Below, one piece after another: positions 1-64,000 of a stretch of DNA of 64,000 nucleotides. Each line of letters begins with the position of its first letter. Positions within the stretch are counted from its first letter, which is position 1. The notes below the pieces were generated by a model, which had not been told where the DNA came from, made no database searches, and saw only the letters and a list, made by a program, of their open reading frames with translations. A program made the translations under genes and the position numbers. This stretch comes from Brevibacterium picturae (GTDB lineage: Bacteria > Actinomycetota > Actinomycetes > Actinomycetales > Brevibacteriaceae). The stretch is from the NCBI RefSeq assembly GCF_900105045.1, contig NZ_LT629739.1:3348001-3412000 (forward strand). Direction: 5' to 3'.

Positions 1-79
1 GCAGAAGCGCGAAGCCGATGATGAGATTGATGCGTGTCAGGCGGCGCATCTTCGACCAGGTGGCCGTGATCCGGTTCAT
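1..79 (-). CDS. Partial membrane protein, last visible gene of the MoxR/VWA operon
   Basis: Only the first 26 codons are inside the window. The ATG at 79-77 overlaps the stop of the upstream VWA gene as ATGA, and a GAGGAGG Shine-Dalgarno lies just before it. The peptide begins MNRITATWSKMRRLTRIN and then turns hydrophobic (LIIGFALL), which suggests an N-terminal membrane segment after a basic cytoplasmic stretch. In MoxR-DUF58-VWA operons the gene in this place is often a membrane-anchored TPR or VWA-associated protein, but too little is visible to name it. The gene is clear from coupling and ribosome site; its function is unknown. Confidence 0.7.
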   Translation of the reverse strand, partial: MNRITATWSKMRRLTRINLIIGFALL

Positions 80-1167
80 GGCTGACCTCCTCGTCTTCGG
101 TGGTCGACTCTGCGGCTCGGTTGGATGGTGCGCAGGCGCAGCAGCTCGCGCACACCGAACACCATTTCGACTGCGATCCATGCGAACACGAGGATCAGAG
201 GCACCCAGAAGTATTCGTCGACGGTGACCCGGCCATCCTTCTTGACCAGCGTCTGGTCGTATTTCGGCGCCGTGTAGACGCTCGACATCGAGGCCCCACC
301 GTCACGGTGGTGGTATTTCACACCGAGGTCGGTCGCGATCTGTCTGAGGTTCGTCTCGTCGATCTTCGAGATCCCGGGGTTGCCCTGCCCGTCGCGAATA
401 TACTCCTCGTTCGTCCCGCCGGACCCACCGGTTCCATCGGCCTCATCGGGATCGCCGAGACCGGGCTCGCCTCCCTGGCCTGACCCGTTGCCGAAGGGCC
501 GGGGTTCCTTCATCTTCCCGCCCTCAGGTGTGCCGTATCCGAACACTGCACCGCTGTCGATGCGGGAGGCGAAGGACGACCAGGAGTCGATGGGGGACTG
601 GGCGGTCTGCTCACCGTCGCCGAAGTAGAAGACGAGGCTCTTGTTCTCTGGGCGTTCCTCCTGATTGGACGCCATCCGTTTGTCCAGCTCAGCGCCCGCC
701 TCGGTGATGGACGAGCCGTTCGAGTTCAAGGACATCTCCGGACTGAGGACATCGACGGCGGAGGCGAACGCCGCATGATCGGTCGTCAGCGGCATGACCG
801 TGGCTGCGGTCGAGGCGAAGGTGATGATGCTCAGCCTGGTGCCGGGGAACTGCTCTGCCAGTTCCAGCATGTCTTCCTTCACCCCTTCCAGGCGGGTCTT
901 GTCACCGTCGTAGTCCTCGGCGGCCATCGACGTCGTCGTATCGACGAGGAAATAGACGTCGGCGGCCGCCTCGTATTCCTCGGTCGAGGACTTGATGGGA
1001 ATGCCCGGTCGGGCCAGGGCCAGTGCGAGCACGGCGACGATGCCCATGCGTGCGAACCATTTCCAGCGAGGTCCATCCCCGCGCACAGCAGGGATGATGC
1101 ACACGGTCAGCAGGGCGAGGACGAGGAATCCCCACCCGAACCACGTGAAGACGGGATCGAAGATCAT
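76..1167 (-). CDS. VWA-domain membrane protein (BatA/BatB type), second VWA gene
   Basis: This is a 363-residue von Willebrand factor A protein. Two membrane segments lie near residues 4-24 and 40-55, and a third at about 318-340. The VWA domain between them carries a MIDAS-like DTTTSM at 76-81, where the usual form is DxSxS, and later a SIITFAS strand and a YFGDGEQ loop. A glycine- and acid-rich linker follows (about 215-260). I chose the ATG at 1167 because it overlaps the previous stop as ATGA and has GGAGG eight bases upstream; a longer start five codons earlier has no such site. It sits downstream of MoxR, DUF58 and another VWA gene, an arrangement linked in other bacteria to metal- or chaperone-dependent complex assembly and envelope stress. 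The client is unknown. Confidence 0.88.
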   Translation of the reverse strand: MIFDPVFTWFGWGFLVLALLTVCIIPAVRGDGPRWKWFARMGIVAVLALALARPGIPIKSSTEEYEAAADVYFLVDTTTSMAAEDYDGDKTRLEGVKEDMLELAEQFPGTRLSIITFASTAATVMPLTTDHAAFASAVDVLSPEMSLNSNGSSITEAGAELDKRMASNQEERPENKSLVFYFGDGEQTAQSPIDSWSSFASRIDSGAVFGYGTPEGGKMKEPRPFGNGSGQGGEPGLGDPDEADGTGGSGGTNEEYIRDGQGNPGISKIDETNLRQIATDLGVKYHHRDGGASMSSVYTAPKYDQTLVKKDGRVTVDEYFWVPLILVFAWIAVEMVFGVRELLRLRTIQPSRRVDHRRRGGQP

Positions 1168-2138
1168 GATTTCGTCCTCCACGCCAGAACGAAGACACCA
1201 GCGAGGCCGAAGACCGCGATCCCGAGGGGAACGGCGGGCATGTCATGGACGACGGTGTAGGAGCGGCCCGGAGTGTTCTCTGCCTCCTGGCTCTGGATCT
1301 CTGCGACGATGCGATCGATCGTCGAGGCCGAGCCCATGTCGAACTGCTTGCCTCCGGTGCGATCGGAGACCGACTCCAGTTCCTTGGTCTGCGTGGTCGT
1401 GAGCACGGACGGGGGAGAGAGGCTGTAGACCCTGACATCGGAGTCCACGGCGATGTCTGCGGCCTCGTCGAGTTCGAACAGAGGGTCACCGGCGAGCATG
1501 TTGTCGGTGGCGAAGACGATCGAACGAGAGCGCTTCTCGTCCTGACGGTCGAAGTTGTCCACGCAGGACACGAGCCCGTCACCGATGAGGGAGGAACCGC
1601 CGATGTTGGGCGGTGAGGTCGACCAGGAGTAGTCAGTGCCTTCCGAGCCCCAGGTGCGGAATCCCTCCTCCGCTTCCTCGAGATAGCTCTGGACCATGTC
1701 GTAGTCATCGGTGAGCGGGAACGCGGAGACCGCAGTGGAATTGAACACGGTCATCCCGATGCGTTCACCGTCGAACCGGTCCACGAGCTCCTGGTAGGCC
1801 TCGAGGAGGTCGGCGTCATAACCGAGCATCGAACCGGACACGTCGAGGCAGAGCATGACGTCACGCAGCTTCTTCTCCGGATTGACGGTCTCGACCCAGG
1901 CGGGTCTGGAGATTCCGGCGAGTGTGGAGATGCCGGTGAGGGCGATGACGGCGAGGAAGGCGACCGTCGTGATCAAACGGGTGCGCATGGCCCTGCGGAA
2001 ACTCGGCAGGCTCGTCATGCGTCCGCTGTGAGCCACGGCCAGTGATGACGCGGTTGCCTTGGGCCTGCGGAAGAAGAAGACCGCGGCGGCGGCAAGAACG
2101 AGGAGGATGAGGGCCAGCCACCAGAACATCAGGACCAT
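1164..2138 (-). CDS. VWA-domain membrane protein (BatA type), first VWA gene
   Basis: This 324-residue protein has membrane segments at about 5-23 and 54-76, then a VWA domain with a complete MIDAS motif DVSGSM at 99-104, and a last membrane helix at about 302-320. The metal site should therefore be functional, unlike the DTTTSM variant in the next gene. The start at 2138 has GGTGA in front and overlaps the preceding gene by ten bases; an alternative ATG at 2129 forms a TGATG junction with that gene's stop. Two adjacent VWA proteins with one canonical and one variant metal site are typical of Bat operons, where they are thought to work as a pair with the MoxR ATPase. Confidence 0.88.
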   Translation of the reverse strand: MVLMFWWLALILLVLAAAAVFFFRRPKATASSLAVAHSGRMTSLPSFRRAMRTRLITTVAFLAVIALTGISTLAGISRPAWVETVNPEKKLRDVMLCLDVSGSMLGYDADLLEAYQELVDRFDGERIGMTVFNSTAVSAFPLTDDYDMVQSYLEEAEEGFRTWGSEGTDYSWSTSPPNIGGSSLIGDGLVSCVDNFDRQDEKRSRSIVFATDNMLAGDPLFELDEAADIAVDSDVRVYSLSPPSVLTTTQTKELESVSDRTGGKQFDMGSASTIDRIVAEIQSQEAENTPGRSYTVVHDMPAVPLGIAVFGLAGVFVLAWRTKS

Positions 2139-2581
2139 CGCGTCACCAGCTTCCTGGCGCCGGCGATCTGAGGTCCCAGATCGTTGGCATCGTCCTCAGC
2201 GAATTCCGCTGCGTAGAGACTCGACAGGGATTCTGCGAGGTCGTCGAGGCCGGCCACAGCCGCGTCACGGTAGGTGAGGTGTTCGGCCCTGACGCCCCAT
2301 GCGTCACGAGCGAACTCGCGCACGATCTTCGCCAGATCACGAGCCGAATCACGCACATCGGTCTCTCCTGCACCCAGCTTCGACTCCACTTGGGCGATCC
2401 GAGACATGTAGGTGCTGCGGACAGGAATGGGAATCCGCGGCCGGGACTTCATGCCCGATCCCGCAGCCGCGCGCAGCAGCGGGGCGAACAGATTGAGAAG
2501 GGAAGCCAGCAGAACGACTCCGGCGGCGACATACCACCAGACCGAGATCTGCAGGGGCCCGACGAGCTCATCGGGGCCCAC
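2129..2581 (-). CDS. Small membrane protein between DUF58 and VWA genes
   Basis: This is a 150-residue protein with one clear membrane helix at about 12-34 and a charged, mostly helical cytoplasmic part rich in Ala, Asp and Arg. Its start is a GTG at 2581 with GAGG eight bases upstream, inside the 3' end of the DUF58 gene, so translation is coupled on both sides. In related operons this position holds short membrane proteins such as the DUF4381 family. Size and topology agree with that, but I do not see a diagnostic motif. It probably helps anchor the DUF58/VWA proteins to the membrane. Confidence 0.75.
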   Translation of the reverse strand: MGPDELVGPLQISVWWYVAAGVVLLASLLNLFAPLLRAAAGSGMKSRPRIPIPVRSTYMSRIAQVESKLGAGETDVRDSARDLAKIVREFARDAWGVRAEHLTYRDAAVAGLDDLAESLSSLYAAEFAEDDANDLGPQIAGARKLVTRWS

Positions 2582-3452
2582 GGCGATGCCTCAGCAGAAG
2601 AGTGTGGAGAGCGCCCAGAGCCTGATCCGGGTGGGCGATTTCGGTGTGTGAGATTCCGAGTTTCGAAAGCAGATCGATCCGGTGCTGCCTGCGGTCGGCC
2701 TCGGCGGCCAGGAATTCGGTGCGCACCTTCGGGTTGGTCATCACTGATGTGGGCAAGCCGACGTCCGGTCGGGACACGTCGAACGGCGCCGAGGCGGTCG
2801 GCAGCCCAGCAAGGTCCGCATCGGTGATCGTGATCCACAGGATCTCATGCTGTGCCCGCAGGCGTTTGATCGTCGCCTCCTCCTTCGCCCCGAGCGGGCC
2901 CTGGTCGGAGATGACGACGACGAGCATCCGGTGGTTGACGTGAGAGGCGATCCACTGCAGCTGCGCATCGATCGAGCCGTCATCGTCGGTGCCCGCCTCG
3001 GCGAGGATCTGTTGCAGGAGGTTCTCCAAATGGGCTTCGCTGCCCTTGCGCGGGGAAGCGGTGGAGCGCTGGGCGCTGCCGTGGACGAGCATGACATCGT
3101 CACCATGGCGTACGGCGAGATAACCGGTCATCCCGGCCATGAGGATCGCCAGCTGGCGCTTGTGGACCCCGGCCGAAGACACGGCGTCGAAGTTCCGCGA
3201 CGAGTCGACGACGAGCGCGAGGATGTGCCTGCGGTGGGCCACATAGCGTTTGACCAGCGGATTCGAATGTCTGGCCGTGGCTTTCCAGTCGATATCGCGG
3301 ATCTCATCGCCGGGAATGTAGTCACGCAGATCATCGAAGTCGAGGCTGTGTCCGTGGAAGACGGACGAGTAGTCCCCGTCGAGGAGCCGTCGGGTCCGGC
3401 GATGCGCGTGGATGGTCATTCGCGCTTTGATCCGATTGAGCAGAGCAGTCAT
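2568..3452 (-). CDS. DUF58 domain protein
   Basis: This 294-residue protein carries the DUF58 signature: a DLRDYIPGDE stretch at about 41-50 followed by IRDIDWKATAR at 51-61, the most conserved part of the family. The rest resembles a VWA fold, with VVDSSRNF at about residue 96. No membrane helix is evident, so it is probably cytoplasmic and recruited to the membrane by its operon partners. It starts 12 bases after the MoxR stop and overlaps the next gene by 14 bases. DUF58 proteins nearly always accompany MoxR ATPases; their biochemical role is not established. Confidence 0.9.
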   Translation of the reverse strand: MTALLNRIKARMTIHAHRRTRRLLDGDYSSVFHGHSLDFDDLRDYIPGDEIRDIDWKATARHSNPLVKRYVAHRRHILALVVDSSRNFDAVSSAGVHKRQLAILMAGMTGYLAVRHGDDVMLVHGSAQRSTASPRKGSEAHLENLLQQILAEAGTDDDGSIDAQLQWIASHVNHRMLVVVISDQGPLGAKEEATIKRLRAQHEILWITITDADLAGLPTASAPFDVSRPDVGLPTSVMTNPKVRTEFLAAEADRRQHRIDLLSKLGISHTEIAHPDQALGALHTLLLRHRRGPR

Positions 3453-3464
3453 CGATCCATCCGA

Positions 3465-4460
3465 TCAGGGAGTGGGGACGGCCATGAGGAGGGCATCGAC
3501 GACCTGTGCGCTCGTGATGTTCTCCGTGGCGGCTTCGAAGTTGAGTTGGATGCGGTGCGCGAGGACACGGTGGGCGAGATCCTTGATGTCCTCGGGGATG
3601 ACGTAGTTGCGTCCGCGGATCATCGCCAGGGCACGTCCCGCGTTGGTGAAGGCGATCGAAGCACGCGGACTGGCACCCCATTCGATGAAGGGGGCCAGAC
3701 GGCCCAGGTACTTCGCGGTATTCCTGGTCGCGTGGACGAGCTCGACGAGGTACCGGCTGATCGCGGGGTCGACGTAGATGGTGCGTGCATAGCTCTGCAG
3801 CGTCTCCACATCGTCGAGGTCGCACGACGGCTTCGGCGCGGAGTCACGGTCGAAGACACCCGAATCGAGGCGGGAGAGGATCTCCATCTCCTCATTGGGA
3901 TTCGGGTGGGTGAGGAGGTCTTTGATCATGAACCGGTCGAGCTGCGCCTCCGGAAGCTGATAGGTTCCCTCCTGTTCGATCGGGTTCTGCGTGGCCATGA
4001 CGAGGAATGGGCGGGGGAGCTCGAACCGCTGACCGCCGATCGTCGTCTGCTTCTCCTGCATGGCCTCGAGCATGGCACTCTGCGTCTTCGCCGAGGAGCG
4101 GTTGATCTCGTCGAGGAGGACGATGTTGGCGTGGACCGGGCCCAGGACAGTGTTGAAGGAGCCTTCTTGGGCGTTGTAGATCTGTGAGCCGATGATGTCG
4201 GAGGGAAGCAGATCGGGAGTGCACTGGATGCGGGAGAACTGTCCGTCCACAGCATTGGCCAGGGCTGCCGCCGCAGTTGTCTTGGCCAGGCCGGGAACAC
4301 TCTCAAGGAGAAGATGACCGCTGGAGAGAAGGCCGATGAGCAGGCTCTCGCGCAGGCGCTGCTGCCCGACGACGAAGTGGTCCAGATAGGATTCCAGACC
4401 GCCGAGGATCGATTGTGCGTGTGCGATCTCTTCGGTGTTGGCGGGTGCCGTTGCCGTCAT
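3465..4460 (-). CDS. MoxR-family AAA+ ATPase
   Basis: This is a 331-residue AAA+ ATPase of the MoxR family. A P-loop-like ESVPGLAKTT lies at about residues 53-62, Walker B IVLLDEINR near 113-121, and the second-region-of-homology stretch ATQNPIEQEGTYQLPEAQLDRF follows; the first part of that is the hallmark of MoxR proteins. The N-terminus up to residue 16 is a low-complexity leader. It is the first gene of a five- or six-gene operon with DUF58 and VWA genes, in which MoxR is believed to act as a chaperone that loads cofactors into or activates VWA-bound clients. The start has AGAGG eight bases upstream. Confidence 0.93.
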   Translation of the reverse strand: MTATAPANTEEIAHAQSILGGLESYLDHFVVGQQRLRESLLIGLLSSGHLLLESVPGLAKTTAAAALANAVDGQFSRIQCTPDLLPSDIIGSQIYNAQEGSFNTVLGPVHANIVLLDEINRSSAKTQSAMLEAMQEKQTTIGGQRFELPRPFLVMATQNPIEQEGTYQLPEAQLDRFMIKDLLTHPNPNEEMEILSRLDSGVFDRDSAPKPSCDLDDVETLQSYARTIYVDPAISRYLVELVHATRNTAKYLGRLAPFIEWGASPRASIAFTNAGRALAMIRGRNYVIPEDIKDLAHRVLAHRIQLNFEAATENITSAQVVDALLMAVPTP

Positions 4461-4718
4461 GGTGGGGCCTCTCGAATCTCAACTGGCTGACAGAACAAGC
4501 ATATGGGCTGACCCTGACACGCGTCTGGACACTGTCGTGTCAGTACCGACACATAGGCTTCGATGACAGGACGAAGTTGACGACAGGATGTCATCGACGA
4601 CAGGTCGGGCAGGCGCAGGGAAGGGAGGTGAGGACGACCCTGGAATCGGCCGTGAGGACACCGGAAACGGAGTCGAATGTGACACGCCGACGACGCGCCC
4701 ACAACCGAAATTTTTATC

Positions 4719-4870
4719 TGTGGACAAGTGTTGAAAACAGTGTCATCCGAAAGAGGCGAACGCGGCATTTCTGCTCCGAATCCCCGTGTCCTCGCAGGTG
4801 ATCGAACTACATCAGTGTCATTCATGACCTGTGGATGACTGTGGACGGTTTGAACACAGGGTGTGGATGG
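4719..4870 (+). promoter_or_regulatory. Cluster of DnaA-box-like sites upstream of nrdH
   Basis: Four copies of TGTGGA lie in 152 bases, all in the same direction: TGTGGACAA at 4719-4727, TGTGGATGA at 4830-4838, TGTGGACGG at 4840-4848 and TGTGGATGG at 4862-4870. The first is the exact complement of TTGTCCACA, the DnaA box preferred in Streptomyces and mycobacteria. The others differ by one or two bases. In E. coli DnaA binds the nrdAB promoter and couples dNTP supply to initiation, so a similar role here is plausible but inferred. Confidence 0.45.
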
Positions 4871-4889
4871 TCGAAACAACACTGGTGTA

Positions 4890-4905
4890 ACACTGGATAT
4901 AGGGG
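4890..4905 (+). promoter_or_regulatory. NrdR box 1
   Basis: ACACTGGATATAGGGG fits the NrdR-box pattern acaCwAtATaTwGwgT at most conserved positions. Its first base lies exactly 31 bases before that of the second box, three helical turns, which is the arrangement NrdR needs to bind both sites on one DNA face. NrdR represses ribonucleotide reductase genes when bound to ATP/dATP, so this pair should repress nrdHIEF when dATP is plentiful. Confidence 0.7.
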
Positions 4906-4920
4906 TAGAGTCGAACCCGA

Positions 4921-4936
4921 ACACAACATCTAGTGG
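4921..4936 (+). promoter_or_regulatory. NrdR box 2
   Basis: ACACAACATCTAGTGG is the better of the two NrdR boxes. Its complement CCACTAGATGTTGTGT closely resembles boxes described before Streptomyces nrd operons. It lies about 105 bases before the nrdH start, in phase with box 1. Confidence 0.75.
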
Positions 4937-5041
4937 TCACACTCGGGGCTGGTCTGCGTGATATTCGTCATTGCGGAGGTCGTGAATCCGGTGTGGGCAC
5001 GCCGTGAAATCTAAGCCAGAGTGCAGAATTGAGGAGTCGCA

Positions 5042-5290
5042 ATGATCACCGTGTACACCAAGCCAGCTTGCGTCCAGTGCAATGCCACCTACCGTGCGCT
5101 CGATGCCAAAGGTCTGAAGTACAAATCGGTCGATCTCAGTGTCGATGAGAACGCCCTCGACGTCGTCAAGGCCATGGGCTACATGCAGGCTCCCGTCGTT
5201 GTCACCGACAACGACCACTGGTCAGGTTTCCGTCCGGACAAGATCGCCACCCTGGCCGGAGAGCAGACTTCGGTTTCCGTCGTGGCCTGA
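5042..5290 (+). CDS. nrdH: NrdH glutaredoxin-like protein
   Basis: This 82-residue protein is a complete NrdH redoxin. It reduces the class Ib ribonucleotide reductase NrdE and is itself reduced by thioredoxin reductase. The redox motif CVQC occupies residues 10-13, and the NrdH-specific WSGFRPDK occupies 60-67. The ATG has a GAGGAG site seven bases upstream. It is the first gene of nrdH-nrdI-nrdE and lies directly behind the NrdR boxes. Length and motifs leave little doubt. Confidence 0.97.
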
Positions 5291-5291
5291 C

Positions 5292-5705
5292 ATGCTTCTG
5301 GTCTATTACTCGGCCAGTTCCGAGTACACCGACCGCTTCGTCGGCAAGCTGGCGCACCCGTCCCGACGGCTGCCGCTGCTGACAAAGGATGAGACGTTGA
5401 TGATCGATGAACCGTTCGTCCTTGTGACTCCCACCTACGGGGCCGGCCCCAACCGAGGCGCAGTGCCCAAGCAGGTGATCAAGTTCCTGAATATCGAATC
5501 GAACCGCCGCCACCTCGTCGGCGTCATCGGCGCCGGAAATACGAACTTCGGTGAAGAATACTGTCGCGCGGCACACAAGGTGGCCGCGAAATGCAATGTA
5601 CCCGTGCTGTATCGCGTCGAACTCCTCGGAACCCCAGAGGACGTCGAGGCAGTGAATTTAGGATTGGACAAACTGTGCGCGAGCTCGCTGAAGACCGCAA
5701 TGTAG
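5292..5705 (+). CDS. nrdI: NrdI flavodoxin-like protein
   Basis: This 137-residue protein is the flavodoxin-like partner that delivers oxidant to assemble the dimanganese-tyrosyl radical cofactor in NrdF. The FMN-phosphate loop is [12 protein letters not shown] near the N-terminus; the other flavin loops are [17 protein letters not shown] and [13 protein letters not shown], all typical of NrdI. The ATG is one base after the nrdH stop, and the 3' end overlaps the beginning of nrdE by 31 bases. The close packing suggests translational coupling. Confidence 0.96.
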
Positions 5706-7837
5706 AAGACATCATCCGCGAAGAGACGGATCTTGACTACCATGCGCTCAACGCCATGCTGAACCTGTACGACCAGGACGGTCGCATCCAGTTCGAGCGT
5801 GACAAACAGGCTGCCAGGCAGTATTTCCTGCAGCATGTCAACAACAACACCGTCTTCTTCCACGACCTCAAGGAGAAGCTCGACTACCTCGTCGAGAAGG
5901 AATACTACGAGCCCGAAGTCCTCGATCAGTACTCCTTCGACTTCATCGAAGAGCTCTCGAAGCGTGCCTATGGTCAGAAGTTCCGGTTCCAGACCTTCCT
6001 CGGCGCTTTCAAGTTCTACACCTCCTACACGCTGAAGACCTTCGATGGGAAGCGCTACCTCGAACGCTTCGAGGACCGCGTCGTCATGGTCGCGCTGTTC
6101 CTGGCTCGCGGCGACGAGACGCTGGCCACCCAGCTCGTCGACGAAATCATCACCGGTCGTTTCCAGCCGGCCACGCCTACCTTCCTCAACGCCGGCAAGA
6201 AGCAGCGCGGCGAGCTCGTCTCCTGCTTCCTGCTGCGCATCGAAGACAATATGGAGTCGATCGGCCGCTCCATCAACTCCGCACTGCAGCTGTCCAAGCG
6301 CGGCGGCGGTGTGGCGTTCGCTCTGACCAACATCCGCGAGTCCGGTGCTCCGATCAAGAAGATCGAGAACCAGTCCTCGGGCGTCATCCCGGTGATGAAG
6401 CTGCTCGAAGACTCCTTCTCCTACGCAAACCAGTTGGGAGCACGTCAGGGTGCCGGTGCCGTCTACCTTCACGCTCACCACCCCGACATCTACAAGTTCC
6501 TCGATACCAAGCGTGAGAACGCCGATGAGAAGATCAGGATCAAGACCCTGTCGCTGGGCGTCGTCATCCCGGACATCACCTTCGAATTGGCCAAGCGCAA
6601 TGAGGACATGTATCTTTTCAGTCCCTACGACGTCGAACGCGTCTACGGTGTGCCCTTCTCCGACATCGACGTCTCGGACAAGTACGAAGAGATGGTCGAC
6701 AATGCCGCCATCAAGAAGAACAAGATCAACGCTCGCGAGTTCTTCCAGACCTTGGCAGAGATCCAGTTCGAGTCCGGCTACCCGTACGTCATGTTCGAAG
6801 ACACGGTCAACAAGGCCAACCCGATCGACGGCAAGATCATCATGTCGAACCTGTGCTCGGAGATCCTCCAGGTCTCCGAGCCCAGCAAATACGACTCCGA
6901 TCTCGGATACGACGTCGTCGGCAAGGACATCTCCTGCAACCTCGGTTCGCTCAACATCGCTCTGACGATGGACTCGGAGAACTTCGGGCAGACTATCGAG
7001 ACCGCGATCCGCGGGCTGACGGCCGTCGCAGAGACCTCGGACATCCAGTCGGTTCCCTCGATCGCCCGCGGCAACGACATGTCGCACGCCATCGGTCTGG
7101 GCCAGATGAACCTCCACGGCTACCTCGCCCGGGAGCATGTCTACTACGGATCCGATGAGGGCCTCGACTTCACGAACATGTACTTCTACACCGTCGCCTA
7201 CCACTGTGTGCGGGCGTCGATGGAGATCGCGAAGGAACGCAAGACCGCCTTCGCCGGATTCGAGAGGTCGAAGTACGCGAGCGGTGAATACTTCGACAAG
7301 TACACCGACGAGGTGTGGGAACCGCGCACGCAGCGTGTGGCGGGCATGTTCGCCGAGGCGGGCGTGCAGATTCCGACGCAGGACGATTGGCGCGAGCTCA
7401 AGGCCGCGGTGGCCGAGCACGGCATCTACAACCAGAACCTGCAGGCTGTTCCGCCCACCGGATCGATCTCCTACATCAACAACTCGACCTCGTCGATCCA
7501 TCCGGTGGCCTCGAAGATCGAGATCCGCAAGGAAGGCAAGATCGGGCGCGTGTACTACCCGGCTCCCTTCATGGACAACGACAATCTCGAGTACTACCAG
7601 GACGCGTACGAGATCGGCTACGAGAAGATCATCGACACCTATGCCGAGGCCACGAAGCATGTGGACCAGGGCCTGTCGCTGACCTTGTTCTTCATGGACA
7701 CCGCGACGACTCGTGACATCAACAAGGCGCAGATCTACGCATGGCGCAAGGGCATCAAGACCATCTACTACATCCGGTTGCGTCAGCTCGCGCTGGAAGG
7801 CACCGAGGTCGATGGCTGCGTATCCTGCATGCTGTGA
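5675..7837 (+). CDS. nrdE: Class Ib ribonucleoside-diphosphate reductase, alpha subunit
   Basis: This 720-residue protein is the catalytic subunit that reduces ribonucleoside diphosphates to deoxy forms. The active-site cysteine pair is visible as GELVSCFLL (Cys184) and the thiyl-radical motif MSNLCSEIL (Cys394). The C-terminal redox pair is CVSC at 715-718. [19 protein letters not shown] loop is also as in NrdE. I chose the GTG at 5675, inside nrdI, because the peptide from there ([20 protein letters not shown]) has the family N-terminus and an AGGA site stands about ten bases upstream; longer readings only add out-of-frame nrdI sequence. It is regulated with nrdH and nrdI. Confidence 0.96.
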
Positions 7838-7844
7838 CCGATGA

Positions 7845-7878
7845 GTTCAGCGGACCGGTGAGAACTGGTCCGCTGAAC
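7845..7878 (+). terminator. Perfect 12-bp hairpin between nrdE and nrdF, no T-tract
   Basis: GTTCAGCGGACC (7845-7856) pairs perfectly with GGTCCGCTGAAC (7867-7878) around a ten-base loop. No T-run follows, so it is not a textbook intrinsic terminator. Eight bases after the nrdE stop, it could stabilise the nrdHIE message, attenuate read-through into nrdF, or be a processing site. Confidence 0.55.
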
Positions 7879-7971
7879 GCGTGGCTCGGGGTCTGCGCGC
7901 GATGCGGACCCGGGGCAGAAGACATTCTTCGTCTGCTGGGCAGACCACATGTACGTGCGACGTACCCGTAA

Positions 7972-8964
<993 letters not shown>

Positions 8965-9013
8965 TCCGAGGACCGGGACGTCATCCGTCTCGAATCTGAC
9001 CTGCCCTGAATAA

Positions 9014-9063
9014 CGAAAGAGCGACCTGTCCAAACCATCTGGCGGCGACAGGCCGCTCTTTCG
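9014..9063 (+). terminator. Strong intrinsic terminator after nrdF
   Basis: CGAAAGAGCGACCTGTC (9014-9030) pairs with GACAGGCCGCTCTTTCG (9047-9063), a 17-bp stem with one mismatch around a 16-base loop. It lies 49 bases after the nrdF stop and closes the nrd operon. Confidence 0.85.
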
Positions 9064-9183
9064 CATTGCCGCGCCCGGCAGGCGGCCCACTCTGATCCGG
9101 AGTGAAACACACCCCGCCCCACCCCGCAGCGTCTTGTCTCGTCGTTGCGGCCGGGCCGGTTTCGCCGGACTTCGACTCTGCTC

Positions 9184-10326
9184 TCAGCCGGCCTCGCGCG
9201 CCTCCCGGGCTGAGGCGACGTCGTCGACGATTGCGGCGATGTGCTGCATGCTCGCGATCAGCGAACCGTAAAGGGGCCAGGAGCGCTCGGGGAGACCATC
9301 ATCGTCGGCCATGTTCACCGACAGCTGTTCGAGCCGCCTGAAGATCGGTTCGACCTCCGCATCGGGGTCGACAATCGCCCGACCGGCATCCCGGCCGATG
9401 GAAGTCCATTGTTCGCGGAAGCGGGTATCCCATTCGCCGTCTTCATATGATCCCTCGCGCAGAGTCCGAGTCAGATGGCGCAGATGGGAGATGCCCTCAT
9501 CCACCCGCTGCAGAATGTTCTCGTAGCTGGCATCCTCTGGCGATGTCTGCGATTCCAGAGCTTCGCCCGATGGGTAGCGCTTTCGGCGCAGTCGGTTACG
9601 CGGATTCGCTCGCTGGCTTTCACGAGCAAACTTGACCGTCTGCCACGCCGAGTTCAATTCTTCGCTCATTGATTCGGTCTCTGAGAACCAGTTATCGGCA
9701 TTGGCTGTGTCCCAATCCTGGTCGAGCTCATCGGCCATGTCGATCAGCATGTCACCCATGCGCCGATTGATGCTGTCGACGTACCGTGCTGCCTGCTGAT
9801 CCCGCAGCGGCGGAATCACAAGGAGGTTCACGACGATGCCGACGGCAATGCCCAGGCAGAGTTCTAAGATGCGTTCCCCGAGCAGCGGCTGCTGGCTGTC
9901 GAAGCCGCTGCCGAGGATGAAGATTCCGGTCGTCGCAATCGCCACGCCTTCATCACGGATCCAGGGAAGACGTGCAGCGGCGAGTCCGACCAGGAGCGCG
10001 AGAGCAAATGTCCAGATGCTCACTCCCAGGTAGTTGCCGATGACGAAGGACAAGGCCACACCGAGAGTTGAGGCGATCGTCGACTGAGCTCCGCGAGACA
10101 GTGAGCGGTGGACAGTCGCATGCACTGTCAGCAGTGCCGCCCACGGTGCCAGGAATGGCATCTGCGAGTTCAGAACATTATCCGACAGCCACCAAGCTCC
10201 GGTTGCCGCGATGACGGTCTTGACGATCTGGAGAAGGTCGGTGACGACTTCGGGCCGCTTGGCCAATGGTGAAAATTGTTGCCGTGAGTTCTGCTGCAAT
10301 GGTCGTCCCTTCGAACAGAAGTGCAT
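9184..10326 (-). CDS. FUSC-family (aromatic acid exporter-like) membrane protein
   Basis: This 380-residue protein has about six membrane segments in its first half (roughly residues 30-175), with a conserved WAALLTVHATVHRSLSRGAQ stretch and IPPLRDQQAARYVDSIN at the end of the membrane part. A long, charged helical cytoplasmic domain follows. That is the plan of FUSC/aromatic acid exporter proteins such as the AaeB and YgaW-like families. Substrate is unknown; family members export hydroxylated aromatic acids or help against toxic solutes. The start has no good ribosome site, but a TAGGGT box lies nine bases upstream, so the message may have a very short leader. Confidence 0.8.
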   Translation of the reverse strand: MHFCSKGRPLQQNSRQQFSPLAKRPEVVTDLLQIVKTVIAATGAWWLSDNVLNSQMPFLAPWAALLTVHATVHRSLSRGAQSTIASTLGVALSFVIGNYLGVSIWTFALALLVGLAAARLPWIRDEGVAIATTGIFILGSGFDSQQPLLGERILELCLGIAVGIVVNLLVIPPLRDQQAARYVDSINRRMGDMLIDMADELDQDWDTANADNWFSETESMSEELNSAWQTVKFARESQRANPRNRLRRKRYPSGEALESQTSPEDASYENILQRVDEGISHLRHLTRTLREGSYEDGEWDTRFREQWTSIGRDAGRAIVDPDAEVEPIFRRLEQLSVNMADDDGLPERSWPLYGSLIASMQHIAAIVDDVASAREAREAG

Positions 10327-10403
10327 GGAGTTGTCACCCTACAGGGAACGCTCGGCAGGCGACCTGACCTGCACGAGCGAGCTGCCGAAGCAGACAATGA
10401 AAA

Positions 10404-10445
10404 TGCCCGACATTCCTGCAGGTGAAACCTGCGAAATGTCGGGCA
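10404..10445 (-). terminator. Bipartite hairpin terminator behind the 55-residue gene
   Basis: The outer stem TGCCCGACATT (10404-10414) pairs with AATGTCGGGCA (10435-10445). The inner stem GCAGGT (10418-10423) pairs with ACCTGC (10427-10432) across a small asymmetric bulge. On the minus strand it is followed by ATTTTCATT, so it most likely terminates the small gene at 10520-10687. Confidence 0.75.
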
Positions 10446-10519
10446 GAGGTCAGACTGTCGTCGATCTTGCGCTGCTTAAAACCCAGCAGTGCGAAGAACA
10501 AACTGACAGTCGGTGTCGC

Positions 10520-10687
10520 TCAGGCTGCAGCCAGTGGCGTGATCTCACGCAGCGACGAGCCGGTGAACAGCACGACGCGGCCGGTGGAGTCACTGATCGT
10601 GATCTTTCCGTTGCGTGTGCTGATCGTTGGATCGATCAGTCCTGCATGCTCAACAGCACGCTGGACCCATTGTGGGAACTGAGTCAT
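10520..10687 (-). CDS. Small 55-residue protein of unknown function
   Basis: The reading frame starts at ATG 10687-10685 behind an ideal AAGGAGGGAACG ribosome site and ends with TGA at 10522-10520. The peptide starts MTQFPQWVQRAVEHAGLIDP and ends SLREITPLAAA. It is soluble, with an amphipathic helix followed by a likely beta stretch (KITISDSTGRVVLFTGSS). A dedicated terminator follows 75 bases downstream, so it looks like a monocistronic small gene. I do not recognise a family. The perfect ribosome site, codon use typical of the neighbours and own terminator support it being real. Confidence 0.65.
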   Translation of the reverse strand: MTQFPQWVQRAVEHAGLIDPTISTRNGKITISDSTGRVVLFTGSSLREITPLAAA

Positions 10688-11178
10688 CGTTCCCTCCTTT
10701 CTTAACTACTTCGTCGAAGGGCATGCATCAACGCACGCCGATCTCATTGCTTTTCTGATGGTGACGGGGCAGTCACCGGGGTGCAGGCAGCCAACCGATA
10801 GCATCGGATGGTGGCCGGCCGAGATGTCACCGTGGTGTGGGTCAATCCTTCACGGCGGGGGATCTGCAATTCGAAGTGAGACAGTGTCCGTGGCGAATCA
10901 TTTGCAATGTCGAACCTGAATCTGGTCTGCCATCATGAGCGACGTGTCATCGTGCTCAGTGGATCAGATGGTTCAATGAAGCCGGACAACTTCGAACGCA
11001 AGTCAACAGCTTAACTGCATCCGGAACGTGAAGTCAAAACAGCGGTGCCGACTGTCGAAACGACGTGCAGGGAATCGCCGGCAGGAGAGCGCCGTGCGAG
11101 GAACACGACATGCAGGAGAGCTCCGGCAGGGGAGCGGAGGAGACTGCGTCACCGGAGCGGAGCGTGTGACCGGGCGGA
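10688..11178. other. Intergenic region between the small gene and the D,D-carboxypeptidase
   Basis: This 491-base stretch is less GC-rich than its neighbours in its left part (10700-11000) and has no frame with coding bias on either strand. It must contain the promoter of the minus-strand small gene. Loose GCAGG(G/A)GA repeats occur at about 11078-11140, without clear structure. Nothing else was seen. Confidence 0.5.
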
Positions 11179-12438
11179 TCAGCGGGAGGACTTGCCCCAG
11201 CGCAACCTCAGCAAGATGATCAGCGCGGTGACCAGAAGCGCTGCCGCAACAGCCAGCATGCCGACAGGGAGCAGCTTCTCTATCGAGACGCCGAGAGTCG
11301 TTGCCGAAGACTTGGACTCAGATGCCTCTGCACCATCACTCGAATCCATCTCGGTGCCGACGGATGCGCGGCCATCAGCGCCGGCACCCCCGGCATCGCT
11401 GCCCGACGCGTTCGGATCGGCACTCGGTGTCACGGTGTCTCCGACCGGAATTGTCTGGAGGGACTTGGGATCCTTCTGCGCGAAGTCCCATTCGAGCAGG
11501 TCGATCGCGGCTTGGCGGGAGTTGTTGTCGATGCCGAGCATCGTCGCCACCACGCGGTGGCCGTCACGTTCGGCAACGGCGATGTAGGCGCCTTTGGCCT
11601 GTCGAGTGAAACCGTTCTTCAGGCCGAGCCCACCTTCGACCTGCCCGACGATCTTCGTGTGATTCTGGATCGGATAGCCTTCGAACTTCTCCTTGGTGTC
11701 CGGGTTCGTGCCACCGGGAAACTGGTATGTTTCGGTGCCGATGACGCTCATCAGGTATTCGTCTTCGCACACAGCCCACGCCAGTTTCATCATGTCCGCG
11801 GCCGTCGTGTATTGGTCCTCGTCATCGAGACCCGAGGTGTTGGCCGCGTGAGTGTTCGTCATACCCAGCTCTTCGGCCTTCTCATTCATCAGAGCCACAG
11901 CCTTTTCCTGCCCTCCGGCAGCCCGTCCGAGTGCGTTCGCGGCATCATTGGCGCTCGACATCAACATCGCATGGAAGAGGAGATCTACCGTGTATTCGTT
12001 CTTCTGCATGAGACCGACCTTGGTGCCATCGATCTCCATGTCCTCGAATTTCGCCTCCACCTTCTGCTTGGGATCGTCGAGCACCTCGACGAGAGCCAAT
12101 GCTGTCAGCAGTTTGATCGTCGACGCCGGAGCATGCTTCTTGTCGATGTCATGTGCGGCCTGAAGTTCTCCAGTGTCGAGGTCTCCCACCAGCCACGCTG
12201 TTCCCACCGGTTGCGGTGGCTTCGCTCCATTGCCGAGGTCGGCGGGAGTTTCGTAGACCTTCTCCTGCTTCTCGTCTGGTGTGGTGTCAGCGTGTGTCAC
12301 CGAGGGGGAAAGCGTCAGCTGGGCGCCGACGAGCAGAAGCGCGAGAGCGGCGGCGGCGATGAGACGCACCCCTGCTCCGAACGAATGCGGAAGCGCTGCT
12401 GCCGTCACAGAAGCAGAGGAAGGGTGGGTAGAACGCAT
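11179..12438 (-). CDS. D-alanyl-D-alanine carboxypeptidase (peptidase S11, DacA/PBP5-like)
   Basis: This 419-residue enzyme should trim the terminal D-Ala from peptidoglycan pentapeptides outside the membrane. The N-terminal hydrophobic stretch (about 18-48) is a signal peptide. The active-site motifs are STIK (nucleophile Ser plus Lys, near residue 105), SSAND for SxN (about 161), and KNG where most S11 enzymes have KTG (about 275); KNG forms are seen in actinobacteria. A Ser/Asp-rich linker leads to a single C-terminal membrane anchor (about 388-412) ending WGKSSR. The ATG is preceded at seven bases by TAGACT, so the message is probably leaderless. Confidence 0.92.
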   Translation of the reverse strand: MRSTHPSSASVTAAALPHSFGAGVRLIAAAALALLLVGAQLTLSPSVTHADTTPDEKQEKVYETPADLGNGAKPPQPVGTAWLVGDLDTGELQAAHDIDKKHAPASTIKLLTALALVEVLDDPKQKVEAKFEDMEIDGTKVGLMQKNEYTVDLLFHAMLMSSANDAANALGRAAGGQEKAVALMNEKAEELGMTNTHAANTSGLDDEDQYTTAADMMKLAWAVCEDEYLMSVIGTETYQFPGGTNPDTKEKFEGYPIQNHTKIVGQVEGGLGLKNGFTRQAKGAYIAVAERDGHRVVATMLGIDNNSRQAAIDLLEWDFAQKDPKSLQTIPVGDTVTPSADPNASGSDAGGAGADGRASVGTEMDSSDGAEASESKSSATTLGVSIEKLLPVGMLAVAAALLVTALIILLRLRWGKSSR

Positions 12439-12670
12439 GCGGCCCAGTCTACGACGGAGTAGAAACCGACGTGTTCAGGAAAACGCATGCGATTGAGCAC
12501 AGCAATTCCACAGTCCAAGTCAGGCTGAGCTGGTTCAAACCTGTCCACCGTGACGTGAATTGCAGACAGCGCTGCCGAAAACGGAAACTCTCGAACACGA
12601 AAACCCCCGAACAAGCGCGACGCCGCGGGGAACGCAAACGGCGGCAGCGCACGAAAGGCGGCGCCACACG

Positions 12671-12702
12671 AAAAACGGCCGCGCACGAAAAGTGCACGGC
12701 CG
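12671..12702 (-). terminator. Intrinsic terminator of the sdhCDAB operon
   Basis: CGGCCG and GCAC on one arm pair with GTGC and CGGCCG on the other (12676-12702) around a five-base loop, with one mismatch. On the minus strand the stem is followed directly by TTTTT (12675-12671). It lies 24 bases after the sdhB stop. Confidence 0.9.
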
Positions 12703-12725
12703 CCTCGGCGATATGGATGTTCAGA

Positions 12726-13523
12726 TCAGAATGCGCGCTGCAGAACCGCCTGCTTCACCTCGGCGATGGCCTTAGTGATTTCGATGCCACGAGGGCAGGC
12801 CTCGGTGCAGTTGAAGGTGGTGCGGCAGCGCCACACACCTTCCTTGTCGTTGAGGATCTCCAGGCGCATGTCTCCGCCTTCGTCACGCGAATCGAAGATG
12901 AAACGATGCGCGTTGACGATGGCCGCCGGTCCGAAGTACTGGCCGTCGGTCCAGAACACGGGGCAGGACGAGGTGCACGCGGCGCAGAGGATGCACTTGG
13001 TGGTGTCGTCGAAGGCCTCACGCTCTTCGGCCGACTGCAGACGCTCACGCGTCGGCTCGTGGCCGGAGGTGATGAGGAACGGCATGACCTCACGGTAGGA
13101 CTGGAAGAACGGCTCCATGTCGACGATGAGGTCCTTCTCCAGAGGCAGACCCTTGATCGCTTCGATGGTGATCGTCTTGTTCGTGTCAAGATCCTTCAGC
13201 AGGGTCTTGCAGGCCAGACGGTTGCGGCCGTTGATGCGCATGGCATCGGAGCCGCACACGCCGTGGGCACAGGAGCGGCGGAAGGACAGCGAACCGTCGG
13301 TCTCCCACTTGATCTTGTGCAGGGCGTCCAGCACACGGTCGGTGCCGTACATCGTGACCTTGTACTCCTCCCAGTGCGCCTCTTCGTCCTGTTCGGGATC
13401 GAAGCGTGCGATCTGGAAGGTGCAGTCGAACGACGGGATCGAACCGCTGTCACCGGCCACGTGGTCGGGCAGGTCGATCTTCGAGGCGGGTTCCGGGGTT
13501 TCGGTTGAGGTATCTGTGCTCAT
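12726..13523 (-). CDS. sdhB: Succinate dehydrogenase iron-sulfur subunit
   Basis: This 265-residue protein passes electrons from the flavin in SdhA to quinone. All three cluster motifs are present: the [2Fe-2S] set beginning CAHGVCGSD with a later Cys in RLACKTL, the [4Fe-4S] set CILCAACTSSCP, and the [3Fe-4S] set with CTEACPRG. The ATG shares its A with the sdhA stop (TGATG), so the genes are translationally coupled. It is the last gene of the operon. A Ser/Thr-rich N-terminal extension of about 25 residues precedes the ferredoxin domain. Confidence 0.97.
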   Translation of the reverse strand: MSTDTSTETPEPASKIDLPDHVAGDSGSIPSFDCTFQIARFDPEQDEEAHWEEYKVTMYGTDRVLDALHKIKWETDGSLSFRRSCAHGVCGSDAMRINGRNRLACKTLLKDLDTNKTITIEAIKGLPLEKDLIVDMEPFFQSYREVMPFLITSGHEPTRERLQSAEEREAFDDTTKCILCAACTSSCPVFWTDGQYFGPAAIVNAHRFIFDSRDEGGDMRLEILNDKEGVWRCRTTFNCTEACPRGIEITKAIAEVKQAVLQRAF

Positions 13524-15283
13524 CAGTACTTACGCTCCATCGGCTGGTAACGGGTGACGATGACGGGCTTCGTCTCCAGACGCATGCCCTTGATGCCGTC
13601 GGTCTCGGAATCAGGATCGAGGTACGTCATCGTGTGATGCATGAATCCGTCGTCGTCACGATCCGGGAAGTCCTCTCGGAAGTGGCCACCGCGTGATTCC
13701 TTGCGGTGGATGGCGGCGACGGAGATGACCTCGGCAAGTTCGAGCAGGAAGTTCAGCTCGACAGCCTCGAGGAGGTCGAGGTTGAAGCGCTTGCCACGAT
13801 CCTGAATGCCGACGTTGTTGTAACGTTCACGCAGTTTCGCGATCTCGTCGAGCGCTTCGCGCAGTGTTTCGTCAGTGCGGAAGACCTGGACGTTGGCGTC
13901 CATGAGTTCCTGCAGATCCTTGCGGATGGCACCGATGCGTTCGGTACCATCCGAGGTCCGCATCTTCTCCAGCAGTGCGACGGTGTCGTTCTCGGCACCC
14001 TCCGGCAGCTCGACGAAGTCAGCGGTCTGCGAGTACTCCGCGGCGGCGATGCCGGCGCGCTTGCCGAAGACGTTGATGTCGAGCAGTGAGTTCGTGCCCA
14101 GGCGGTTCGAGCCGTGGACGGACACGCAGGCAACCTCACCGGCGGCATAGAGGCCGGGGATGACGTTGTCGTTGTCCGCCAGCACCTCGGCGCCGATGTT
14201 GGTCGGGATGCCGCCCATGGCATAGTGCGCGGTCGGGAAGACCGGCACCGGCTCCGTGTAGGGCTCCACGCCGAGGTAGGTGCGAGCGAACTCGGTGATG
14301 TCGGGCAGCTTCGCATCGATGTGCGCGGGCTCGAGGTGGGTGAGGTCGAGCAGGACGTAGTCCTTGTTCGGTCCGCAGCCGCGGCCTTCGCGCACCTCGT
14401 TGGCCATGGATCGGGCCACGATGTCACGAGGCGCGAGGTCCTTGATCGTCGGGGCGTAGCGTTCCATGAAGCGCTCACCGTCGGAGTTGCGCAGAATCGC
14501 GCCTTCACCGCGGGCGGCCTCGGAGAGCAGGATGCCCAGACCGGCCAGACCGGTCGGGTGGAACTGGAAGAACTCCATGTCCTCGAGCGGGATGCCCCGG
14601 TTGTAGGCCACGGCCATGCCGTCACCGGTCAGGGTGTGTGCGTTCGAGGTGGTCTTGAAGACCTTGCCCACACCGCCGGTGGCGAAGACGACCGACTTGG
14701 CCTGGAACAGGTGGATCTCGCCGGTGGCCAGTTCGTAGGCGACGACGCCGGCCGGACGGCGGACCCCGTCGACCTCGGTCATGGCCAGGTCGAGGACGTA
14801 GAACTCGTTGTAGAACTCCACGCCGTGCTTGACGCAGTTCTGGTACAGAGTCTGGAGGATCATGTGACCGGTGCGGTCGGCCGCATAGCAGGAGCGGCGA
14901 ACCGGGGACTTGCCGTGGTCACGGGTGTGACCACCGAAGCGACGCTGGTCGATCCGGCCTTCGGGGGTCCTGTTGAAGGGAAGACCCATCTTCTCGAGGT
15001 CGAGAACGGCGTCGATTGCTTCCTTTGCCATCACCTCGGCGGCATCCTGGTCGACTAGGTAGTCACCGCCCTTGACGGTGTCGAAGGTGTGCCATTCCCA
15101 GTTGTCCTCTTCCACGTTCGCCAGTGCGGCGCACATGCCGCCCTGGGCCGCACCGGTGTGCGAACGGGTGGGGTAGAGCTTGGTCAGGACTGCGGTTCGG
15201 GCGCGCTGGCCCGATTCGATCGCTGCGCGCATCCCGGCGCCACCGGCGCCGACGATGATGACGTCGTGTTGGTGTACCTGCAT
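13523..15283 (-). CDS. sdhA: Succinate dehydrogenase flavoprotein subunit
   Basis: This 586-residue protein oxidises succinate to fumarate. The FAD dinucleotide fold is at the N-terminus (DVIIVGAGGAGMRAAIES), followed by the covalent-FAD histidine region TRSHTGAAQGG near residue 43. The substrate region contains GGHTRDHGKSPVRRSCYAAD and the dimer-face stretch FFQFHPTGLAGLGILLSEAARGEG; these are cited in part. C-terminal residues RKESRGGHFREDFP are also typical. It overlaps sdhB by one base and follows sdhD by ten bases. Confidence 0.97.
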   Translation of the reverse strand: MQVHQHDVIIVGAGGAGMRAAIESGQRARTAVLTKLYPTRSHTGAAQGGMCAALANVEEDNWEWHTFDTVKGGDYLVDQDAAEVMAKEAIDAVLDLEKMGLPFNRTPEGRIDQRRFGGHTRDHGKSPVRRSCYAADRTGHMILQTLYQNCVKHGVEFYNEFYVLDLAMTEVDGVRRPAGVVAYELATGEIHLFQAKSVVFATGGVGKVFKTTSNAHTLTGDGMAVAYNRGIPLEDMEFFQFHPTGLAGLGILLSEAARGEGAILRNSDGERFMERYAPTIKDLAPRDIVARSMANEVREGRGCGPNKDYVLLDLTHLEPAHIDAKLPDITEFARTYLGVEPYTEPVPVFPTAHYAMGGIPTNIGAEVLADNDNVIPGLYAAGEVACVSVHGSNRLGTNSLLDINVFGKRAGIAAAEYSQTADFVELPEGAENDTVALLEKMRTSDGTERIGAIRKDLQELMDANVQVFRTDETLREALDEIAKLRERYNNVGIQDRGKRFNLDLLEAVELNFLLELAEVISVAAIHRKESRGGHFREDFPDRDDDGFMHHTMTYLDPDSETDGIKGMRLETKPVIVTRYQPMERKY

Positions 15284-15293
15284 GTTTCTCCTT

Positions 15294-15743
15294 TTAGGCC
15301 TGGCAGAACGACGCCAGCAGTGCGGGGTCGGCTCCGGCCGGGCAGGGATCGAATGTGAAGATGACCAGCGTGCCGAGCACGATGACGATGGCCGAGGCGA
15401 TGTAGAGGATCACCTGGAGAGCCATTCGGGTGCTGGGCTTCTCGGCATAGTCCATGATGATGGTGCGCAGGCCGTTGGTGCCGTGCAGCATTGCCAGCCA
15501 CAGCATCAGCAGATCCCAGATCTGCCAGAACGGGCTGGCCCATTTGCCGGCCACGAACCCGAAGTCGATGGCCTGGACGCCCTCGCCTGCCCACAGGTTC
15601 ACGAACAGGTGACCGAAGATGAGGATGACGAGGATGACGCCCGAGACGCGCATGAACAGCCACGCGAACATCTCGAACTTCGAACGTGTTGATTTGTGCC
15701 GCGAGTAACCGGTGCGCGGAGCCGGGATCGATGTTGTGCTCAT
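15294..15743 (-). CDS. sdhD: Succinate dehydrogenase membrane anchor subunit
   Basis: This 149-residue protein has three membrane helices at about 25-50, 70-95 and 105-130. The first carries FMRVSGVILVILIFGH, with the RxSG and His expected for quinone and heme binding. LHGTNGLRTIIMDYAEKP follows the second helix, the usual SdhD HGxxGxR motif. Its start is one base after the sdhC stop. It anchors SdhAB to the membrane and completes the quinone site. Confidence 0.94.
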   Translation of the reverse strand: MSTTSIPAPRTGYSRHKSTRSKFEMFAWLFMRVSGVILVILIFGHLFVNLWAGEGVQAIDFGFVAGKWASPFWQIWDLLMLWLAMLHGTNGLRTIIMDYAEKPSTRMALQVILYIASAIVIVLGTLVIFTFDPCPAGADPALLASFCQA

Positions 15744-15744
15744 G

Positions 15745-16122
15745 TCATCCTCCGAACGTGTGCATCAGCTGGCGGGGGATGAAGGCGATCATGATGATGA
15801 GCCATACGACGATGACTCCCCAGAACAGCTTCTTCTGATTCTTCGGTCCACTCTTCGAGAAGTCGACGAGAATGACGCGAAGGCCGTTGAACGCATGGAA
15901 TGCGATCGCGGCAACGAGTGCGATCTCGCCGAATGCCATGACCGGAGTCTTGTAGGTTCCGATCACAGCGTTGTAGGCCTCGGGCGAGACGCGGACGAGT
16001 GCAGTATCGAGCACGTGGACCAGCAGGAAGAAGAAGATTCCGACGCCTGTGACGCGATGCGCGACCCAGGACCACATTCCTTCGTTTCCTCGGTACAGAG
16101 TGCCCGTAGACGCTTTGGCCAC
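15745..16122 (-). CDS. sdhC: Succinate dehydrogenase cytochrome b556 subunit
   Basis: This 125-residue protein has three membrane helices (about 20-42, 60-84, 98-118). MWSWVAHRVTGVGIFFFLLVH begins the first and carries the Ser-His-Arg pattern of SdhC, with a heme-ligand His; FHAFNGLRVILVDF follows the second helix. The start is a GTG with GGAGG seven bases upstream. It is the first gene of sdhCDAB, the usual actinobacterial order. Confidence 0.94.
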   Translation of the reverse strand: MAKASTGTLYRGNEGMWSWVAHRVTGVGIFFFLLVHVLDTALVRVSPEAYNAVIGTYKTPVMAFGEIALVAAIAFHAFNGLRVILVDFSKSGPKNQKKLFWGVIVVWLIIMIAFIPRQLMHTFGG

Positions 16123-16477
16123 GGAGCATCCTCCATCTTGGATTAATCGACTGTGTACATCAAGAAACTACGCCGAACGCCGCCTGGTTGCCAGTCGAGC
16201 CTCACCTGAGCGTGGTGGATCACATTAAGTTCCTGGCAGTTCCCTCATAGTCGTCGATCTCGGATACGACGAAATTCAATTACATCACAAGCATATGCGC
16301 TAACTATTCTGACCGTAGGGCTGACCTGGACAGTCGGGACCGTCGCCGAGGTGGGGCCGGGCTCAATGACGATCCGGGTGGACTGAGGATGACCGGGAGA
16401 ACAATTCCGGTTCTCCTCACCCCGACACGGCGGACAGCATCGGTCAGTCGGTGCCCGAACTTTGAGACACTGAAGAA
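16123..16477. other. Divergent intergenic region between sdhC and the guanylyltransferase gene
   Basis: This 355-base gap has no gene. It contains the sdh promoter on the left and, on the right, the region ahead of the guanylyltransferase, where GACACT stands six bases before the GTG and may be a weak -10 box. No hairpin or clear operator was found. Confidence 0.55.
16165..16193 (-). promoter_or_regulatory. Candidate sdhC promoter
   Basis: On the minus strand, TGGCAA (16193-16188) and TAGTTT (16170-16165) stand 17 bases apart, about 42 bases before the sdhC GTG. The spacing is ideal but the -35 match is weak. Confidence 0.35.
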
Positions 16478-17593
16478 GTGAACACACACTTCCACGCCAT
16501 CATCCCCGCCGGCGGATCCGGAACCCGACTCTGGCCGCTGTCGCGCAAGGCATCGCCGAAGTTCCTCCACGACGTGCTGGGTACGGGCCGGAGCCTGATC
16601 CAATCCACCTGGGACCGCGTCGCACCGCTCGTGGGACCCGGGAAAGTGTGGGTGGTGACCGGGGAGAGCCACCTCGACCAGGTCGCCGAGCAGCTGCCCG
16701 AGATGTCCGTGCGCAAAATCCTCGCCGAACCGTCCCCGAAGGACTCGGCCGCCGCGATCGGGCTCGCGACCATGCTCATTGCGAAGGAAGACCCCGACGC
16801 GATCGTCGGCTCGTTCTCCGCCGACCACTCGATCACCAACGTCGACGAGTTCCGGCTGGTCATCGACCAGGCCTGCGCCGCCGCCGAGACCGGCGACATC
16901 GTCACCGTCGGCATCATGCCCCGCAACCCGGCCACCGCCTACGGCTACATCGAAACCGGCGAGCTGCTGGGCCTCGACCGTGCACCGACCGCCAGGCGCG
17001 CTATGGCCTTCGCCGAGAAGCCCGCCGCGAGCACCGCCCGCGAGTACGTCACCTCCGGCCGCTACCGCTGGAACGCCGGCATGTTCATCGCGAAGGCAAG
17101 CGCATTGCTGGAGGTCCTCGAGACCGAGGATCCGACCCTGCACGCAGGCCTGTCTCAGATCGCCGAGGCGTGGGGGACCGATGCCCAGGCAGAGGTGCTC
17201 GCCGAGGTGTGGCCCGGCCTGGAGAAGCGCGCCATCGATTACGTCGTGGCCGAGCCTGCTGCCGCGGCCGGCCGCGTCATCGTCATTCCCGGCGATTTCG
17301 GCTGGGACGATGTCGGTGACTTCGACTCGGTCGCCCGCCTGCGGCAGCCGGTGCCCGGCGAGCCGAGCGGTGTCATCTCGATCGGCGGCAACTGCGAACT
17401 CCTCGAGATCGACGCCTCCGGAGTCGTCTTCTCCGAATCCGAGCAGCCGCGCACGGTCGCGATCGTCGGCCTCGACGACCTCGTCGTCGTCGACACCGAG
17501 GACGTCCTGCTCATCACCTCCCGCTCCCACGCGCAGGATGTGAAGAAGGCAGTCTCCGCAGCAGGGGAGCGCGGGCTCGACGATCTGCTGTAG
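16478..17593 (+). CDS. manC: Mannose-1-phosphate guanylyltransferase
   Basis: This 371-residue nucleotidyltransferase should make GDP-mannose from mannose-1-phosphate and GTP for cell-envelope mannosylation. The nucleotide-binding signature AIIPAGGSGTRLWPLSRKASPK lies at residues 6-27, followed by FSADHSI, NPATAYGYIETGE and FVEKP-like FAEKPAASTA, and GRYRWNAGMFI, all in family order. The protein is the short form that lacks the phosphomannose-isomerase domain. The start is a GTG preceded by GAAGAA only. The gene is monocistronic or heads the group 16478-21701. Confidence 0.9.
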   Translation: MNTHFHAIIPAGGSGTRLWPLSRKASPKFLHDVLGTGRSLIQSTWDRVAPLVGPGKVWVVTGESHLDQVAEQLPEMSVRKILAEPSPKDSAAAIGLATMLIAKEDPDAIVGSFSADHSITNVDEFRLVIDQACAAAETGDIVTVGIMPRNPATAYGYIETGELLGLDRAPTARRAMAFAEKPAASTAREYVTSGRYRWNAGMFIAKASALLEVLETEDPTLHAGLSQIAEAWGTDAQAEVLAEVWPGLEKRAIDYVVAEPAAAAGRVIVIPGDFGWDDVGDFDSVARLRQPVPGEPSGVISIGGNCELLEIDASGVVFSESEQPRTVAIVGLDDLVVVDTEDVLLITSRSHAQDVKKAVSAAGERGLDDLL

Positions 17594-17673
17594 GCAGGTG
17601 GCGGGGCACAGAGTGTGTCGAAATTGGTCGCATTGCGCCCAAATGTGACGCGAAGTGCTTAGCATTGCAGTCA

Positions 17674-18900
17674 ATGTCTCAGATATCCCAACCGCGCCCC
17701 GACGGCGTCGCGCTCCCAGAAGGACCAGACGTGATCAGCTCTGCAATCGCTGAGATCGGTGCAGAGCTCATCGATTTCCGCCGCGACATCCATGCGCACC
17801 CGGAACTGTCCTTCCAGGAGTTCGACACCACGGACAAGATCGTCCGTCGGCTGCAGGCCGCCGGTCTGGAACCTCGGCGGCTCGAGGGCACAGGCGTCGT
17901 CTGCGACGTCGGCGAGGGACTGATCGCCGTTGGCCTGCGTGCCGACATCGACGCTCTACCCATCGACGACCTCATCGATGAGGACTTCGCCTCCACCGTG
18001 CCCGGCGTCGCCCACGCCTGCGGCCACGACGTGCACCTGACCGGCCTCGTCGGCGCCGCCATCGCCTTGCAGCGACTCCACGAATCCACCCTCGGCGGAC
18101 TCGGCGGACGTGTGCGGCTCATCTTCCAGCCCGGCGAGGAAGTCACCCCGGGCGGTGCCCTGCGCATCATCTCCCAGGGCGTCCTCGACGATGTCCCCGA
18201 GGTCTACGCCCTCCACTGCGACCCCAACGTCGACGTCGGCAAAATCGGTTCGCGCATCGGGGCCATCACCGCGGCCGGCGACACCGTCATCATCCGCCTC
18301 TCCGGTCACGGCGGACACACCTCACGACCCCACCTGACCGAGGACCTCGTCTACGCCTTGGGCAAACTCGCCACCGACCTGCCCTCGACGCTGGGCCGAC
18401 TCATCGACCCGCGCCACGCAATCTCCCTCGTGTGGGGCGAGATCAGCGCCGGCCACGCGGCCAATGTCGTCCCCAGCGAAGGGATCCTGCGTGGGACCCT
18501 GCGCTGCCTCGACGTCGACGGCTGGAACCAGGTCGCCGAGGTGCTCCCCGAGCTGGTCGAGAGGATCGCCGGCCCGTACGGGGTCGACGTCGACCTCGAC
18601 CATCGCCGAGGTGTCCCGCCGGTGGTCAACACAGAAGACCAGGTCGCGCTCATCGAATCCGCAGTCCGCGGCGAACTCGGCGAGAACTCCGTCCAACTGA
18701 CCCCGCAGTCCATGGGCGGAGAGGACTTCGCCTGGTACCTCACGCACTGTCCCGGAGCGCTGGTGCGCATGGGCACCCGCACCCCCGGGGGCACGACCTA
18801 CGACATCCACCAGGGCGATCTGCTCATCGATGAGGGCAGCGTTGAGATCGCCGCCCGCATCTTCACCGCGACCGCGCTGAAGGTCCTGCAGAGGAACTGA
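17674..18900 (+). CDS. M20-family amidohydrolase/peptidase
   Basis: This metal-dependent hydrolase resembles N-acyl-amino-acid or hippurate amidohydrolases. It begins with the M20 signature FRRDIHAHPELSFQEF, has the metal residues in LRADIDALP and HACGHDVHLTG, LIFQPGEEVTPGGA with the catalytic Glu pair, and SMGGEDFAWYL near the end. Two starts are reasonable: ATG 17674, eight bases after TAGCAT (near-leaderless), giving 408 residues; or GTG 17731 behind AGAAGGA, giving 389 residues and beginning at ISSAIAEIG. The earlier stretch has rare codons, so the shorter form may be the real one. It stands alone in front of the BMP lipoprotein, with 78 bases between them. Confidence 0.9.
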   Translation: MSQISQPRPDGVALPEGPDVISSAIAEIGAELIDFRRDIHAHPELSFQEFDTTDKIVRRLQAAGLEPRRLEGTGVVCDVGEGLIAVGLRADIDALPIDDLIDEDFASTVPGVAHACGHDVHLTGLVGAAIALQRLHESTLGGLGGRVRLIFQPGEEVTPGGALRIISQGVLDDVPEVYALHCDPNVDVGKIGSRIGAITAAGDTVIIRLSGHGGHTSRPHLTEDLVYALGKLATDLPSTLGRLIDPRHAISLVWGEISAGHAANVVPSEGILRGTLRCLDVDGWNQVAEVLPELVERIAGPYGVDVDLDHRRGVPPVVNTEDQVALIESAVRGELGENSVQLTPQSMGGEDFAWYLTHCPGALVRMGTRTPGGTTYDIHQGDLLIDEGSVEIAARIFTATALKVLQRN

Positions 18901-18910
18901 GGCTGCATCC

Positions 18911-18946
18911 GGAACTGTCACTCCACTGGGAACCGACACTCCATCG
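18911..18946 (+). repeat. Two imperfect 18-bp tandem repeats
   Basis: GGAACTGTCACTCCACTG is followed directly by GGAACCGACACTCCATCG (13 of 18 identical), and a decayed third copy may follow. They lie just behind the M20 stop. No function is apparent. Confidence 0.5.
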
Positions 18947-18978
18947 GGGACTCAGACTGAACCGATAATCTTGGAGAC

Positions 18979-20124
18979 ATGAGAGTGAAGGTCATGAGCA
19001 CGGTGCTGGGCGCCGGCTTCAGCGCATTGAGTCTGGTGGCCCTGAGCGCCTGCTCGATCACGGCTCCCGAACCCCTCGAAGACGCCACACTCGGATGCAT
19101 GATCTCGGCTCCTGCGGGATTCGACGATCACTCGGCCGGGGCTCTGACCCTGGCGGAGACGGAGCTGGCACGTTCGGCGGGACTGTTCTCCGCGACCTCG
19201 AGTCAGCGGGTCTCGAACTCAGCGACCACCTCGGCGGCTCTGAAGCGGATGAGCGATCAGGACTGCGCACTGACGACGGTGCTCGGACCGGGCGGGGCCG
19301 ACGAACTCGGTGCCCACGCCAGAAGCAACCCCGACGACATCTTCCTGGGGGTCGCCAGTGGGCACAAGGACTTCCCGGACAATGTGCTCAGCATCGATTT
19401 CGACCTCGTGCCGCCGGCCTTCATCGCCGGATACATCGCCGCGACCGCAAGCGAAACCGGGGAAGTCGGGGCGCTCGTGTCCCAGGGGTTCCCGCAGGCC
19501 GAGGAGATCCTCTCCGCATTCGACGCCGGAGTCGACCTCTACAACGACGAAGCCGACGACGACGTTGACGGGGTGAAGTCCCACCGCGAGTCCGCGGTCG
19601 ATGGACGGACCGTGGCAGACACCCGCGACGAGGGACGGGCATTCTTCGAATCGGCCCATGACTCGGACGTCGATGTGCTTGTGCCCTTCGGATCGGCGGC
19701 AGCGATGGGCGTGGTCACTGCCGCGACGGACACGCTGCAGTCGCTGCGCATCCAAGAGCCTGAAGAAGACGGCGACGAGGAGAGGATCCTGCCGAAGATC
19801 ATCTGGTACGGAGCCTCCGGTGCTTTCAGCGACACGATCATTGCCACGATCGAGCCGAACATCCGTCGGGGCCTGCGCAGCATGTTTGCCGAATGGCCGC
19901 AGAGCAAGAATCCCGATGAAGTTCCCGAGGCGTCGAAGAAGGACCCCGTCGATATGGGCGGGTTCCTCGTCACCGACCGTCACTACAAGGGCACGATCGA
20001 CAACGGCGGGGTGGGGATCGCCGCCGAGGACGGTTTCCTCAGCCGAGTCTCCGATGCGGGCCGCAGCATCACCGATCTGCGGGAGAGGATCAAGAGCGGG
20101 GACATCGATCCGGACAAATCCTGA
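18979..20124 (+). CDS. BMP-family substrate-binding lipoprotein
   Basis: This 381-residue lipoprotein has a signal peptide ending in the lipobox LSAC (Cys about 25). The mature part begins GCMISAPAGFDDHSAG, which matches the start of BMP/Med periplasmic-binding domains (normally GxxDDxSFN). It continues with DNVLSIDFDLVPPAFIAGYIAA and a C-terminal KIIWYGASGAFSDTIIATIEPN part, in the order of BMP binding proteins for purine nucleosides. No ABC permease or ATPase gene accompanies it. It sits 72 bases before adenosine deaminase, which supports a purine nucleoside ligand. The long acidic insertion at about 195-205 is unusual. TAATCT seven bases before the ATG indicates a leaderless start. Confidence 0.78.
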   Translation: MRVKVMSTVLGAGFSALSLVALSACSITAPEPLEDATLGCMISAPAGFDDHSAGALTLAETELARSAGLFSATSSQRVSNSATTSAALKRMSDQDCALTTVLGPGGADELGAHARSNPDDIFLGVASGHKDFPDNVLSIDFDLVPPAFIAGYIAATASETGEVGALVSQGFPQAEEILSAFDAGVDLYNDEADDDVDGVKSHRESAVDGRTVADTRDEGRAFFESAHDSDVDVLVPFGSAAAMGVVTAATDTLQSLRIQEPEEDGDEERILPKIIWYGASGAFSDTIIATIEPNIRRGLRSMFAEWPQSKNPDEVPEASKKDPVDMGGFLVTDRHYKGTIDNGGVGIAAEDGFLSRVSDAGRSITDLRERIKSGDIDPDKS

Positions 20125-20196
20125 GCGGACCGCGACATCGCCGGTGTCCGCCGGTTCTTCCATCGTTCTCGCACACTGATCCGATAAGCTGAGCGG

Positions 20197-21303
20197 GTGT
20201 TGAATAACCCCGCCGGAGTCGCAGCAGACGACCCGATCCTGCAGTTGCCCAAAGTCGCCCTCCACGATCACCTCGACGGTGGCCTGCGCCCCGCCACGAT
20301 GATCGAACTGGCCGCATCGATCGGCCATGAACTGCCCGCCACCGAACCGGAGGCGCTGGCGAAGTGGTATCACGATTCCGCGAGTTCCGGTGATCTGGTT
20401 CGCTACCTCGAGACGTTCTCCCACACGGTTGCCGTGATGCAGAGTCGTGAGGGCCTGATGCGGGTGGCCAAGGAATGGGTGCTCGACCAGGTGGCCGACG
20501 GCGTGTTCTATGCAGAGGCCCGTTGGGCTCCGGAACAGCACCTGGAAGGCGGGCTTGAACTCGACGAGGTCGTCGAAGCCGTCCAGGAAGGACTCGAAGC
20601 CGGAGTCATCGAAGCCTCGGCCGACGGCAAGTTCATCCGTGTCGGTCAGATCATCACAGCTATGCGCCAGGCGGATAACTCCCTGGCCATTGCGGAATTG
20701 GCGATCAGGCACAGGGAGAAGGGATCTGAATCCGGAGTCGTCGGCTTCGACATCGCCGGTCCGGAGAACGGATTCCCGCCCTCGGCGCATCTGTCGGCGT
20801 TCAACGCACTCCACCAGGCCTATGTGCCCGTCACGATTCACGCCGGAGAAGCCGCCGGCAAGCAATCGATCCACGAAGCACTGACCATCTGCCATGCCCA
20901 GCGCATCGGCCACGGTGCTCGCATCGTCGAGGACATGGACATCGTCGAAGGCGAGGGACAGCTGGGCAGCCTGGCCGCTTGGGTCCTCGATCAGCAGATT
21001 CCACTCGAGCTGTGCCCCAGTTCCAATCTGCAGACCGACATCGGCGGCACCATCGCCTCCCACCCCATTACGGGGCTCAAGGATCTGGGTTTCGCCGTCA
21101 CCATCAACCCGGACAACCGGCTGATGTCGGCGACGTCGGTCACGCGTGAGATGCGCCTGCTCGTCGATGAGGCCGGCTGGACCCAGACCGACCTCGAATG
21201 GGCCACCGTCAACGCGGTCACCGCAGCGTTCCTGCCCCTCGACGTGCGTGAACGCATGCTCGACGAGATCCTCATTCCAGGGTTCTCCCGGGTGAACATT
21301 TGA
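20197..21303 (+). CDS. add: Adenosine deaminase
   Basis: This 368-residue zinc enzyme deaminates adenosine or deoxyadenosine to inosine forms. The zinc motif HDHLDGG is near residue 23, followed by HAGEAAG (about 212), RIGHGARI (about 231) and the C-terminal metal motif NPDNRLMS, where NTDDP is classical; actinobacterial ADA often has NTDN. CPSSNLQT precedes it. The start is a GTG six bases after TAAGCT, so the message is likely leaderless. Its 3' end overlaps the next gene as TTGA. It follows a BMP lipoprotein gene, suggesting nucleoside salvage. Confidence 0.94.
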   Translation: MLNNPAGVAADDPILQLPKVALHDHLDGGLRPATMIELAASIGHELPATEPEALAKWYHDSASSGDLVRYLETFSHTVAVMQSREGLMRVAKEWVLDQVADGVFYAEARWAPEQHLEGGLELDEVVEAVQEGLEAGVIEASADGKFIRVGQIITAMRQADNSLAIAELAIRHREKGSESGVVGFDIAGPENGFPPSAHLSAFNALHQAYVPVTIHAGEAAGKQSIHEALTICHAQRIGHGARIVEDMDIVEGEGQLGSLAAWVLDQQIPLELCPSSNLQTDIGGTIASHPITGLKDLGFAVTINPDNRLMSATSVTREMRLLVDEAGWTQTDLEWATVNAVTAAFLPLDVRERMLDEILIPGFSRVNI

Positions 21304-21701
21304 GTTCACAGGACGAGCACGGCGTTGTCACTCCACGAGCGATGCTGCTGGTCGTCGTCGTTCTCGGGATCCAGGTGCTGGCCCTCCTCGGGTCGGCCCT
21401 GTCGTTCATCATCACCGCCTTCAGCGCGGGCTCCCTCGCCGGATCTCTGCTGGGCCTGGCCGTCATGTTCCTCATCTTCGCCGCCGGTGTGGCCGCTGCT
21501 GCACGGGGATCGTGGAAACTGCATCGTTGGGCACGGCCCGCAGCGATCGCCTTCGAACTGCTCGTCATCGTCTTTGCCTTCAGCGTCATCGCCGGGTCCC
21601 TGTGGCTCGGTCTGGCGTGCCTGGTCACAGCGATTGCGGTGCTGCTGGGGTACTTTCTGCCCCCGGTCGTCGACGCCTACAATCGGGCGCTCGAGGGCTG
21701 A
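21300..21701 (+). CDS. Small four-helix membrane protein
   Basis: This 133-residue protein has four membrane helices at about 14-37, 40-62, 74-97 and 100-120. The TTG start overlaps the adenosine deaminase stop (TTGA) and has GGTGA four bases upstream; an ATG at 21342 would give a shorter protein without the hydrophilic head. I do not recognise a family. It may share the deaminase message by translational coupling. Confidence 0.7.
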   Translation: MSSQDEHGVVTPRAMLLVVVVLGIQVLALLGSALSFIITAFSAGSLAGSLLGLAVMFLIFAAGVAAAARGSWKLHRWARPAAIAFELLVIVFAFSVIAGSLWLGLACLVTAIAVLLGYFLPPVVDAYNRALEG

Positions 21702-21725
21702 AGCGGCTCGCGGCTGATGTTGCCG

Positions 21726-22955
21726 TCAGGCCTCAGGCGGCTCCCACCTCTGCACGCTGGCGGCCTGGGCGGCCGTGAACCTCGATGGCACGGCGGTGAA
21801 GACCGCATCGCGGAGTCCAGAGAGCAGCGGGGACCGCATCTGGAAGACGGCGCCGAGTGCGCGTGACTTCGCCGCGATCGACTGACTGCGCTTCTTCCGC
21901 AGATGGTCGTAGCGGCGCAGCTGAGAGTCGACCTCAGCCGCGGTGCCCGTGTCCGCTGCGTCCGCGGAATCCGTGAAGTTCGTCGAGGTCTCGATCACCG
22001 GTTTCAGGAGCGCAGACAGTGTTGCGGCGTCCTCGAGTGCCTGTCCGCCGCCCTGCCCCAGGTTGGGAGTCATCGCATGCGCGGCGTCGCCGAGGAGGAC
22101 GATCCGTCCGCGATGAAAGGTCGACAGGGGTGTGGCCAGGTCTGAGATCGCGGTGCGTCTGATGCCTGCCGCAGGTGTGGCCGCTATCAGTTCGGTGATC
22201 GGTGCGTGCCAGGTGGAGAACAGGTCGCGCACCGTGGCCTTCTCATCGGCGAAACTCGCATCCTCGGGCATGTTCGCCACTGCGAACCAGTACACGCGCC
22301 CGTCCATGAGCGGGGCGATGCCGAAGCGCAGGCCTCGTCCCACGGTCTCACCAGCGGCACCAGCGAGGTCGACCGAGCGCTCGGTGATCCCGCGCCAAGC
22401 TGAATAGCCCGAGTAGCGTGGTCCGACTCCGGGTTCGACGGTTTCCCTCACCCGGCTGTTGAGTCCGTCGGCGCCGATCACAAGATCGAACCGCTCCAGA
22501 GATTCCGGCTGAGATCCCACCGACGCCTGAGACGAGTCCGCTTCGACTCCAGTCCGGATCGTCACCGTTCCGTCGATGCTCGCCGAGGTGACCTCCGCGG
22601 AGGTGCGCACCGTCGTCTCCTCGAGGGCGTCGAGCAGAACGCGATGCAGATCGGTTCGGTCGACGATGCGCAGCTCGCCGACGCTGTAGCTGGGAATCTG
22701 CGCAATCCAGCGTCCATCGGGTCGTCGCTGGCCCGCGCCGAAGGACTCGGCCTGCTTGTCCGTGATCGCCGCGAACTGAGGTCCGAGTCCCAATGATTCG
22801 AGGGCCCTGAGCCCATTGGCGAAGACGGACAGACCCGAACCGCCAGCACGCACCTCGGCGGCCCTTTCGAACACAGTGACCTCTGCCCCGACGCGCTGGA
22901 GACCGACGGCGATTGACAGTCCGCCGATACCGGCTCCGACGATCGCGATTCTCAT
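21726..22955 (-). CDS. FAD-dependent aromatic-ring monooxygenase
   Basis: This 409-residue flavoprotein belongs to the PHBH-fold monooxygenases. The N-terminus has the dinucleotide motif IAIVGAGIGGLSIAVGLQRVG and ERAAEVRAGGSGL. DLVIGADGLNSRVR (about 175) and the second FAD motif GDAAHAMTPNLGQGGGQALEDA (about 300) follow, in the expected order. It probably hydroxylates an aromatic compound such as a 6-hydroxynicotinate- or salicylate-like substrate; the substrate cannot be read from sequence. The start has GGGAGGA upstream. It follows a lipoprotein gene by 39 bases and probably shares its transcript. Confidence 0.85.
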   Translation of the reverse strand: MRIAIVGAGIGGLSIAVGLQRVGAEVTVFERAAEVRAGGSGLSVFANGLRALESLGLGPQFAAITDKQAESFGAGQRRPDGRWIAQIPSYSVGELRIVDRTDLHRVLLDALEETTVRTSAEVTSASIDGTVTIRTGVEADSSQASVGSQPESLERFDLVIGADGLNSRVRETVEPGVGPRYSGYSAWRGITERSVDLAGAAGETVGRGLRFGIAPLMDGRVYWFAVANMPEDASFADEKATVRDLFSTWHAPITELIAATPAAGIRRTAISDLATPLSTFHRGRIVLLGDAAHAMTPNLGQGGGQALEDAATLSALLKPVIETSTNFTDSADAADTGTAAEVDSQLRRYDHLRKKRSQSIAAKSRALGAVFQMRSPLLSGLRDAVFTAVPSRFTAAQAASVQRWEPPEA

Positions 22956-22994
22956 GGGGTTCGGTCCTCCCTCGCGAGATTCGAGGTGTGTGGT

Positions 22995-23708
22995 CTACTG
23001 CTGAAGGTACTCGCCGCAGGCCTCGGTGAGGAAGTCACCGGCGACTCCGCCCTCTTTGTTGAGGCTGATCGCGGTCTTCTGAATGCCCCACCAGACCTGG
23101 GGCGAACCGCCCCACTGCTGCCGGAAGTCTTCGCGTTTGTCCGGGTCGTCTGCCAGGTCCTGCGCAGCCAGCGAGATCCGTTCCTGAGCATCATCGGCCG
23201 TGCACCGGGCTTCGTCATCGGGGCCCTTCGGATCGAGCTCCGGAATCTCATCGGAGTTCTTCGTCGTCAGAGTGTATGCGGACCCGCCGACTTCTTCGAC
23301 GGTGAAGGTTCCCTGGATGAGCAGGAAGGGCGACTTCTCGGCGTCGACGTTCTCGGCGTCGACGGTGACACTGACACTGTCCGGGGTATCGGCGGTGACG
23401 GTGGCGTCGCCGGAATCGGGGACGTCGGGATTGGCTGTGTGGACATAGACCTTGAGGTAGGCCTCGGACTTGTTCTGGGCCGCCTCGGCGAGGCCCTGCC
23501 ACAGGGGATCGGCATCCTTCGCGCCGCCGGGGGAGGAGTCGACGACGGAGATCTCCGGCGCGTCATCCGGGGTCTCGATCGGAGTGACCTCCTCCTTGCT
23601 CACGGAGGGGCGTTCTTCGGGGCGCGTCTCCTCCGAGGTGGGAACACATGCTGTCATCGTGGCCAGCACTGCGGCGGTGGTCAGGAGGGCAAGTGAGCGA
23701 ATTCGCAT
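22995..23708 (-). CDS. Lipoprotein of unknown function
   Basis: This 237-residue secreted lipoprotein begins MRIRSLALLTTAAVLATMTAC; the lipobox is TMTAC with Cys 21. A Glu/Pro/Thr-rich linker (about 25-50) leads to a folded part with YLKVYVHTANP and FLLIQGTFTVEEV. Cysteines near residues 165 and 232 could form a disulfide. GAGGAACC precedes the ATG. I do not recognise the family; the gene lies just upstream of the monooxygenase and may be cotranscribed. Confidence 0.75.
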   Translation of the reverse strand: MRIRSLALLTTAAVLATMTACVPTSEETRPEERPSVSKEEVTPIETPDDAPEISVVDSSPGGAKDADPLWQGLAEAAQNKSEAYLKVYVHTANPDVPDSGDATVTADTPDSVSVTVDAENVDAEKSPFLLIQGTFTVEEVGGSAYTLTTKNSDEIPELDPKGPDDEARCTADDAQERISLAAQDLADDPDKREDFRQQWGGSPQVWWGIQKTAISLNKEGGVAGDFLTEACGEYLQQ

Positions 23709-23841
23709 GGTTCCTCGAGGGGTGGTCGACTTGGCGGTGTGCGGGCCTGGGACCCGATCTCGCCTTCTAGCCTAATCCGAGAGACTGCGGTGGACTCGGT
23801 GGACGCGCTGATCCGGGCCCGATTGCTCGGTTCGCGTGTGA

Positions 23842-24528
23842 CTACTCGACGCGGGTCGGCATGAGCTCGCTCAGGCTGGACTTCTGCGCTCCGGATTCGT
23901 CGAAGTTGCCCTCGTCGAGCCACTGCACATAGGTCGCGCGTAGGCTGGGCCATTCGCTGTCGATGATTGAGAACCATGCGGTGTCGCGATTGCGACCCTT
24001 GACCACGAGGTGCTGCCTGAAGAGGCCCTCGAATGTGAAGCCGAAGCGGGTCGCTGCCTTCTTCGACGGGAGGTTCTCGTTGTCGCACTTCCATTCGAAG
24101 CGCCTGTAGCCGCTGGCGAAGGCAAGGTCGGCGAAGAGGAAGAGTGCTTCGGTGGCTCCGCGAGTGCGTGACAGCGCCGGGCCCCACAGGATGTTGCCGA
24201 TCTCGATGACCCCGTTGACCGCGTCGATGCGCATGAGCGCCTGTCGGCCCTCGGCTCGTCCGGTGCTGCGATCGACCACGGCGAAGTACAGGGGATCGGG
24301 TGACTCGGATGCCGTGGTCATCCACGCATCGAAGTCATCGCGTTCGGTCTGCGGAGTCTGCGGCAGGTACCGGAAACGCTTGCCCGATCCCTCCGCTGAG
24401 GCTGCTGTGAAGAGCGAATCGGAGTGCCGCCTGGCATCGAGCGGTTCGAGGTCGACATAGCGACCGTGGATCGTCTCCCGCCGAGGTGGCGCCACCCCGG
24501 CCCAATCGGTGAGGTTCGCGTCGGTCAT
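23842..24528 (-). CDS. GNAT-family N-acetyltransferase (RimJ/RimL type)
   Basis: This 228-residue protein resembles RimJ/RimL-type GNAT acetyltransferases. YVDLEPLDARRHSDSLFTAA is the typical N-terminal half, and GNILWGPALSRTRGATEALFL is the acetyl-CoA pyrophosphate-binding region (RxxGxxT-like). KCDNENLPSKKAATRFGFTFEG is the usual C-terminal motif. The target could be an N-terminal amine or a small molecule. It has a GAGAAGGAG site and follows the MarR gene by 78 bases. Confidence 0.88.
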   Translation of the reverse strand: MTDANLTDWAGVAPPRRETIHGRYVDLEPLDARRHSDSLFTAASAEGSGKRFRYLPQTPQTERDDFDAWMTTASESPDPLYFAVVDRSTGRAEGRQALMRIDAVNGVIEIGNILWGPALSRTRGATEALFLFADLAFASGYRRFEWKCDNENLPSKKAATRFGFTFEGLFRQHLVVKGRNRDTAWFSIIDSEWPSLRATYVQWLDEGNFDESGAQKSSLSELMPTRVE

Positions 24529-24606
24529 GGCTTCTCCTTCTCGTTCTTCGTCGAACTCTTCCTGCAGTCGGTCTGCGCCTGCCCGGGTTCGCCTCGTGAC
24601 TGGGGC

Positions 24607-25101
24607 TCAGTTCTCGTCGGCGTCGAATCCGGTCGAGAGCTGGCGCAGCAGGGATGCGAGCTTGCGGCGTCCTGCCGGAGTCAGGTCGCCGAGGATTTCG
24701 CGCTCCTTGACCAGCAGATCGGCCAGCGCCGAGTCGACCGTGGCGCGACCGTCGGCGGTCAAACGCACGAGCACACCTCGGCGATCACCGGGGTCGGGCA
24801 GTCGCTCGACCCATCCGGCGGTGACGAGCCGGTCGATGCGGTTGGTCATCGTGCCGCTGGTGACCAGTGTCTCCTGCAGCAGAGTGGAGGGAGAGAGCTG
24901 ATAGGGCTCACCTGAACGGCGCAGCGCAGAGAGCACGTCGAATGCCCAGCCTTCGATGCCGTATTCGCTGAAGCTCGACTTCCGCGCCAGATCCAATTGG
25001 CGAGCCAGTCGGGAGACGCGGGAGAGTACTTCCATCGGAGAGACATCGAGGTCCGGGCGCTCGTGGCGCCACGCCGCGACAATCCGATCAACCTCGTCCA
25101 T
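24607..25101 (-). CDS. MarR-family transcriptional regulator
   Basis: This 164-residue protein has the winged helix-turn-helix of MarR: LSPSTLLQETLVTSGTMTNRIDRLVTAGWVERLPDPGDRRGVLVRLT, shown here in overlapping pieces such as TSGTMTNRIDRL and PGDRRGVLVRLT. The wing motif DxRxxxV is in PDPGDRRGVLV. TAAAAT lies six bases before the ATG, so the transcript is likely leaderless. A TCTTTG-N3-CAAAGA palindrome 28-42 bases upstream is a candidate operator. The likely target is the regulator itself with the downstream acetyltransferase; the divergent sucCD operon is 196 bases away. Confidence 0.9.
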   Translation of the reverse strand: MDEVDRIVAAWRHERPDLDVSPMEVLSRVSRLARQLDLARKSSFSEYGIEGWAFDVLSALRRSGEPYQLSPSTLLQETLVTSGTMTNRIDRLVTAGWVERLPDPGDRRGVLVRLTADGRATVDSALADLLVKEREILGDLTPAGRRKLASLLRQLSTGFDADEN

Positions 25102-25128
25102 GATCCGATTTTACGTCCAGATCAAGAT

Positions 25129-25143
25129 TCTTTGGCACAAAGA
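25129..25143. promoter_or_regulatory. Palindrome upstream of marR, candidate operator
   Basis: TCTTTG-GCA-CAAAGA is a perfect 6-3-6 inverted repeat, 28 bases from the MarR start, where a bound dimer would cover the likely -35 region. A further palindrome TCTCGAGA lies at 25151-25158. Confidence 0.45.
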
Positions 25144-25296
25144 TACTTTTTCTCGAGATATTTCTTACTCATCGGCTGATTTGGCCTGCACGTTTGGATG
25201 GACGGGGTCGATTGGGAATAAAGTGGTCATGGTTGTTGCATCCGTCAACGCACCTGCTGGGCCAAAAGACCCGGCAGTAGAAACGAAGGAATACAC

Positions 25297-26466
25297 GTGG
25301 ATCTTTTCGAGTATCAAGCACGTGACCTGTTCGAGAAGCACGGAGTACCCGTGCTCAAGGCTCAGGTCGCGACGACGCCAGAAGAAGCGAAGAAGGCAGC
25401 CGAAGAGCTCGGCGGCGGAGTAGTCGTCGTCAAGTCTCAGGTCAAGATGGGTGGCCGCGGCAAGGCCGGCGGCGTCAAGGTTGCGAAGAACCCAGAAGAA
25501 GCCGAAGCTCGCGCCAAGGACATCCTGGGTCTTGACATCAAGGGCCACATCACCGAAAAGGTGATGATCGCCGAAGGCGCAGACATCGCCGAAGAGTACT
25601 ACTTCTCGGTTCTCCTCGACCGATCCAACCGCACCTACTTGGCCATGTGCTCCAAGGAAGGCGGAGTGGAGATCGAGCAGCTCGCCGAGGAACGTCCGGA
25701 AGCGCTCGCCAAGATCCCAGTCTCCGCCCTCGACGGAATCAACGCAGCGAAGGCCGAGGAGATCGCCAAGGAAGCCGGATTCGACGCGGAGACCGCCGCC
25801 AAGGTGGCTCCGGTGCTGACCTCCCTGTGGACCGTCTTCGAGAAGGAAGACGCCTCCCTCGTCGAGGTCAACCCACTGGTCAAGACCGGTGCTGGTGACA
25901 TCATTGCACTCGACGGCAAGGTGTCACTCGATGAGAACGCCGACTTCCGTCACAAGGACCACGAGGAACTGCGCGATGACAGTGCAGAGAACCCCCTCGA
26001 AATCAAGGCCAAGAAGCTCGACCTCAACTACGTCAAGCTCGACGGACAGGTCGGAATCATCGGAAACGGTGCCGGACTCGTCATGTCGACCCTCGACGTC
26101 GTCGCCTACGCAGGTGAGAAGCACAGCAACGTCAAGCCTGCCAACTTCCTCGACATCGGAGGCGGTGCCTCCGCAGAGGTGATGGCCAACGGGCTCGATG
26201 TCATCCTCGGCGACGAGCAGGTCAAGTCCGTCTTCGTCAACGTCTTCGGCGGAATCACCGCCTGTGACGCAGTGGCAGACGGCATCGTCAAGGCTCTCGA
26301 GATCCTCGGCGACCAGGCGACAAAGCCGCTCGTCGTCCGCCTCGACGGAAACAACGTCGAAGAGGGACGGGCGATCCTCAAGGAAGCCGCGAACCCACTC
26401 GTCACTCTGACCGACACCATGGACGGTGGAGCCGACAAGGCCGCCGAACTGGCTGCTGCCAAGTAA
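25297..26466 (+). CDS. sucC: Succinyl-CoA ligase (ADP-forming), beta subunit
   Basis: This 389-residue protein begins [18 protein letters not shown], the family N-terminus, and contains the ATP-grasp stretch [23 protein letters not shown] and the C-terminal [15 protein letters not shown] with the substrate-specific loop. It forms the TCA-cycle enzyme with SucD. The start is a GTG behind GAAGGA. The gene for SucD follows after 18 bases. Confidence 0.97.
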
Positions 26467-26484
26467 GGAAAGGTCTTTACACAT

Positions 26485-27381
26485 ATGTCTATCTTCCTGA
26501 ATTCCGATTCGAAGATCATCGTCCAGGGCATCACCGGCGGCGAAGGAACCAAGCACACTGCGCGCATGCTCGCAGCGGGATCCAACGTTGTCGGCGGCGT
26601 CAACGCCAGCAAGGCCGGCACCACTGTCACGCACACCGGCAAGGACGGCAACGAGGTTGAGCTGCCCGTCTTCGGGTCGGTCTCCGAAGCGATGGAAGCC
26701 ACCGGTGCCGATGTCTCCGTGGCCTTCGTGCCGCCCGCATTCTCCAAGGATGCGGCAATCGAGGCCATCGACGCCAAGATCGGCCTGCTCGTCATCATCA
26801 CCGAGGGCATCCCGGTCCAGGACGCTGCCGAAGTCTGGGCACGTGCGCAGGCTGGCGACAATGCGACCCGCATCATAGGGCCCAACTGCCCGGGCATCAT
26901 CTCGCCGGAGGCTTCGCTGGCAGGCATCATCCCTGCCAACATCACCAAGAAGGGCAAGCTCGGACTGGTCTCCAAGTCCGGCACGCTGACCTACCAGATG
27001 ATGTACGAGCTGCGTGACCTCGGGTTCTCCACCGCCATCGGAATCGGTGGCGACCCGGTCATCGGCACCACGCACATCGATGCGCTCGAGGCTTTCGAGA
27101 ATGATCCCGAGACCGAAGCCATCGTCATGATCGGCGAGATCGGCGGAGACGCTGAAGAGCGTGCCGCTGCCTACATCAAGGACAACGTGTCGAAGCCGGT
27201 CGTCGGCTACGTTGCAGGCTTCACCGCTCCCGAGGGCAAGACCATGGGCCACGCCGGCGCCATCGTCTCCGGCTCCTCAGGAACCGCTGCGGCCAAGAAG
27301 GAAGCCCTCGAGGCTGCAGGCGTGAAGGTCGGCAAGACCCCGACCGAGACTGCTGACCTCATGCGCGACCTCCTCGCCTGA
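26485..27381 (+). CDS. sucD: Succinyl-CoA ligase (ADP-forming), alpha subunit
   Basis: This 298-residue protein has the CoA-binding Rossmann start [38 protein letters not shown] and the phosphohistidine loop [21 protein letters not shown], in which His of GHAGA is the phosphoryl-carrying residue. The start ATG follows a weak AAGGA site. It is the second gene of sucCD. Confidence 0.97.
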
Positions 27382-27396
27382 GTCTTCCTCACATAG

Positions 27397-27464
27397 CAAC
27401 TGCGCGGTCGAAGTGCGCACGTTCAGCATAAATGCTGGGCGCCTGCACTTTGACCGCGCTGTTG
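27397..27464 (+). terminator. Large two-part hairpin after sucD
   Basis: The outer arm at 27397-27416 pairs with 27445-27464 over 20 bases with two mismatches. Inside, CAGCAT (27424-27429) pairs with ATGCTG (27432-27437). No T-tract follows on the plus strand. It lies 16 bases after the sucD stop and may terminate or protect the sucCD message. Confidence 0.6.
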
Positions 27465-27502
27465 TGTGTCTGCAGGCAGTTCGCCGCGCCGGCAATATGC
27501 CG

Positions 27503-27534
27503 CAGCCCCGCAGCCCCGCAGCCCCGCAGCCCCC
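27503..27534 (+). repeat. Four tandem copies of GCAGCCCC
   Basis: GCAGCCCC is repeated four times exactly at 27503-27534, and related GCAG units continue to about 27575. The 8-bp unit is a likely site of strand slippage. It sits in the 396-base gap between sucD and the threonine aldolase, which holds no gene. Confidence 0.85.
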
Positions 27535-27777
27535 GGCAGCACTCCAGCACTTCGGCGCCGCAGCCACGCAGCAAGCGAGCCCCATGAGGCGTCACGTGCG
27601 CTCGCCGAAGCATCAAGTACCCGAAGCATCACGCACCGGGAGCACTGATTCGCACCCGGACCCGCTTTCCCTCCAGTGCGTTCAGCAACTCTTCCCGGCA
27701 GCAGCAAAACACCCCTGTGCAACGGGTGGTTTTGGAACGGACTGTGCGGGGTCGCCGCGGGAGGCTAACCTGAACCT

Positions 27778-28875
27778 GTGAATGACCAGACACCGCTGTC
27801 CCAGAACCCACCGCCAGTCGACACCTCGGAGTCGGCCCATCCGCGCAACTTCGGCTCCGACAATTGGGCCGGCGCCCACCCCGAAGTCATCGCCGCCATC
27901 GCCGAAGCCAATGTCGGACACACTCCCGGCTACGGAGGAGACCCCTGGACCGCACGCTTCGGCGAGGTCATGAAGGGCCACTTCGGTTCGTCCGCCCTAG
28001 CGTTTCCGGTCTTCAACGGCACCGGTGCCAATGTTCTCGCGCTGCAGTCGGCGCTGCCCCGCTGGGCGGCTGTCATCACTGCTGCCTCGGCCCACATCAA
28101 TTACGACGAAACAGGTGCCCCGGAGAAGGTCGGCGGACTCAAGGTCATCGGTGCCCCGACTCCGGACGGAAAACTGACGCCCGAAATCATCAAGGGCGCC
28201 GTCATCGGCCGTGGCAGCGAGCACAATGCCCAGCCTCTGGCCGTGAGCATCTCCCAGTCGACCGAATGGGGAACGACCTACACAGCCGATGAGATCCGAG
28301 CGATCGCCGCGACCGCGCACAGCCTCGACATGATCCTCCACGTTGACGGCTCCCGACTGGGCAATGCTGCCGCCTATCTCGACACCGACCTCGGCACGCT
28401 CACCACCGACGCTGGCGTCGACATCATCAGCCTGGGCGGGACGAAGAACGGGCTCCTCGGCGCCGAAGCGATCGTCGTCCTCAACCCCGAGATCGGGCAG
28501 GGGATGAAGTTCCTGCGGAAGATGAACCTGCAGCTGTCATCGAAGATGCGCTTCCTCTCCGCCCAGCTCAATTCCCTCTATGAGGGTGAGCTGTGGCGCA
28601 CCTCGGCGAACCATGCCAACATGATGGCCCAGCGGCTGGCAGATGGCCTCACCGAGGCGGTCGCCAGTGGCCGCGCTCCCGAGATCTCGCTCGTGGCGCC
28701 AGTCGAATCCAACGTCGTCTTCGTCCACATGCCGACGGACGTCGCGGCCCGAGCGCGACAGAAGTTCGCCTTCGCCGACTGGCCCATGGCCGAGAACGTC
28801 GTACGCCTCATGTGTGCCTTCGACACCACTGCCGAGGATGTCGATGCACTCATTGCTGCCATCATCGGTGAGTGA
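27778..28875 (+). CDS. Low-specificity L-threonine aldolase (PLP-dependent)
   Basis: This 365-residue PLP enzyme of the beta-eliminating lyase/threonine aldolase family splits threonine into glycine and acetaldehyde. NFGSDNWAGAHPEVIAAIAEAN lies near residue 22, GYGGDPWTARF soon after, then ILHVDGSRLGNAA and the PLP lysine motif SLGGTKNGLLGAEA. The GTG start is six bases behind TAACCT and has no close ribosome site, so it is probably leaderless. It is convergent with the universal stress protein gene. Confidence 0.9.
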   Translation: MNDQTPLSQNPPPVDTSESAHPRNFGSDNWAGAHPEVIAAIAEANVGHTPGYGGDPWTARFGEVMKGHFGSSALAFPVFNGTGANVLALQSALPRWAAVITAASAHINYDETGAPEKVGGLKVIGAPTPDGKLTPEIIKGAVIGRGSEHNAQPLAVSISQSTEWGTTYTADEIRAIAATAHSLDMILHVDGSRLGNAAAYLDTDLGTLTTDAGVDIISLGGTKNGLLGAEAIVVLNPEIGQGMKFLRKMNLQLSSKMRFLSAQLNSLYEGELWRTSANHANMMAQRLADGLTEAVASGRAPEISLVAPVESNVVFVHMPTDVAARARQKFAFADWPMAENVVRLMCAFDTTAEDVDALIAAIIGE

Positions 28876-28964
28876 GAACCTCCGTCGGCGACCCTGCGGC
28901 GCACCAATCACCGTTGTGCGCCACTCACGCTGCGGTGAAGTCCACGCGACGGAGGTGGTAACGT

Positions 28965-29026
28965 CAACGCTCGGTAAGTCCTGGTCGAAAAAATCGACTT
29001 TGTCGACCAGGACTTACCGAGCGTTG
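28965..29026. repeat. 24-bp perfect inverted repeat between convergent genes
   Basis: A 24-base arm (28965-28988, starting CAACGCTCGGTAAGTC) pairs without mismatch with 29003-29026, leaving a 14-base loop. It lies 89 bases behind the threonine aldolase and 76 bases behind the usp stop. It is far longer than most terminators and has no T-run, although the loop contains AAAAA (TTTTT on the minus strand). It may be a two-way terminator or a mobile hairpin element. Confidence 0.85.
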
Positions 29027-29102
29027 AGTGTGTTCAGCGCCTTTGAGTGCTGAGTGCGCGTCGGCTGCGTTTCACGCGCGGTGCCTGAGTTGCGAGCGGT
29101 GT

Positions 29103-29507
29103 CTACTTCGTCCTATCGGCCTTGACGGAAACGACCGGAACGTCGGAGTCGAGGATGATGCGCTGCGCGGTCGAGCCCATGATGAGTTTGCCGACGGGGG
29201 AGCGGCGACGCGATCCGATCACGATCATGCGGGTGTCCTCGGTCGCCTCGGCGAGGGCGAGGAGTTCCTCAACGGGATCGTTTCCGCGCAGGAACTGCAG
29301 GATCTCATGGGAGACCTCGGAGGAGCGCAGCGCCTCTTTCAGTTCGTCCATGTCCTGATTCGTCGCAACACCACGTTCGTCGGGAGTTTCTCCGATGCCG
29401 GCATTGAGCACGATCACGGTGTCACCGAAGGCCTTCGCCTGATCGATGCCGAACGTAACGGCAGCCTTGCCTTCGGGTGAGGGGGAATAACCGACGAGAA
29501 TTGTCAT
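29103..29507 (-). CDS. Universal stress protein (UspA family)
   Basis: This 134-residue protein is a single Usp domain starting MTILVGYSPSPEGKAAV. The ATP-binding motif G2xG9xG(S/T) appears as GSRRRSPVGKLIMGSTAQRI near the C-terminus. I chose the ATG at 29507 because AGGAGAGACA precedes it; a longer reading adds 16 residues without family similarity. Its role is general stress tolerance; the client is unknown. It is convergent with the threonine aldolase. Confidence 0.92.
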   Translation of the reverse strand: MTILVGYSPSPEGKAAVTFGIDQAKAFGDTVIVLNAGIGETPDERGVATNQDMDELKEALRSSEVSHEILQFLRGNDPVEELLALAEATEDTRMIVIGSRRRSPVGKLIMGSTAQRIILDSDVPVVSVKADRTK

Positions 29508-30117
29508 TGTCTCTCCTGATACGACACTGGACGAAGCACCCTCAATTAGTAGCACATCTGCAACCCGGTACGCTCCCGCGTCTGCCTCGACTCGAGCGAT
29601 GCCTCGGTCTCCATAAGCGGGAAGAGCCTGCCCCCGCCCGTGTGATCAATGATGATGCAGCTGATCCGTTGACGCTCTGGGCAAGGGGGAATCGTTACCT
29701 CGGCAGTAACTGGATTTGTTGTAAGAAAGAAGACTCGTCAGCGGCAGCGAATAGGTGTGGGAATGCCTGTTCCCGTTTCCGTCTCGTGCGGCGATCTAGG
29801 AGTGCAGCGCTCGTTAAGCATGTTGGAATGGTTGGTAAAATGGCGAAAGGTGATTGACGTCTCGAAGAAGGCAACATAAGATCAATCAAATCAACATAGA
29901 AGCAACTGAAATGTGGCCGGGGTCTTGCTGGCCGGATGGCCTCGCAAATAAAGCAGTTTGAACAGGCTTCGGAGCGACGAGACATCTGCGCCACTTGCAA
30001 ATCAAGATGAGCAAGAACTGCGGAGTATCGAACGACGGGGATCGAGCGCATCGATCAGATACACGCGGCGATCCGATCATGAAGTCGGGATGACTGCGAA
30101 GAGGGAAGGGCCTGAAC
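29508..30117. other. About 600 bases without a gene, lower GC
   Basis: Neither strand has a convincing reading frame; the longest ones have random third-position composition. The stretch 29690-30060 is visibly more A/T-rich than its neighbours. It includes repeated ATCAA units (GATCAATCAAATCAACATA at 29880-29898), which could be an operator for the downstream DeoR-family regulator. Promoter elements for the fructose operon must lie here. Confidence 0.55.
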
Positions 30118-30912
30118 GTGTTCGCTGAAGAACGCCAACGACGAATCGCAGACCTGGTCAGCGACACCGGCCGGGTGAATGTGACCGATCTGGCTCATGA
30201 TTTTCAGATCACGACAGAGACGGTGCGGCGGGACCTCGCGGCTCTCGAGAGAGCCGGGGCGCTGCAGCGCGTGCACGGCGGAGCCGTTGCTCCACGATCC
30301 CACAGCCTGGAAGAACCCGCCTTCGATGATCGCGAGGTCCACAACCTCGGTCAGAAGACGGCCATCGCCCATGCCGCGCTGGGACTGTTGAGGGAGACCA
30401 TGAGCATCTCCCTGGACGGTGGGACTACCTGTGCCGCACTTTCCCTGGCGATCGCGCAGGAGTCCCAGGAGCGCCGGTCGTCCGAGGTTCCGCCGCGGGA
30501 ACTGCGCGTGGTCACCAACTCCCTGTCGGTGATCGACAATCTCGCCAATGTGCCGGGAGTGGAGATCTTTGTACTGCCCGGCCGCTTCCGCCCGATCACC
30601 CGAGCCGTGGTCGGCCCGCAGACGATCGCGTCAATCGGCGAGCATCATGTCGACCTGGCCCTGGTGGGTACGAACGGCTTGAGCCCGGATGGCTTCTCCA
30701 CCCCTGACCACGATGAGGCGGCGACCAAGTCCGCCTTCGTCCAGGCCGGGCGGGAGGTCGCCGTGCTGGCCGATTCCGCAAAGTTCGGCGCCGTCTCGCT
30801 GGTACGTTTCGCTCCCGTAGACCGCGTCGACTATCTGATCACCGACGCTCAGCCGCGTCCGCCGCTGTCCGACCACCTGCAGAACGCGAAAGTCGAGGTC
30901 ATCACCTCATGA
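30118..30912 (+). CDS. DeoR-family repressor, probably of the fructose operon
   Basis: This 264-residue regulator starts MFAEERQRRIADLVSDTGRV and has the DeoR helix-turn-helix VTDLAHDFQITTETVRRDL followed by GALQRVHGGAV, the family signature. The C-terminal sugar-phosphate sensor has SLDGGTTCAALS and TNGLSPDGFSTPD. The GTG start has AAGGG nine bases upstream. Its stop overlaps the fruK start as ATGA, so it is cotranscribed with fruK-fruA-ptsI. By position it is a FruR-type repressor, probably responding to fructose 1-phosphate or 1,6-bisphosphate. Confidence 0.92.
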   Translation: MFAEERQRRIADLVSDTGRVNVTDLAHDFQITTETVRRDLAALERAGALQRVHGGAVAPRSHSLEEPAFDDREVHNLGQKTAIAHAALGLLRETMSISLDGGTTCAALSLAIAQESQERRSSEVPPRELRVVTNSLSVIDNLANVPGVEIFVLPGRFRPITRAVVGPQTIASIGEHHVDLALVGTNGLSPDGFSTPDHDEAATKSAFVQAGREVAVLADSAKFGAVSLVRFAPVDRVDYLITDAQPRPPLSDHLQNAKVEVITS

Positions 30913-32018
30913 TTCTTACTTTGACGGCCAATCCCAGCCTCGACCGGACCATCGAACTTGACGGCCCGGTGCTCCGTGGGCAGGTGCAGAGAGCCAAATG
31001 GGCAGGCCAGCAGCCTGGAGGGAAAGGTGTCAATGTCTCCCGTGCCATCGCCAACGCGGGCCGGCGCACTCGGGCGATCCTCCCCGGGGAGGCGGACGAT
31101 CCCGTGCTCACGGGTCTCGACGTGATCGGCGTGGATCACGACTCCGTCCCCATCGGAATCCCGGTACGGTCAAATATCACCGTGACGGAACCGGACGGGA
31201 CGACGACGAAGATCAACGAACCCGGGTCTTCCCTGAACGAATCGACGCAGTCGGCCCTGCTCGAGCTGTTGGCGTCGCACGCTGCCGGAGCCAGCGGGGT
31301 GGTGCTGGCCGGATCGTTGCCCCCAGGCGTGGGGAACGACTTCTATGCCCGCGCAATCGAGCGCATCCGTGAGTTGCCGGACCCGCCGCTGATCGCCGTG
31401 GACACTTCCGGGCCGCCACTCGCAGAAGCACTGATGCAGTCCCCGGACCTGATCAAGCCGAACGCAGAGGAACTCGCAGAGCTCCTGCAAGCCGCCGACC
31501 TCCTGCAGGCAGCCGGGCTCCGGCCGGAGGCCGGGCCGATGGGTGGGCACGAACTGCGCAAACTCGAGCTCCAGCTGGAGTCCTCCCCAGAACTCACGGC
31601 GCGGGCCGCTCACGCGCTGTTGCACGCACCAAGTCCTCGCCCTCGGGCGATTCTGGCCACATTGGGTGCAGGCGGTGCAGTACTGGCTTCCTCGGGTGAG
31701 ACCTGGCACGCCATACACCCACCCATGCATGCCGTGAGCACTGTGGGTGCGGGCGATTCGACGCTGGCCGGTTTCCTGCTGGCTCGCTTGGACGGCGAGG
31801 AACCCCGGCAGGCCCTGGTGCGGGCGGTGGCATATGGAGCCGCGGCCGCCCGACTGCGAGGCACGGGCGTGCCGACTCCCGCCGATGCCCAGCTCGGGGC
31901 AGTCACCGTGCGGTCGCTGACCGCGACACAACGGCAGCCAAGCGGACTCCTGAATACGAATATCGATCACCAGAAACAGCTGCAGACGGGTCCAGCGCCC
32001 GAAGCCGAGGAGGCATGA
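30909..32018 (+). CDS. fruK: 1-phosphofructokinase
   Basis: This 369-residue PfkB-fold kinase phosphorylates fructose 1-phosphate. The N-terminus MILTLTANPSLDRTIELDGPV and the motif PGGKGVNVSRAIANAG (around 35-50), followed later by GVVLAGSLPPGV and the ATP/active-site loop VGAGDSTLAGFL with its catalytic Asp, are all present. It is about 55 residues longer than typical FruK, owing to a Leu/Ala/Glu-rich insertion at about 185-235 and a C-terminal tail. The start overlaps the regulator stop, and the end overlaps fruA. Confidence 0.93.
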   Translation: MILTLTANPSLDRTIELDGPVLRGQVQRAKWAGQQPGGKGVNVSRAIANAGRRTRAILPGEADDPVLTGLDVIGVDHDSVPIGIPVRSNITVTEPDGTTTKINEPGSSLNESTQSALLELLASHAAGASGVVLAGSLPPGVGNDFYARAIERIRELPDPPLIAVDTSGPPLAEALMQSPDLIKPNAEELAELLQAADLLQAAGLRPEAGPMGGHELRKLELQLESSPELTARAAHALLHAPSPRPRAILATLGAGGAVLASSGETWHAIHPPMHAVSTVGAGDSTLAGFLLARLDGEEPRQALVRAVAYGAAAARLRGTGVPTPADAQLGAVTVRSLTATQRQPSGLLNTNIDHQKQLQTGPAPEAEEA

Positions 32019-34135
32019 TGGCATCGCTCATCACAACAGAACTGGTGGCCCTCGACGTTGGCCTCGGGACGAAGACGTCCGAGGTCATCCACGCCCTGGC
32101 AGCCACAATAGCCGAGCAGCGCCGGGCAAGTTCCGCCGAGGATCTGGCGACTGCGGCCATCGCCCGTGAGGAGAAGACACCGACCGGGGTGCCCGGTGGT
32201 ATCGCCATTCCTCATGCCCGCACCGATGCAGTCTCTGTCCCCAGCCTGGCGATGGCCCGATTGGAACCACCGGTCGACTTCGGTGCCAAGGACGGCCCAG
32301 CCGACCTTGTGTTCATGATCGCCGCACCGGAGGGCGCCGACAAGGAGCATCTGGCGTTGTTGTCGAAGCTCGCCCGATCCCTGGTGAAGAAGGACTTCGT
32401 CGCCTCCTTGCGCGCCGCCGCCGACCATCAGGAGGTCGTCGGTCTGGTCGAGACCGCCCTCGGACTGCGGGAAGTCGAGGGCGAAGCGGCCCCCGTCTCA
32501 GGGCAGACCGACAGCGAGAATCGCCGGGCAGATGCCGCAGACCATTCGCGCAGAGTCGTCGCCGTGACCGCCTGCCCGACCGGGATCGCACATACGTATA
32601 TGGCCGCGGATGGGCTGGCCCAAGCCGGTTCCGATATGGGTGTCGAGGTGACCACCGAGACCCAGGGCTCCAGCGGGACCACCCCGATCGACCCGGCCGT
32701 CATCAAACGGGCCGATGCTGTGATCTTCGCCGTTGACGTGGATGTGCGCGATAAGGCCCGCTTCGGCGGCAAGCCCTATGTTCAGGTCCCGGTCAAGGCC
32801 GGAATCGACGACCCCCAGGGACTCATCACCCGGGCCTTGGCCGAGGCCGACGATCCGGATGGCCGCAGACTGGCTGCCGGCCAAGCCGATGATGAGGCCT
32901 CTACTCGCTCACACGGCGAGAGCCGGGAAGGCGTGGGCGCGCACCTCAAACGCGTGCTGCTCACCGGAGTCAGCTATATGATTCCCTTCGTCGCCGCAGG
33001 CGGCCTGCTGATGGCATTGGGCTTCCTGCTGGGCGGATTCGACATCCCGGACTATGCGGAGGACATCGTCCTGGGCAACTCCCTGTGGAATCTGCCCACA
33101 GAGTTCGGCGATCTGGCACTCGGACCGCTGGGAGCATATCTGGGCGCAGTGTCCTTCCAGATCGGGACGCTTTCCATGGGCTTCCTGGTCGCCGCTTTGG
33201 CCGGGTACATCGCCTTCGCCATCGCTGACCGGCCCGGTCTCGCCCCCGGATTCACTGTGGGCGCAGTCGCCGCCTTCATGGACGCCGGATTCATCGGCGG
33301 CATCATCGGCGGTCTGCTTGCCGGCTATATCGCGCAGTGGATCGGCTCCCGTCCCGCACCGCGCTGGCTGCAGGGCCTGATGCCCGTGGTGATCATCCCG
33401 CTGTTGGCCTCGCTCATCTCTTCAGGACTCATGTTCATGGTCCTCGGCGGGCCGATCAGCGCCCTGACACAGGGGCTCAACGCCTGGCTGAGTTCGATGA
33501 CCGGAGCCGCCGCGATCTTCCTGGGACTCATCCTGGGCGTCATGATGGCCATCGACCTGGGTGGCCCTGTCAACAAGGTGGCATACTCCTTCGCAGTCGC
33601 CGGTCTGGCGAGCGGCACCGCGGAGAACCCTGTGCCGTGGGAGATCATGGCCACGGTGATGGCCGCAGGCATGGTCCCGCCCCTGGCTATGGCACTGGCC
33701 ACAGCGCTGCGCCCACGCATCTTCTCTCCGGCGGAGAAGGAGAATGGAAAAGCAGCCTGGCTGCTGGGCGCGGCCTTCATCTCCGAGGGCGCGATCCCCT
33801 TCGCTGCGTCGGACCCCCTGCGCGTGATCCCGGCATCCATGGTCGGCGCAGGTGTCACGGGCGGAATGACCATGGCCTTCTCGGTGACCAGCCAGGCTCC
33901 GCACGGAGGCGTGTTCGTGTTCTTCGCGATCGACAGCTTCCTCCTCTTCGTGCTCTCGGTTGCGGTCGGTACGGTGATCAGCGCGTTGCTCGTGCTCGCA
34001 CTGAAGATCTTCGTCCGCAAGGACGGTTACGCCAGCGGAGAGCAGGGCGATCCGGTCTCCTCCGGCGAACAGCATGCGCAGACAGCCCCGCAGGCTGGCC
34101 CAGCGCGCTCAAACGATGACGAATCGGTGTCCTGA
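32015..34135 (+). CDS. fruA: PTS fructose transporter, fused EIIA-EIIB-EIIC
   Basis: This 706-residue protein takes up and phosphorylates fructose. The EIIA domain (1-150) has the phosphohistidine in GIAIPHARTDAV. EIIB (about 180-290) has the phosphocysteine in VAVTACPTGIAHTYMAA. EIIC (about 315-680) has some nine membrane helices and the conserved DLGGPVNKVAYSFA and SEGAIPFAASDP motifs. The first ATG overlaps the fruK stop (ATGATGG), but GGAGG is better spaced for the second ATG three bases on (32018). The hydrophilic tail after residue 680 is short and variable. Confidence 0.95.
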   Translation: MMASLITTELVALDVGLGTKTSEVIHALAATIAEQRRASSAEDLATAAIAREEKTPTGVPGGIAIPHARTDAVSVPSLAMARLEPPVDFGAKDGPADLVFMIAAPEGADKEHLALLSKLARSLVKKDFVASLRAAADHQEVVGLVETALGLREVEGEAAPVSGQTDSENRRADAADHSRRVVAVTACPTGIAHTYMAADGLAQAGSDMGVEVTTETQGSSGTTPIDPAVIKRADAVIFAVDVDVRDKARFGGKPYVQVPVKAGIDDPQGLITRALAEADDPDGRRLAAGQADDEASTRSHGESREGVGAHLKRVLLTGVSYMIPFVAAGGLLMALGFLLGGFDIPDYAEDIVLGNSLWNLPTEFGDLALGPLGAYLGAVSFQIGTLSMGFLVAALAGYIAFAIADRPGLAPGFTVGAVAAFMDAGFIGGIIGGLLAGYIAQWIGSRPAPRWLQGLMPVVIIPLLASLISSGLMFMVLGGPISALTQGLNAWLSSMTGAAAIFLGLILGVMMAIDLGGPVNKVAYSFAVAGLASGTAENPVPWEIMATVMAAGMVPPLAMALATALRPRIFSPAEKENGKAAWLLGAAFISEGAIPFAASDPLRVIPASMVGAGVTGGMTMAFSVTSQAPHGGVFVFFAIDSFLLFVLSVAVGTVISALLVLALKIFVRKDGYASGEQGDPVSSGEQHAQTAPQAGPARSNDDESVS

Positions 34136-34164
34136 CAGAGTTGATCGGGAACGAAGGAGTGAAA

Positions 34165-35834
34165 ATGTCCGCAGAATACACTGGGATCGGAGTTGTCCCG
34201 GGCCGCGTCGTGGCGCCGGCGAAGATCATGCCCCCGCCCATCGCAGCGCCCGCGGAGAGACCTGCCCCGCAGGACGCCCAGTCCGAAGCCACTCGGATCC
34301 GGGAGGCCTCGGCGGCGGTACACGCAGAACTCCTGGAGCGCGCCGAAGCCGTCACCGGCGATGCCCGTGATGTGCTCAAGACGACGGCACAGATGGCCAA
34401 GGACCCAGCGATCGTCAAGGCTGCGATCAAGCGGCTGGACCGGACCGATGCCGAAACTGCGGTATGGACGGTGGCCGGTGAGACCGCGGTACAGTTGGAG
34501 AAGCTGGGCGGATACATGGCCCAGCGGGTCACCGATGTGTTCGACGTGCGGGCCCGAATCGTCGCCAGATTGCGCGGGGTGCCCGCCCCCGGAATCCCAC
34601 ACTCCGCGGAACCCTTCGTGCTCATCGCCACGGACCTGGCCCCGGCCGACACCGCGACCTTGGACCCGGAGACCGTCATTGCCCTGGTGTGCGCAGAGGG
34701 TGGGCCGCAGAGTCACACTGCGATCCTCGCCCGCTCCCTGGGTCTGCCCGCCGTCGTGGCCGCCGGGGTGTGTTGGAGGTTTCCGAAGACGCACCGGTCT
34801 ACGTCGACGGGGCGAGCGGGATACTGCGGATTGAGCCGGGTCGGACCGAGGACGACCTCGTCGCCGCCTGGCGGGCCAGTTCGCGCAGGCTCCAGTCCTT
34901 CTCAGGGCCGTGCCTGCTGAGCGATGGTCATCGAATCCCGTTGCGGGCCAACGTCGGCGATGGCGCCCAGGCACGGGCCGCCGCTGCTGCCGGAGCTGAG
35001 GGCGTGGGCCTGCTGCGCACGGAGTTCTGCTTCCTGGACCGAGACACTGAGCCCAGCGTGGAAGAGCAGACAGAGGCCTACGGAGAAGTGTTTGCGGTTT
35101 TCGATGATCACAAGGTCGTCGTCCGCACCCTGGACGCCGGAGCGGACAAGCCGCTGCCTTTCCTGACCGACAGCCAGGAGCCGAATCCGGCGCTGGGCGT
35201 GCGCGGCTTCCGAACCAGCCGCTGGGCGATGGGCGTGCTGCAGCGCCAGCTGGAAGCGATCGCCGCAGCCGCCGAGAAGCACCCGGCCACTGTGCATGTC
35301 ATGGCCCCGATGATCGCCACAGCCGACGAGGCTCGGCAATTCGCGGATCTCGTGTCCGCCGCGGGTCTTTCGACCTCTGGCGTGATGGTCGAGGTGCCGT
35401 CGGCAGCGCTGCGGGCCGGCTCGATCGTGGAGGAGGTCGATTTCGCCTCCATCGGCACCAACGATCTGACTCAGTACGCCATGGCGGCCGATCGCATGCT
35501 GGGCGGCCTGGCCGAACTCAGCGACTCCTGGCAGCCGGCAGTCCTGCAGCTGGTCGGGATGACGGCGGAGCAGGGAGCTGTCGCTGAGAAATCCGTGGGC
35601 GTGTGCGGCGAAGCGGCGGGAGACCCAGCGCTGGCCGTCGTCCTCGTCGGCCTCGGGGTGACTAGTCTGTCCATGGCTCCGCGGGCATTGCCCGCGGTCG
35701 CCGAGGTCCTGCGCAGTGTGTCGCTTCAACAGGCCCGCCAGATCGCAGTGGCAGTCCTGGCGGCCCGAGACTCGCAGGAGGCCAAGACTGTCGCCAGAGC
35801 TCAACTGCCGGTACTGAACGACCTCGGACTGTGA
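34165..35834 (+). pseudogene. ptsI: PTS enzyme I, reading frame broken by a single-base shift
   Basis: EI transfers phosphate from phosphoenolpyruvate to HPr. The gene starts at ATG 34165 behind GAAGGAGTGAAA. Frame one runs from MSAEYTGIGVVPGRVV to the phosphohistidine motif GGPQSHTAILARSLGLPAVV and then goes astray after VAAG near 34765. The right reading continues in another frame as GVLEVSEDAPVYVDG and runs to 35834 with all later EI motifs: GLLRTEFCFLDR, TLDAGADKPLPF, FASIGTNDLTQYAMAADR and CGEAA. One base is missing at a GGGG run (34765-34768). It is either a sequencing or assembly error, or a real inactivating mutation. Everything else in the gene is intact. Confidence 0.88.
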
Positions 35835-35965
35835 ATTCTGATGTGGACACAGGAACAGCGGTCGCGACCTGAACCGGGTACGACACTCGATACAAGAACC
35901 GAACTAACCGAACACACCATGAGTTGACCGGCGCCATAATGCCGGTGAAAGAGGAAGGACAAGAC

Positions 35966-36247
35966 ATGGCAGAAATCATCGCGACCGTAGGGAGCACGGT
36001 GGGCCTCCACGCGCGCCCGGCAGCACTGCTGGCCGAGGCGGCGGGGGAGCACGAACTCGAGATCACGATCGCACTGGAAGGAGAGCCCGCTGAGGACGCA
36101 CTCGATGCCTCGAGCATGCTGTCTCTCATGGGCCTGGGCGCGGAGTACGGCCAGAAGGTCGTGCTGCGCTCCGAGGGGCCCGGGGCCGAAGAGGCTCTGT
36201 CCAGTCTTAAAGAACTCATCGAGACCAATCACGACTCGGAGGGCTGA
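35966..36247 (+). CDS. ptsH: HPr phosphocarrier protein
   Basis: This 93-residue protein is the PTS phosphocarrier. The active histidine is in VGLHARPAAL (His near residue 14) and the regulatory Ser region is DASSMLSLMGLGAEYG. I chose the ATG at 35966, since GAGGAAGGACAAGAC precedes it and the peptide MAEIIATVGSTVGLHARP has the family start; a longer reading adds only leader sequence. A 131-base gap separates it from ptsI. It contains a small CCGGC/GCCGG hairpin (35928-35945) directly before the ribosome site, which could affect translation. Confidence 0.95.
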   Translation: MAEIIATVGSTVGLHARPAALLAEAAGEHELEITIALEGEPAEDALDASSMLSLMGLGAEYGQKVVLRSEGPGAEEALSSLKELIETNHDSEG

Positions 36248-36300
36248 GCAACGAGCGGTGGAAGAGGCAGGCATCCGGCCAGTCGGTCTAGACTGATCGA

Positions 36301-37572
36301 ATGGCCGTCTCCCTGCTTGCCGCCGAATCCACCGCCGCTGACGCCAGGAGCGGCATTTTGGCGCGTTTCCCCGATCTCGCTCACGCTCCCGGCCTCCCAC
36401 AGGCGCGCATGCTCGTTGACTTCGTTCTCGGATATCGCAGCGGAGAGCTCGACGTCTCCGGTCGTCCTACCGCGGGCACATTCGTCTCCGCCGAAGCAGT
36501 GGCAGGGCTTCCCAAGCGGGTCATCCTCGTCGATGACGCCCATGGAACTCAGGCAAGACTGCTGACCGAGCTCGCTCTCGTCCACGCATTCAACGACCGG
36601 ATCGATCAGTCCCGCATCGTAGCCGCAGCAGCACCGACCGCCGAGGTGGTGGAACAGCTGGCCGCGCACGTCGATCCGCCTATGACGGATATCATTGCAG
36701 AAACAGTGCCGGACTCGTCGAAGAACCCGACGGATCCTGCACGGACCTGGGCTATCGTGAACGCGCCGAAGGCCGTCGACGACCTTTCTGAGACCATCGC
36801 AGCGCTTCAGCCACAGGTCTCGACTGTCATCGTCATCGGTCGCAGCGACTCGATGAGCCGCGCCGTGAACAAGGAGCTGGCGCGTGGATTCGCCCGCGTC
36901 GACGTGTCGCCGGGCGTCGGTAAGCACCGCATGATCATCGGCAGCCGTGCACTGTCATCACCCAGCATGCCGAGCTTCCCCAAGCATGGCATCATCGACC
37001 ACTCGGCCACAGGTCCCTTTCAGGTCAGAGCCCATGGTGCCTGCTTCTCCGGGGTCAAGAGCGATGAGGGCTCGGCCGCGCTGCTCGAAGTCGTGGCCGC
37101 CGAGGTGGGGTCCGGCAGCCCTGAATCCGTGCTCGATCTCGGCTGTGGGAACGGGTGGCTGCTGTCCGCCGCGATGCGGGTGACAGCGGCGGTGAAGGGG
37201 ACCGGCGTGGACGTGTCCAAGGCGGCGGTCGCCTCGGCGAAGGAGACTGCGGAGGCGAACGGGCTCGAGGTTGAGACCGTCCTCGCCGATGCCACGGACG
37301 CCGAGGCTGTGACCGAGCCCGGTTCTGGACTAGTCGTCGGCGGCTACGACCTGATCCTGCTCAATCCGCCCTTCCACCAGGGCACGGCCATCGAAACCGA
37401 CACCGCCGCCGGACTCATGCGCACCGCATCGCTGCTCCTGGCGCCCGGAGGGCAGGTCGTCACCGTCTTCAACTCGCATCTGCGCTACCGCGATTCCTTG
37501 GAGCGCCTCATCGGTCCCAGCGAGCAGGCGGCCCGGACCAGCAAGTTCACGGTCATCCGCAGCCGCGGCTGA
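36301..37572 (+). CDS. SAM-dependent methyltransferase (RsmC/RlmG-like)
   Basis: This 423-residue protein has an N-terminal half with a degenerate methyltransferase fold and a C-terminal active half with motif I VLDLGCGNGWLLSAA (about residue 276), the acidic turn DVSKAAVASAKETAEANGLE, and the catalytic NPPF in YDLILLNPPFHQG. NPPF methyltransferases modify exocyclic amines of guanosine in rRNA, and the two-lobe organisation matches RsmC (16S) and RlmG (23S). Which of the two is uncertain. TAGACT six bases ahead of the ATG marks a leaderless start. Confidence 0.88.
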   Translation: MAVSLLAAESTAADARSGILARFPDLAHAPGLPQARMLVDFVLGYRSGELDVSGRPTAGTFVSAEAVAGLPKRVILVDDAHGTQARLLTELALVHAFNDRIDQSRIVAAAAPTAEVVEQLAAHVDPPMTDIIAETVPDSSKNPTDPARTWAIVNAPKAVDDLSETIAALQPQVSTVIVIGRSDSMSRAVNKELARGFARVDVSPGVGKHRMIIGSRALSSPSMPSFPKHGIIDHSATGPFQVRAHGACFSGVKSDEGSAALLEVVAAEVGSGSPESVLDLGCGNGWLLSAAMRVTAAVKGTGVDVSKAAVASAKETAEANGLEVETVLADATDAEAVTEPGSGLVVGGYDLILLNPPFHQGTAIETDTAAGLMRTASLLLAPGGQVVTVFNSHLRYRDSLERLIGPSEQAARTSKFTVIRSRG

Positions 37573-37614
37573 CGGCGACCGTTGACTGTCCCCGTCAGCG
37601 CGGGACGGCCGCAG

Positions 37615-38298
37615 TCAGTCGGAGACCGCGATCAGGGCTGCGTGACCGGGCGTGACCAGGCCCGATTCGTAGGCGAGGACGACCAGCTGTGAGCGATCGC
37701 GTGCCCCGAGCTTGCCGAGCAGGCGACTGGCGTATGTGCGCGCGGTCTCCGGGCTGAGGAACAGGCTCGCGCCCACTTCCCGGTTCGATTCCCCGCGGCC
37801 GATTTGCGTGAGCACTTCACGTTCGCGCACTGTGAGGCCCTCGAGGATCTCGGGTCGCGGGGTCGCTCGGTTCTGGGCACTGAGTCTGCGCAGAACGGTG
37901 TTGATCACGCCCGGTGATAGCAGCGCATCACCGCCGGCGACCGTGCGGATGGCTGAGCGCAGGTCCGCCGGCCGAATGTCCTTGAGCAGATAGCCGCTGG
38001 CACCGGCGTCGATCGCGGCCACGATGTCCTCGTCATCGTCGAAGGTCGTGAGCATGACGACTCTGGTGCTGTCGAGGTTCGGGTCGGAGACGATGTGCTC
38101 GGTAGCCGTGATGCCATCCATGACCGGCATGCGAATGTCCATGAGCACGACATCGGGGTGTCGTTCACGTACATGACTGAGGCCGGCACGACCGTCTGCG
38201 GCTTCCGCGACGACCTCGATGTCCCCATCGCTGACCGCAAGCTGTCGCAGCCCCGTTCGGACGAGCTCCTGATCGTCGATGAGTGCGACTGTGATCAT
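37615..38298 (-). CDS. NarL/FixJ-type response regulator
   Basis: This 227-residue regulator has a receiver domain (1-125) with the phosphoacceptor Asp in PDVVLMDIRMPVMDG (about 54) and LTTFDDD, KDI at the switch Lys. The C-terminal LuxR helix-turn-helix (about 155-215) contains LTVREREVLTQIGRGESNREVGASLFLSPETARTYASRLLGKLG, cited in pieces. Its gene overlaps the histidine kinase stop by four bases, so the two form one operon. The stimulus is unknown. Confidence 0.94.
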   Translation of the reverse strand: MITVALIDDQELVRTGLRQLAVSDGDIEVVAEAADGRAGLSHVRERHPDVVLMDIRMPVMDGITATEHIVSDPNLDSTRVVMLTTFDDDEDIVAAIDAGASGYLLKDIRPADLRSAIRTVAGGDALLSPGVINTVLRRLSAQNRATPRPEILEGLTVREREVLTQIGRGESNREVGASLFLSPETARTYASRLLGKLGARDRSQLVVLAYESGLVTPGHAALIAVSD

Positions 38299-39455
38299 TC
38301 CGGCAGCCTCCTCGGCAGTGTGGCGCGAAGTTCGAAGCCCTCGCTGGGCCTGGCCTGCGTGCTCAGGTCTCCGCCGAGGCGCCTGACTCGTTCGCTCATG
38401 CCCTGCAGTCCGTGCCCGCCTTCAGGAGCCGCGGCGCCGAGCCCGTCGTCGACGACGGAGACCACGACGTCCTCGTCGTCGAGCCCCACGGTGACACTCA
38501 CTGCGGCGGCAGAGGAATGCCGGAGCACATCCGTGATGCCTTCCTGGACGACGCGGAAGACGACCGATTCCACCGGTGACGGCAGAGCCCCCGGGGAGAG
38601 TGAGATGCTCGACTCGACGGACATCCCTGCCTCGCGGGCCCGGTCGAGCAGAGTCTCGATCCCGTCGACGCCGAGGCCGGTGCGGGTCGACTCGTCACCG
38701 GTCCGCAGCACCCGGACCATGGATCTCAGGTCCGACAGCGACCCGGCGGCTTCGTCGTGGGCCCGTTCGAGCGCCTCGGCGACGGCGCTGTCTTCCGAGT
38801 CCGAAGCTGAGCAGGGCCCTCTGCGGTCGAGGGCCTCGAGTCCGACATTCGAATGCAGCGACATGACGGAGAGCTTGTGGCCGAGGGTGTCGTGGAGATC
38901 GCGGGAGAGCTGGAGCCGCTCATTCTGCACGCGCTGGTCGGCCTCCTCCTTCAGACGTTCGTCCTGGAGCCGAAGCAGCTGTTCCTGTTGGGAAGCGAAC
39001 CGGCGATGGGTCGCCATAGCAAAGCCGAGGGTGATCGCCGCGGCGATGAGGGCGAGCGTCGAGATCGACTCCGCGCCCAGCAGACGGCCCAGCGGCAGGG
39101 AGTCGTCGCGGATCCGAAAGGCCGTGGACACCAGGAAGACCACGGACCCTGCGCCGACGGAGAAGCGGGTCAGACCCACCTCCGCGGCGGAATAGAGCGC
39201 GGCCATCACGGGCAGGGCGACGCCGATCGGGGTCAGCTCGAGGCTGAAGTAGGCGAAGGTGCCGAGCACGCTGAGGACGACCACGGTCTTCGGCAGCGCG
39301 CGCCGCAGAAGGAGTACCGCACCGAAGCCGAAGGCGAAGAGATAGGACAGCGGCCGCAGCGGTGCCTCGGTGTCGGTCTGAGCCAGGACGATGATGATCG
39401 CCAGCGACGCCATCACCGCGCCTGCGAGAATGGCTTCAGTTCTCCGCGCTCCCAT
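38295..39455 (-). CDS. Sensor histidine kinase (NarL partner, HisKA_3)
   Basis: This 386-residue kinase has about five membrane segments in its first 135 residues, a short coiled linker (about 160-195), the phosphoacceptor HisKA_3 motif RDLHDTLGHKLSVMSLHSN and a HATPase domain with VVDDGLG, GGHGLQGMSERVRRLGGDL. The Asn of the ATPase N-box is replaced (ITDVLRHSSA). Start ATG 39455 is supported by TATGCT six bases upstream, so it is leaderless; a GTG at 39491 would add 12 residues. It is the partner of the adjacent response regulator. Confidence 0.92.
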   Translation of the reverse strand: MGARRTEAILAGAVMASLAIIIVLAQTDTEAPLRPLSYLFAFGFGAVLLLRRALPKTVVVLSVLGTFAYFSLELTPIGVALPVMAALYSAAEVGLTRFSVGAGSVVFLVSTAFRIRDDSLPLGRLLGAESISTLALIAAAITLGFAMATHRRFASQQEQLLRLQDERLKEEADQRVQNERLQLSRDLHDTLGHKLSVMSLHSNVGLEALDRRGPCSASDSEDSAVAEALERAHDEAAGSLSDLRSMVRVLRTGDESTRTGLGVDGIETLLDRAREAGMSVESSISLSPGALPSPVESVVFRVVQEGITDVLRHSSAAAVSVTVGLDDEDVVVSVVDDGLGAAAPEGGHGLQGMSERVRRLGGDLSTQARPSEGFELRATLPRRLPE

Positions 39456-39608
39456 CCCACCAGCATAGGGAACCTCGGCGCCGATGGGCACCGCTCACCG
39501 TGCACCGCGATATCGCTTCTCGACGTACCGAGACCGGCGCAGAAGTCGATGCAGCGGCCGCTTTCGACGCGGTGTGCTCAGGTGCCGCCCATTCCTTATC
39601 TGGATGGC

Positions 39609-39749
39609 ATGAACTCAGTTCGAGAACTCAATTGGCCGCTGCTCGGCGGAATCGTCGCCGGGCTCGTGTACGCGCTCGCCGGAGTCCTTGGGCACATCGT
39701 GCGCCGGATCCGCTGGGGAACGTGGACGATGGGTCGTGTGTGGCCATGA
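39609..39749 (+). CDS. 46-residue single-helix membrane protein
   Basis: The peptide MNSVRELNWPLLGGIVAGLV continues with one membrane helix and a basic tail (HIVRRIRWGTWTMGRVWP). TATCTG stands six bases before the ATG, suggesting a leaderless start. The stop overlaps the ATG of the next reading frame as ATGA. Coupling to a second small membrane protein and the -10 match are the reasons to accept it. The function is unknown. Confidence 0.5.
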   Translation: MNSVRELNWPLLGGIVAGLVYALAGVLGHIVRRIRWGTWTMGRVWP

Positions 39750-40066
39750 CAGAGGACCGATCCCGCCGAGGCGGCCGGAGGTGTGCTCGTATCGTGGGCT
39801 CAGCGGTGCTGGGCTGTATCGGGGGAGTGCTGGCCATGGTCGTCCTCAATGACCTGGTGGCGGGCATCTGGCCCGAGGCGGTGATGGTCATTGCCCCGCT
39901 GAGCCTGCCCGTGGGTGCCCTGGCCGGTGCGGGCACGGCCGGAGTCCTTCGCCTACCGGAGTTCCACCGGCGATCGCTGACGGCTGCGCCACCCGGCAGT
40001 CAACGACTTCGCCCGGCAGTCAGCGTCCTCATTCGACAGTCAGAGGTCGCACAGTCAGCCCCTTGA
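39746..40066 (+). CDS. 106-residue small membrane protein, coupled to the preceding gene
   Basis: The protein starts MTEDRSRRGGRRCARIV and has two membrane helices (about 16-42 and 48-72), with a hydrophilic C-terminal tail encoded by loose 20-bp repeats (CAGTCA at 39997, 40017, 40037 and 40052). The start overlaps the preceding stop. I do not recognise a family. An 8-bp hairpin follows and separates it from the convergent UvrA2 gene. Confidence 0.5.
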   Translation: MTEDRSRRGGRRCARIVGSAVLGCIGGVLAMVVLNDLVAGIWPEAVMVIAPLSLPVGALAGAGTAGVLRLPEFHRRSLTAAPPGSQRLRPAVSVLIRQSEVAQSAP

Positions 40067-40080
40067 CCGGTCGTCAAGGG
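40060..40080. terminator. Short two-way hairpin between convergent genes
   Basis: CCCTTGAC (40060-40067) pairs with GTCAAGGG (40073-40080) around a five-base loop. It overlaps the ends of the membrane protein and UvrA2 genes and has no T-tract. Confidence 0.45.
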
Positions 40081-42560
40081 CGGCCGAATCGCGCCGACAG
40101 GACCTCGGCCGTGGCACCGACACCGGCCGCGGCAACCTCGCGCGGTCGCCCTTCGGCGACGATCCGACCACCGTCCGGGCCAGGACCGGGTCCCATGTCG
40201 ATGAGCCAGTCGGAGCCGGCAGCCAACTCCATGTTGTGATCGGCGATGAGGATCGTATCCCCCTCGTCGACGATCTGGCGGAAGAGCCTGCCGAGGACCC
40301 GGGCATCGCTGGGGTGAAGGCCGTTGGCCGGCTCGTCGAGAATGAACAGTGAACGCTCCCGTCGCTTCCTGGCCCGCATCACCGCTGCCAGACGCAGGCG
40401 TTGCGCCTCACCGCCGGACAGCGTCGCCGAGGACTGCCCGAGCAGCAGACCACCCAGACCGACCCTCTGCAGAACCTCGAAGTGGGCCACGAGCCCGAGC
40501 CGTTCGGCGAACACGCTCGCGGCGGCATCGATGGACAGATCGAGGACATCTGCGATGGTCAGTCCGTTCACCGTGACCTCCAGGGTCTCGGCGGTGAATC
40601 GGCGGCCCTCGCACTCCGGGCAGGTGCCGCTGGATGCCGGGAGGTGGACGAGGTCGATCGTGATGATGCCCAGCCCCTCACAGCGCGGACATCGTCCCCG
40701 TGCGGTGTTGAAGGAGAACTGCGAGGCGGTGAATCCGCGATCGCGGGCCAGCTCGGTCTTCGCGAAGAGGCTGCGGATCTTGTCGAAGATGCCCAGGTAG
40801 GTGCCGATGACCGAACGCGATGAGCGTCCGATGGTGGACTGATCGAAGCTGACGACCCGGGTGAAGACCTCGAGTCCCGTGGCGCTCGCCGCCGCCAGTT
40901 CTCCTCGCCCAGCCTCACCGGCCACAATCTGCGCCTCCTCGTGCCCGTCGAAGCCGGAGGCCCCCGCGTACCGGGCCAGTGCGGCCACCGAACGCAGAGC
41001 CGAGCTCTTGCCAGCCCCGGAGACTCCGGTCAGGGTCGTGAGACCGCCGATCGGAAAGGCCAGAGCGAGATCGCCGAGGTTGTTCGCCGACAGTCCCGCG
41101 CACCGTGCCCAGGCCTCGAAGCCCTCTGAGTGCCGCCATGGTCGGCTGGGTGCCTCATTGCGCAGCCGCACGGCGGTCGAACCCTCACCCTCGAGCGCCT
41201 CGGCGACCGGGCCGGAGAACATCAGCTGCCCACCGCGGGCACCACCGCCGGGACCGAGTTCGATCACCCAGTCGCAGCGTCGCACGAGCTCCATATCGTG
41301 TTCGACGAGGATGACCGTGTTGCCCGCATCCCGCAGGGCCTCGATGTGGGTGAAGAGATGACCGGTGTCCTTCGGGTGCAGCCCGGTGGACAGCTCATCG
41401 AAGACGTAGACCATGCCGTGCAGTCCGCTGTGCAGATGGGCCGCCAAGCGCAGGCGCTGCAGTTCACCGGGCGACAGCGTTGCCGCCGACCGGTGGGGTG
41501 GAAGATAGCCGACGCCGAGGCGCTCGATCACGTCAGTGCGTTTGTCGAGTTCGTCGAGGAGGACGTGGGCGGCCTCATCGGTGGCGGCGGAGAACCGCTT
41601 CGATGTGCTGGGACCGTGCTCATGATCGGCGGTGATGGCGGCGTTGATCGTCACTGCCAGGTCCGTGAGACTGCGCGTGGCCACCTCGGCGATATTCGAT
41701 CCGCCGATCGTCACAGACAGCGCCGCCGGGTTGATGCGGCTGCCCCGACAGTCGGGGCAGAGGTCGTTGCTGAGGAACGATTCTGTGCGCTCCCGGACCG
41801 AGGCGCTGCCTGTTGTGACCATCGTGTCGAGCAGGTACCGGCGGGCGCTGCGGAACTTGCCCGTGTATTCGCGGGCGACATGGTCGGCCACGTCCGCCGG
41901 CCTGACGGTGACCGAAGGGGTGTCTTCAGTGGTCAGCACCCATGAGCGAGTGTCAGCGGGCAGTCGGAACCAGGGGAGGTCGACGTCGATGCCCATCGCC
42001 TCGACGAGGTGCTTGAAGTTTCGTCCCAGCCATCCGCCCGGCCACGCGGCGATGGCACCCTCGCGGATGGTCAGGGACCTGTCAGGCACTGCGGCCTCGA
42101 GGTCGATGTCATGGATGCTGCCCTTCGCAGCACACGTGGGACAGGCACCCTCGACGGTGTTGGGGGAGAAGGCCGAGGCAAGCAGGCGTCCCTGGTCCGC
42201 GGGGTAGTCGCCGAAGCGAGAGAAGAGTACCCGCAGCAGGTCAGAGACCTGCGACAGGGTTCCCACGCTCGAATTCTCCGGCGGTGTGGTCACGAGCTGT
42301 TTGACCGCGATCGCTGCGGGAAGTCCCGTGATCCGATCGACCTGGGGAGGGGGGACCGCGCCGAGGAGGTGCCGGGTGAAGGGAGAGACCGATTCGAGGT
42401 AGCGCCGCTGTGCCTCTGCGTAGATGGTGTCGAAGGCCAGAGACGATTTGCCGGAGCCGGAGACTCCGCAGATCCCGATGAGCTGCCGATGCGGCAGGGA
42501 GACGGAGAAGTCGGACAGATTGTGCTCCCGGGCGCCGACGATACCGATCTGTTCGCTCAT
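40074..42560 (-). CDS. UvrA-like ABC ATPase (UvrA2/DrrC class)
   Basis: This 828-residue protein is a shortened UvrA with two ABC domains. The first P-loop is CGVSGSGKSSLAFD and the second GVSGAGKSSALRS; the signature motifs are LSPGELQRLRLA and LSGGEAQRLRLA. Zinc-type cysteine pairs are seen in CPTC, CPDC, CPRC and CPEC. At 828 residues it lacks about 120 residues of housekeeping UvrA, chiefly the UvrB-binding part, like UvrA2 and the daunorubicin-resistance protein DrrC. It is third in an operon with PadR and a HAAS membrane protein, which points to drug-induced protection of DNA. The start has AGAGG before it. Confidence 0.9.
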   Translation of the reverse strand: MSEQIGIVGAREHNLSDFSVSLPHRQLIGICGVSGSGKSSLAFDTIYAEAQRRYLESVSPFTRHLLGAVPPPQVDRITGLPAAIAVKQLVTTPPENSSVGTLSQVSDLLRVLFSRFGDYPADQGRLLASAFSPNTVEGACPTCAAKGSIHDIDLEAAVPDRSLTIREGAIAAWPGGWLGRNFKHLVEAMGIDVDLPWFRLPADTRSWVLTTEDTPSVTVRPADVADHVAREYTGKFRSARRYLLDTMVTTGSASVRERTESFLSNDLCPDCRGSRINPAALSVTIGGSNIAEVATRSLTDLAVTINAAITADHEHGPSTSKRFSAATDEAAHVLLDELDKRTDVIERLGVGYLPPHRSAATLSPGELQRLRLAAHLHSGLHGMVYVFDELSTGLHPKDTGHLFTHIEALRDAGNTVILVEHDMELVRRCDWVIELGPGGGARGGQLMFSGPVAEALEGEGSTAVRLRNEAPSRPWRHSEGFEAWARCAGLSANNLGDLALAFPIGGLTTLTGVSGAGKSSALRSVAALARYAGASGFDGHEEAQIVAGEAGRGELAAASATGLEVFTRVVSFDQSTIGRSSRSVIGTYLGIFDKIRSLFAKTELARDRGFTASQFSFNTARGRCPRCEGLGIITIDLVHLPASSGTCPECEGRRFTAETLEVTVNGLTIADVLDLSIDAAASVFAERLGLVAHFEVLQRVGLGGLLLGQSSATLSGGEAQRLRLAAVMRARKRRERSLFILDEPANGLHPSDARVLGRLFRQIVDEGDTILIADHNMELAAGSDWLIDMGPGPGPDGGRIVAEGRPREVAAAGVGATAEVLSARFGRP

Positions 42561-42623
42561 GGTGGGGCCTCTTCCTTTCGTCCGGGTGCAGCGGTGAGGC
42601 TGCACCCGGACCAGAGTACGCGG

Positions 42624-43592
42624 TCAGCGGTTCGCACGGTGAGCACGCCACGTGCTGATCTGATCCCAGATGACGATGAACCAGATCGCGATGACGGTGA
42701 TGACCTGCTGCACCTCGGCGCTCGAGGCACTCGTCAGGTCCGGGTGGAGGACCGGCTGTGTCAGCAGTGCGATGGTGAGGAAGACGGCCATGGCGACATC
42801 GAGGACCACGCCGGTGATGAGCAGCCCGGCGCTCGCCGAGGAGCGGACCAGCTTGATGACTTCGATGACCGCCATGAGGGTGAGGAAGCCCCAGTAGCCC
42901 AGCAGCCATCCCGCTCCCAGATCGGGATTGATGAACGTCTCGCCGTTGTTGAGGTGTCCCACGTAGACCAACGAGGTCGGGATGAGCGGGATCAGTGCCA
43001 GAAGAACGATGAAGATCAGGTTCAGGACCGCCTCGGCGCGGATCTGCGCACCTTTGGTGTCCTTGCGACGAAGGTCATCGACGTTCCAGGCCTTCGACCG
43101 TGGTCCGGGCAGCTGCTGTGTGGTGCCCCCGTCGAGACCTCGATCGCCGAGCCCGATGAGGATCGTGATGACGGCGAACGCGATCAGCAGTGCTGTGACG
43201 GTGCTGCCGATGGTCTGCCCCAGCAGCGCGCCGAGGCGGACCTGCGGCGTCGTCGCGATGTGCACGATGACATTGGTGAGCACGGACAGCACGGCGATCG
43301 TCGGAAGCACCCACCGCAGCGACCAGATGTAGAGCGGGTAGGAGGCGGGGCCGATGAAGTGCTGTGGTGAGTTCGTGTATTCCCGTGAGAGCAGGATCGG
43401 ATCGCCGAGCTCTTCGAGCACCTCCCGTTCGGCGGCCGCGCTCTGGTCCTCGGCCGGGTGATCGAACTCGCCGAGGCGGTCCTCGACCATGTCATTGATC
43501 GTCGCCCTGATCTCTGCGGCGATGTCCTCGCGTGACTTCTCGGGCAGATGGCCGATCACGTTGTCGACGTATATGTCGGTGAGCGCACTCAT
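42624..43592 (-). CDS. HAAS/permease-prefix domain membrane protein
   Basis: This 322-residue protein begins MSALTDIYVDNVIGHLPEKS and an N-terminal helical domain (1-70) ending LEELGDPILLSREYTN, the pattern of the HAAS (DUF1700-like) domain found next to PadR regulators. Five or six membrane helices follow (about 85-105, 120-145, 185-210, 225-250, 262-282, 295-312). The ATG overlaps the padR stop (ATGA) and GGAAGG precedes it. Its role is probably membrane sensing or anchoring in the PadR operon. Confidence 0.85.
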   Translation of the reverse strand: MSALTDIYVDNVIGHLPEKSREDIAAEIRATINDMVEDRLGEFDHPAEDQSAAAEREVLEELGDPILLSREYTNSPQHFIGPASYPLYIWSLRWVLPTIAVLSVLTNVIVHIATTPQVRLGALLGQTIGSTVTALLIAFAVITILIGLGDRGLDGGTTQQLPGPRSKAWNVDDLRRKDTKGAQIRAEAVLNLIFIVLLALIPLIPTSLVYVGHLNNGETFINPDLGAGWLLGYWGFLTLMAVIEVIKLVRSSASAGLLITGVVLDVAMAVFLTIALLTQPVLHPDLTSASSAEVQQVITVIAIWFIVIWDQISTWRAHRANR

Positions 43593-43936
43593 GGTGTGCC
43601 TTCCTTCCAGAGTTTCGTGATGCTGGAGTCGAGTTCCAGCCATCGAGAATGGAGTGCCGCGGCGACTTCGGCGCCGCTGGTGGTGACCGTGTAGTACTTG
43701 CGCGGACGAGCCTGCTCCGTGTTCCATTCGGCGGTGAGCAGTCCCTGCTTTTCGAGTCTTCGCAACAGTGGGTAAAGAGTGTTCGCCTCTGTCGCGATGC
43801 CCGCCTCGGTGAGGGTGGTCAGCAGTGAGTACCCGTACTGCGGACGGCGACAGGCGACGAGGCTGGCAAAGACGACGGTGCCTCGTCTCAGCTCCTGTTC
43901 GTGTGTTGCCAGTGCCTGTTCCTCATCCTCGTTCAT
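43589..43936 (-). CDS. PadR-family transcriptional repressor
   Basis: This 115-residue protein is a compact PadR regulator: ELRRGTVVFASLVACRRPQYGYSLL, then TNTLYPLLRRLEKQGLLTAEW recognition-helix and wing segments (cited in pieces), and RKYYTVTTSG. The ATG at 43936 is seven bases after TATTGT, so the mRNA is leaderless; a longer reading would start inside the operator. It should repress its own operon with the HAAS and UvrA2 genes and respond to a planar hydrophobic compound, as in PadR and LmrR. Confidence 0.92.
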   Translation of the reverse strand: MNEDEEQALATHEQELRRGTVVFASLVACRRPQYGYSLLTTLTEAGIATEANTLYPLLRRLEKQGLLTAEWNTEQARPRKYYTVTTSGAEVAAALHSRWLELDSSITKLWKEGTP

Positions 43937-43943
43937 AACTGAC

Positions 43944-43972
43944 ACAATAGTGTGTGACACACACTATTGCAA
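43944..43972 (-). promoter_or_regulatory. padR promoter with a 23-bp palindromic operator in the spacer
   Basis: On the minus strand, TTGCAA (-35, 43972-43967) and TATTGT (-10, 43949-43944) are 17 bases apart. The perfect palindrome AATAGTGTGTG-A-CACACACTATT (43946-43968) fills the space between and touches both boxes. PadR bound here would block polymerase, so the operon is very likely autorepressed. Confidence 0.8.
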
Positions 43973-44110
43973 TAGGCGGTATATAGTGTGCGGCCGGATA
44001 GAGATTGTAAGCGACTCGCGGCGACCATGGACTGGCATGGAGTCTCTGTCCGTCAAAGAAGATGAGAACGTCTCTTTTCGCGGCGTTTATCCTCGCCGTA
44101 CAGTGGGGTG

Positions 44111-44893
44111 ATGACTCTTCATCACGTCCGGAGAGGGGAAGGAAGCCCCCTGCTGTTGGTGCACGGCCTTGGCGCGGGTCTGCGCTCCTGGGATCCGATT
44201 ATCGACGCACTGGCCGTGCACCGTGAGGTCATCGCGGTTGACCTGCCCGGATTCGGCCAGACGGCACCGCTGCCTGGCGAGGTGTCGATCGCCACGCTGG
44301 CCGATTCGGTCGCACAATTCATCGGCGAACAGGGCCTGGACGGCGTTGCCACTGCCGGGCAGTCGCTGGGTGGACGGATCGTGCTTGAACTCGCCAGACG
44401 CGGGATCGGTGGTGACACCGTATCGCTGGACCCCGGTGGCTTCTGGAGCGAGCGTGAACTGGCGGTCTTCAGCTATACGCTTCGGCTCTCGATCGCCCTT
44501 GTCCGTGCTTTGCGCGGTGCCCTGCCGGCGCTTTTGGGCAATCCCGTGAGTCGGACGGCGCTGCTCGCGCAGCTGTCGGCTCGCCCGTGGGCGCTGACGC
44601 AGCAGACCGTGCTGCCCGACCTGCTCGGATTGGCCGATGCCGCAGCGACGGATAAGGCGATGGATGCACTCACGAAGGGACCCAAACAGCAGGGAGCTGC
44701 GCCCGGGGCGGTTCCCGGTCGAGTCACCATCGGCTGGGGGCGGCGAGACCTCGTCACCGTTGCGCGGCAAGCCCGTCGAGCCGTCGCGGCGTTCCCCGAC
44801 GCAACGCTGCATTGGTTCCCCAAATGTGGACACTTCCCGCAATGGGATGCGCCGCACGAAGCGGTGGAGCTCATCCTGTCCGGTACCGACTGA
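44111..44893 (+). CDS. Alpha/beta-fold hydrolase
   Basis: This 260-residue protein has the oxyanion HGLGAGLRSWDP near residue 18 and the nucleophile elbow AGQSLGGR (Ser about 82). The acid and His complete the fold (FPKCGHFPQWDAP near the C-terminus). Substrate is unknown; relatives include esterases and C-C hydrolases. The ATG follows a TACAGT box by six bases. A GTG three bases earlier is possible. Confidence 0.88.
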   Translation: MTLHHVRRGEGSPLLLVHGLGAGLRSWDPIIDALAVHREVIAVDLPGFGQTAPLPGEVSIATLADSVAQFIGEQGLDGVATAGQSLGGRIVLELARRGIGGDTVSLDPGGFWSERELAVFSYTLRLSIALVRALRGALPALLGNPVSRTALLAQLSARPWALTQQTVLPDLLGLADAAATDKAMDALTKGPKQQGAAPGAVPGRVTIGWGRRDLVTVARQARRAVAAFPDATLHWFPKCGHFPQWDAPHEAVELILSGTD

Positions 44894-45078
44894 CGCGTGC
44901 TCGGATCCGCTGCACTCGTCAAGGGGGACGAGGCCATCGGCACTTCTGTCTTGCTGATGCCGATGGCGAGACAGGCCCCGGGGTCGGCCGGTAGGAACCG
45001 AAGCCGATCGGGACGGAGGTGCCAGGACCGCAACAACGGTCGCCGCGGCTGAGATGCGAGGACTGGCAGACTGGGATC

Positions 45079-45909
45079 ATGCAGTCCCCGAGACACCGGC
45101 AGTCGGCGCCGCCCCGGCCGCGAGCAGCGGCGCACCCGCCGCGGTCGATCACTGCGGACAGTCGGCAGCGGCAGAATCGCAGAGGCCGGAAGGGCAAGCG
45201 GCTCCTGTCACGCTGGCTGACGTCATCAAGGCCGCCGCGCACGCTGGCGGCTGATATCCGCCGGATAGTCATCGGCGGCATAGTCGCCGTCGCGGCCACC
45301 ACGCTCATGATGTGGGGCTGGGCCGAGCAAGTGATCGGGGCCGGCCGACCCAGCCGTCCGCTCGACGCCGAAGGCACCGGAATATACGGGACCCTCGTGA
45401 TCGGGTTCGTCGCTCTGCTCTTCCCTCTGCTCCTGGTCTCCCCGCGCCGTGTCGATCTCGGATACCGGCACCGGGGCCTGCTGTCACTGTTTCTCCTCGG
45501 GTCGATGCTCGTGGCTGGACTCATGGCGCTGTCGACCCTCCTGTGGCCGATCTTCGTTGGGCCGTTCGCACCCACGAAGCTGTACTTCGCGTGGGGTACG
45601 AGCGCGCTCATGGTGGCCATCGCATTCGTTCTGTCGTGGACGCTGTCACTGCTGTGCATCAACTTCATTTATCCGCTCATACGGTGGAGCGAGTCGAAAT
45701 GGAACAATCGGCTCACTGGCGGTCTCCTCGCGTTGGTCGTGGTGATGCTCATGCTTCTGACACTTCCGCTGCTGGACATGCCGGTCGCCCAGGCGCCGCT
45801 GGCCCTGCTTATCCTGATAGCGGGATGGGCGGCGTTCGTCGGTCTCACGGCCCTGATCGTCGGGATTGGTCAGGCGACCCGGAAATCTCCAGCAGGAGCG
45901 CCGTGCTGA
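45079..45909 (+). CDS. Multi-span membrane protein of unknown function
   Basis: This 276-residue protein has a basic, disordered head (1-65, rich in Arg, Pro and Ser) and about six membrane helices (roughly 70-90, 105-125, 140-165, 175-205, 220-245, 250-270). CAGACT stands six bases before the ATG, matching the other leaderless starts here apart from its first base. I do not recognise a family. A basic cytoplasmic head before a helix bundle could bind lipid or nucleic acid. Confidence 0.65.
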   Translation: MQSPRHRQSAPPRPRAAAHPPRSITADSRQRQNRRGRKGKRLLSRWLTSSRPPRTLAADIRRIVIGGIVAVAATTLMMWGWAEQVIGAGRPSRPLDAEGTGIYGTLVIGFVALLFPLLLVSPRRVDLGYRHRGLLSLFLLGSMLVAGLMALSTLLWPIFVGPFAPTKLYFAWGTSALMVAIAFVLSWTLSLLCINFIYPLIRWSESKWNNRLTGGLLALVVVMLMLLTLPLLDMPVAQAPLALLILIAGWAAFVGLTALIVGIGQATRKSPAGAPC

Positions 45910-46058
45910 TCGGAGGTGTGCTCATGAACCATATGGGTGTCGGTCGCGCTGCCCATGCCATACCTACGGTGGGTGTCGTCTTGGAAGATTCGGGGAGCGA
46001 TGAGTCCTTCGGAGCGTCGAAGTGGGTACTATTCCTGCTTGGAAGGACCGTAGGACAG

Positions 46059-46146
46059 TCAGTCGAAGATGAGCACGCTTTCGCTGATCCGGCCGTCGTG
46101 GATGGTGAAGAACTCGGCTGCGCACGCAGGTGAAGTCGTTCCACGG
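46059..46146 (-). pseudogene. Remnant 3' end of a SnoaL/NTF2-like gene
   Basis: On the minus strand the end of a frame reads AAEFFTIHDGRISESVLIFD and then stops at 46059-46061. This is the standard C-terminal strand of SnoaL-like (NTF2-fold) proteins. No start or N-terminal part exists: an in-frame stop lies only about 30 codons upstream, beside the permease gene. It looks like the residue of a deleted gene. Confidence 0.4.
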
Positions 46147-46163
46147 GTTGCCGACTTAGGTGG

Positions 46164-47540
46164 CTACTCCGCCAAATCGAGCATCGGGGTGGGGCGGCGG
46201 AACCCGCGGGTGACGACGGCGAGATAACCGATGCCGAGGGCCAGCCAGATCGCACCGAAGAGCAGCGTCCGCGGTGACAGGCTCGTCCACAGCCACAGCG
46301 TGAGGCAGAAGCCGATGCCGGGCAGCACGATGAAGCTCAGCACAGCGCGTGCCCCGCGTCGTTTCCCGTCGATGACGAAATGCTTGATGACCGAGAGGTT
46401 GACTGCCGAGAACGCGATGAGCGCGCCGAAGCTGACCATCTCGGAGATGAAGCTGAGGTCGACGGCGATGGCGAGCAGCGACACGACCCCGACCGAGAGT
46501 GTCGCCAGAATCGGCGTGTGGAATCGAGGTGAGAGGCGCCCGAAGAAACGCGTCGGCAATACACCGTCGCGGCCCATTGCGAAGAGGATGCGCGAGACCG
46601 AGGCCTGAGAGGTCAGCGCCGAACCGCAGGCGCCGGCGACATACGCGGCGGTGAAGAAGATCGTGAGGAACTCACCGCCCGCGGCAGCCATGACATCGAG
46701 GGCGCCCGAGTCGACGTCGGCGAAGTCGTTCGAGGGGTAGACGAGTTGAGCGAGGAACGAGAGCACGATATAGATGAGTCCGCCCGTGACTGTGGCGATG
46801 ACGATCGCGCGAGGCACGGTGCGCTTGGCGTCTTTGGCCTCCTCGGACAGGGTCGAGACCGCATCGAAGCCGAGGAATGACAGGCACAGGATCGCCGCAC
46901 CGGCCATGACGTTGCCGAAGCCGGGTGCGCTGCCGTCCCCGGTGAACGGTGCCGCAAGATCAACCGTCCCGGTGCCGGACATCGACGCGATGCCCAAGCA
47001 GGCGAAGGTGATGATGAAGATCGCCTGGGCGGCGATGATGACGATGTTGGCCCGTGCCACGGAGACGATGCCGATGACGTTGAGGAAGGTGACGAGAGCG
47101 ATCGCCGTGAGCACGAACACCCAGGCCGGGATCATCGGGAACGCGGCGGACAGGTAGATGCCGATCACGAGGTAGTTGATCATCGGCAGGAACAGGTAGT
47201 CCAGCAGCAGCGCCCAACCGGCAACGAAGCCGATGCCTGCGCCGAAGCTCTTCTGCGTGTAGGTGTAGGCAGATCCGGCGAAGGGCAGTTCGTGGGCCAT
47301 CTTCGCGTACGACCTGGCGGTGAAGACCATTGCGAGGAGGGTGATCACGTAGGCCAGCGGCACCCGGCCGCCGCTGACCTGGGTGACGATGCCGTAGGTG
47401 GTGAAGACCGTGAGCGGCACCATGTAGACGAGGCCGAAGAACACCAGAGAGGGGACACCGAGGGCGCGGCGCAGCTGTCCTTCGCCGCCACCGCGGGGTC
47501 GCTCGCCACCGTGAGTTGTGGTGTCGTGTGAGTGGGACAT
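46164..47540 (-). CDS. APC-family permease, PuuP (putrescine importer)-like
   Basis: This 458-residue transporter has about 12 membrane helices and is close to E. coli PuuP: LPFAGSAYTYTQKSFGAGIG, GWALLLDYLFLPMINYL, SFLGFDAVSTLSEEAKDAKR and SVSRILFAMGRDGVLPTRFFG are all in the right order. The ATG at 47540 has AAAGGA eight bases upstream; a longer reading is only leader. It lies 14 bases behind an amidohydrolase gene in one operon. Its likely substrates are putrescine, related amines or amino acids. A very similar paralogue is encoded at 50470-51813. Confidence 0.9.
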   Translation of the reverse strand: MSHSHDTTTHGGERPRGGGEGQLRRALGVPSLVFFGLVYMVPLTVFTTYGIVTQVSGGRVPLAYVITLLAMVFTARSYAKMAHELPFAGSAYTYTQKSFGAGIGFVAGWALLLDYLFLPMINYLVIGIYLSAAFPMIPAWVFVLTAIALVTFLNVIGIVSVARANIVIIAAQAIFIITFACLGIASMSGTGTVDLAAPFTGDGSAPGFGNVMAGAAILCLSFLGFDAVSTLSEEAKDAKRTVPRAIVIATVTGGLIYIVLSFLAQLVYPSNDFADVDSGALDVMAAAGGEFLTIFFTAAYVAGACGSALTSQASVSRILFAMGRDGVLPTRFFGRLSPRFHTPILATLSVGVVSLLAIAVDLSFISEMVSFGALIAFSAVNLSVIKHFVIDGKRRGARAVLSFIVLPGIGFCLTLWLWTSLSPRTLLFGAIWLALGIGYLAVVTRGFRRPTPMLDLAE

Positions 47541-47554
47541 GGCAGTCCTTTCGC

Positions 47555-49222
47555 TCAGGTCGATGAATGCACGGCAATGCCGCCGAGGTAGGTGGTGTGA
47601 ACAGCGGTCACCGCGAGTTCCCGCGGTGTCAGTTCCCGAAGGTCGCGGTCGAATCTGATGAGGTCGGCGCTCGCCCCGGGGCAAATCTCGCCCCAGACCG
47701 CGGGTGAGTCATCGGCGAAGGCCTGGTGTGCCACTGCAGTCGAATAGGCGTCGAGGGCGCGGTCGATGTCGACGATCTCCTCCGGCGTCCACCCGTCGGC
47801 CGGTTCGCCCTCATCGTTCTGTCGGCTCGTGCCGATCGCCAGACCTTCGACGGGTGCGCCCGAGGTGCACGGCCAGTCCGAACCGAACGACAGACGTCCG
47901 CCGCGCTCAAGCATGCTGCGCATCCGGTACTGCTCCAGGGCCCGATCCTCGCCGAGGCGGGGGATCGTGAGCACGGTCATGAGGTCATCGAGCTGTGCCC
48001 ACAGAGGCTGCATGTTCGCGATGACCCCGAGGTTCGCGAACCGGTCAAGATCCGCGGTGTCGACGAGCTGCGCATGGGCGATGACCGGCCGGCGGTCACG
48101 GTGCCCGTTCGTCGTGATGGCCGATTCGATGGCGTCGAGTCCCTGCCGGACGGCGGCATCGCCGATGGCATGGATGTGGACCTGAAAGCCTGCGGCGTCG
48201 ACGGCTCGAACCGCCTCGGCCAGTGTTTCACCTTCCCAGACCCGCAGGCCGTGGTTGTGCAGGGATGAGCAGTATGGTTCGAGCAGGGACCCGGTCTCGT
48301 TCTCGACGACGCCGTCGGCGAAGAACTTCACGGTCTTCGCGCCGAGCATCGGATCGGCGAGTTCTTCCACGCGTCTTCTGGCCTCGACCATGGCCGGCAG
48401 CTGCTCGGCGAAGCGGCGCGGGTCGGCATAGAGGGCCAGATTGAACCGAAGCTTCAGCCGCCCCTGGGTCGAGGCGGCGAGGTAGGTCTCGACATCGGCC
48501 GGTTCGACCCAGGCATCCTGGACCCAGGTCACCCCGCGTTCGAGATAGTAGTCCGCCGCGCGTTCCAGGGCGCGCAGACGCATGGCTTCGTCCAGCGGCG
48601 GGCGCACGGCGTCGACGAGATCGACCGCGCCCCACTCCCGCAGTGTTCCCAGGGGCGAATCGTCATCTCGGCGGGGGATCTCACCCAGCTCCGGCTGGGG
48701 TGTCCCCGCAGTGATCTCGGCGAGTTCGAGGGCCCGGGAATTGCACCACACCGTGTGATAGTCCCAGGCACGCAGAACCACCGGACGATCCGACACAGCT
48801 TCGTCGAGCCAGCGAGCGTCGAAGAGCCCACCGTCGATGAGGCTGCCGTCGTAGGAGGCGCCGGTGATCCACTCGATGTCGGGATGGGCAGTCGCGAAGC
48901 GCCGGACCTCGGTGATGATCTCATCGACGCTGGTGCACGCCCGCACCTGCGGCCCCTCCGCCTCGAGGCCGCCGAAGATCGGGTGGGCATGACCATCGCC
49001 GAAGGAAGGCATGAGAAACCCGCCGTCGAGGTCGACGACCTCGACCGATTCCTCCGACGACTGCGACGACGATGACGGGGACGCCGACGACGGAGAGACT
49101 GCCAGCTTCCGCTCCACCTCGGCGGTGCCGATCGCGACGATGACACCGTCGCTCACGAGCAGGGACTCTGCGGGCTCATTCGCGGCCCCGAGCCAGATCG
49201 TGCCGTTGTGGAAATGCGTCAT
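47555..49222 (-). CDS. Metal-dependent amidohydrolase (YtcJ/Amidohydro_3 type)
   Basis: This 555-residue hydrolase has the metal motif HxH in GDGHAHPIFGG, then GASYDGSLIDGGLFDA, a VQIHAIGDAAVRQGLD segment typical of YtcJ proteins, VIAHAQLVD and FGSDWPCTSGAPVEG with the catalytic Asp. Proteins of this type act on N-acyl compounds or cyclic amides; the substrate is not known. I chose ATG 49222 since the longer reading would start inside the palindromic operator. It is the first gene before the PuuP-like permease and is divergent from a TetR gene. Confidence 0.87.
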   Translation of the reverse strand: MTHFHNGTIWLGAANEPAESLLVSDGVIVAIGTAEVERKLAVSPSSASPSSSSQSSEESVEVVDLDGGFLMPSFGDGHAHPIFGGLEAEGPQVRACTSVDEIITEVRRFATAHPDIEWITGASYDGSLIDGGLFDARWLDEAVSDRPVVLRAWDYHTVWCNSRALELAEITAGTPQPELGEIPRRDDDSPLGTLREWGAVDLVDAVRPPLDEAMRLRALERAADYYLERGVTWVQDAWVEPADVETYLAASTQGRLKLRFNLALYADPRRFAEQLPAMVEARRRVEELADPMLGAKTVKFFADGVVENETGSLLEPYCSSLHNHGLRVWEGETLAEAVRAVDAAGFQVHIHAIGDAAVRQGLDAIESAITTNGHRDRRPVIAHAQLVDTADLDRFANLGVIANMQPLWAQLDDLMTVLTIPRLGEDRALEQYRMRSMLERGGRLSFGSDWPCTSGAPVEGLAIGTSRQNDEGEPADGWTPEEIVDIDRALDAYSTAVAHQAFADDSPAVWGEICPGASADLIRFDRDLRELTPRELAVTAVHTTYLGGIAVHSST

Positions 49223-49277
49223 TGCCAATTCGGTTCGTCCCCCGCTGCGCTGCGTACGATCACTGACCCGCCACCGG

Positions 49278-49296
49278 ATACGAACACTGTTCGTAT
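49278..49296. promoter_or_regulatory. Palindrome between amidohydrolase and tetR, probable TetR operator
   Basis: ATACGAACA-C-TGTTCGTAT is a perfect 9-1-9 palindrome, 55 bases before the amidohydrolase start and 60 before the tetR start. Its length and symmetry are those of TetR-family operators. Confidence 0.7.
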
Positions 49297-49356
49297 AAGT
49301 GACTGAGAACACGATACACTCCGAGTGGAACCAGGGGAAGAGGAGGTGAGATCGAC

Positions 49357-49989
49357 GTGAGGCTCAATCGGGAACGGCTCGTCGACGCCGCGCTCGCCCT
49401 CGTCGATGCTGACGGGTCAGAGGCGCTGTCGATGCGCACCCTCGCGGCTCGCGTCGACCGTCAGGTGTCCTCTCTGTACAATCATGTGTCGGGCCGAACC
49501 GACCTCATCGAACTCATGCGCGCCCGCATCGTCGCCGACATCGATGTGAGCGCGTTCGCCTCGGCGGCATCAACTGCTCACGAGGTTCCGTGGGATGCGG
49601 CCCTCGAATCCTGGGCGCGGTCCTATCTGCAGGCCTTCGCGGCCCACCCCAATCTCATCCGTCTGCTGGCGACGACGGAGATCCGGGAACTGTCGACGTA
49701 TCAGATGTACGACGCGGTCATCGCCGGCCTGCGCCGAGGTGGCTGGCCGGAGTCGCGGACCGTGGCGGTCATGCGCACGGTTGAGGCCCATGTCCTCGGT
49801 TCCGCGCTCGACATCATCGCCCCGGGCGATCTCATCACCCAGGATTCAGCCGATGCCCGGTTCTCCGAGATCCGCGCGGCACTCGACCCGCGATTCTCTC
49901 AGACGTCCACGGCTAGGGCTGCATTCGACCTCGGGCTCACCGCCCTCATCGATGGGCTGCGGCTGCAGTTGAAGGCGGAAGCGTCGTGA
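49357..49989 (+). CDS. TetR-family transcriptional regulator
   Basis: This 210-residue regulator has the TetR helix-turn-helix near the N-terminus: LVDAALALVDADGSEALSMRTLAARVDRQVSSLYNHVSGRTDL, visible in pieces such as MRTLAARVDRQVSSLYNHV. The C-terminal ligand domain is helical with an HPNLIRLL segment, as in the TetR_C_1 group. The GTG start has GAGGAGGTGA before it. It overlaps the ASCH gene by GTGA. It probably represses the divergent amidohydrolase-permease operon through the 19-bp palindrome. Confidence 0.93.
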   Translation: MRLNRERLVDAALALVDADGSEALSMRTLAARVDRQVSSLYNHVSGRTDLIELMRARIVADIDVSAFASAASTAHEVPWDAALESWARSYLQAFAAHPNLIRLLATTEIRELSTYQMYDAVIAGLRRGGWPESRTVAVMRTVEAHVLGSALDIIAPGDLITQDSADARFSEIRAALDPRFSQTSTARAAFDLGLTALIDGLRLQLKAEAS

Positions 49990-50444
49990 ACGATGCGTCA
50001 GTTGGGCAATTCTGGGGCCTGGCGCGGAGGGCGCGGCCAGAGCTTCCCGTCGAGGTGCCGGAGGCGTGGGCGTTCGGTGCGACGCCCGAGCAGGCCGACG
50101 AACTTCTCGCACTGGTCCTCGACGGGGCGAAGACTGGCACCGCCTCGTCGCTGTGGGATGTTGAGGCCGAGAGCGAAGAAGTGCCCGAGGTCGGTGAGAT
50201 GAGCATCATCCTCGATGGTCGCGACCGGCCACGCGCAGTCATCGAGACCACTGCCGTCGAGACCGTCCCCTTCGACGAAGTGACCGCCGAGCATGCCTGG
50301 GCCGAAGGGGAGGGCGATCGTTCCCTGGCTGCCTGGCGAGACATCCACGAACGATTCTGGCGCGGGCACGGGCTGGGCCCGCGCGGTTTCTCACGAGGTA
50401 TGCCGGTCGTCTGCGAGCGGTTCGCGCTCGTTTTCGTGTCGTAG
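49986..50444 (+). CDS. ASCH-domain protein
   Basis: This 152-residue protein has the ASCH fold: WAFGATPEQADELLALVLDGAKTGTASSLWDV, GEMSIILDGRDRPRAVIETTAVETVPFDEVT and DRSLAAWRDIHERFW, in the order seen in the family (quoted in part). ASCH proteins resemble PUA domains and may bind RNA or hydrolyse modified nucleosides such as acetylcytidine. Its GTG overlaps the tetR stop, so both are cotranscribed. Why it accompanies TetR is unclear. Confidence 0.87.
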   Translation: MNDASVGQFWGLARRARPELPVEVPEAWAFGATPEQADELLALVLDGAKTGTASSLWDVEAESEEVPEVGEMSIILDGRDRPRAVIETTAVETVPFDEVTAEHAWAEGEGDRSLAAWRDIHERFWRGHGLGPRGFSRGMPVVCERFALVFVS

Positions 50445-50469
50445 TCTCCGCGGTGGGCCAGTGGGCGGA

Positions 50470-51813
50470 TCAGCTCATTTCGACCGAATCGACGGCCAGG
50501 TCAGAGGGCTGCTTCCGGAATCCCTTGGTGGTGAACGCGAGGATGATCGCTCCGATGACCAGCCAGATCGAGCCGAGGACGACGGCGTGGATGTCGAGCT
50601 GGGTGAGCAGGAATCCGATGACGAGGACACCGATGATCGGACAGACGAGGTAGAGCATCACGCCGAGGTGGTTCCCGCCTCGGCGCTGCTGTGCCCAATA
50701 GACGATGACGGAGACGTTGACCATGATGAAGGCGAGGAAGGCACCGAAGTTGATGAAAGACGTCGACGTCGAGACATCCATGACGATCGCGACGAGTCCG
50801 ATCACCGCGATGGCCAGGATCGAGAGCACCGGGGTGTGGAACCGTGCGCTGAGCTTGCCGAAGAAGCGGCGCGGCAGCACACCGTCGCGGCCCATGGCGA
50901 AGAGCAGTCGGCTACCGGCGGCTTGGGCAGCGATGCCCGAGGTGAACTGTGCGATGACGAGGGCGGCCAGGAAGATCGCGCCGAAGAGGTGTCCGCCGAT
51001 CCGGCGCGCGATTTCGAAGGCTGCGGCATCGGAGTTCTCGAACACACCACCCGGGTGGACGAGCTGCACGGCATAGGCGACGACGACGAAGATGCCGCCG
51101 CCGATGAGAGCAATGAGCATGATCGCCTTCGGCACAGTGCGTCGCGGGTCGATGGTCTCCTCGGTGAAGGTGGTCACCGCATCGAAGCCGAGGAACGAAT
51201 ACGCGGCGACGGCGGCGCCACCTCCGATCGCGATGAGGTTCGCGTCGACACCGGTGAACGGGGTCGCACTGACCAGGCCGGCCGCGCCGCCAGTGGAGAA
51301 GACATCGGACAGTGACAGGACGACGAAGAAAGCGATGACGAGGATCTGGAAGGACATGAGGATGAGGTTCACGCGATCGGCGACCTTGATTCCGACGATG
51401 TTGAGCACGGTCGTGAGCACGATGAATCCGATGATCCACACGGCTATCGGCACCGCAGGGAACTGTGCCTGCAGGTAGGAGCCGCCGATGAGCCAGATGA
51501 CCATCGGCAGGAAGAGGTAGTCGAGCATGGTGGCCCAGCCGACGAGGAATCCCACGCGACCGTCGATGGTTTTGCGTACATAGGTGTAGGCAGACCCTGC
51601 GACAGGGAATGCCGCGGCCATGCGCCCGTAGCTGTTGGCGGTGAAGAGCATCGCGATGAGCGCGAGCAGGTACGCGCTGGCGCTGGCTCCGGAGGTCTGG
51701 GAGGCGATGACGCCGAAGATGCCGAGCACGATGAGCGGCGTGAGGTAGGCGAGGCCGAATATCACCAACGACGGCAGTCGCAGGGTTCGGGAGAGCGTGA
51801 CGGTGTCGGACAT
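50470..51813 (-). CDS. APC-family permease, second PuuP-like paralogue
   Basis: This 447-residue transporter has about 12 membrane helices. It shares the PuuP landmarks FPVAGSAYTYVRKTIDGRVG, GWATMLDYLFLPMVIWL, YSFLGFDAVTTFTEETIDPR and GSRLLFAMGRDGVLPRRFFG. It is clearly related to the permease at 46164-47540. The ATG at 51813 has GGAG nine bases upstream. It lies 75 bases behind a nitrilase-type gene on the same strand, giving a second hydrolase-permease pair. Confidence 0.9.
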   Translation of the reverse strand: MSDTVTLSRTLRLPSLVIFGLAYLTPLIVLGIFGVIASQTSGASASAYLLALIAMLFTANSYGRMAAAFPVAGSAYTYVRKTIDGRVGFLVGWATMLDYLFLPMVIWLIGGSYLQAQFPAVPIAVWIIGFIVLTTVLNIVGIKVADRVNLILMSFQILVIAFFVVLSLSDVFSTGGAAGLVSATPFTGVDANLIAIGGGAAVAAYSFLGFDAVTTFTEETIDPRRTVPKAIMLIALIGGGIFVVVAYAVQLVHPGGVFENSDAAAFEIARRIGGHLFGAIFLAALVIAQFTSGIAAQAAGSRLLFAMGRDGVLPRRFFGKLSARFHTPVLSILAIAVIGLVAIVMDVSTSTSFINFGAFLAFIMVNVSVIVYWAQQRRGGNHLGVMLYLVCPIIGVLVIGFLLTQLDIHAVVLGSIWLVIGAIILAFTTKGFRKQPSDLAVDSVEMS

Positions 51814-51888
51814 GGGAAACTCCATTGTTCACAGTGATATCAGTGGGGCGAGTGGGCAGGATTCTCAGTGGCGGTGCGGTCGCTGTAC

Positions 51889-52800
51889 TCAGTCGCGGTG
51901 CCGGTGATGAGGTGACCAGCGAACCGGGTCGAGAGTTCCGTCGTAGAGGGGGAGAGGGATCGGCGCGTCGTCGGATCGGAACTGGGACCAGACCCGGTTG
52001 GTTCCGGCGGTGCCCACCTCTCGCACGCGCCGAACTCTGGCCGGGTCCATCCGGACGACGATGGTGTCCTCACCGAGGCCCGCCTCGCCGAGGAGGAGAC
52101 CCTCCGGGTCGACAGCGATGCTGCGGCCGCGACCATAAGGTGCTGCGCAGTTGACGCTGAGCATGTACACCTGATTGACGATCGCGTTCGCGCGTGCCAG
52201 AACGAGTTCCTGTTCGCGATCCTGGCTGGTGGTCTTGACGATATTGACGATAGCGTCAGCCCCCATCCATGCGAGGTGGCGGGAGTGTTCGGGGAACCAG
52301 GCGTCGTAGCAGTTGGACAGTCCGAGCACGCCGCAGCCATCCAGTGGGGCGATGACGAATTCGGTTCCCGGCCGGTGGGGTTCAAAGGGTCTCCAGGGGA
52401 ACATCTTGCGGTAGCTCGCGGCGAGTTTCCCATCGGGGGAGAAGACCAGCTGAGTGTTGTAATACTCGAGGGTCTCGGACTCGGGCACGCTCTCGCTCGC
52501 ATCGGGCTTCTCGCCGATGCTGCCGGGGCACAGCCACAGTCCGAATTCCGCGGCGATCGCGCCGATTCTCTCGACATAGGGATCGTCGAGTGTCACGGCC
52601 AGTGAAGCGAGCGCCTCGGCCTGCTCACCGAGTGGAAGTTGATCCACGCCCTGGAGGTGCAGCTCCGGGTAGACGAGCATGGTGACCTCGGGGAAGTGGG
52701 CGCAGGTAGCCGCGACGTCGGCCCGAAAGCTCTCGAGGGCATCGGGGCCGGAGAGAGGCGACCGCTGAGCAAGGCCCACAACCAATTCGCGTTCCGTCAC
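51889..52800 (-). CDS. Carbon-nitrogen hydrolase (nitrilase superfamily)
   Basis: This 303-residue enzyme has the complete Glu-Lys-Cys triad of the superfamily: Glu in MLVYPELHLQG (about residue 45), Lys in SYRKMFPWRPFEP (about 131) and Cys in LGLSNCYDAWFPEHSR (about 164). It should hydrolyse an amide, N-carbamoyl or nitrile compound; N-carbamoylputrescine amidase is one candidate given the PuuP-like partner, but this is inference. The start is within 76 bases of the divergent gntR gene, with a palindromic operator in the gap. Confidence 0.88.
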   Translation of the reverse strand: MTERELVVGLAQRSPLSGPDALESFRADVAATCAHFPEVTMLVYPELHLQGVDQLPLGEQAEALASLAVTLDDPYVERIGAIAAEFGLWLCPGSIGEKPDASESVPESETLEYYNTQLVFSPDGKLAASYRKMFPWRPFEPHRPGTEFVIAPLDGCGVLGLSNCYDAWFPEHSRHLAWMGADAIVNIVKTTSQDREQELVLARANAIVNQVYMLSVNCAAPYGRGRSIAVDPEGLLLGEAGLGEDTIVVRMDPARVRRVREVGTAGTNRVWSQFRSDDAPIPLPLYDGTLDPVRWSPHHRHRD

Positions 52801-52826
52801 GACGGGTCCCTTCGCTTCGTCTTTAA

Positions 52827-52845
52827 AGTGATCATTTTGATCACT
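52827..52845. promoter_or_regulatory. Palindrome between nitrilase and gntR genes, probable GntR operator
   Basis: AGTGATCA-TTT-TGATCACT is a perfect 8-3-8 palindrome, 26 bases before the nitrilase start and 31 before gntR. A TGATCA-type half site is common among GntR proteins. Confidence 0.65.
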
Positions 52846-52875
52846 ATAAGCTCACCTCCGGATAGACTGCAAGAT

Positions 52876-53637
52876 ATGGCGAGTAGGAAATCAACGCAGA
52901 GCGCCGACGGGGACGTTCCCGGTGTCGATCAGACGATCTTCGCTGCCCCTGGGGCAGCGGCTGTGACCAGGCTCTCTGCCGTCGACACTGTTCGAGCGCG
53001 CGTTCTTCTCTCGATCGAGCACGCTCTTCTGTCTCCCGGCAGCAAACTCCCGCGCACGGAACTTCTCGCCTCGGGGCTTGAGGTCAGTGTCATCACTGCC
53101 CGGCGTGCCCTCGAGAGTCTTGTCGATGACGGAGTCCTCGAACGCAGGCGAGGGCGCGGCGGCGGGACCTTCGTGACTGCGGATCCTCCATCTCTCAATG
53201 ACTCATCGGTGACCGCCTATCGTGCCGACGCGGATGCCATCCTCAGGCTCATCGACCAGCGCAGCCTGATGGAGAGCGCCATTGTCGCCGAGGCGGCACG
53301 CAGGGCCACGCCCGAACAGTGCGATGAGCTCGATGGGCTGATCCGAGCATCGCGTGAGGCCGCCGACTGGCACGAGCACCATGGCCCCGACACGCGTTTC
53401 CATCGTCTGTGCGCCGAGATCAGCGGACTGCCTGAGGTCGATACCTACCTGGCGTACTACTCGGCGCTGACGAGGTACTTCGTTCCCTACCCGCAGGAAC
53501 AGCTGGAAGAGGGGCGAGAGCACCATGAGCGTCTCGTGGCAGCATTCCGCGAACACGACTCGATTGCCGCCATCGAAGTCACTCGCATTCATGTTGACGC
53601 TCTGCGCCGCGAGATGTTCGTCGGGCTGGAACGATGA
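52876..53637 (+). CDS. GntR-family regulator (FadR/FCD type)
   Basis: This 253-residue protein has a winged helix-turn-helix (about 35-100) with SKLPRTELLASGLEVSVITARRALESLVDDGVLERRRGRGGGTFV in pieces, then a helical FCD domain with DTRFHRLCAEISGLPEV. The ATG is seven bases after TAGACT, a leaderless start. It should repress the divergent nitrilase-permease operon through the palindrome at 52827-52845. The stop is 21 bases ahead of the broken MDMPI-type gene. Confidence 0.91.
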   Translation: MASRKSTQSADGDVPGVDQTIFAAPGAAAVTRLSAVDTVRARVLLSIEHALLSPGSKLPRTELLASGLEVSVITARRALESLVDDGVLERRRGRGGGTFVTADPPSLNDSSVTAYRADADAILRLIDQRSLMESAIVAEAARRATPEQCDELDGLIRASREAADWHEHHGPDTRFHRLCAEISGLPEVDTYLAYYSALTRYFVPYPQEQLEEGREHHERLVAAFREHDSIAAIEVTRIHVDALRREMFVGLER

Positions 53638-53658
53638 GCAGGCGAGAGGGGGCGCCGG

Positions 53659-54206
53659 ATGAATGCCGCTGAATACTGGGTGATGATCCACGCCGAACGT
53701 AGTCGCTTGGCCGAGCACCTCGGCGGTCTGGATGGTGTTCGATGGAATGAGCCGACGCTATGTGCCGACTGGTCGGTCGAACAGGTCGTCGCCCACCTGA
53801 GTGCGGCAGCGAACACGGGCAGGTGGGCGTGGATCCGCAAATCTTCCGCAACGCTGTTCCAGCCACGGTCGCACCAACGAAGGACTATCCGGCCTTCCTC
53901 GGCGAGGTCATCGTCCACGGCCAGGACATTGCTCGCCCTCTGGGGGTGGATCTGGATCCCGACGCCGAAGCGGTTCTCGAGGTGGCGCGCTTCTTTGCGG
54001 CGAAGGACTTCGCCGTCAACAGCCGAACCCTGGTCAAGGGGTTGAGCCTCAACGCTGATGATGCCGACTTCTCGGTCGGTGACGGGCCGACCGTGAGTGG
54101 GGAGCTGATCGATCTCGTGATGGCGATGGCTGGCCGAAGCGACGCGTGCGACATGCTCACGGGCGATGGCGTCGACGAGCTGCGACAACGGATGTCCCGT
54201 AGCTGA
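53659..54206 (+). pseudogene. Broken maleylpyruvate isomerase/TIGR03083-type gene (frameshift and deletion)
   Basis: The first part (53659 to about 53841) reads MNAAEYWVMIHAERSRLAEH and LCADWSVEQVVAHLSAAANT, the metal-binding N-terminal helices of the mycothiol-dependent maleylpyruvate isomerase/DinB fold. The end (about 53850-54206) is in another frame, AFLGEVIVHGQDIARPLGVD through VMAMAGRSDACDMLTGDGVD, which is the family C-terminal part. The middle of the domain is missing, roughly 30 residues by family length. The gene has therefore suffered deletion and frameshift and is unlikely to make an active protein. Confidence 0.82.
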
Positions 54207-54241
54207 GCGCGCTGACTGTGGGGCCCGTTTGGTCACCGCGA

Positions 54242-54682
54242 CTACGCGCTGGTGACCATGCCGATCGTGACGAGAATAAAGCCGACGAGCTGAAGTGAGG
54301 CCCGCACGATCTGAAAGGCATCCCAGCGGCGACGCATGGCGATGAACCCATTCGGCGCTGTCGCCTCGGTGATGCGACCGGTCCGGAGGTTGATCGGAAC
54401 ATTGCCGATGATCGTGACGATGAGCCCAACGCTGAGGCTCACGGCTGCCGCGATGAGCCACCCCGAAGGGTCGTTGATCGCGACGATGATGCCGAGGGCG
54501 GTGGCCGCGGTCATTCCGATGGGCATGACGCGCCCGAATGTTCTGAGCAGCCCCTGTTCGAAGACGAGCTGGTCCTCTGGCTTCAGCTTGCGAATGACCG
54601 GGTGGACGAGGGTCGCTGAGCCGAATTCCGCCGAACCGACGAATCCAGTGACGATGATGGCTGCGATGTCGATGATGTCCAC
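54242..54682 (-). CDS. DUF1772 (anthrone oxygenase-like) membrane protein
   Basis: This 146-residue protein has four membrane helices, a Glu in GSAEFGSATLVHPV and the conserved NVPINLRTG followed by RRRWDAFQIVRASLQ, the DUF1772 pattern. Anthrone oxygenases are in this family, but most members are uncharacterised. AGGAG precedes the ATG. It is divergent from a MerR gene, which probably controls it. Confidence 0.87.
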   Translation of the reverse strand: MDIIDIAAIIVTGFVGSAEFGSATLVHPVIRKLKPEDQLVFEQGLLRTFGRVMPIGMTAATALGIIVAINDPSGWLIAAAVSLSVGLIVTIIGNVPINLRTGRITEATAPNGFIAMRRRWDAFQIVRASLQLVGFILVTIGMVTSA

Positions 54683-54707
54683 GATATCTCCTAATGGGTA
54701 GTGGAAC

Positions 54708-54735
54708 TATCTATAATAGATAGTAGTAGTATCTG
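54708..54735. promoter_or_regulatory. Overlapping inverted repeats between DUF1772 and merR genes
   Basis: CTATCTA-TAA-TAGATAG (54708-54724) overlaps AGATA-N7-TATCT (54719-54735). The stretch is A/T-rich against a GC-rich background. One or both are probably the MerR operator. Confidence 0.55.
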
Positions 54736-54768
54736 TATTGGAAGCGCAATACCCCGAAGGAGATTCTT

Positions 54769-55446
54769 ATGGCGGAAGCGACCGAGATGCGCATGGCTGA
54801 GCTGGCCCGACGTTCTGAGCTGAGCGTGCCCACGATCAAGTACTACCTGAGGGAGGGTCTGCTGCAGCAGGGCCGACGCACAAGTGTGAACCAGGCGGTC
54901 TATGACGATGCCCATCTGGAAAGACTTCGCTTGATCCGTGCGCTGACGAGCGTGGCTGGACTGCCGCTGTCAAAGGTTCGCGAGGTGGTGGAAGCAGTGA
55001 GCGCAGAGCCAACGGTCATCGACGCCATGGCCGTGGCTCAGGACGTTCTCCTCGGCGACGGTGCACAAGCGGAAACCACAGGGACAGACGTCAAGACCTC
55101 AGACGTGCTCGATCGCGTGATTGCCGAACGAGGATGGCGCTGCGAACGGACCTCGCCGGCCTATCATGCAGCGGTGAATGCCGTGGACGAGTTGGACCAA
55201 GAAGGGCTCACTGTCATCCTCGATCGCCTCGGTGACTACGCAGAGTCAGCGGAACAGGTGGGCCGAATCGACCTCGACACCGTTGAGACGGTCGAAGGAT
55301 TGGAAGTGAAGGTCCGCGGTGTGGTTCTGGGCAGCGTGCTTCGACGACCGCTGCTCGAGGCGCTGGTGCTCCTGGCCCAGCAGCATTTCGCTCAGGAGCA
55401 TTTCGCCCAGGACTTCACAGGCCCTGGGGCTTCGCGTCGTAGGTGA
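54769..55446 (+). CDS. MerR-family transcriptional regulator
   Basis: This 225-residue regulator has the MerR head MRMAELARRSELSVPTIKYY and YLREGLLQQGRRTSVNQAVY, with a long helical dimer and C-terminal sensor domain. No metal-binding cysteine is seen in the expected place, so an organic ligand is more likely. GAAGGAGA precedes the start. It overlaps the convergent GNAT gene by 32 bases at its end. It is divergent from DUF1772. Confidence 0.92.
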   Translation: MAEATEMRMAELARRSELSVPTIKYYLREGLLQQGRRTSVNQAVYDDAHLERLRLIRALTSVAGLPLSKVREVVEAVSAEPTVIDAMAVAQDVLLGDGAQAETTGTDVKTSDVLDRVIAERGWRCERTSPAYHAAVNAVDELDQEGLTVILDRLGDYAESAEQVGRIDLDTVETVEGLEVKVRGVVLGSVLRRPLLEALVLLAQQHFAQEHFAQDFTGPGASRRR

Positions 55447-55879
55447 GCCAGTTGGTCTTCGTCGCTATCCGGTCGTAGAGCACCTGCGCTTGGGCATTGT
55501 CATCCGCAGTGATCCACCGGACGACCGAGCGTCCCTCGTCCGCGGCGATCTCCTGCAGTCGGGTGATCAGCGCTCGCCCAGAGCCTGCTCCGCGAGACTG
55601 AGGATCGGTGAAGAGATCGTCGAGCCAGATGCCGACAGTGCCGGTCGACGGACGCGAGAATCTGCGGAAGTCGGCGATTGCGACGATACGGCCATCCGCC
55701 TCGGCGATCAGGCCCTGGCACTCGTGTGCGGAGTCCATGAGCCAGCCCCACACTCGGGAGACGATCTCCTCGGATTCCGGCAGGTGATAGAACTCGCGGT
55801 AGCCGCGGAAGAGCTCACGCCAGCGGGGCTCGTCTGTCGGTTCGACAGGGCGAACGGAAGTGGTCGACGAATCTGTCAT
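55415..55879 (-). CDS. GNAT-family N-acetyltransferase
   Basis: This 154-residue protein has the GNAT core: VGIWLDDLFTDPQSRGAGSGRALITRL carries the acetyl-CoA loop RGxGxG, and RWITADDNAQAQVLYDRIATKTN is motif B with the Tyr. Small GNATs of this type often acetylate amines of small molecules or peptides. The 3' end overlaps merR by 32 bases in convergent orientation. Confidence 0.9.
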   Translation of the reverse strand: MTDSSTTSVRPVEPTDEPRWRELFRGYREFYHLPESEEIVSRVWGWLMDSAHECQGLIAEADGRIVAIADFRRFSRPSTGTVGIWLDDLFTDPQSRGAGSGRALITRLQEIAADEGRSVVRWITADDNAQAQVLYDRIATKTNWLTYDAKPQGL

Positions 55880-55980
55880 AGCTGTCCGGGCCTTTCCTCA
55901 TATTGCTGCAGGGCTCCATGTGAGCACTGCAGGGAGCCCTGTGACTACCGCAGTGCGACATGTACTGCAAGAGTATGTGA

Positions 55981-56020
55981 AAAAGCCCCTGGCCGGGAGA
56001 ATATTTCCCGAACCAGGGGC
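55981..56020 (-). terminator. Terminator of tRNA-Leu, bulged hairpin
   Basis: GCCCCTGG (55985-55992) pairs with CCAGGGGC (56013-56020), and GGGA with TCCC inside, separated by an asymmetric bulge. On the minus strand TTTTT follows directly (around 55980-55984). It lies 14 bases after the tRNA. Confidence 0.85.
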
Positions 56021-56033
56021 CGATTTCGATCTG

Positions 56034-56115
<82 letters not shown>

Positions 56116-56179
56116 GCGACGTCATCAAGATTAGCAGGGCGAGGGCGAGTTGCTGAAAACGATCAGATAACGCAGGAGG

Positions 56180-56653
56180 TCAGGCTGCGTCGATGCCCAG
56201 CGCCTTGCGCACACGAGCAACGTGGCCGGTGGCCTTGACGTTGTACTGTGCCAGTTCCACGGCACCGTCGGCATCGATGACGAGCGTCGAGCGGATGACA
56301 CCCTGGACGACCTTGCCGTAGTTCTTCTTCTCGCCGAAGGCGCCCCAGGCTTCCATCATGGATTTGTCGGGGTCGGAGAGGAGATCGAAGTTCAGGCTCT
56401 CCTTCTCAGCGAACTTCTTGAGCTTCTCCGGCTTGTCGGGTGAGATGCCCAGGACGACGAGACCGGCAGCCGAGAGTGCCGAGAGCGAATCGCGGAAGTC
56501 GCAGGCCTCGGTCGTGCAGCCGGGGGTCATGGCAGCTGGGTAGAAGTAGACGACGACCCGCTGTCCCTTGAACTCGCTGAGGGTCACGGACTTCTCATCC
56601 TGGTTGGTCAGGGTGAAGTCCGGGGCTGTGTCGCCGACTGACAGACGTGGCAT
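56180..56653 (-). CDS. bcp: Thioredoxin-dependent peroxiredoxin (Bcp/PrxQ)
   Basis: This 157-residue protein reduces hydroperoxides. The peroxidatic Cys is in YPAAMTPGCTTEACDFRD, and a second Cys five residues later (GCTTEAC) is the resolving Cys of Bcp/PrxQ. GAVEL and GKVVQGVIRSTLVID are also in place. The ATG at 56653 has GGAG seven bases upstream; a longer reading adds 18 unrelated residues. It is 50 bases behind the biotin carboxylase gene. Confidence 0.95.
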   Translation of the reverse strand: MPRLSVGDTAPDFTLTNQDEKSVTLSEFKGQRVVVYFYPAAMTPGCTTEACDFRDSLSALSAAGLVVLGISPDKPEKLKKFAEKESLNFDLLSDPDKSMMEAWGAFGEKKNYGKVVQGVIRSTLVIDADGAVELAQYNVKATGHVARVRKALGIDAA

Positions 56654-56703
56654 AGTGTCTCCTCTTCTCGTGCGGAACTTATCGGAAGTTCTCAGTTCAC
56701 AGC

Positions 56704-58458
56704 TCACTCTATTCGAGCGATGACTTCGCCGACAGCCACCATGGCTCCGACGCTCGTCACCTGTGTCAGCGTCCCGGACGCGGGTGCCTGGACGCGCGTC
56801 TCCATCTTCATCGCGGACAAGACGGCGACATCGTCTCCCTCGGCCACTTCGGCGCCGTCGGCGACGAGATAGTCGACGAGGTTGCCGGGCACCGGAGCGC
56901 TCACCGCTCCCTTGGCCGCGGCGCCGCCTTCAGACCCCGCCGAACCGGTCGAGCCACCAGAACCACCGGTATCGTCAGGACCGCCGCCAGCAGTGCCGAA
57001 GGCTGCCCACAGTGCGGCCGGCAGGCCGAGTCGCCTCAGCTTTCCGTCGATCTCGATGTCCATCCGTGTCAGCGAGGACTCGGCGCTCGGCGCTGGACGC
57101 GGCTGCGTCGTCAGTCGGGGGAGGAGCTGTGTTTCGATCCACTGTGTGTGGATGCCGAGCTCCTCGGCGGTGAACGCCGGATCGGTGAGGATTTCCAGGG
57201 AACAGGGGAGGACTGTGGCCGGTCCCTCAACGTGCAGTTCCTTGGCTGCAGTGACCGTGCGCGCGATCGCAGAATCACGGTCGGGTCCGTGGACGATGAG
57301 TTTGGCGAACAGTGAGTCGAAGGCCGGTTGTACAGTGTCACCGGCGCGGACCCCGGCATCCCAGCGCACTCCGGGCCCACCCGGAGCAGTCAGAGAATCG
57401 ATGCGGCCCGGCGTGGGCAGGAAACCTCGGCCGGGATCTTCGGCGTTGATGCGCAGCTCGATCGCATGTCCGTGTGGCTCGGGCGTCGAGGACAGGGACA
57501 GCCCTTTGTCGAAGGCGATGCGGAACTGTTCGGCGACGAGGTCGACCCCGGACACCGCCTCGGTGACGGGGTGCTCGACCTGCAGGCGAGTGTTAACCTC
57601 GAGGAAGGTCATCGTATCGTCTGCGGCGAGGAGGAACTCGACGGTGCCCGCGCCCCGATAGGCCACCTCGGCGCAGATGGCTTCGGCCGAACGGTGGAGA
57701 CGCTCACGCTGATCGGCGCTGAGCCCGGGAGCCGGCGCCTCCTCGATGAGCTTCTGATTGCGGCGCTGGGCCGAACAGTCACGATCGCCGACTGCCACGA
57801 CGCGGCCCTGACCGTCGCCGACGATCTGGACCTCGACGTGGCGGGGGCGTTCGAGGAATTTCTCGACGAAGCATTCTGAGCGCCCGAACGCTTCGACGGC
57901 CTCACGGGTGGCTGATTCGAAGGCATCGGCCACCTCGGCGAGGTCGTGGACGATCTTCATTCCGCGCCCGCCTCCGCCATGGGCGGCCTTGATGATGATC
58001 GGCAGACCGTGTTCGGCGGCGAACTCCTCGACCTCGGCGGCATCCTTCAGCGGTCGGTCGATGCCCGGAGCCAGCGGGGCGCCGACCTTCTGCGCCAGTT
58101 GGCGGGCGGTGACCTTGTCACCGAGTGCCGTGATCGTGTCCGCGGTGGGGCCGATCCAGATGAGTCCGGCATCCTCGACCGCGGCAGCGAAGTCGGCGTT
58201 CTCGGACAGGAATCCGTACCCGGGGTGGACGGCCTCGGCTCCCGATTTCTGCGCGGCTGCGATGATCGCGTCGATGTTGAGATAGGTCTCGGCGGCGCTG
58301 GTCCCCGGCAGGGAATAGGCTTCGTCGGCCAACTGGGTGTGCATGGCCTCGAGGTCCTGGTCCGCGTAGATCGCGACCGAGGTGTGCCCGTGATGCGAGC
58401 AGGCGCGGATGATGCGGACGGCGATTTCGCCGCGGTTGGCGATGAGGATCTTCGGCAT
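56704..58458 (-). CDS. Biotin carboxylase fused to biotin carboxyl carrier domain
   Basis: This 584-residue protein has a full biotin carboxylase (1-445): the start PKILIANRGEIAVRIIRA, the ATP-grasp loop KAAHGGGGRGMKIV, and VNTRLQVEHPVTEAVSG. A Gly/Ser-rich linker (around 495-515) leads to a BCCP domain with the biotinyl Lys in SAMKMETRV. It resembles acyl-CoA carboxylase alpha chains, but no acyl-CoA carboxyltransferase gene is near. Instead the next gene upstream encodes fused PxpB-PxpC, whose fold is the carboxyltransferase of urea carboxylase, so a split urea-carboxylase-like enzyme is likely. Three bases separate the two genes. Confidence 0.92.
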   Translation of the reverse strand: MPKILIANRGEIAVRIIRACSHHGHTSVAIYADQDLEAMHTQLADEAYSLPGTSAAETYLNIDAIIAAAQKSGAEAVHPGYGFLSENADFAAAVEDAGLIWIGPTADTITALGDKVTARQLAQKVGAPLAPGIDRPLKDAAEVEEFAAEHGLPIIIKAAHGGGGRGMKIVHDLAEVADAFESATREAVEAFGRSECFVEKFLERPRHVEVQIVGDGQGRVVAVGDRDCSAQRRNQKLIEEAPAPGLSADQRERLHRSAEAICAEVAYRGAGTVEFLLAADDTMTFLEVNTRLQVEHPVTEAVSGVDLVAEQFRIAFDKGLSLSSTPEPHGHAIELRINAEDPGRGFLPTPGRIDSLTAPGGPGVRWDAGVRAGDTVQPAFDSLFAKLIVHGPDRDSAIARTVTAAKELHVEGPATVLPCSLEILTDPAFTAEELGIHTQWIETQLLPRLTTQPRPAPSAESSLTRMDIEIDGKLRRLGLPAALWAAFGTAGGGPDDTGGSGGSTGSAGSEGGAAAKGAVSAPVPGNLVDYLVADGAEVAEGDDVAVLSAMKMETRVQAPASGTLTQVTSVGAMVAVGEVIARIE

Positions 58459-58461
58459 GAT

Positions 58462-60108
58462 TCAGTGTCCGTTCTCCGGTGAATGGTGGGTGTGGTCTGT
58501 GGTGGTGGCACCGTCGACAGCTACCGGCGAGGCGTCGGTGACGAAGCGGATCCTGACCCCGGGTGCCAACTGCGCGGCGAGGTCCGTGTCATCGACGCTG
58601 GCGATGATCGGATAGCCGCCGGTCAGCGGATGGTCGGGGCCGAACATCACCGGCTGTCCGTTGGGTGGGACCTGCAGCGCCCCGGTGACGGCCCCCTCGC
58701 TGGGCAGTTCTCCGGTGCGGGCTCGTTCGAGTGCGACCTCGCCGCTCAGTCTGAGGCCGACGCGATCGGATTCGTGCGTGACCGTCCATTCCTGGCTCAG
58801 CAGAGTCGTGACTCCCGCGTCGGTGAACCAGTCTTCGCGCGGTCCCAGGGTCACCGACAGTTTGATCGTCTCCCCAGGTGCGGGCAGGTGTCGCTCGTGG
58901 CCCGAGCCGTGGATCGCATCGACGAGATGAGGTGCCGACTCCGGTCGGTCCAGAGCGACCGTCGTGTCCGGCTCGAGGTGTGCCGGCCCGAGATGAGCCA
59001 GCGTGTCGCTCGAGGCGCTGCCCAGAGCAGTCTCCGAATCGATCCCACCCCGGAAGGCGACATAGATCCGGGTTCCGCGTTCGGCGGCGCCGAGTTCGAG
59101 TTCGTCCCCGTCTTCGAGTGAGAAGGCCTCGCCGAGGTGGTGCCGGTACGCGGTTCCACCGGCAGAGGTGACGGTGATCGTGGAGTGCGCCCCGGTCACA
59201 GCGGCCACACCGTGACCGCCGATGGCCAGTTTCGTGCCACCCCCGAAGCTCTCCAGCCCGGCCGCGGTCTCGGCGTTGCCGACCAGACGGTTGCCGGTGC
59301 GCAGCGCCTCGCGGTCGGCTGCTCCGGCGCTCGAGACTCCCATGGCCGCGAAGCCGGGACGTCCGAGATCCTGGATGAGCAGCTGCAGTCCGGGTCGGAT
59401 GACCGTGATGGAATGCGCCGAGGCGGCGTCAGGCTGCGAGGCAGGCGCGGCCGATTGCGAGGATGAGCCAACCGTCACCGATTCCCGTTCGGCCTTGCGG
59501 AACTTCACCGTCGTCCCGGGCACGAACAGCGCCGGTGGTTCCCGGTCGAGGTCCCACAGCGTGGCGTCGGTGCGGCCGATGAGCTGCCAGCCGCCGGGGG
59601 AGGCCCGAGGATAGACCCCGGTGAATTCCCCTGCCAGGGCCACGGCTCCGACTGGAACCCGGGTGCGTGGTGAGGAGCGGCGGGGGACGTTGAAGATCGG
59701 ATCGTCACCGGCCAGATATCCGAATCCGGGGGCGAACCCGGAGAATGCGACCTGCCAGGTCGCACGCTGATGCCGAGCGACCACCTCGGCGGTCGACAGC
59801 GACAGAAGTTCAGCCACCTCGGCGAGGTCCTCCCCGTCGTAGCGGACGTCGATCGTGACCTCACGGGACTCGGTCGAGCCCGCCCCGGTGTGCTCGAGCC
59901 TGCGGATCCGGTCAGTGAGCACCGACGCCGAGGTGCGGGCCGGGTTGAAGCGGATGAGCACCGTCCGTGCGGCCGGGATCAGCTCCTCGACGCCGTCGAG
60001 TTCGGCCGCCTGAAGGGCTTGATGCAGGTGCATTGTGGCGACAAGATCGGGGCATTCGACGAGGAGATGACGGCGGGAGGCGGTGTGGAAGTCAAGGTTG
60101 TCGATCAT
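58462..60108 (-). CDS. Fused 5-oxoprolinase subunits PxpB-PxpC (KipI-KipA, AHS1-AHS2)
   Basis: This 548-residue protein joins two proteins that are normally separate. Residues 1-210 are KipI/PxpB (AHS1): [42 protein letters not shown] and the strongly conserved [18 protein letters not shown]. Residues 245-525 are KipA/PxpC (AHS2): [35 protein letters not shown] and [17 protein letters not shown] Ser/Ala-rich linker joins them. The ATG at 60108 overlaps the DUF1445 stop (ATGA). Both domains form the carboxyltransferase of urea carboxylase, and with PxpA they form ATP-dependent 5-oxoprolinase. Confidence 0.93.
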
Positions 60109-60923
60109 TGGCGAAAGGTGCCTTCCGGCGCGTCGGTGATGAACATCCGGCCCGGTGAGTGCGTGATCGCGAACGGTGGGGCCGAGGCTTGGATGGCGAC
60201 CTGAGGAGTGACTCCGCAGGCCCAGAACACGGGAATGTCGCCGTCCTCGATCACCGGCGCGTCGCCGAAGTCGGGGGAGTCGAGGTCGGTGATGCCGATC
60301 TGCTCGGGTTCTCCGATGTGGACGGGACCACCGTGGACGGCGGGGAAGCGGTCGGTGATGGCCACCGCCTCGGCGACCTGTCGGGCGGGGATGGGGCGCA
60401 TGGACACGACCATGTTCCCGTGGACCCGACCGGCGGGTCGGCAGGCGATCGAGGTGGAGTACATCGGCACGTTGCGGCCGGCTTCCTGGTGGCGGATCGG
60501 GATGCCCGCATCCAACAGACCGGTCTCGAAGGTGAAGCTGCATCCGATGAGGAAGGACACGAGGTCAGGATGCCGGGACCAGGCCTCGGTGGCGTCCGCG
60601 ACTTCGTCGACGAGGGCACCGTTCTCCCACAGCCGGTAGCCGGGGATGTCGGTGCGCAGGTCACTGCCCGGCGCCAGCGCGGATTCGACCTGTCCGGGTT
60701 CGAGGACGTCGATGACCGGGCACGGTTTCGGGTTGCGTTGGGCGAAGAGCAGCATGTCGAAGGCCCAATCGGCAGGGACGGCGATGAGGTTGGCCTGGAC
60801 CAGGCCAGGCGCCAGACCAGAGGTGGGTTCCGCGGAACCGGCCCGGATACGCTCACGGGCCTGCGCCCCAACCGAGGCCTCAGCCGATCCTTGCGCCCCG
60901 GCCGCAGTGCGGACCTCGTTCAT
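60105..60923 (-). CDS. DUF1445/D-glutamate cyclase-family protein (YcsI-like)
   Basis: This 272-residue protein resembles B. subtilis Ycs[63 protein letters not shown] and the C-terminal [28 protein letters not shown]. The family was long annotated as putative hydro-lyase; its mammalian relative takes part in D-glutamate cyclisation to 5-oxo-D-proline. Its place between PxpA and PxpBC fits a supply of 5-oxoproline. The ATG overlaps the pxpA stop. The N-terminal 35 residues are low complexity. Confidence 0.9.
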
Positions 60924-61720
60924 CGACCGGCACCGGCGAAGGCAGCGATCCTCACGCCCGAGGACTCGAGGAGTTCGCGCGCGGCACGGGCCATGTCGAT
61001 CGAGCCCTGGCTGTCGCCGTGGAAACAGATCGACTGGGCGTCGACGTCGACGAGGCTGCCGTCGATGGCCTCGACCTGTCCTGTCTGGACGAGTTTCAGG
61101 ACGCGGGCAGCCACGGCCTCGGGGTCGTGGAGGACAGCGTTGGGCTCGGTGCGGGAGACTAAAGAGCCGTCGGGGTTGTAGGAGCGGTCGGCGAAGGCCT
61201 CGGCCGCAACCTTCAGCCCAGCCTCGGCGGCAACACGATTGGCCACGCTGCCGGCCAGGCCGAGGAACACAAGGCTGTCATCGACGGCCTTGACCGCATC
61301 GACGACGACCTTGGCCTGTGCCTCGTCACGGACGATCGCGTTGTAGAGGCCTCCGTGGGGTTTGACGTAGGCGACCGAGCCGCCGACAGCGGAGGTCAGG
61401 CCCAGAAGGGCACCAATCTGATACTCGACCTGGGCCTGCAGGGTCGCTGGCGGTACGTCGAGTGGGCGTCGACCGAAGCCTTCGTAGTCGTCGTAGCCAG
61501 GGTGGGCGCCGATGACGACTCCGCCTTTCGTTGCCGCAGCCAGGGTCTCTCGGATTCCCTCGGGGCTGCCGGCGTGGAAGCCGCACGAGACGTTGGCGCT
61601 GGTGACCAGACCCAGCATGGCCGAATCGTCGCTGACGACGCGGTCGGGAACGTTCTCCCCGAGGTCCGAATTGAGGTCGATGGTCACCGCGTCTGCGGCG
61701 TTCGTATCTGTGGCGTTCAT
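60920..61720 (-). CDS. pxpA: 5-oxoprolinase subunit PxpA (LamB/YcsF family)
   Basis: This 266-residue protein has the LamB/YcsF signature LNSDLGENV (normally LNCDLGEG), [38 protein letters not shown] and [17 protein letters not shown]. It is the catalytic part of the PxpABC 5-oxoprolinase, which opens 5-oxoproline to glutamate using ATP. The ATG at 61720 has GGAGG six bases upstream. It lies two bases behind the NRAMP gene stop and overlaps the DUF1445 gene by four. The change of the usual Cys to Ser in LNSD is worth noting. Confidence 0.94.
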
Positions 61721-61722
61721 TG

Positions 61723-62973
61723 TCACCCTCCGATTCCGATCATTGCGAAGATGGGCCCGACCGACTCAACGGCCGTGTACCACATCACCAGTGTTGCCGT
61801 GGTGCCGATGATCAGCAACCACTTGGGGTACTTGTCGACGCGCAGCAGCTGTGGTCTGAACCAGCCGATATACATGAAGATCGTCAGGCCAATCGGCAGG
61901 ATGAGGCCGTTGAATCCGCCGACGAAGACGAGCAGGGTCGCCGGTGCTGTTCCGATGCTCAGGTAGACGATCAGCGACACGGCGATGAAGGCGACCGTGG
62001 CCAGCTGCAGTGGCCAGCCCTTGTCGAGGCGTTTGGAGAACGCGGACAGGAAGGTCGCCGAGGTGTAGGCCGCCCCGATCACCGAGCTCAGTGCCGCGGC
62101 CCAGAAGATGGCACCGAAGATGCGCATGCCCGCATCGCCGAGGACGGCGGCGAAGGCCTGGCCGGCAGGGTTGGCGACATCGCCGGACAGGTCGAGGGCG
62201 ACGCCCGAGGCAACAACGCCGAGGATGGCCAGGAACAGAATATAGCGCATGACGCCGGTGACGAGGATGCCGGAGAGTGCCGAGCGCATCACCGAGGGGA
62301 CGTGCTCCGGTCCGGTCTTGCCCGAGTCGAGATAGCGGTGGGCGCCTGAGTAGGTGATATAGCCGCCGACGCTTCCTCCGACGATGGTCGTGATGGTGGC
62401 GAAGTTGATCGTGTCGGGCAGGAAGCTCTGTTTGATCGCCTCGCCGACCGGTGGGTCGGAGACGATCGCGACGATGACGGTGAGGATGATCATTCCAACG
62501 CCGAGGACCATGACCACGGTGTCGACGACCTTGCCTGCGCGTTTGAACAGAAAGATGCCGATGGCCAGCACGCCGGTGAGCAGACCGCCGAGCTTCGGGT
62601 CGACGCCGAGGAGCGCGTTGAGGCCGAGGCCGCCGCCGGCGATGTTGCCGATGTTGAAGGCGAGTCCGCCGATGACGATGAGGATTGACAGGAGGATGCC
62701 CGTGCCCGGGATTGCGCTGGAGGCGAGCTGTGCGGCGCGTTTGCCCGAGGACGTGATCATACGCCAGACGTTGAGCTGGATGGCGATGTCGATGAGGATC
62801 GAAATGAAGATGGCGAAGGCGAAAGCTGCGCCCATCTGAGCGGTGAACGTCGCCGTCTGGGTGATGAACCCGGGGCCGATCGCCGAGGTGGCCATGAGGA
62901 AGATGGCGCCCAGGATTGCGCTGCGACTGACCTTCACTGGTTGTTTCGTGTCTTGATCTTGCGGCTGTGACAT
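61723..62973 (-). CDS. NRAMP-fold transporter without metal-binding motif (YcsG-like)
   Basis: This 416-residue protein has about 11 membrane helices and NRAMP landmarks such as [10 protein letters not shown] at the start of helix 1 and [19 protein letters not shown] in helix 6. The helix-1 metal motif DPGN is absent (TATFTAQMG takes its place), and the helix-6 MPH is missing. Metal transport is therefore doubtful. In B. subtilis, ycsG, an NRAMP relative, is beside ycsF, so this may import 5-oxoproline or a relative. It is the first gene of the operon, divergent from a GntR gene. Confidence 0.88.
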
Positions 62974-63067
62974 GGGATCTCCAAGTTGCCTGGTGTCTGG
63001 TCTGCTTCTCTGCGCGACACGGGACCAGCCACGGTGGTGGCCCCCATCACTTTCGGTGAAACGTTAG

Positions 63068-63093
63068 ACAATCTAGCATGGATTGTTCAACAA
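63068..63093. promoter_or_regulatory. Inverted repeats between NRAMP-like and gntR genes, candidate operator
   Basis: ACAATC-N7-GATTGT (63068-63086) overlaps TTGTT-C-AACAA (63083-63093). TTGT-N3-ACAA is like operators of FCD-type GntR proteins. They lie 95 bases before the NRAMP-like start and 84 before gntR. Confidence 0.55.
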
Positions 63094-63176
63094 GAATAGA
63101 CTTGCATCACATCTCAGTTCAGGAATTGTCCTCACGATTCTGGGCTATTTGTTGCCCCGATCACTAGGATGGAACC

Positions 63177-63815
63177 GTGAACCACGAATCGTCCCTGGTC
63201 AATCAGCTCACCGGCCGCCTCATCGCCGGCGAGCTGCGTCCTGGCGCCCGCCTGTCCGAAGCTGCACTGGCGAAAGAGTTCGACGTCTCCCGAAACACGC
63301 TGCGGGAGGCCTTCCGCGTGCTGGGGGAGCAGGGGCTGGTCAATCACATCCCGCACCGTGGGGTCTCAGTGGCCTCGCCGAACACCTCCGACGTCATCGA
63401 CATCTACCGGGTGCGTCGCCATATCGAATGCTCGGTGCTCGAGAACGCGCCGAACAACCACCCCGGCGCTGAGCAGATGCGCAGAGCAGTTGAGACCGCA
63501 CACAGTGCCGCTGCCGCCGATGACTGGCTGCAAGTGGGAACGCTGAATATGTCGTTCCACAATGCCGTGGTCTCACTTTCGGACAGCTCCCGGCTGATGC
63601 GCTCGTTCGGAAACGTCCTCGCCGAGTTGCGCCTGGCCTTTCTCAAGGTCGAGGTTCTCGACTTCCTCCACGCGCCGTTCGTCGAACGCAACCAAGAGGT
63701 TCTCGACGCCTACCTGAATGAGAGCCCGAGGGAGGCGGCCGCGAAACTCGGTGCCTACCTCGGCGACTCCGAACGGCAGGTGCTCGGCGCCTATGCCCGG
63801 GCTGGCCAGGACTGA
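63177..63815 (+). CDS. GntR-family regulator (FCD type) of the pxp cluster
   Basis: This 212-residue protein has the GntR helix-turn-helix ARLSEAALAKEFDVSRNTLREAFRVLGEQGLVNHIPHRGVSV, quoted in part, and a helical FCD domain with the ligand-site residues RRHIECSVLE, NMSFHNAVVSLS and FVERNQEVLD. The GTG start is six bases behind TAGGAT, a leaderless start. It probably controls the divergent NRAMP-pxpA-DUF1445-pxpBC-biotin carboxylase operon, the role taken by KipR in B. subtilis. Confidence 0.93.
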   Translation: MNHESSLVNQLTGRLIAGELRPGARLSEAALAKEFDVSRNTLREAFRVLGEQGLVNHIPHRGVSVASPNTSDVIDIYRVRRHIECSVLENAPNNHPGAEQMRRAVETAHSAAAADDWLQVGTLNMSFHNAVVSLSDSSRLMRSFGNVLAELRLAFLKVEVLDFLHAPFVERNQEVLDAYLNESPREAAAKLGAYLGDSERQVLGAYARAGQD

Positions 63816-63910
63816 GGGATTCGGCCGCGATCGGCGCCTCAGGAGTCAGGGCCCAGCCTCGAAAATACACGCAGGGCCCGTTGATTCCCACCTGCTAAGC
63901 TCGAAGAGAC

Positions 63911-64000
63911 GTGTTTGTGCAAATTGCATACGCCCATGCTGGCCCGGGGCCTGCATGTCTAACGGCAGATCAGACAGTGGTCGATCTGCAAGGAGTGCGC
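63911..64000 (+). CDS. Possible start of a gene running off the right edge
   Basis: From GTG 63911 an open frame reads MFVQIAYAHAGPGPACLTAD and continues to the window end without stop (30 codons). TAAGCT is nine bases upstream and GAAGAGAC lies directly before the GTG. It is too short to identify. Confidence 0.35.
   Translation, partial: MFVQIAYAHAGPGPACLTADQTVVDLQGVR

What the first reader, a model, noticed from the sequence alone, without database searches (positions are those of the whole stretch)
56704..62973. Split urea-carboxylase-like biotin enzyme encoded with 5-oxoprolinase genes
The operon NRAMP-like, pxpA, DUF1445, pxpB-pxpC fusion and BC-BCCP has ATGA or near-zero junctions throughout. 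Urea carboxylase consists of BC, an AHS1/AHS2 carboxyltransferase and BCCP; here the AHS1/AHS2 pair is the PxpB-PxpC fusion and BC-BCCP is the next gene, so all the parts of such an enzyme are present in two polypeptides. No acyl-CoA carboxyltransferase is near. The cluster may carboxylate 5-oxoproline or another lactam/amide and pass the product to PxpA. PxpABC works without biotin where studied, so the carboxylase would add something new. No substrate is known.
Basis: partly seen in the sequence, partly recalled or inferred. Interest (0 to 1): 0.75.

Follow-up and report, generated by a model that had tools for sequence, protein, structure and literature searches.

The report
Biotin carboxylase bundled with 5-oxoprolinase genes
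A Brevibacterium operon encodes every part of a urea-carboxylase-like biotin enzyme beside the genes for opening the ring of 5-oxoproline; related clusters in many bacteria suggest an unrecognised way to spend ATP on breaking a lactam, still unproved at the bench.

Summary
In detail: a tight operon of an NRAMP-like transporter, PxpA, a DUF1445/D-glutamate-cyclase protein, a PxpB-PxpC fusion and BC-BCCP, with a divergent GntR/FCD gene. The same regulator-transporter-PxpABC set, without BC, serves 5-oxoproline use in Corynebacterium glutamicum (PMC13274462). The BC link is not chance: in draws made without regard to BC, 8 of 28 actinobacterial and 10 of 28 pseudomonadotal Pxp-type loci carry BC plus BCCP. 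Ten of ten plasmid BC-BCCP hits opened have pxpA and pxpBC just upstream; two also a pyroglutamyl-peptidase gene. BC and PxpBC trees agree. BC active-site residues and the biotin lysine are intact, and the window genome has other BCs for its acyl-CoA carboxyltransferases. PDB 9YX5 holds mycobacterial PxpB/PxpC homologues bound to an AccA3 (BC-BCCP) complex. So the split-carboxylase reading is likely: carboxybiotin N-carboxylates 5-oxoproline, PxpA opens the activated ring, CO2 leaves. Substrate and activity are unshown. No residue distinguishes BC-linked PxpBC from its unlinked sister clade, so unlinked forms may borrow AccA3. The cluster is widespread; two papers seen in passages count such BC/BCCP genes as acetyl-CoA carboxylase. 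New variant of a known kind.

The parts
56704..58458 (-). BC-BCCP gene (584 aa): biotin carboxylase plus biotin carboxyl carrier domain, AccA3 type
   Evidence: Pfam Biotin_carb_N, CPSase_L_D2, Biotin_carb_C, Biotin_lipoyl; best PDB matches 5mlk (acetyl-CoA carboxylase) and the AccA3 sequence of 30hu/9yx5; in the clade of actinobacterial AccA3-like BCs
57133..58452 (-). Biotin carboxylase module, residues 3-442
   Evidence: 14 of 15 E. coli AccC active-site positions (list recalled) identical; the exception H236->N is also N in the urea carboxylases printed
56710..56904 (-). BCCP domain, residues 519-583; predicted biotinylated Lys551 of AMKM at 56806-56808
   Evidence: Pfam Biotin_lipoyl; alignment with E. 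coli AccB K122
58462..60108 (-). PxpB-PxpC fusion (548 aa), carboxyltransferase module
   Evidence: Pfam CT_C_D 7-195 and CT_A_B 256-523; AlphaFold2 model pLDDT 88 matches 3mml, 3oep/3opf, 5dud, 3va7/5i8i
59524..60090 (-). CT_C_D (AHS1 / PxpB) domain
58540..59343 (-). CT_A_B (AHS2 / PxpC) domain
60105..60923 (-). DUF1445 / D-glutamate cyclase family protein ('putative hydro-lyase')
   Evidence: Pfam PF07286; NCBIfam NF003969 over cut-off
60920..61726 (-). PxpA (LamB/YcsF), predicted ring-opening hydrolase
   Evidence: Pfam PF03746; NCBIfam PxpA model NF003814 over cut-off
61723..62973 (-). NRAMP-like transporter, counterpart of C. glutamicum PxpT / B. subtilis YcsG
   Evidence: Pfam Nramp; same place in the operon as pxpT of PMC13274462; sequences not compared
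63177..63815 (+).
   Evidence: Pfam GntR + FCD; conserved beside the operon in 11 of 11 Brevibacterium loci

Best explanation
The operon takes up and opens 5-oxoproline with a two-polypeptide biotin-dependent lactam carboxylase that feeds a hydrolase. (1) The GntR/FCD protein senses 5-oxoproline and the NRAMP-like protein imports it (inferred from synteny with pxpR-pxpT). (2) BC uses ATP and bicarbonate to carboxylate the biotin on the BCCP domain of the same chain (inferred from intact residues). (3) The PxpB-PxpC fusion, a urea-carboxylase-type CT, moves the carboxyl group to the lactam nitrogen (inferred). (4) PxpA hydrolyses the activated ring amide; the N-carboxyglutamate loses CO2 to give glutamate (inferred). 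Net: 5-oxoproline + ATP -> glutamate + ADP + Pi, bicarbonate recycled, as urea carboxylase plus allophanate hydrolase do for urea. The DUF1445 protein probably links D-glutamate to 5-oxo-D-proline (family name only). The BC-BCCP looks like an AccA3 copy that became dedicated to PxpBC and then travelled with it.
For: Operon and domains. Surveys: BC and BCCP by PxpBC in 8 of 28 actinobacterial and 10 of 28 pseudomonadotal Pxp-type loci; all 18 also have PxpA. Reverse test: 10 of 10 plasmid BC-BCCP hits opened (of 25 listed, of 1242 records) have pxpA and pxpBC upstream; two carry pcp. Cotransfer: the 9 Pseudomonadota rows of the fused-PxpBC clade (6 from the survey, 3 chosen plasmids), whose other rows are actinobacterial, carry AccA3-type BC-BCCP, whereas AccC-like BCs of three of these genomes (G158, G166, G202) fall elsewhere. 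BC and PxpBC distances correlate: r 0.69 over 19 thinned fused loci, 0 of 2000 permutations as high. Physical link: 9YX5 title and chains. Other BCs could serve the genome's acyl-CoA CTs. Regulator-transporter set tied to 5-oxoproline in C. glutamicum (PMC13274462). One MAG has PxpB-PxpC-BC-BCCP in one frame.
Against: No activity or binding is shown for any BC-linked PxpBC. C. glutamicum grows on 5-oxoproline with pxpTABC, and the passages seen name no BC; B. subtilis PxpABC was reported to work when recombinant subunits were mixed (recalled, paper not held). No residue separates linked from unlinked PxpBC. One complete fused PxpBC (L080) has no BC within about 6 kb. 9YX5 is titled as an acyl-CoA carboxylase complex, and the survey loci nearest its AHS pair (L073, L077, L078) show no PxpA within about 7 kb, so the mycobacterial pair need not be a 5-oxoprolinase. 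pcp was found in only two of the loci L010-L160 searched, not by the window's relatives. Neither window protein reaches the NCBIfam urea-carboxylase cut-off, and the CT misses those for PxpB and PxpC. AlphaFold2 on the natural fusion gave pTM 0.52, no usable arrangement.
Confidence: 0.6

Rival explanations
1. The BC-BCCP is an extra acyl-CoA carboxylase alpha subunit that works in trans with AccD-type carboxyltransferases; its place in the pxp operon only coordinates glutamate and lipid metabolism.
For: It is of the AccA3 type, two of the genome's three CTs have no BC match beside them, and two papers treat pxp-linked or neighbouring accB/accC as acetyl-CoA carboxylase (passages).
Against: The genome has another AccA-like BC for those CTs. 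Linkage is to PxpBC, not to AccD: an acyl-CoA CT was found in only one locus of L010-L127 searched, L066, which is not a pxp-BC cluster. In Pseudomonadota the AccA3-type gene travels with PxpBC.
Confidence: 0.12
2. BC-BCCP + PxpBC is a true split carboxylase, but its substrate is not L-5-oxoproline (for example 5-oxo-D-proline, a hydantoin, urea or another amide).
For: Same enzyme architecture evidence. A D-glutamate cyclase family gene lies in the operon. Some related clusters have N-carbamoylputrescine amidase, agmatine deiminase or amidase genes next door.
Against: The PxpA, PxpT-like and GntR genes match the 5-oxoproline system of C. glutamicum in kind and order, and pcp, whose product releases pyroglutamate, adjoins two BC-linked clusters.
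Confidence: 0.17
3. PxpBC phosphorylates 5-oxoproline directly with ATP, as assumed for PxpABC, and BC-BCCP is an accessory or regulatory partner, not essential.
For: The phosphorylation assumption is stated in PMC13274462 (section 3). In C. glutamicum pxpT and pxpABC were the genes shown to be needed. No residue distinguishes linked from unlinked PxpBC.
Against: PxpB and PxpC matched only the CT families CT_C_D and CT_A_B in Pfam, no ATP-binding family. Conserved pairing and coevolution with a complete BC plus BCCP pair are hard to explain for a dispensable partner.
Confidence: 0.11

Closest known systems
M. smegmatis MSMEG_0435-MSMEG_0436 (AHS2/AHS1) bound to the AccA3 long-chain acyl-CoA carboxylase complex, PDB 9YX5; free pair 3MML
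   Same: PxpC/PxpB homologues (40% and 46% identity to the window protein) in one structure with a BC-BCCP protein of the same type
   Different: AHS1/AHS2 unfused; nearest survey loci L073, L077, L078 show neither BC nor PxpA within about 7 kb, so the BC-BCCP would be the shared AccA3; function not given in what I saw (title and chain list)
Urea carboxylase / urea amidolyase (K. lactis 3VA7, 5I8I)
   Same: BC + AHS2/AHS1 carboxyltransferase + BCCP; same CT fold
   Different: One chain in the order BC-AHS2-AHS1-BCCP (bacterial rows); here two chains with AHS1 before AHS2; separate BC and CT clades; acts on urea
Prokaryotic 5-oxoprolinase PxpABC (B. subtilis, E. coli YbgJKL)
   Same: PxpA, PxpB and PxpC homologues
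   Different: No BC/BCCP in the E. coli pxp cluster; PxpB and PxpC here fall below NCBIfam cut-offs
C. glutamicum pxpR-pxpTABC (PMC13274462; abstract, passages, section 3)
   Same: Divergent GntR regulator, NRAMP-family transporter, PxpABC; shown to serve growth on 5-oxoproline
   Different: The gene cluster as described holds no BC-BCCP and no DUF1445 gene, and its PxpB and PxpC are separate genes
Caprolactamase CapAB (PMC8453981, passages)
   Same: Lactam hydrolysis needing both ATP and bicarbonate; a carboxylated lactim is one proposed intermediate
   Different: Related to eukaryotic-type oxoprolinases and hydantoinases, stated there to be unlike PxpABC; no biotin

Membership tests
Biotin-dependent carboxylase (general) | Biotin carboxylase domain with intact ATP/bicarbonate residues | tested here: met
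   Pfam; 14 of 15 AccC positions identical, H236->N (residue list recalled)
Biotin-dependent carboxylase (general) | BCCP domain with biotinylation motif | tested here: met
   Biotin_lipoyl domain, AMKM with Lys551
Biotin-dependent carboxylase (general) | Cognate carboxyltransferase module | tested here: met
   CT_C_D and CT_A_B in the adjoining gene, pairing conserved
Biotin-dependent carboxylase (general) | Biotinylation and carboxylation activity | not testable with these tools
   needs protein
Urea carboxylase | BC-AHS2-AHS1-BCCP on one chain, over the NCBIfam model cut-off | tested here: not met
   Two chains; TIGR02712 528.2 and 149.2 bits against a cut-off of 1303.85; BC and CT outside the UC clades
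Urea carboxylase | Urea as substrate | not testable with these tools
   needs assay
Prokaryotic 5-oxoprolinase PxpABC | PxpA over curated cut-off | tested here: met
   NF003814 (subfamily model) 329.3 bits against 226; the PxpA equivalog models were not reached
Prokaryotic 5-oxoprolinase PxpABC | PxpB and PxpC over curated cut-offs | tested here: not met
   TIGR00370 126.3 against 145.55; NF045499 146.9 against 500
Prokaryotic 5-oxoprolinase PxpABC | ATP-dependent 5-oxoproline hydrolysis | not testable with these tools
   needs assay
Acyl-CoA carboxylase alpha subunit (AccA3) | BC-BCCP on one chain, sequence clade | tested here: met
Acyl-CoA carboxylase alpha subunit (AccA3) | Acyl-CoA carboxyltransferase in the cluster | tested here: not met
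   none near in the window genome; none in the linked loci of L010-L127 searched with the genome's three CTs
Acyl-CoA carboxylase alpha subunit (AccA3) | Acyl-CoA carboxylation with an AccD partner | not testable with these tools
   needs assay

The most novel reading that the evidence does not exclude
PxpABC-type 5-oxoprolinases are in general biotin-dependent: PxpBC is the carboxyltransferase of an N-carboxylating lactamase that uses either its own BC/BCCP (as here) or borrows the housekeeping acetyl-CoA carboxylase BC/BCCP (AccA3 in actinobacteria as in 9YX5, AccB/AccC elsewhere), which would explain where the ATP is spent in a family whose PxpB and PxpC match only carboxyltransferase domains.
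Probability: 0.17. Interest if true: 0.9.

Novelty: new variant of a known kind. Interest (0 to 1): 0.7.

Why it matters
If right, it adds a new reaction to the biotin enzymes (N-carboxylation of a lactam as the ATP-spending step of amide hydrolysis), gives a concrete answer to where PxpB/PxpC-type enzymes spend ATP, and calls for re-annotation of 'acetyl-CoA carboxylase' genes beside pxp genes, counted as such in two papers of which I saw passages (S. aureus CcpE work, PMC11315280; Lactiplantibacillus pentosus, PMC12427679). It also makes a sharp, cheap test possible: avidin or bicarbonate removal.

Tried and rejected
Tried without result: AlphaFold2 on the natural PxpB-PxpC-BC-BCCP frame of L019 (pTM 0.52) says nothing on domain arrangement. 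A search for 16-17-base palindromes (up to 3 mismatched positions) between the regulator and transporter genes found none in the window; of 16 related stretches 4 had some (L017, L020, L026, L115), none shared, so no PxpR site is claimed. A residue signature separating BC-linked from unlinked PxpBC was sought and not found at the thresholds used. A genome with PxpBC but no BC would tell against the universal reading; of 34 genomes searched that have a locus labelled unlinked (G026, whose contig ends, and G013, whose locus is L066, among them), 33 have a BC match and the miss is 62% complete, so this does not discriminate. A second fold search of the read-through model was not made.

Rejected: that L066 is BC-linked (its BC lies beside an acyl-CoA CT); that the L019 fusion proves one polypeptide (single MAG; an AGGTGAG ribosome-binding-like stretch precedes an internal ATG). 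L029 and L031 end inside PxpC, and L043, L045, L046 and L048 lack a detected PxpC; they are not counted as unlinked. L063 was labelled unlinked although its contig ends before the place where BC lies in its kin. L047 and L123 are one place fetched twice. For the PxpBC tree L029, L087, L031 and L126 were dropped; for the tree with the M. smegmatis pair also L083, L122, L047, L123, L125, L082, L120 and the urea-carboxylase rows; nine near copies (L011, L012, L027, L014, L015, L016, L023, L092, L090) were dropped. The count of changes left out the urea-carboxylase rows, L063 and L123.

What I say of print rests on the listings of the paper search (two of them, 19 and 24, capped at 20 of 107 and 20 of 387 papers), in an open-access library without most subscription papers. 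The paper behind 9YX5 was not found in them; the PxpABC discovery paper (Niehaus 2017) was not held, so what I say of it is recalled.


Full report
What is there. The window lies in a 4.44-Mb single-contig genome whose nearest named relatives of this operon are Brevibacterium. On the - strand from 62973 to 56704 the operon runs: Nramp-like transporter, PxpA (LamB_YcsF), DUF1445 (Pfam D-Glu_cyclase), a 548-aa CT_C_D + CT_A_B fusion (PxpB-PxpC), and a 584-aa BC-BCCP. Three junctions overlap by 4 bases; PxpBC and BC are separated by TGA ATC ATG in the same frame. A GntR/FCD gene diverges at 63177-63815. The AhpC/TSA-type frame at 56180-56707 abuts the end; in other Brevibacterium it mostly lies a short way off and in L017 further away, so I leave it out.

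Parts are sound. Fourteen of 15 E. coli AccC active-site positions (list recalled) are identical in the window BC; the exception, H236 to N, is also N in the urea carboxylases printed. The BCCP has AMKM with Lys551. The AlphaFold2 model of PxpBC (pLDDT 88) matches the M. smegmatis pair 3MML (Z 39), TTHA0988 (Z 38), E. coli YbgJK (Z 35) and the CT part of K. lactis urea amidolyase and urea carboxylase (Z 35 and 26).

Is BC next to PxpBC a rule or an accident? From genome contigs, 39 loci came back; 20 have BC-BCCP directly downstream of a fused PxpBC (in L019 in the same frame), 13 have unfused PxpB and PxpC without BC, two are cut inside PxpC, four lack a detected PxpC. This set favours the query's kin. 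Draws without regard to BC: 119 Actinomycetota genomes (29 with CT_A_B) gave, the window's own place left out, 33 loci, 5 of them urea-carboxylase type; of the other 28, 8 carry BC and BCCP. One hundred genomes of the phylum of a Pelagibacteraceae genome (28 with CT_A_B) gave 39 loci, 11 urea carboxylases; of the other 28, 10 carry BC and BCCP. All 18 also hold PxpA. With four BCs in 4.44 Mb about 1% would be expected. So roughly two thirds of Pxp-type loci in the draws have no BC beside them. An acyl-CoA carboxyltransferase was found in one locus of L010-L127 only, L066, where it sits with that locus's own BC. Fused PxpBC goes with BC: 29 of 30 complete fused loci, the exception being L080; unfused 15 of 65, one place counted twice and L066 left out. 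These rows are related, so the Fisher value overstates the case.

Plasmids. A search with PxpBC gave 741 records; of 30 listed I opened six, chosen by me, and all six carry BC and BCCP beside PxpBC, three as BC-BCCP and three as separate genes. One, from Klebsiella pneumoniae, holds the whole set in the window's order: GntR, NRAMP, PxpA, hydro-lyase, PxpBC, BC-BCCP. Reverse test: a search with the BC-BCCP alone gave 1242 records; I opened 10 of the 25 listed. All 10 have pxpA and PxpBC directly upstream, PxpBC being in one frame in nine and interrupted in L156. Some listed rows already showed the neighbour's name, so the choice was not blind. Two of the ten (L153 Eleftheria terrae, L154 a Comamonadaceae bacterium) also hold pyroglutamyl-peptidase pcp and DUF979 genes, which points to pyroglutamate as substrate. 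A tblastn for pcp over loci L010-L160 found it in these two only; flanks are short, and no locus of the window's own genus has it.

History. On the PxpBC tree (110 rows) PxpBC loci with BC-BCCP form one group of 30 rows (SH-aLRT 98), beside a group of 22 unlinked actinobacterial rows, unfused but for L080. Split BC + BCCP clusters fall in three further groups, one of which includes unlinked E. coli. Linked versus unlinked needs five changes on the tree. The BC tree mirrors this; BC and PxpBC distances correlate at r 0.92 over 30 loci with BC-BCCP, 0.69 after thinning to 19, 0.89 over 14 split loci, 0 of 2000 permutations as high in each. With other BCs added, the linked BC-BCCP falls in a well-supported group with the window genome's own AccA-like BC and AccA3-like BCs of three other actinobacteria, some nested inside, while split linked BCs lie near AccC-like ones. 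So the dedicated copies are not one closed clade. The nine Pseudomonadota rows of the BC-BCCP group (six from the survey, three chosen plasmids) keep the AccA3-type BC-BCCP; the three of their genomes whose BCs I searched (G158, G166, G202) have AccC-like genes that fall elsewhere. The nine form one group and may be one transfer, so this is one event rather than nine.

The strongest outside fact. PDB entry 9YX5, 'Structure of the long chain acyl-CoA carboxylase complex from Mycobacterium smegmatis with MSMEG_0435-MSMEG_0436 bound', contains AHS1, AHS2 and the AccA3 BC-BCCP chain. The pair groups with L073, L077 and L078 of the unlinked actinobacterial rows, which show neither BC nor PxpA within about 7 kb. 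I read this as a PxpBC homologue borrowing the shared AccA3, with the window operon carrying a dedicated copy. I saw only the entry's title and chain list, not its paper or contacts, and the missing PxpA leaves open that the mycobacterial pair does something else.

The window genome. It has four BC matches (a pyruvate-carboxylase-sized frame, one beside a CT, an AccA-like one and the operon's) and three acyl-CoA CTs, so the operon's BC is not needed to give each CT a possible partner. It also has a second pxpABC set without BC.

How it probably works. The regulator and transporter match C. glutamicum pxpR and pxpT in kind and place, whose deletion and binding data show a 5-oxoproline system (PMC13274462: abstract, passages and section 3). 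There PxpB/PxpC are assumed to phosphorylate 5-oxoproline. In Pfam, PxpB and PxpC here match only carboxyltransferase domains. A carboxybiotin-driven N-carboxylation of the lactam, followed by PxpA hydrolysis and loss of CO2, spends one ATP and copies urea carboxylase plus allophanate hydrolase. Caprolactamase, of another family, needs ATP and bicarbonate, and a carboxylated lactim is one of its proposed intermediates (PMC8453981, passages). All steps of the mechanism are inference.

Against it. No column separates linked from unlinked sister PxpBC at the thresholds: either both use carboxybiotin or linkage has no catalytic meaning. B. subtilis recombinant PxpABC was reported active (recalled). 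Of 34 genomes searched with a locus labelled unlinked, 33 have a BC somewhere and the miss is a 62%-complete genome, which neither supports nor refutes borrowing.

Membership. It is a biotin-dependent carboxylase set by domains and residues. It is not a urea carboxylase by architecture, clade or NCBIfam score, and PxpB and PxpC fall below their curated cut-offs while PxpA passes a subfamily model. So I file it as a new variant: a two-chain, urea-carboxylase-like biotin enzyme attached to a 5-oxoprolinase operon.

Print. Passages show that an S. aureus study (PMC11315280) found a regulator on a six-gene operon including pxpB, pxpC, pxpA, accB and accC and counted accBC as fatty-acid genes, and a Lactiplantibacillus study (PMC12427679) counted an extra BCCP/BC pair as acetyl-CoA carboxylase and the 5-oxoprolinase genes separately. 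The listings of ten full-text searches (named under Tried and rejected) showed no paper on a biotin-dependent 5-oxoproline enzyme; the library lacks most subscription papers.

Noticed in passing
G000 C1:3907579-3910255 (locus L083:7580-10256): A second pxpA-pxpB-pxpC set in the same genome without BC, beside TetR, MFS and aminotransferase genes, with lower third-position GC than genes further upstream and an altered motif where the first set has GFAPGF.
   Followed up: partly
L019:1076-4468: Candidatus Avipropionibacterium avicola MAG: PxpB, PxpC, BC and BCCP in one uninterrupted frame, possibly a natural single-chain form.
   Followed up: partly
L058, L067, L076: Urea-carboxylase-type carboxyltransferases (AHS2-AHS1, frames of 682-742 aa) with no BC or BCCP found within about 6 kb: split urea carboxylases that may also borrow a BC-BCCP.
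   Followed up: no
L049 (K. pneumoniae plasmid), 1-1380, - strand: A further BC-BCCP-like frame of 460 aa, cut by the end of the stretch, near the complete pxp cluster.
   Followed up: no
L153, L154: Pyroglutamyl-peptidase and DUF979 genes (DUF969 too in L153) adjoin the PxpA-PxpBC-BC-BCCP cluster.
   Followed up: partly
window 58456-58464: PxpBC and BC share a reading frame with only TGA and one codon between; the same frame and TGA were seen in the six further Brevibacterium loci tested, and in Agrococcus L020 with a longer gap.
   Followed up: no
window 56180-56707: An AhpC/TSA (Bcp-like) frame overlaps the BC-BCCP stop by 4 bases if its GTG start is used; it lies near the cluster in other Brevibacterium.
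   Followed up: no
L073, L077, L078: PxpB/PxpC pairs closest to the M. smegmatis pair of 9YX5 stand without PxpA or BC within about 7 kb, hinting at a different role there.
   Followed up: no
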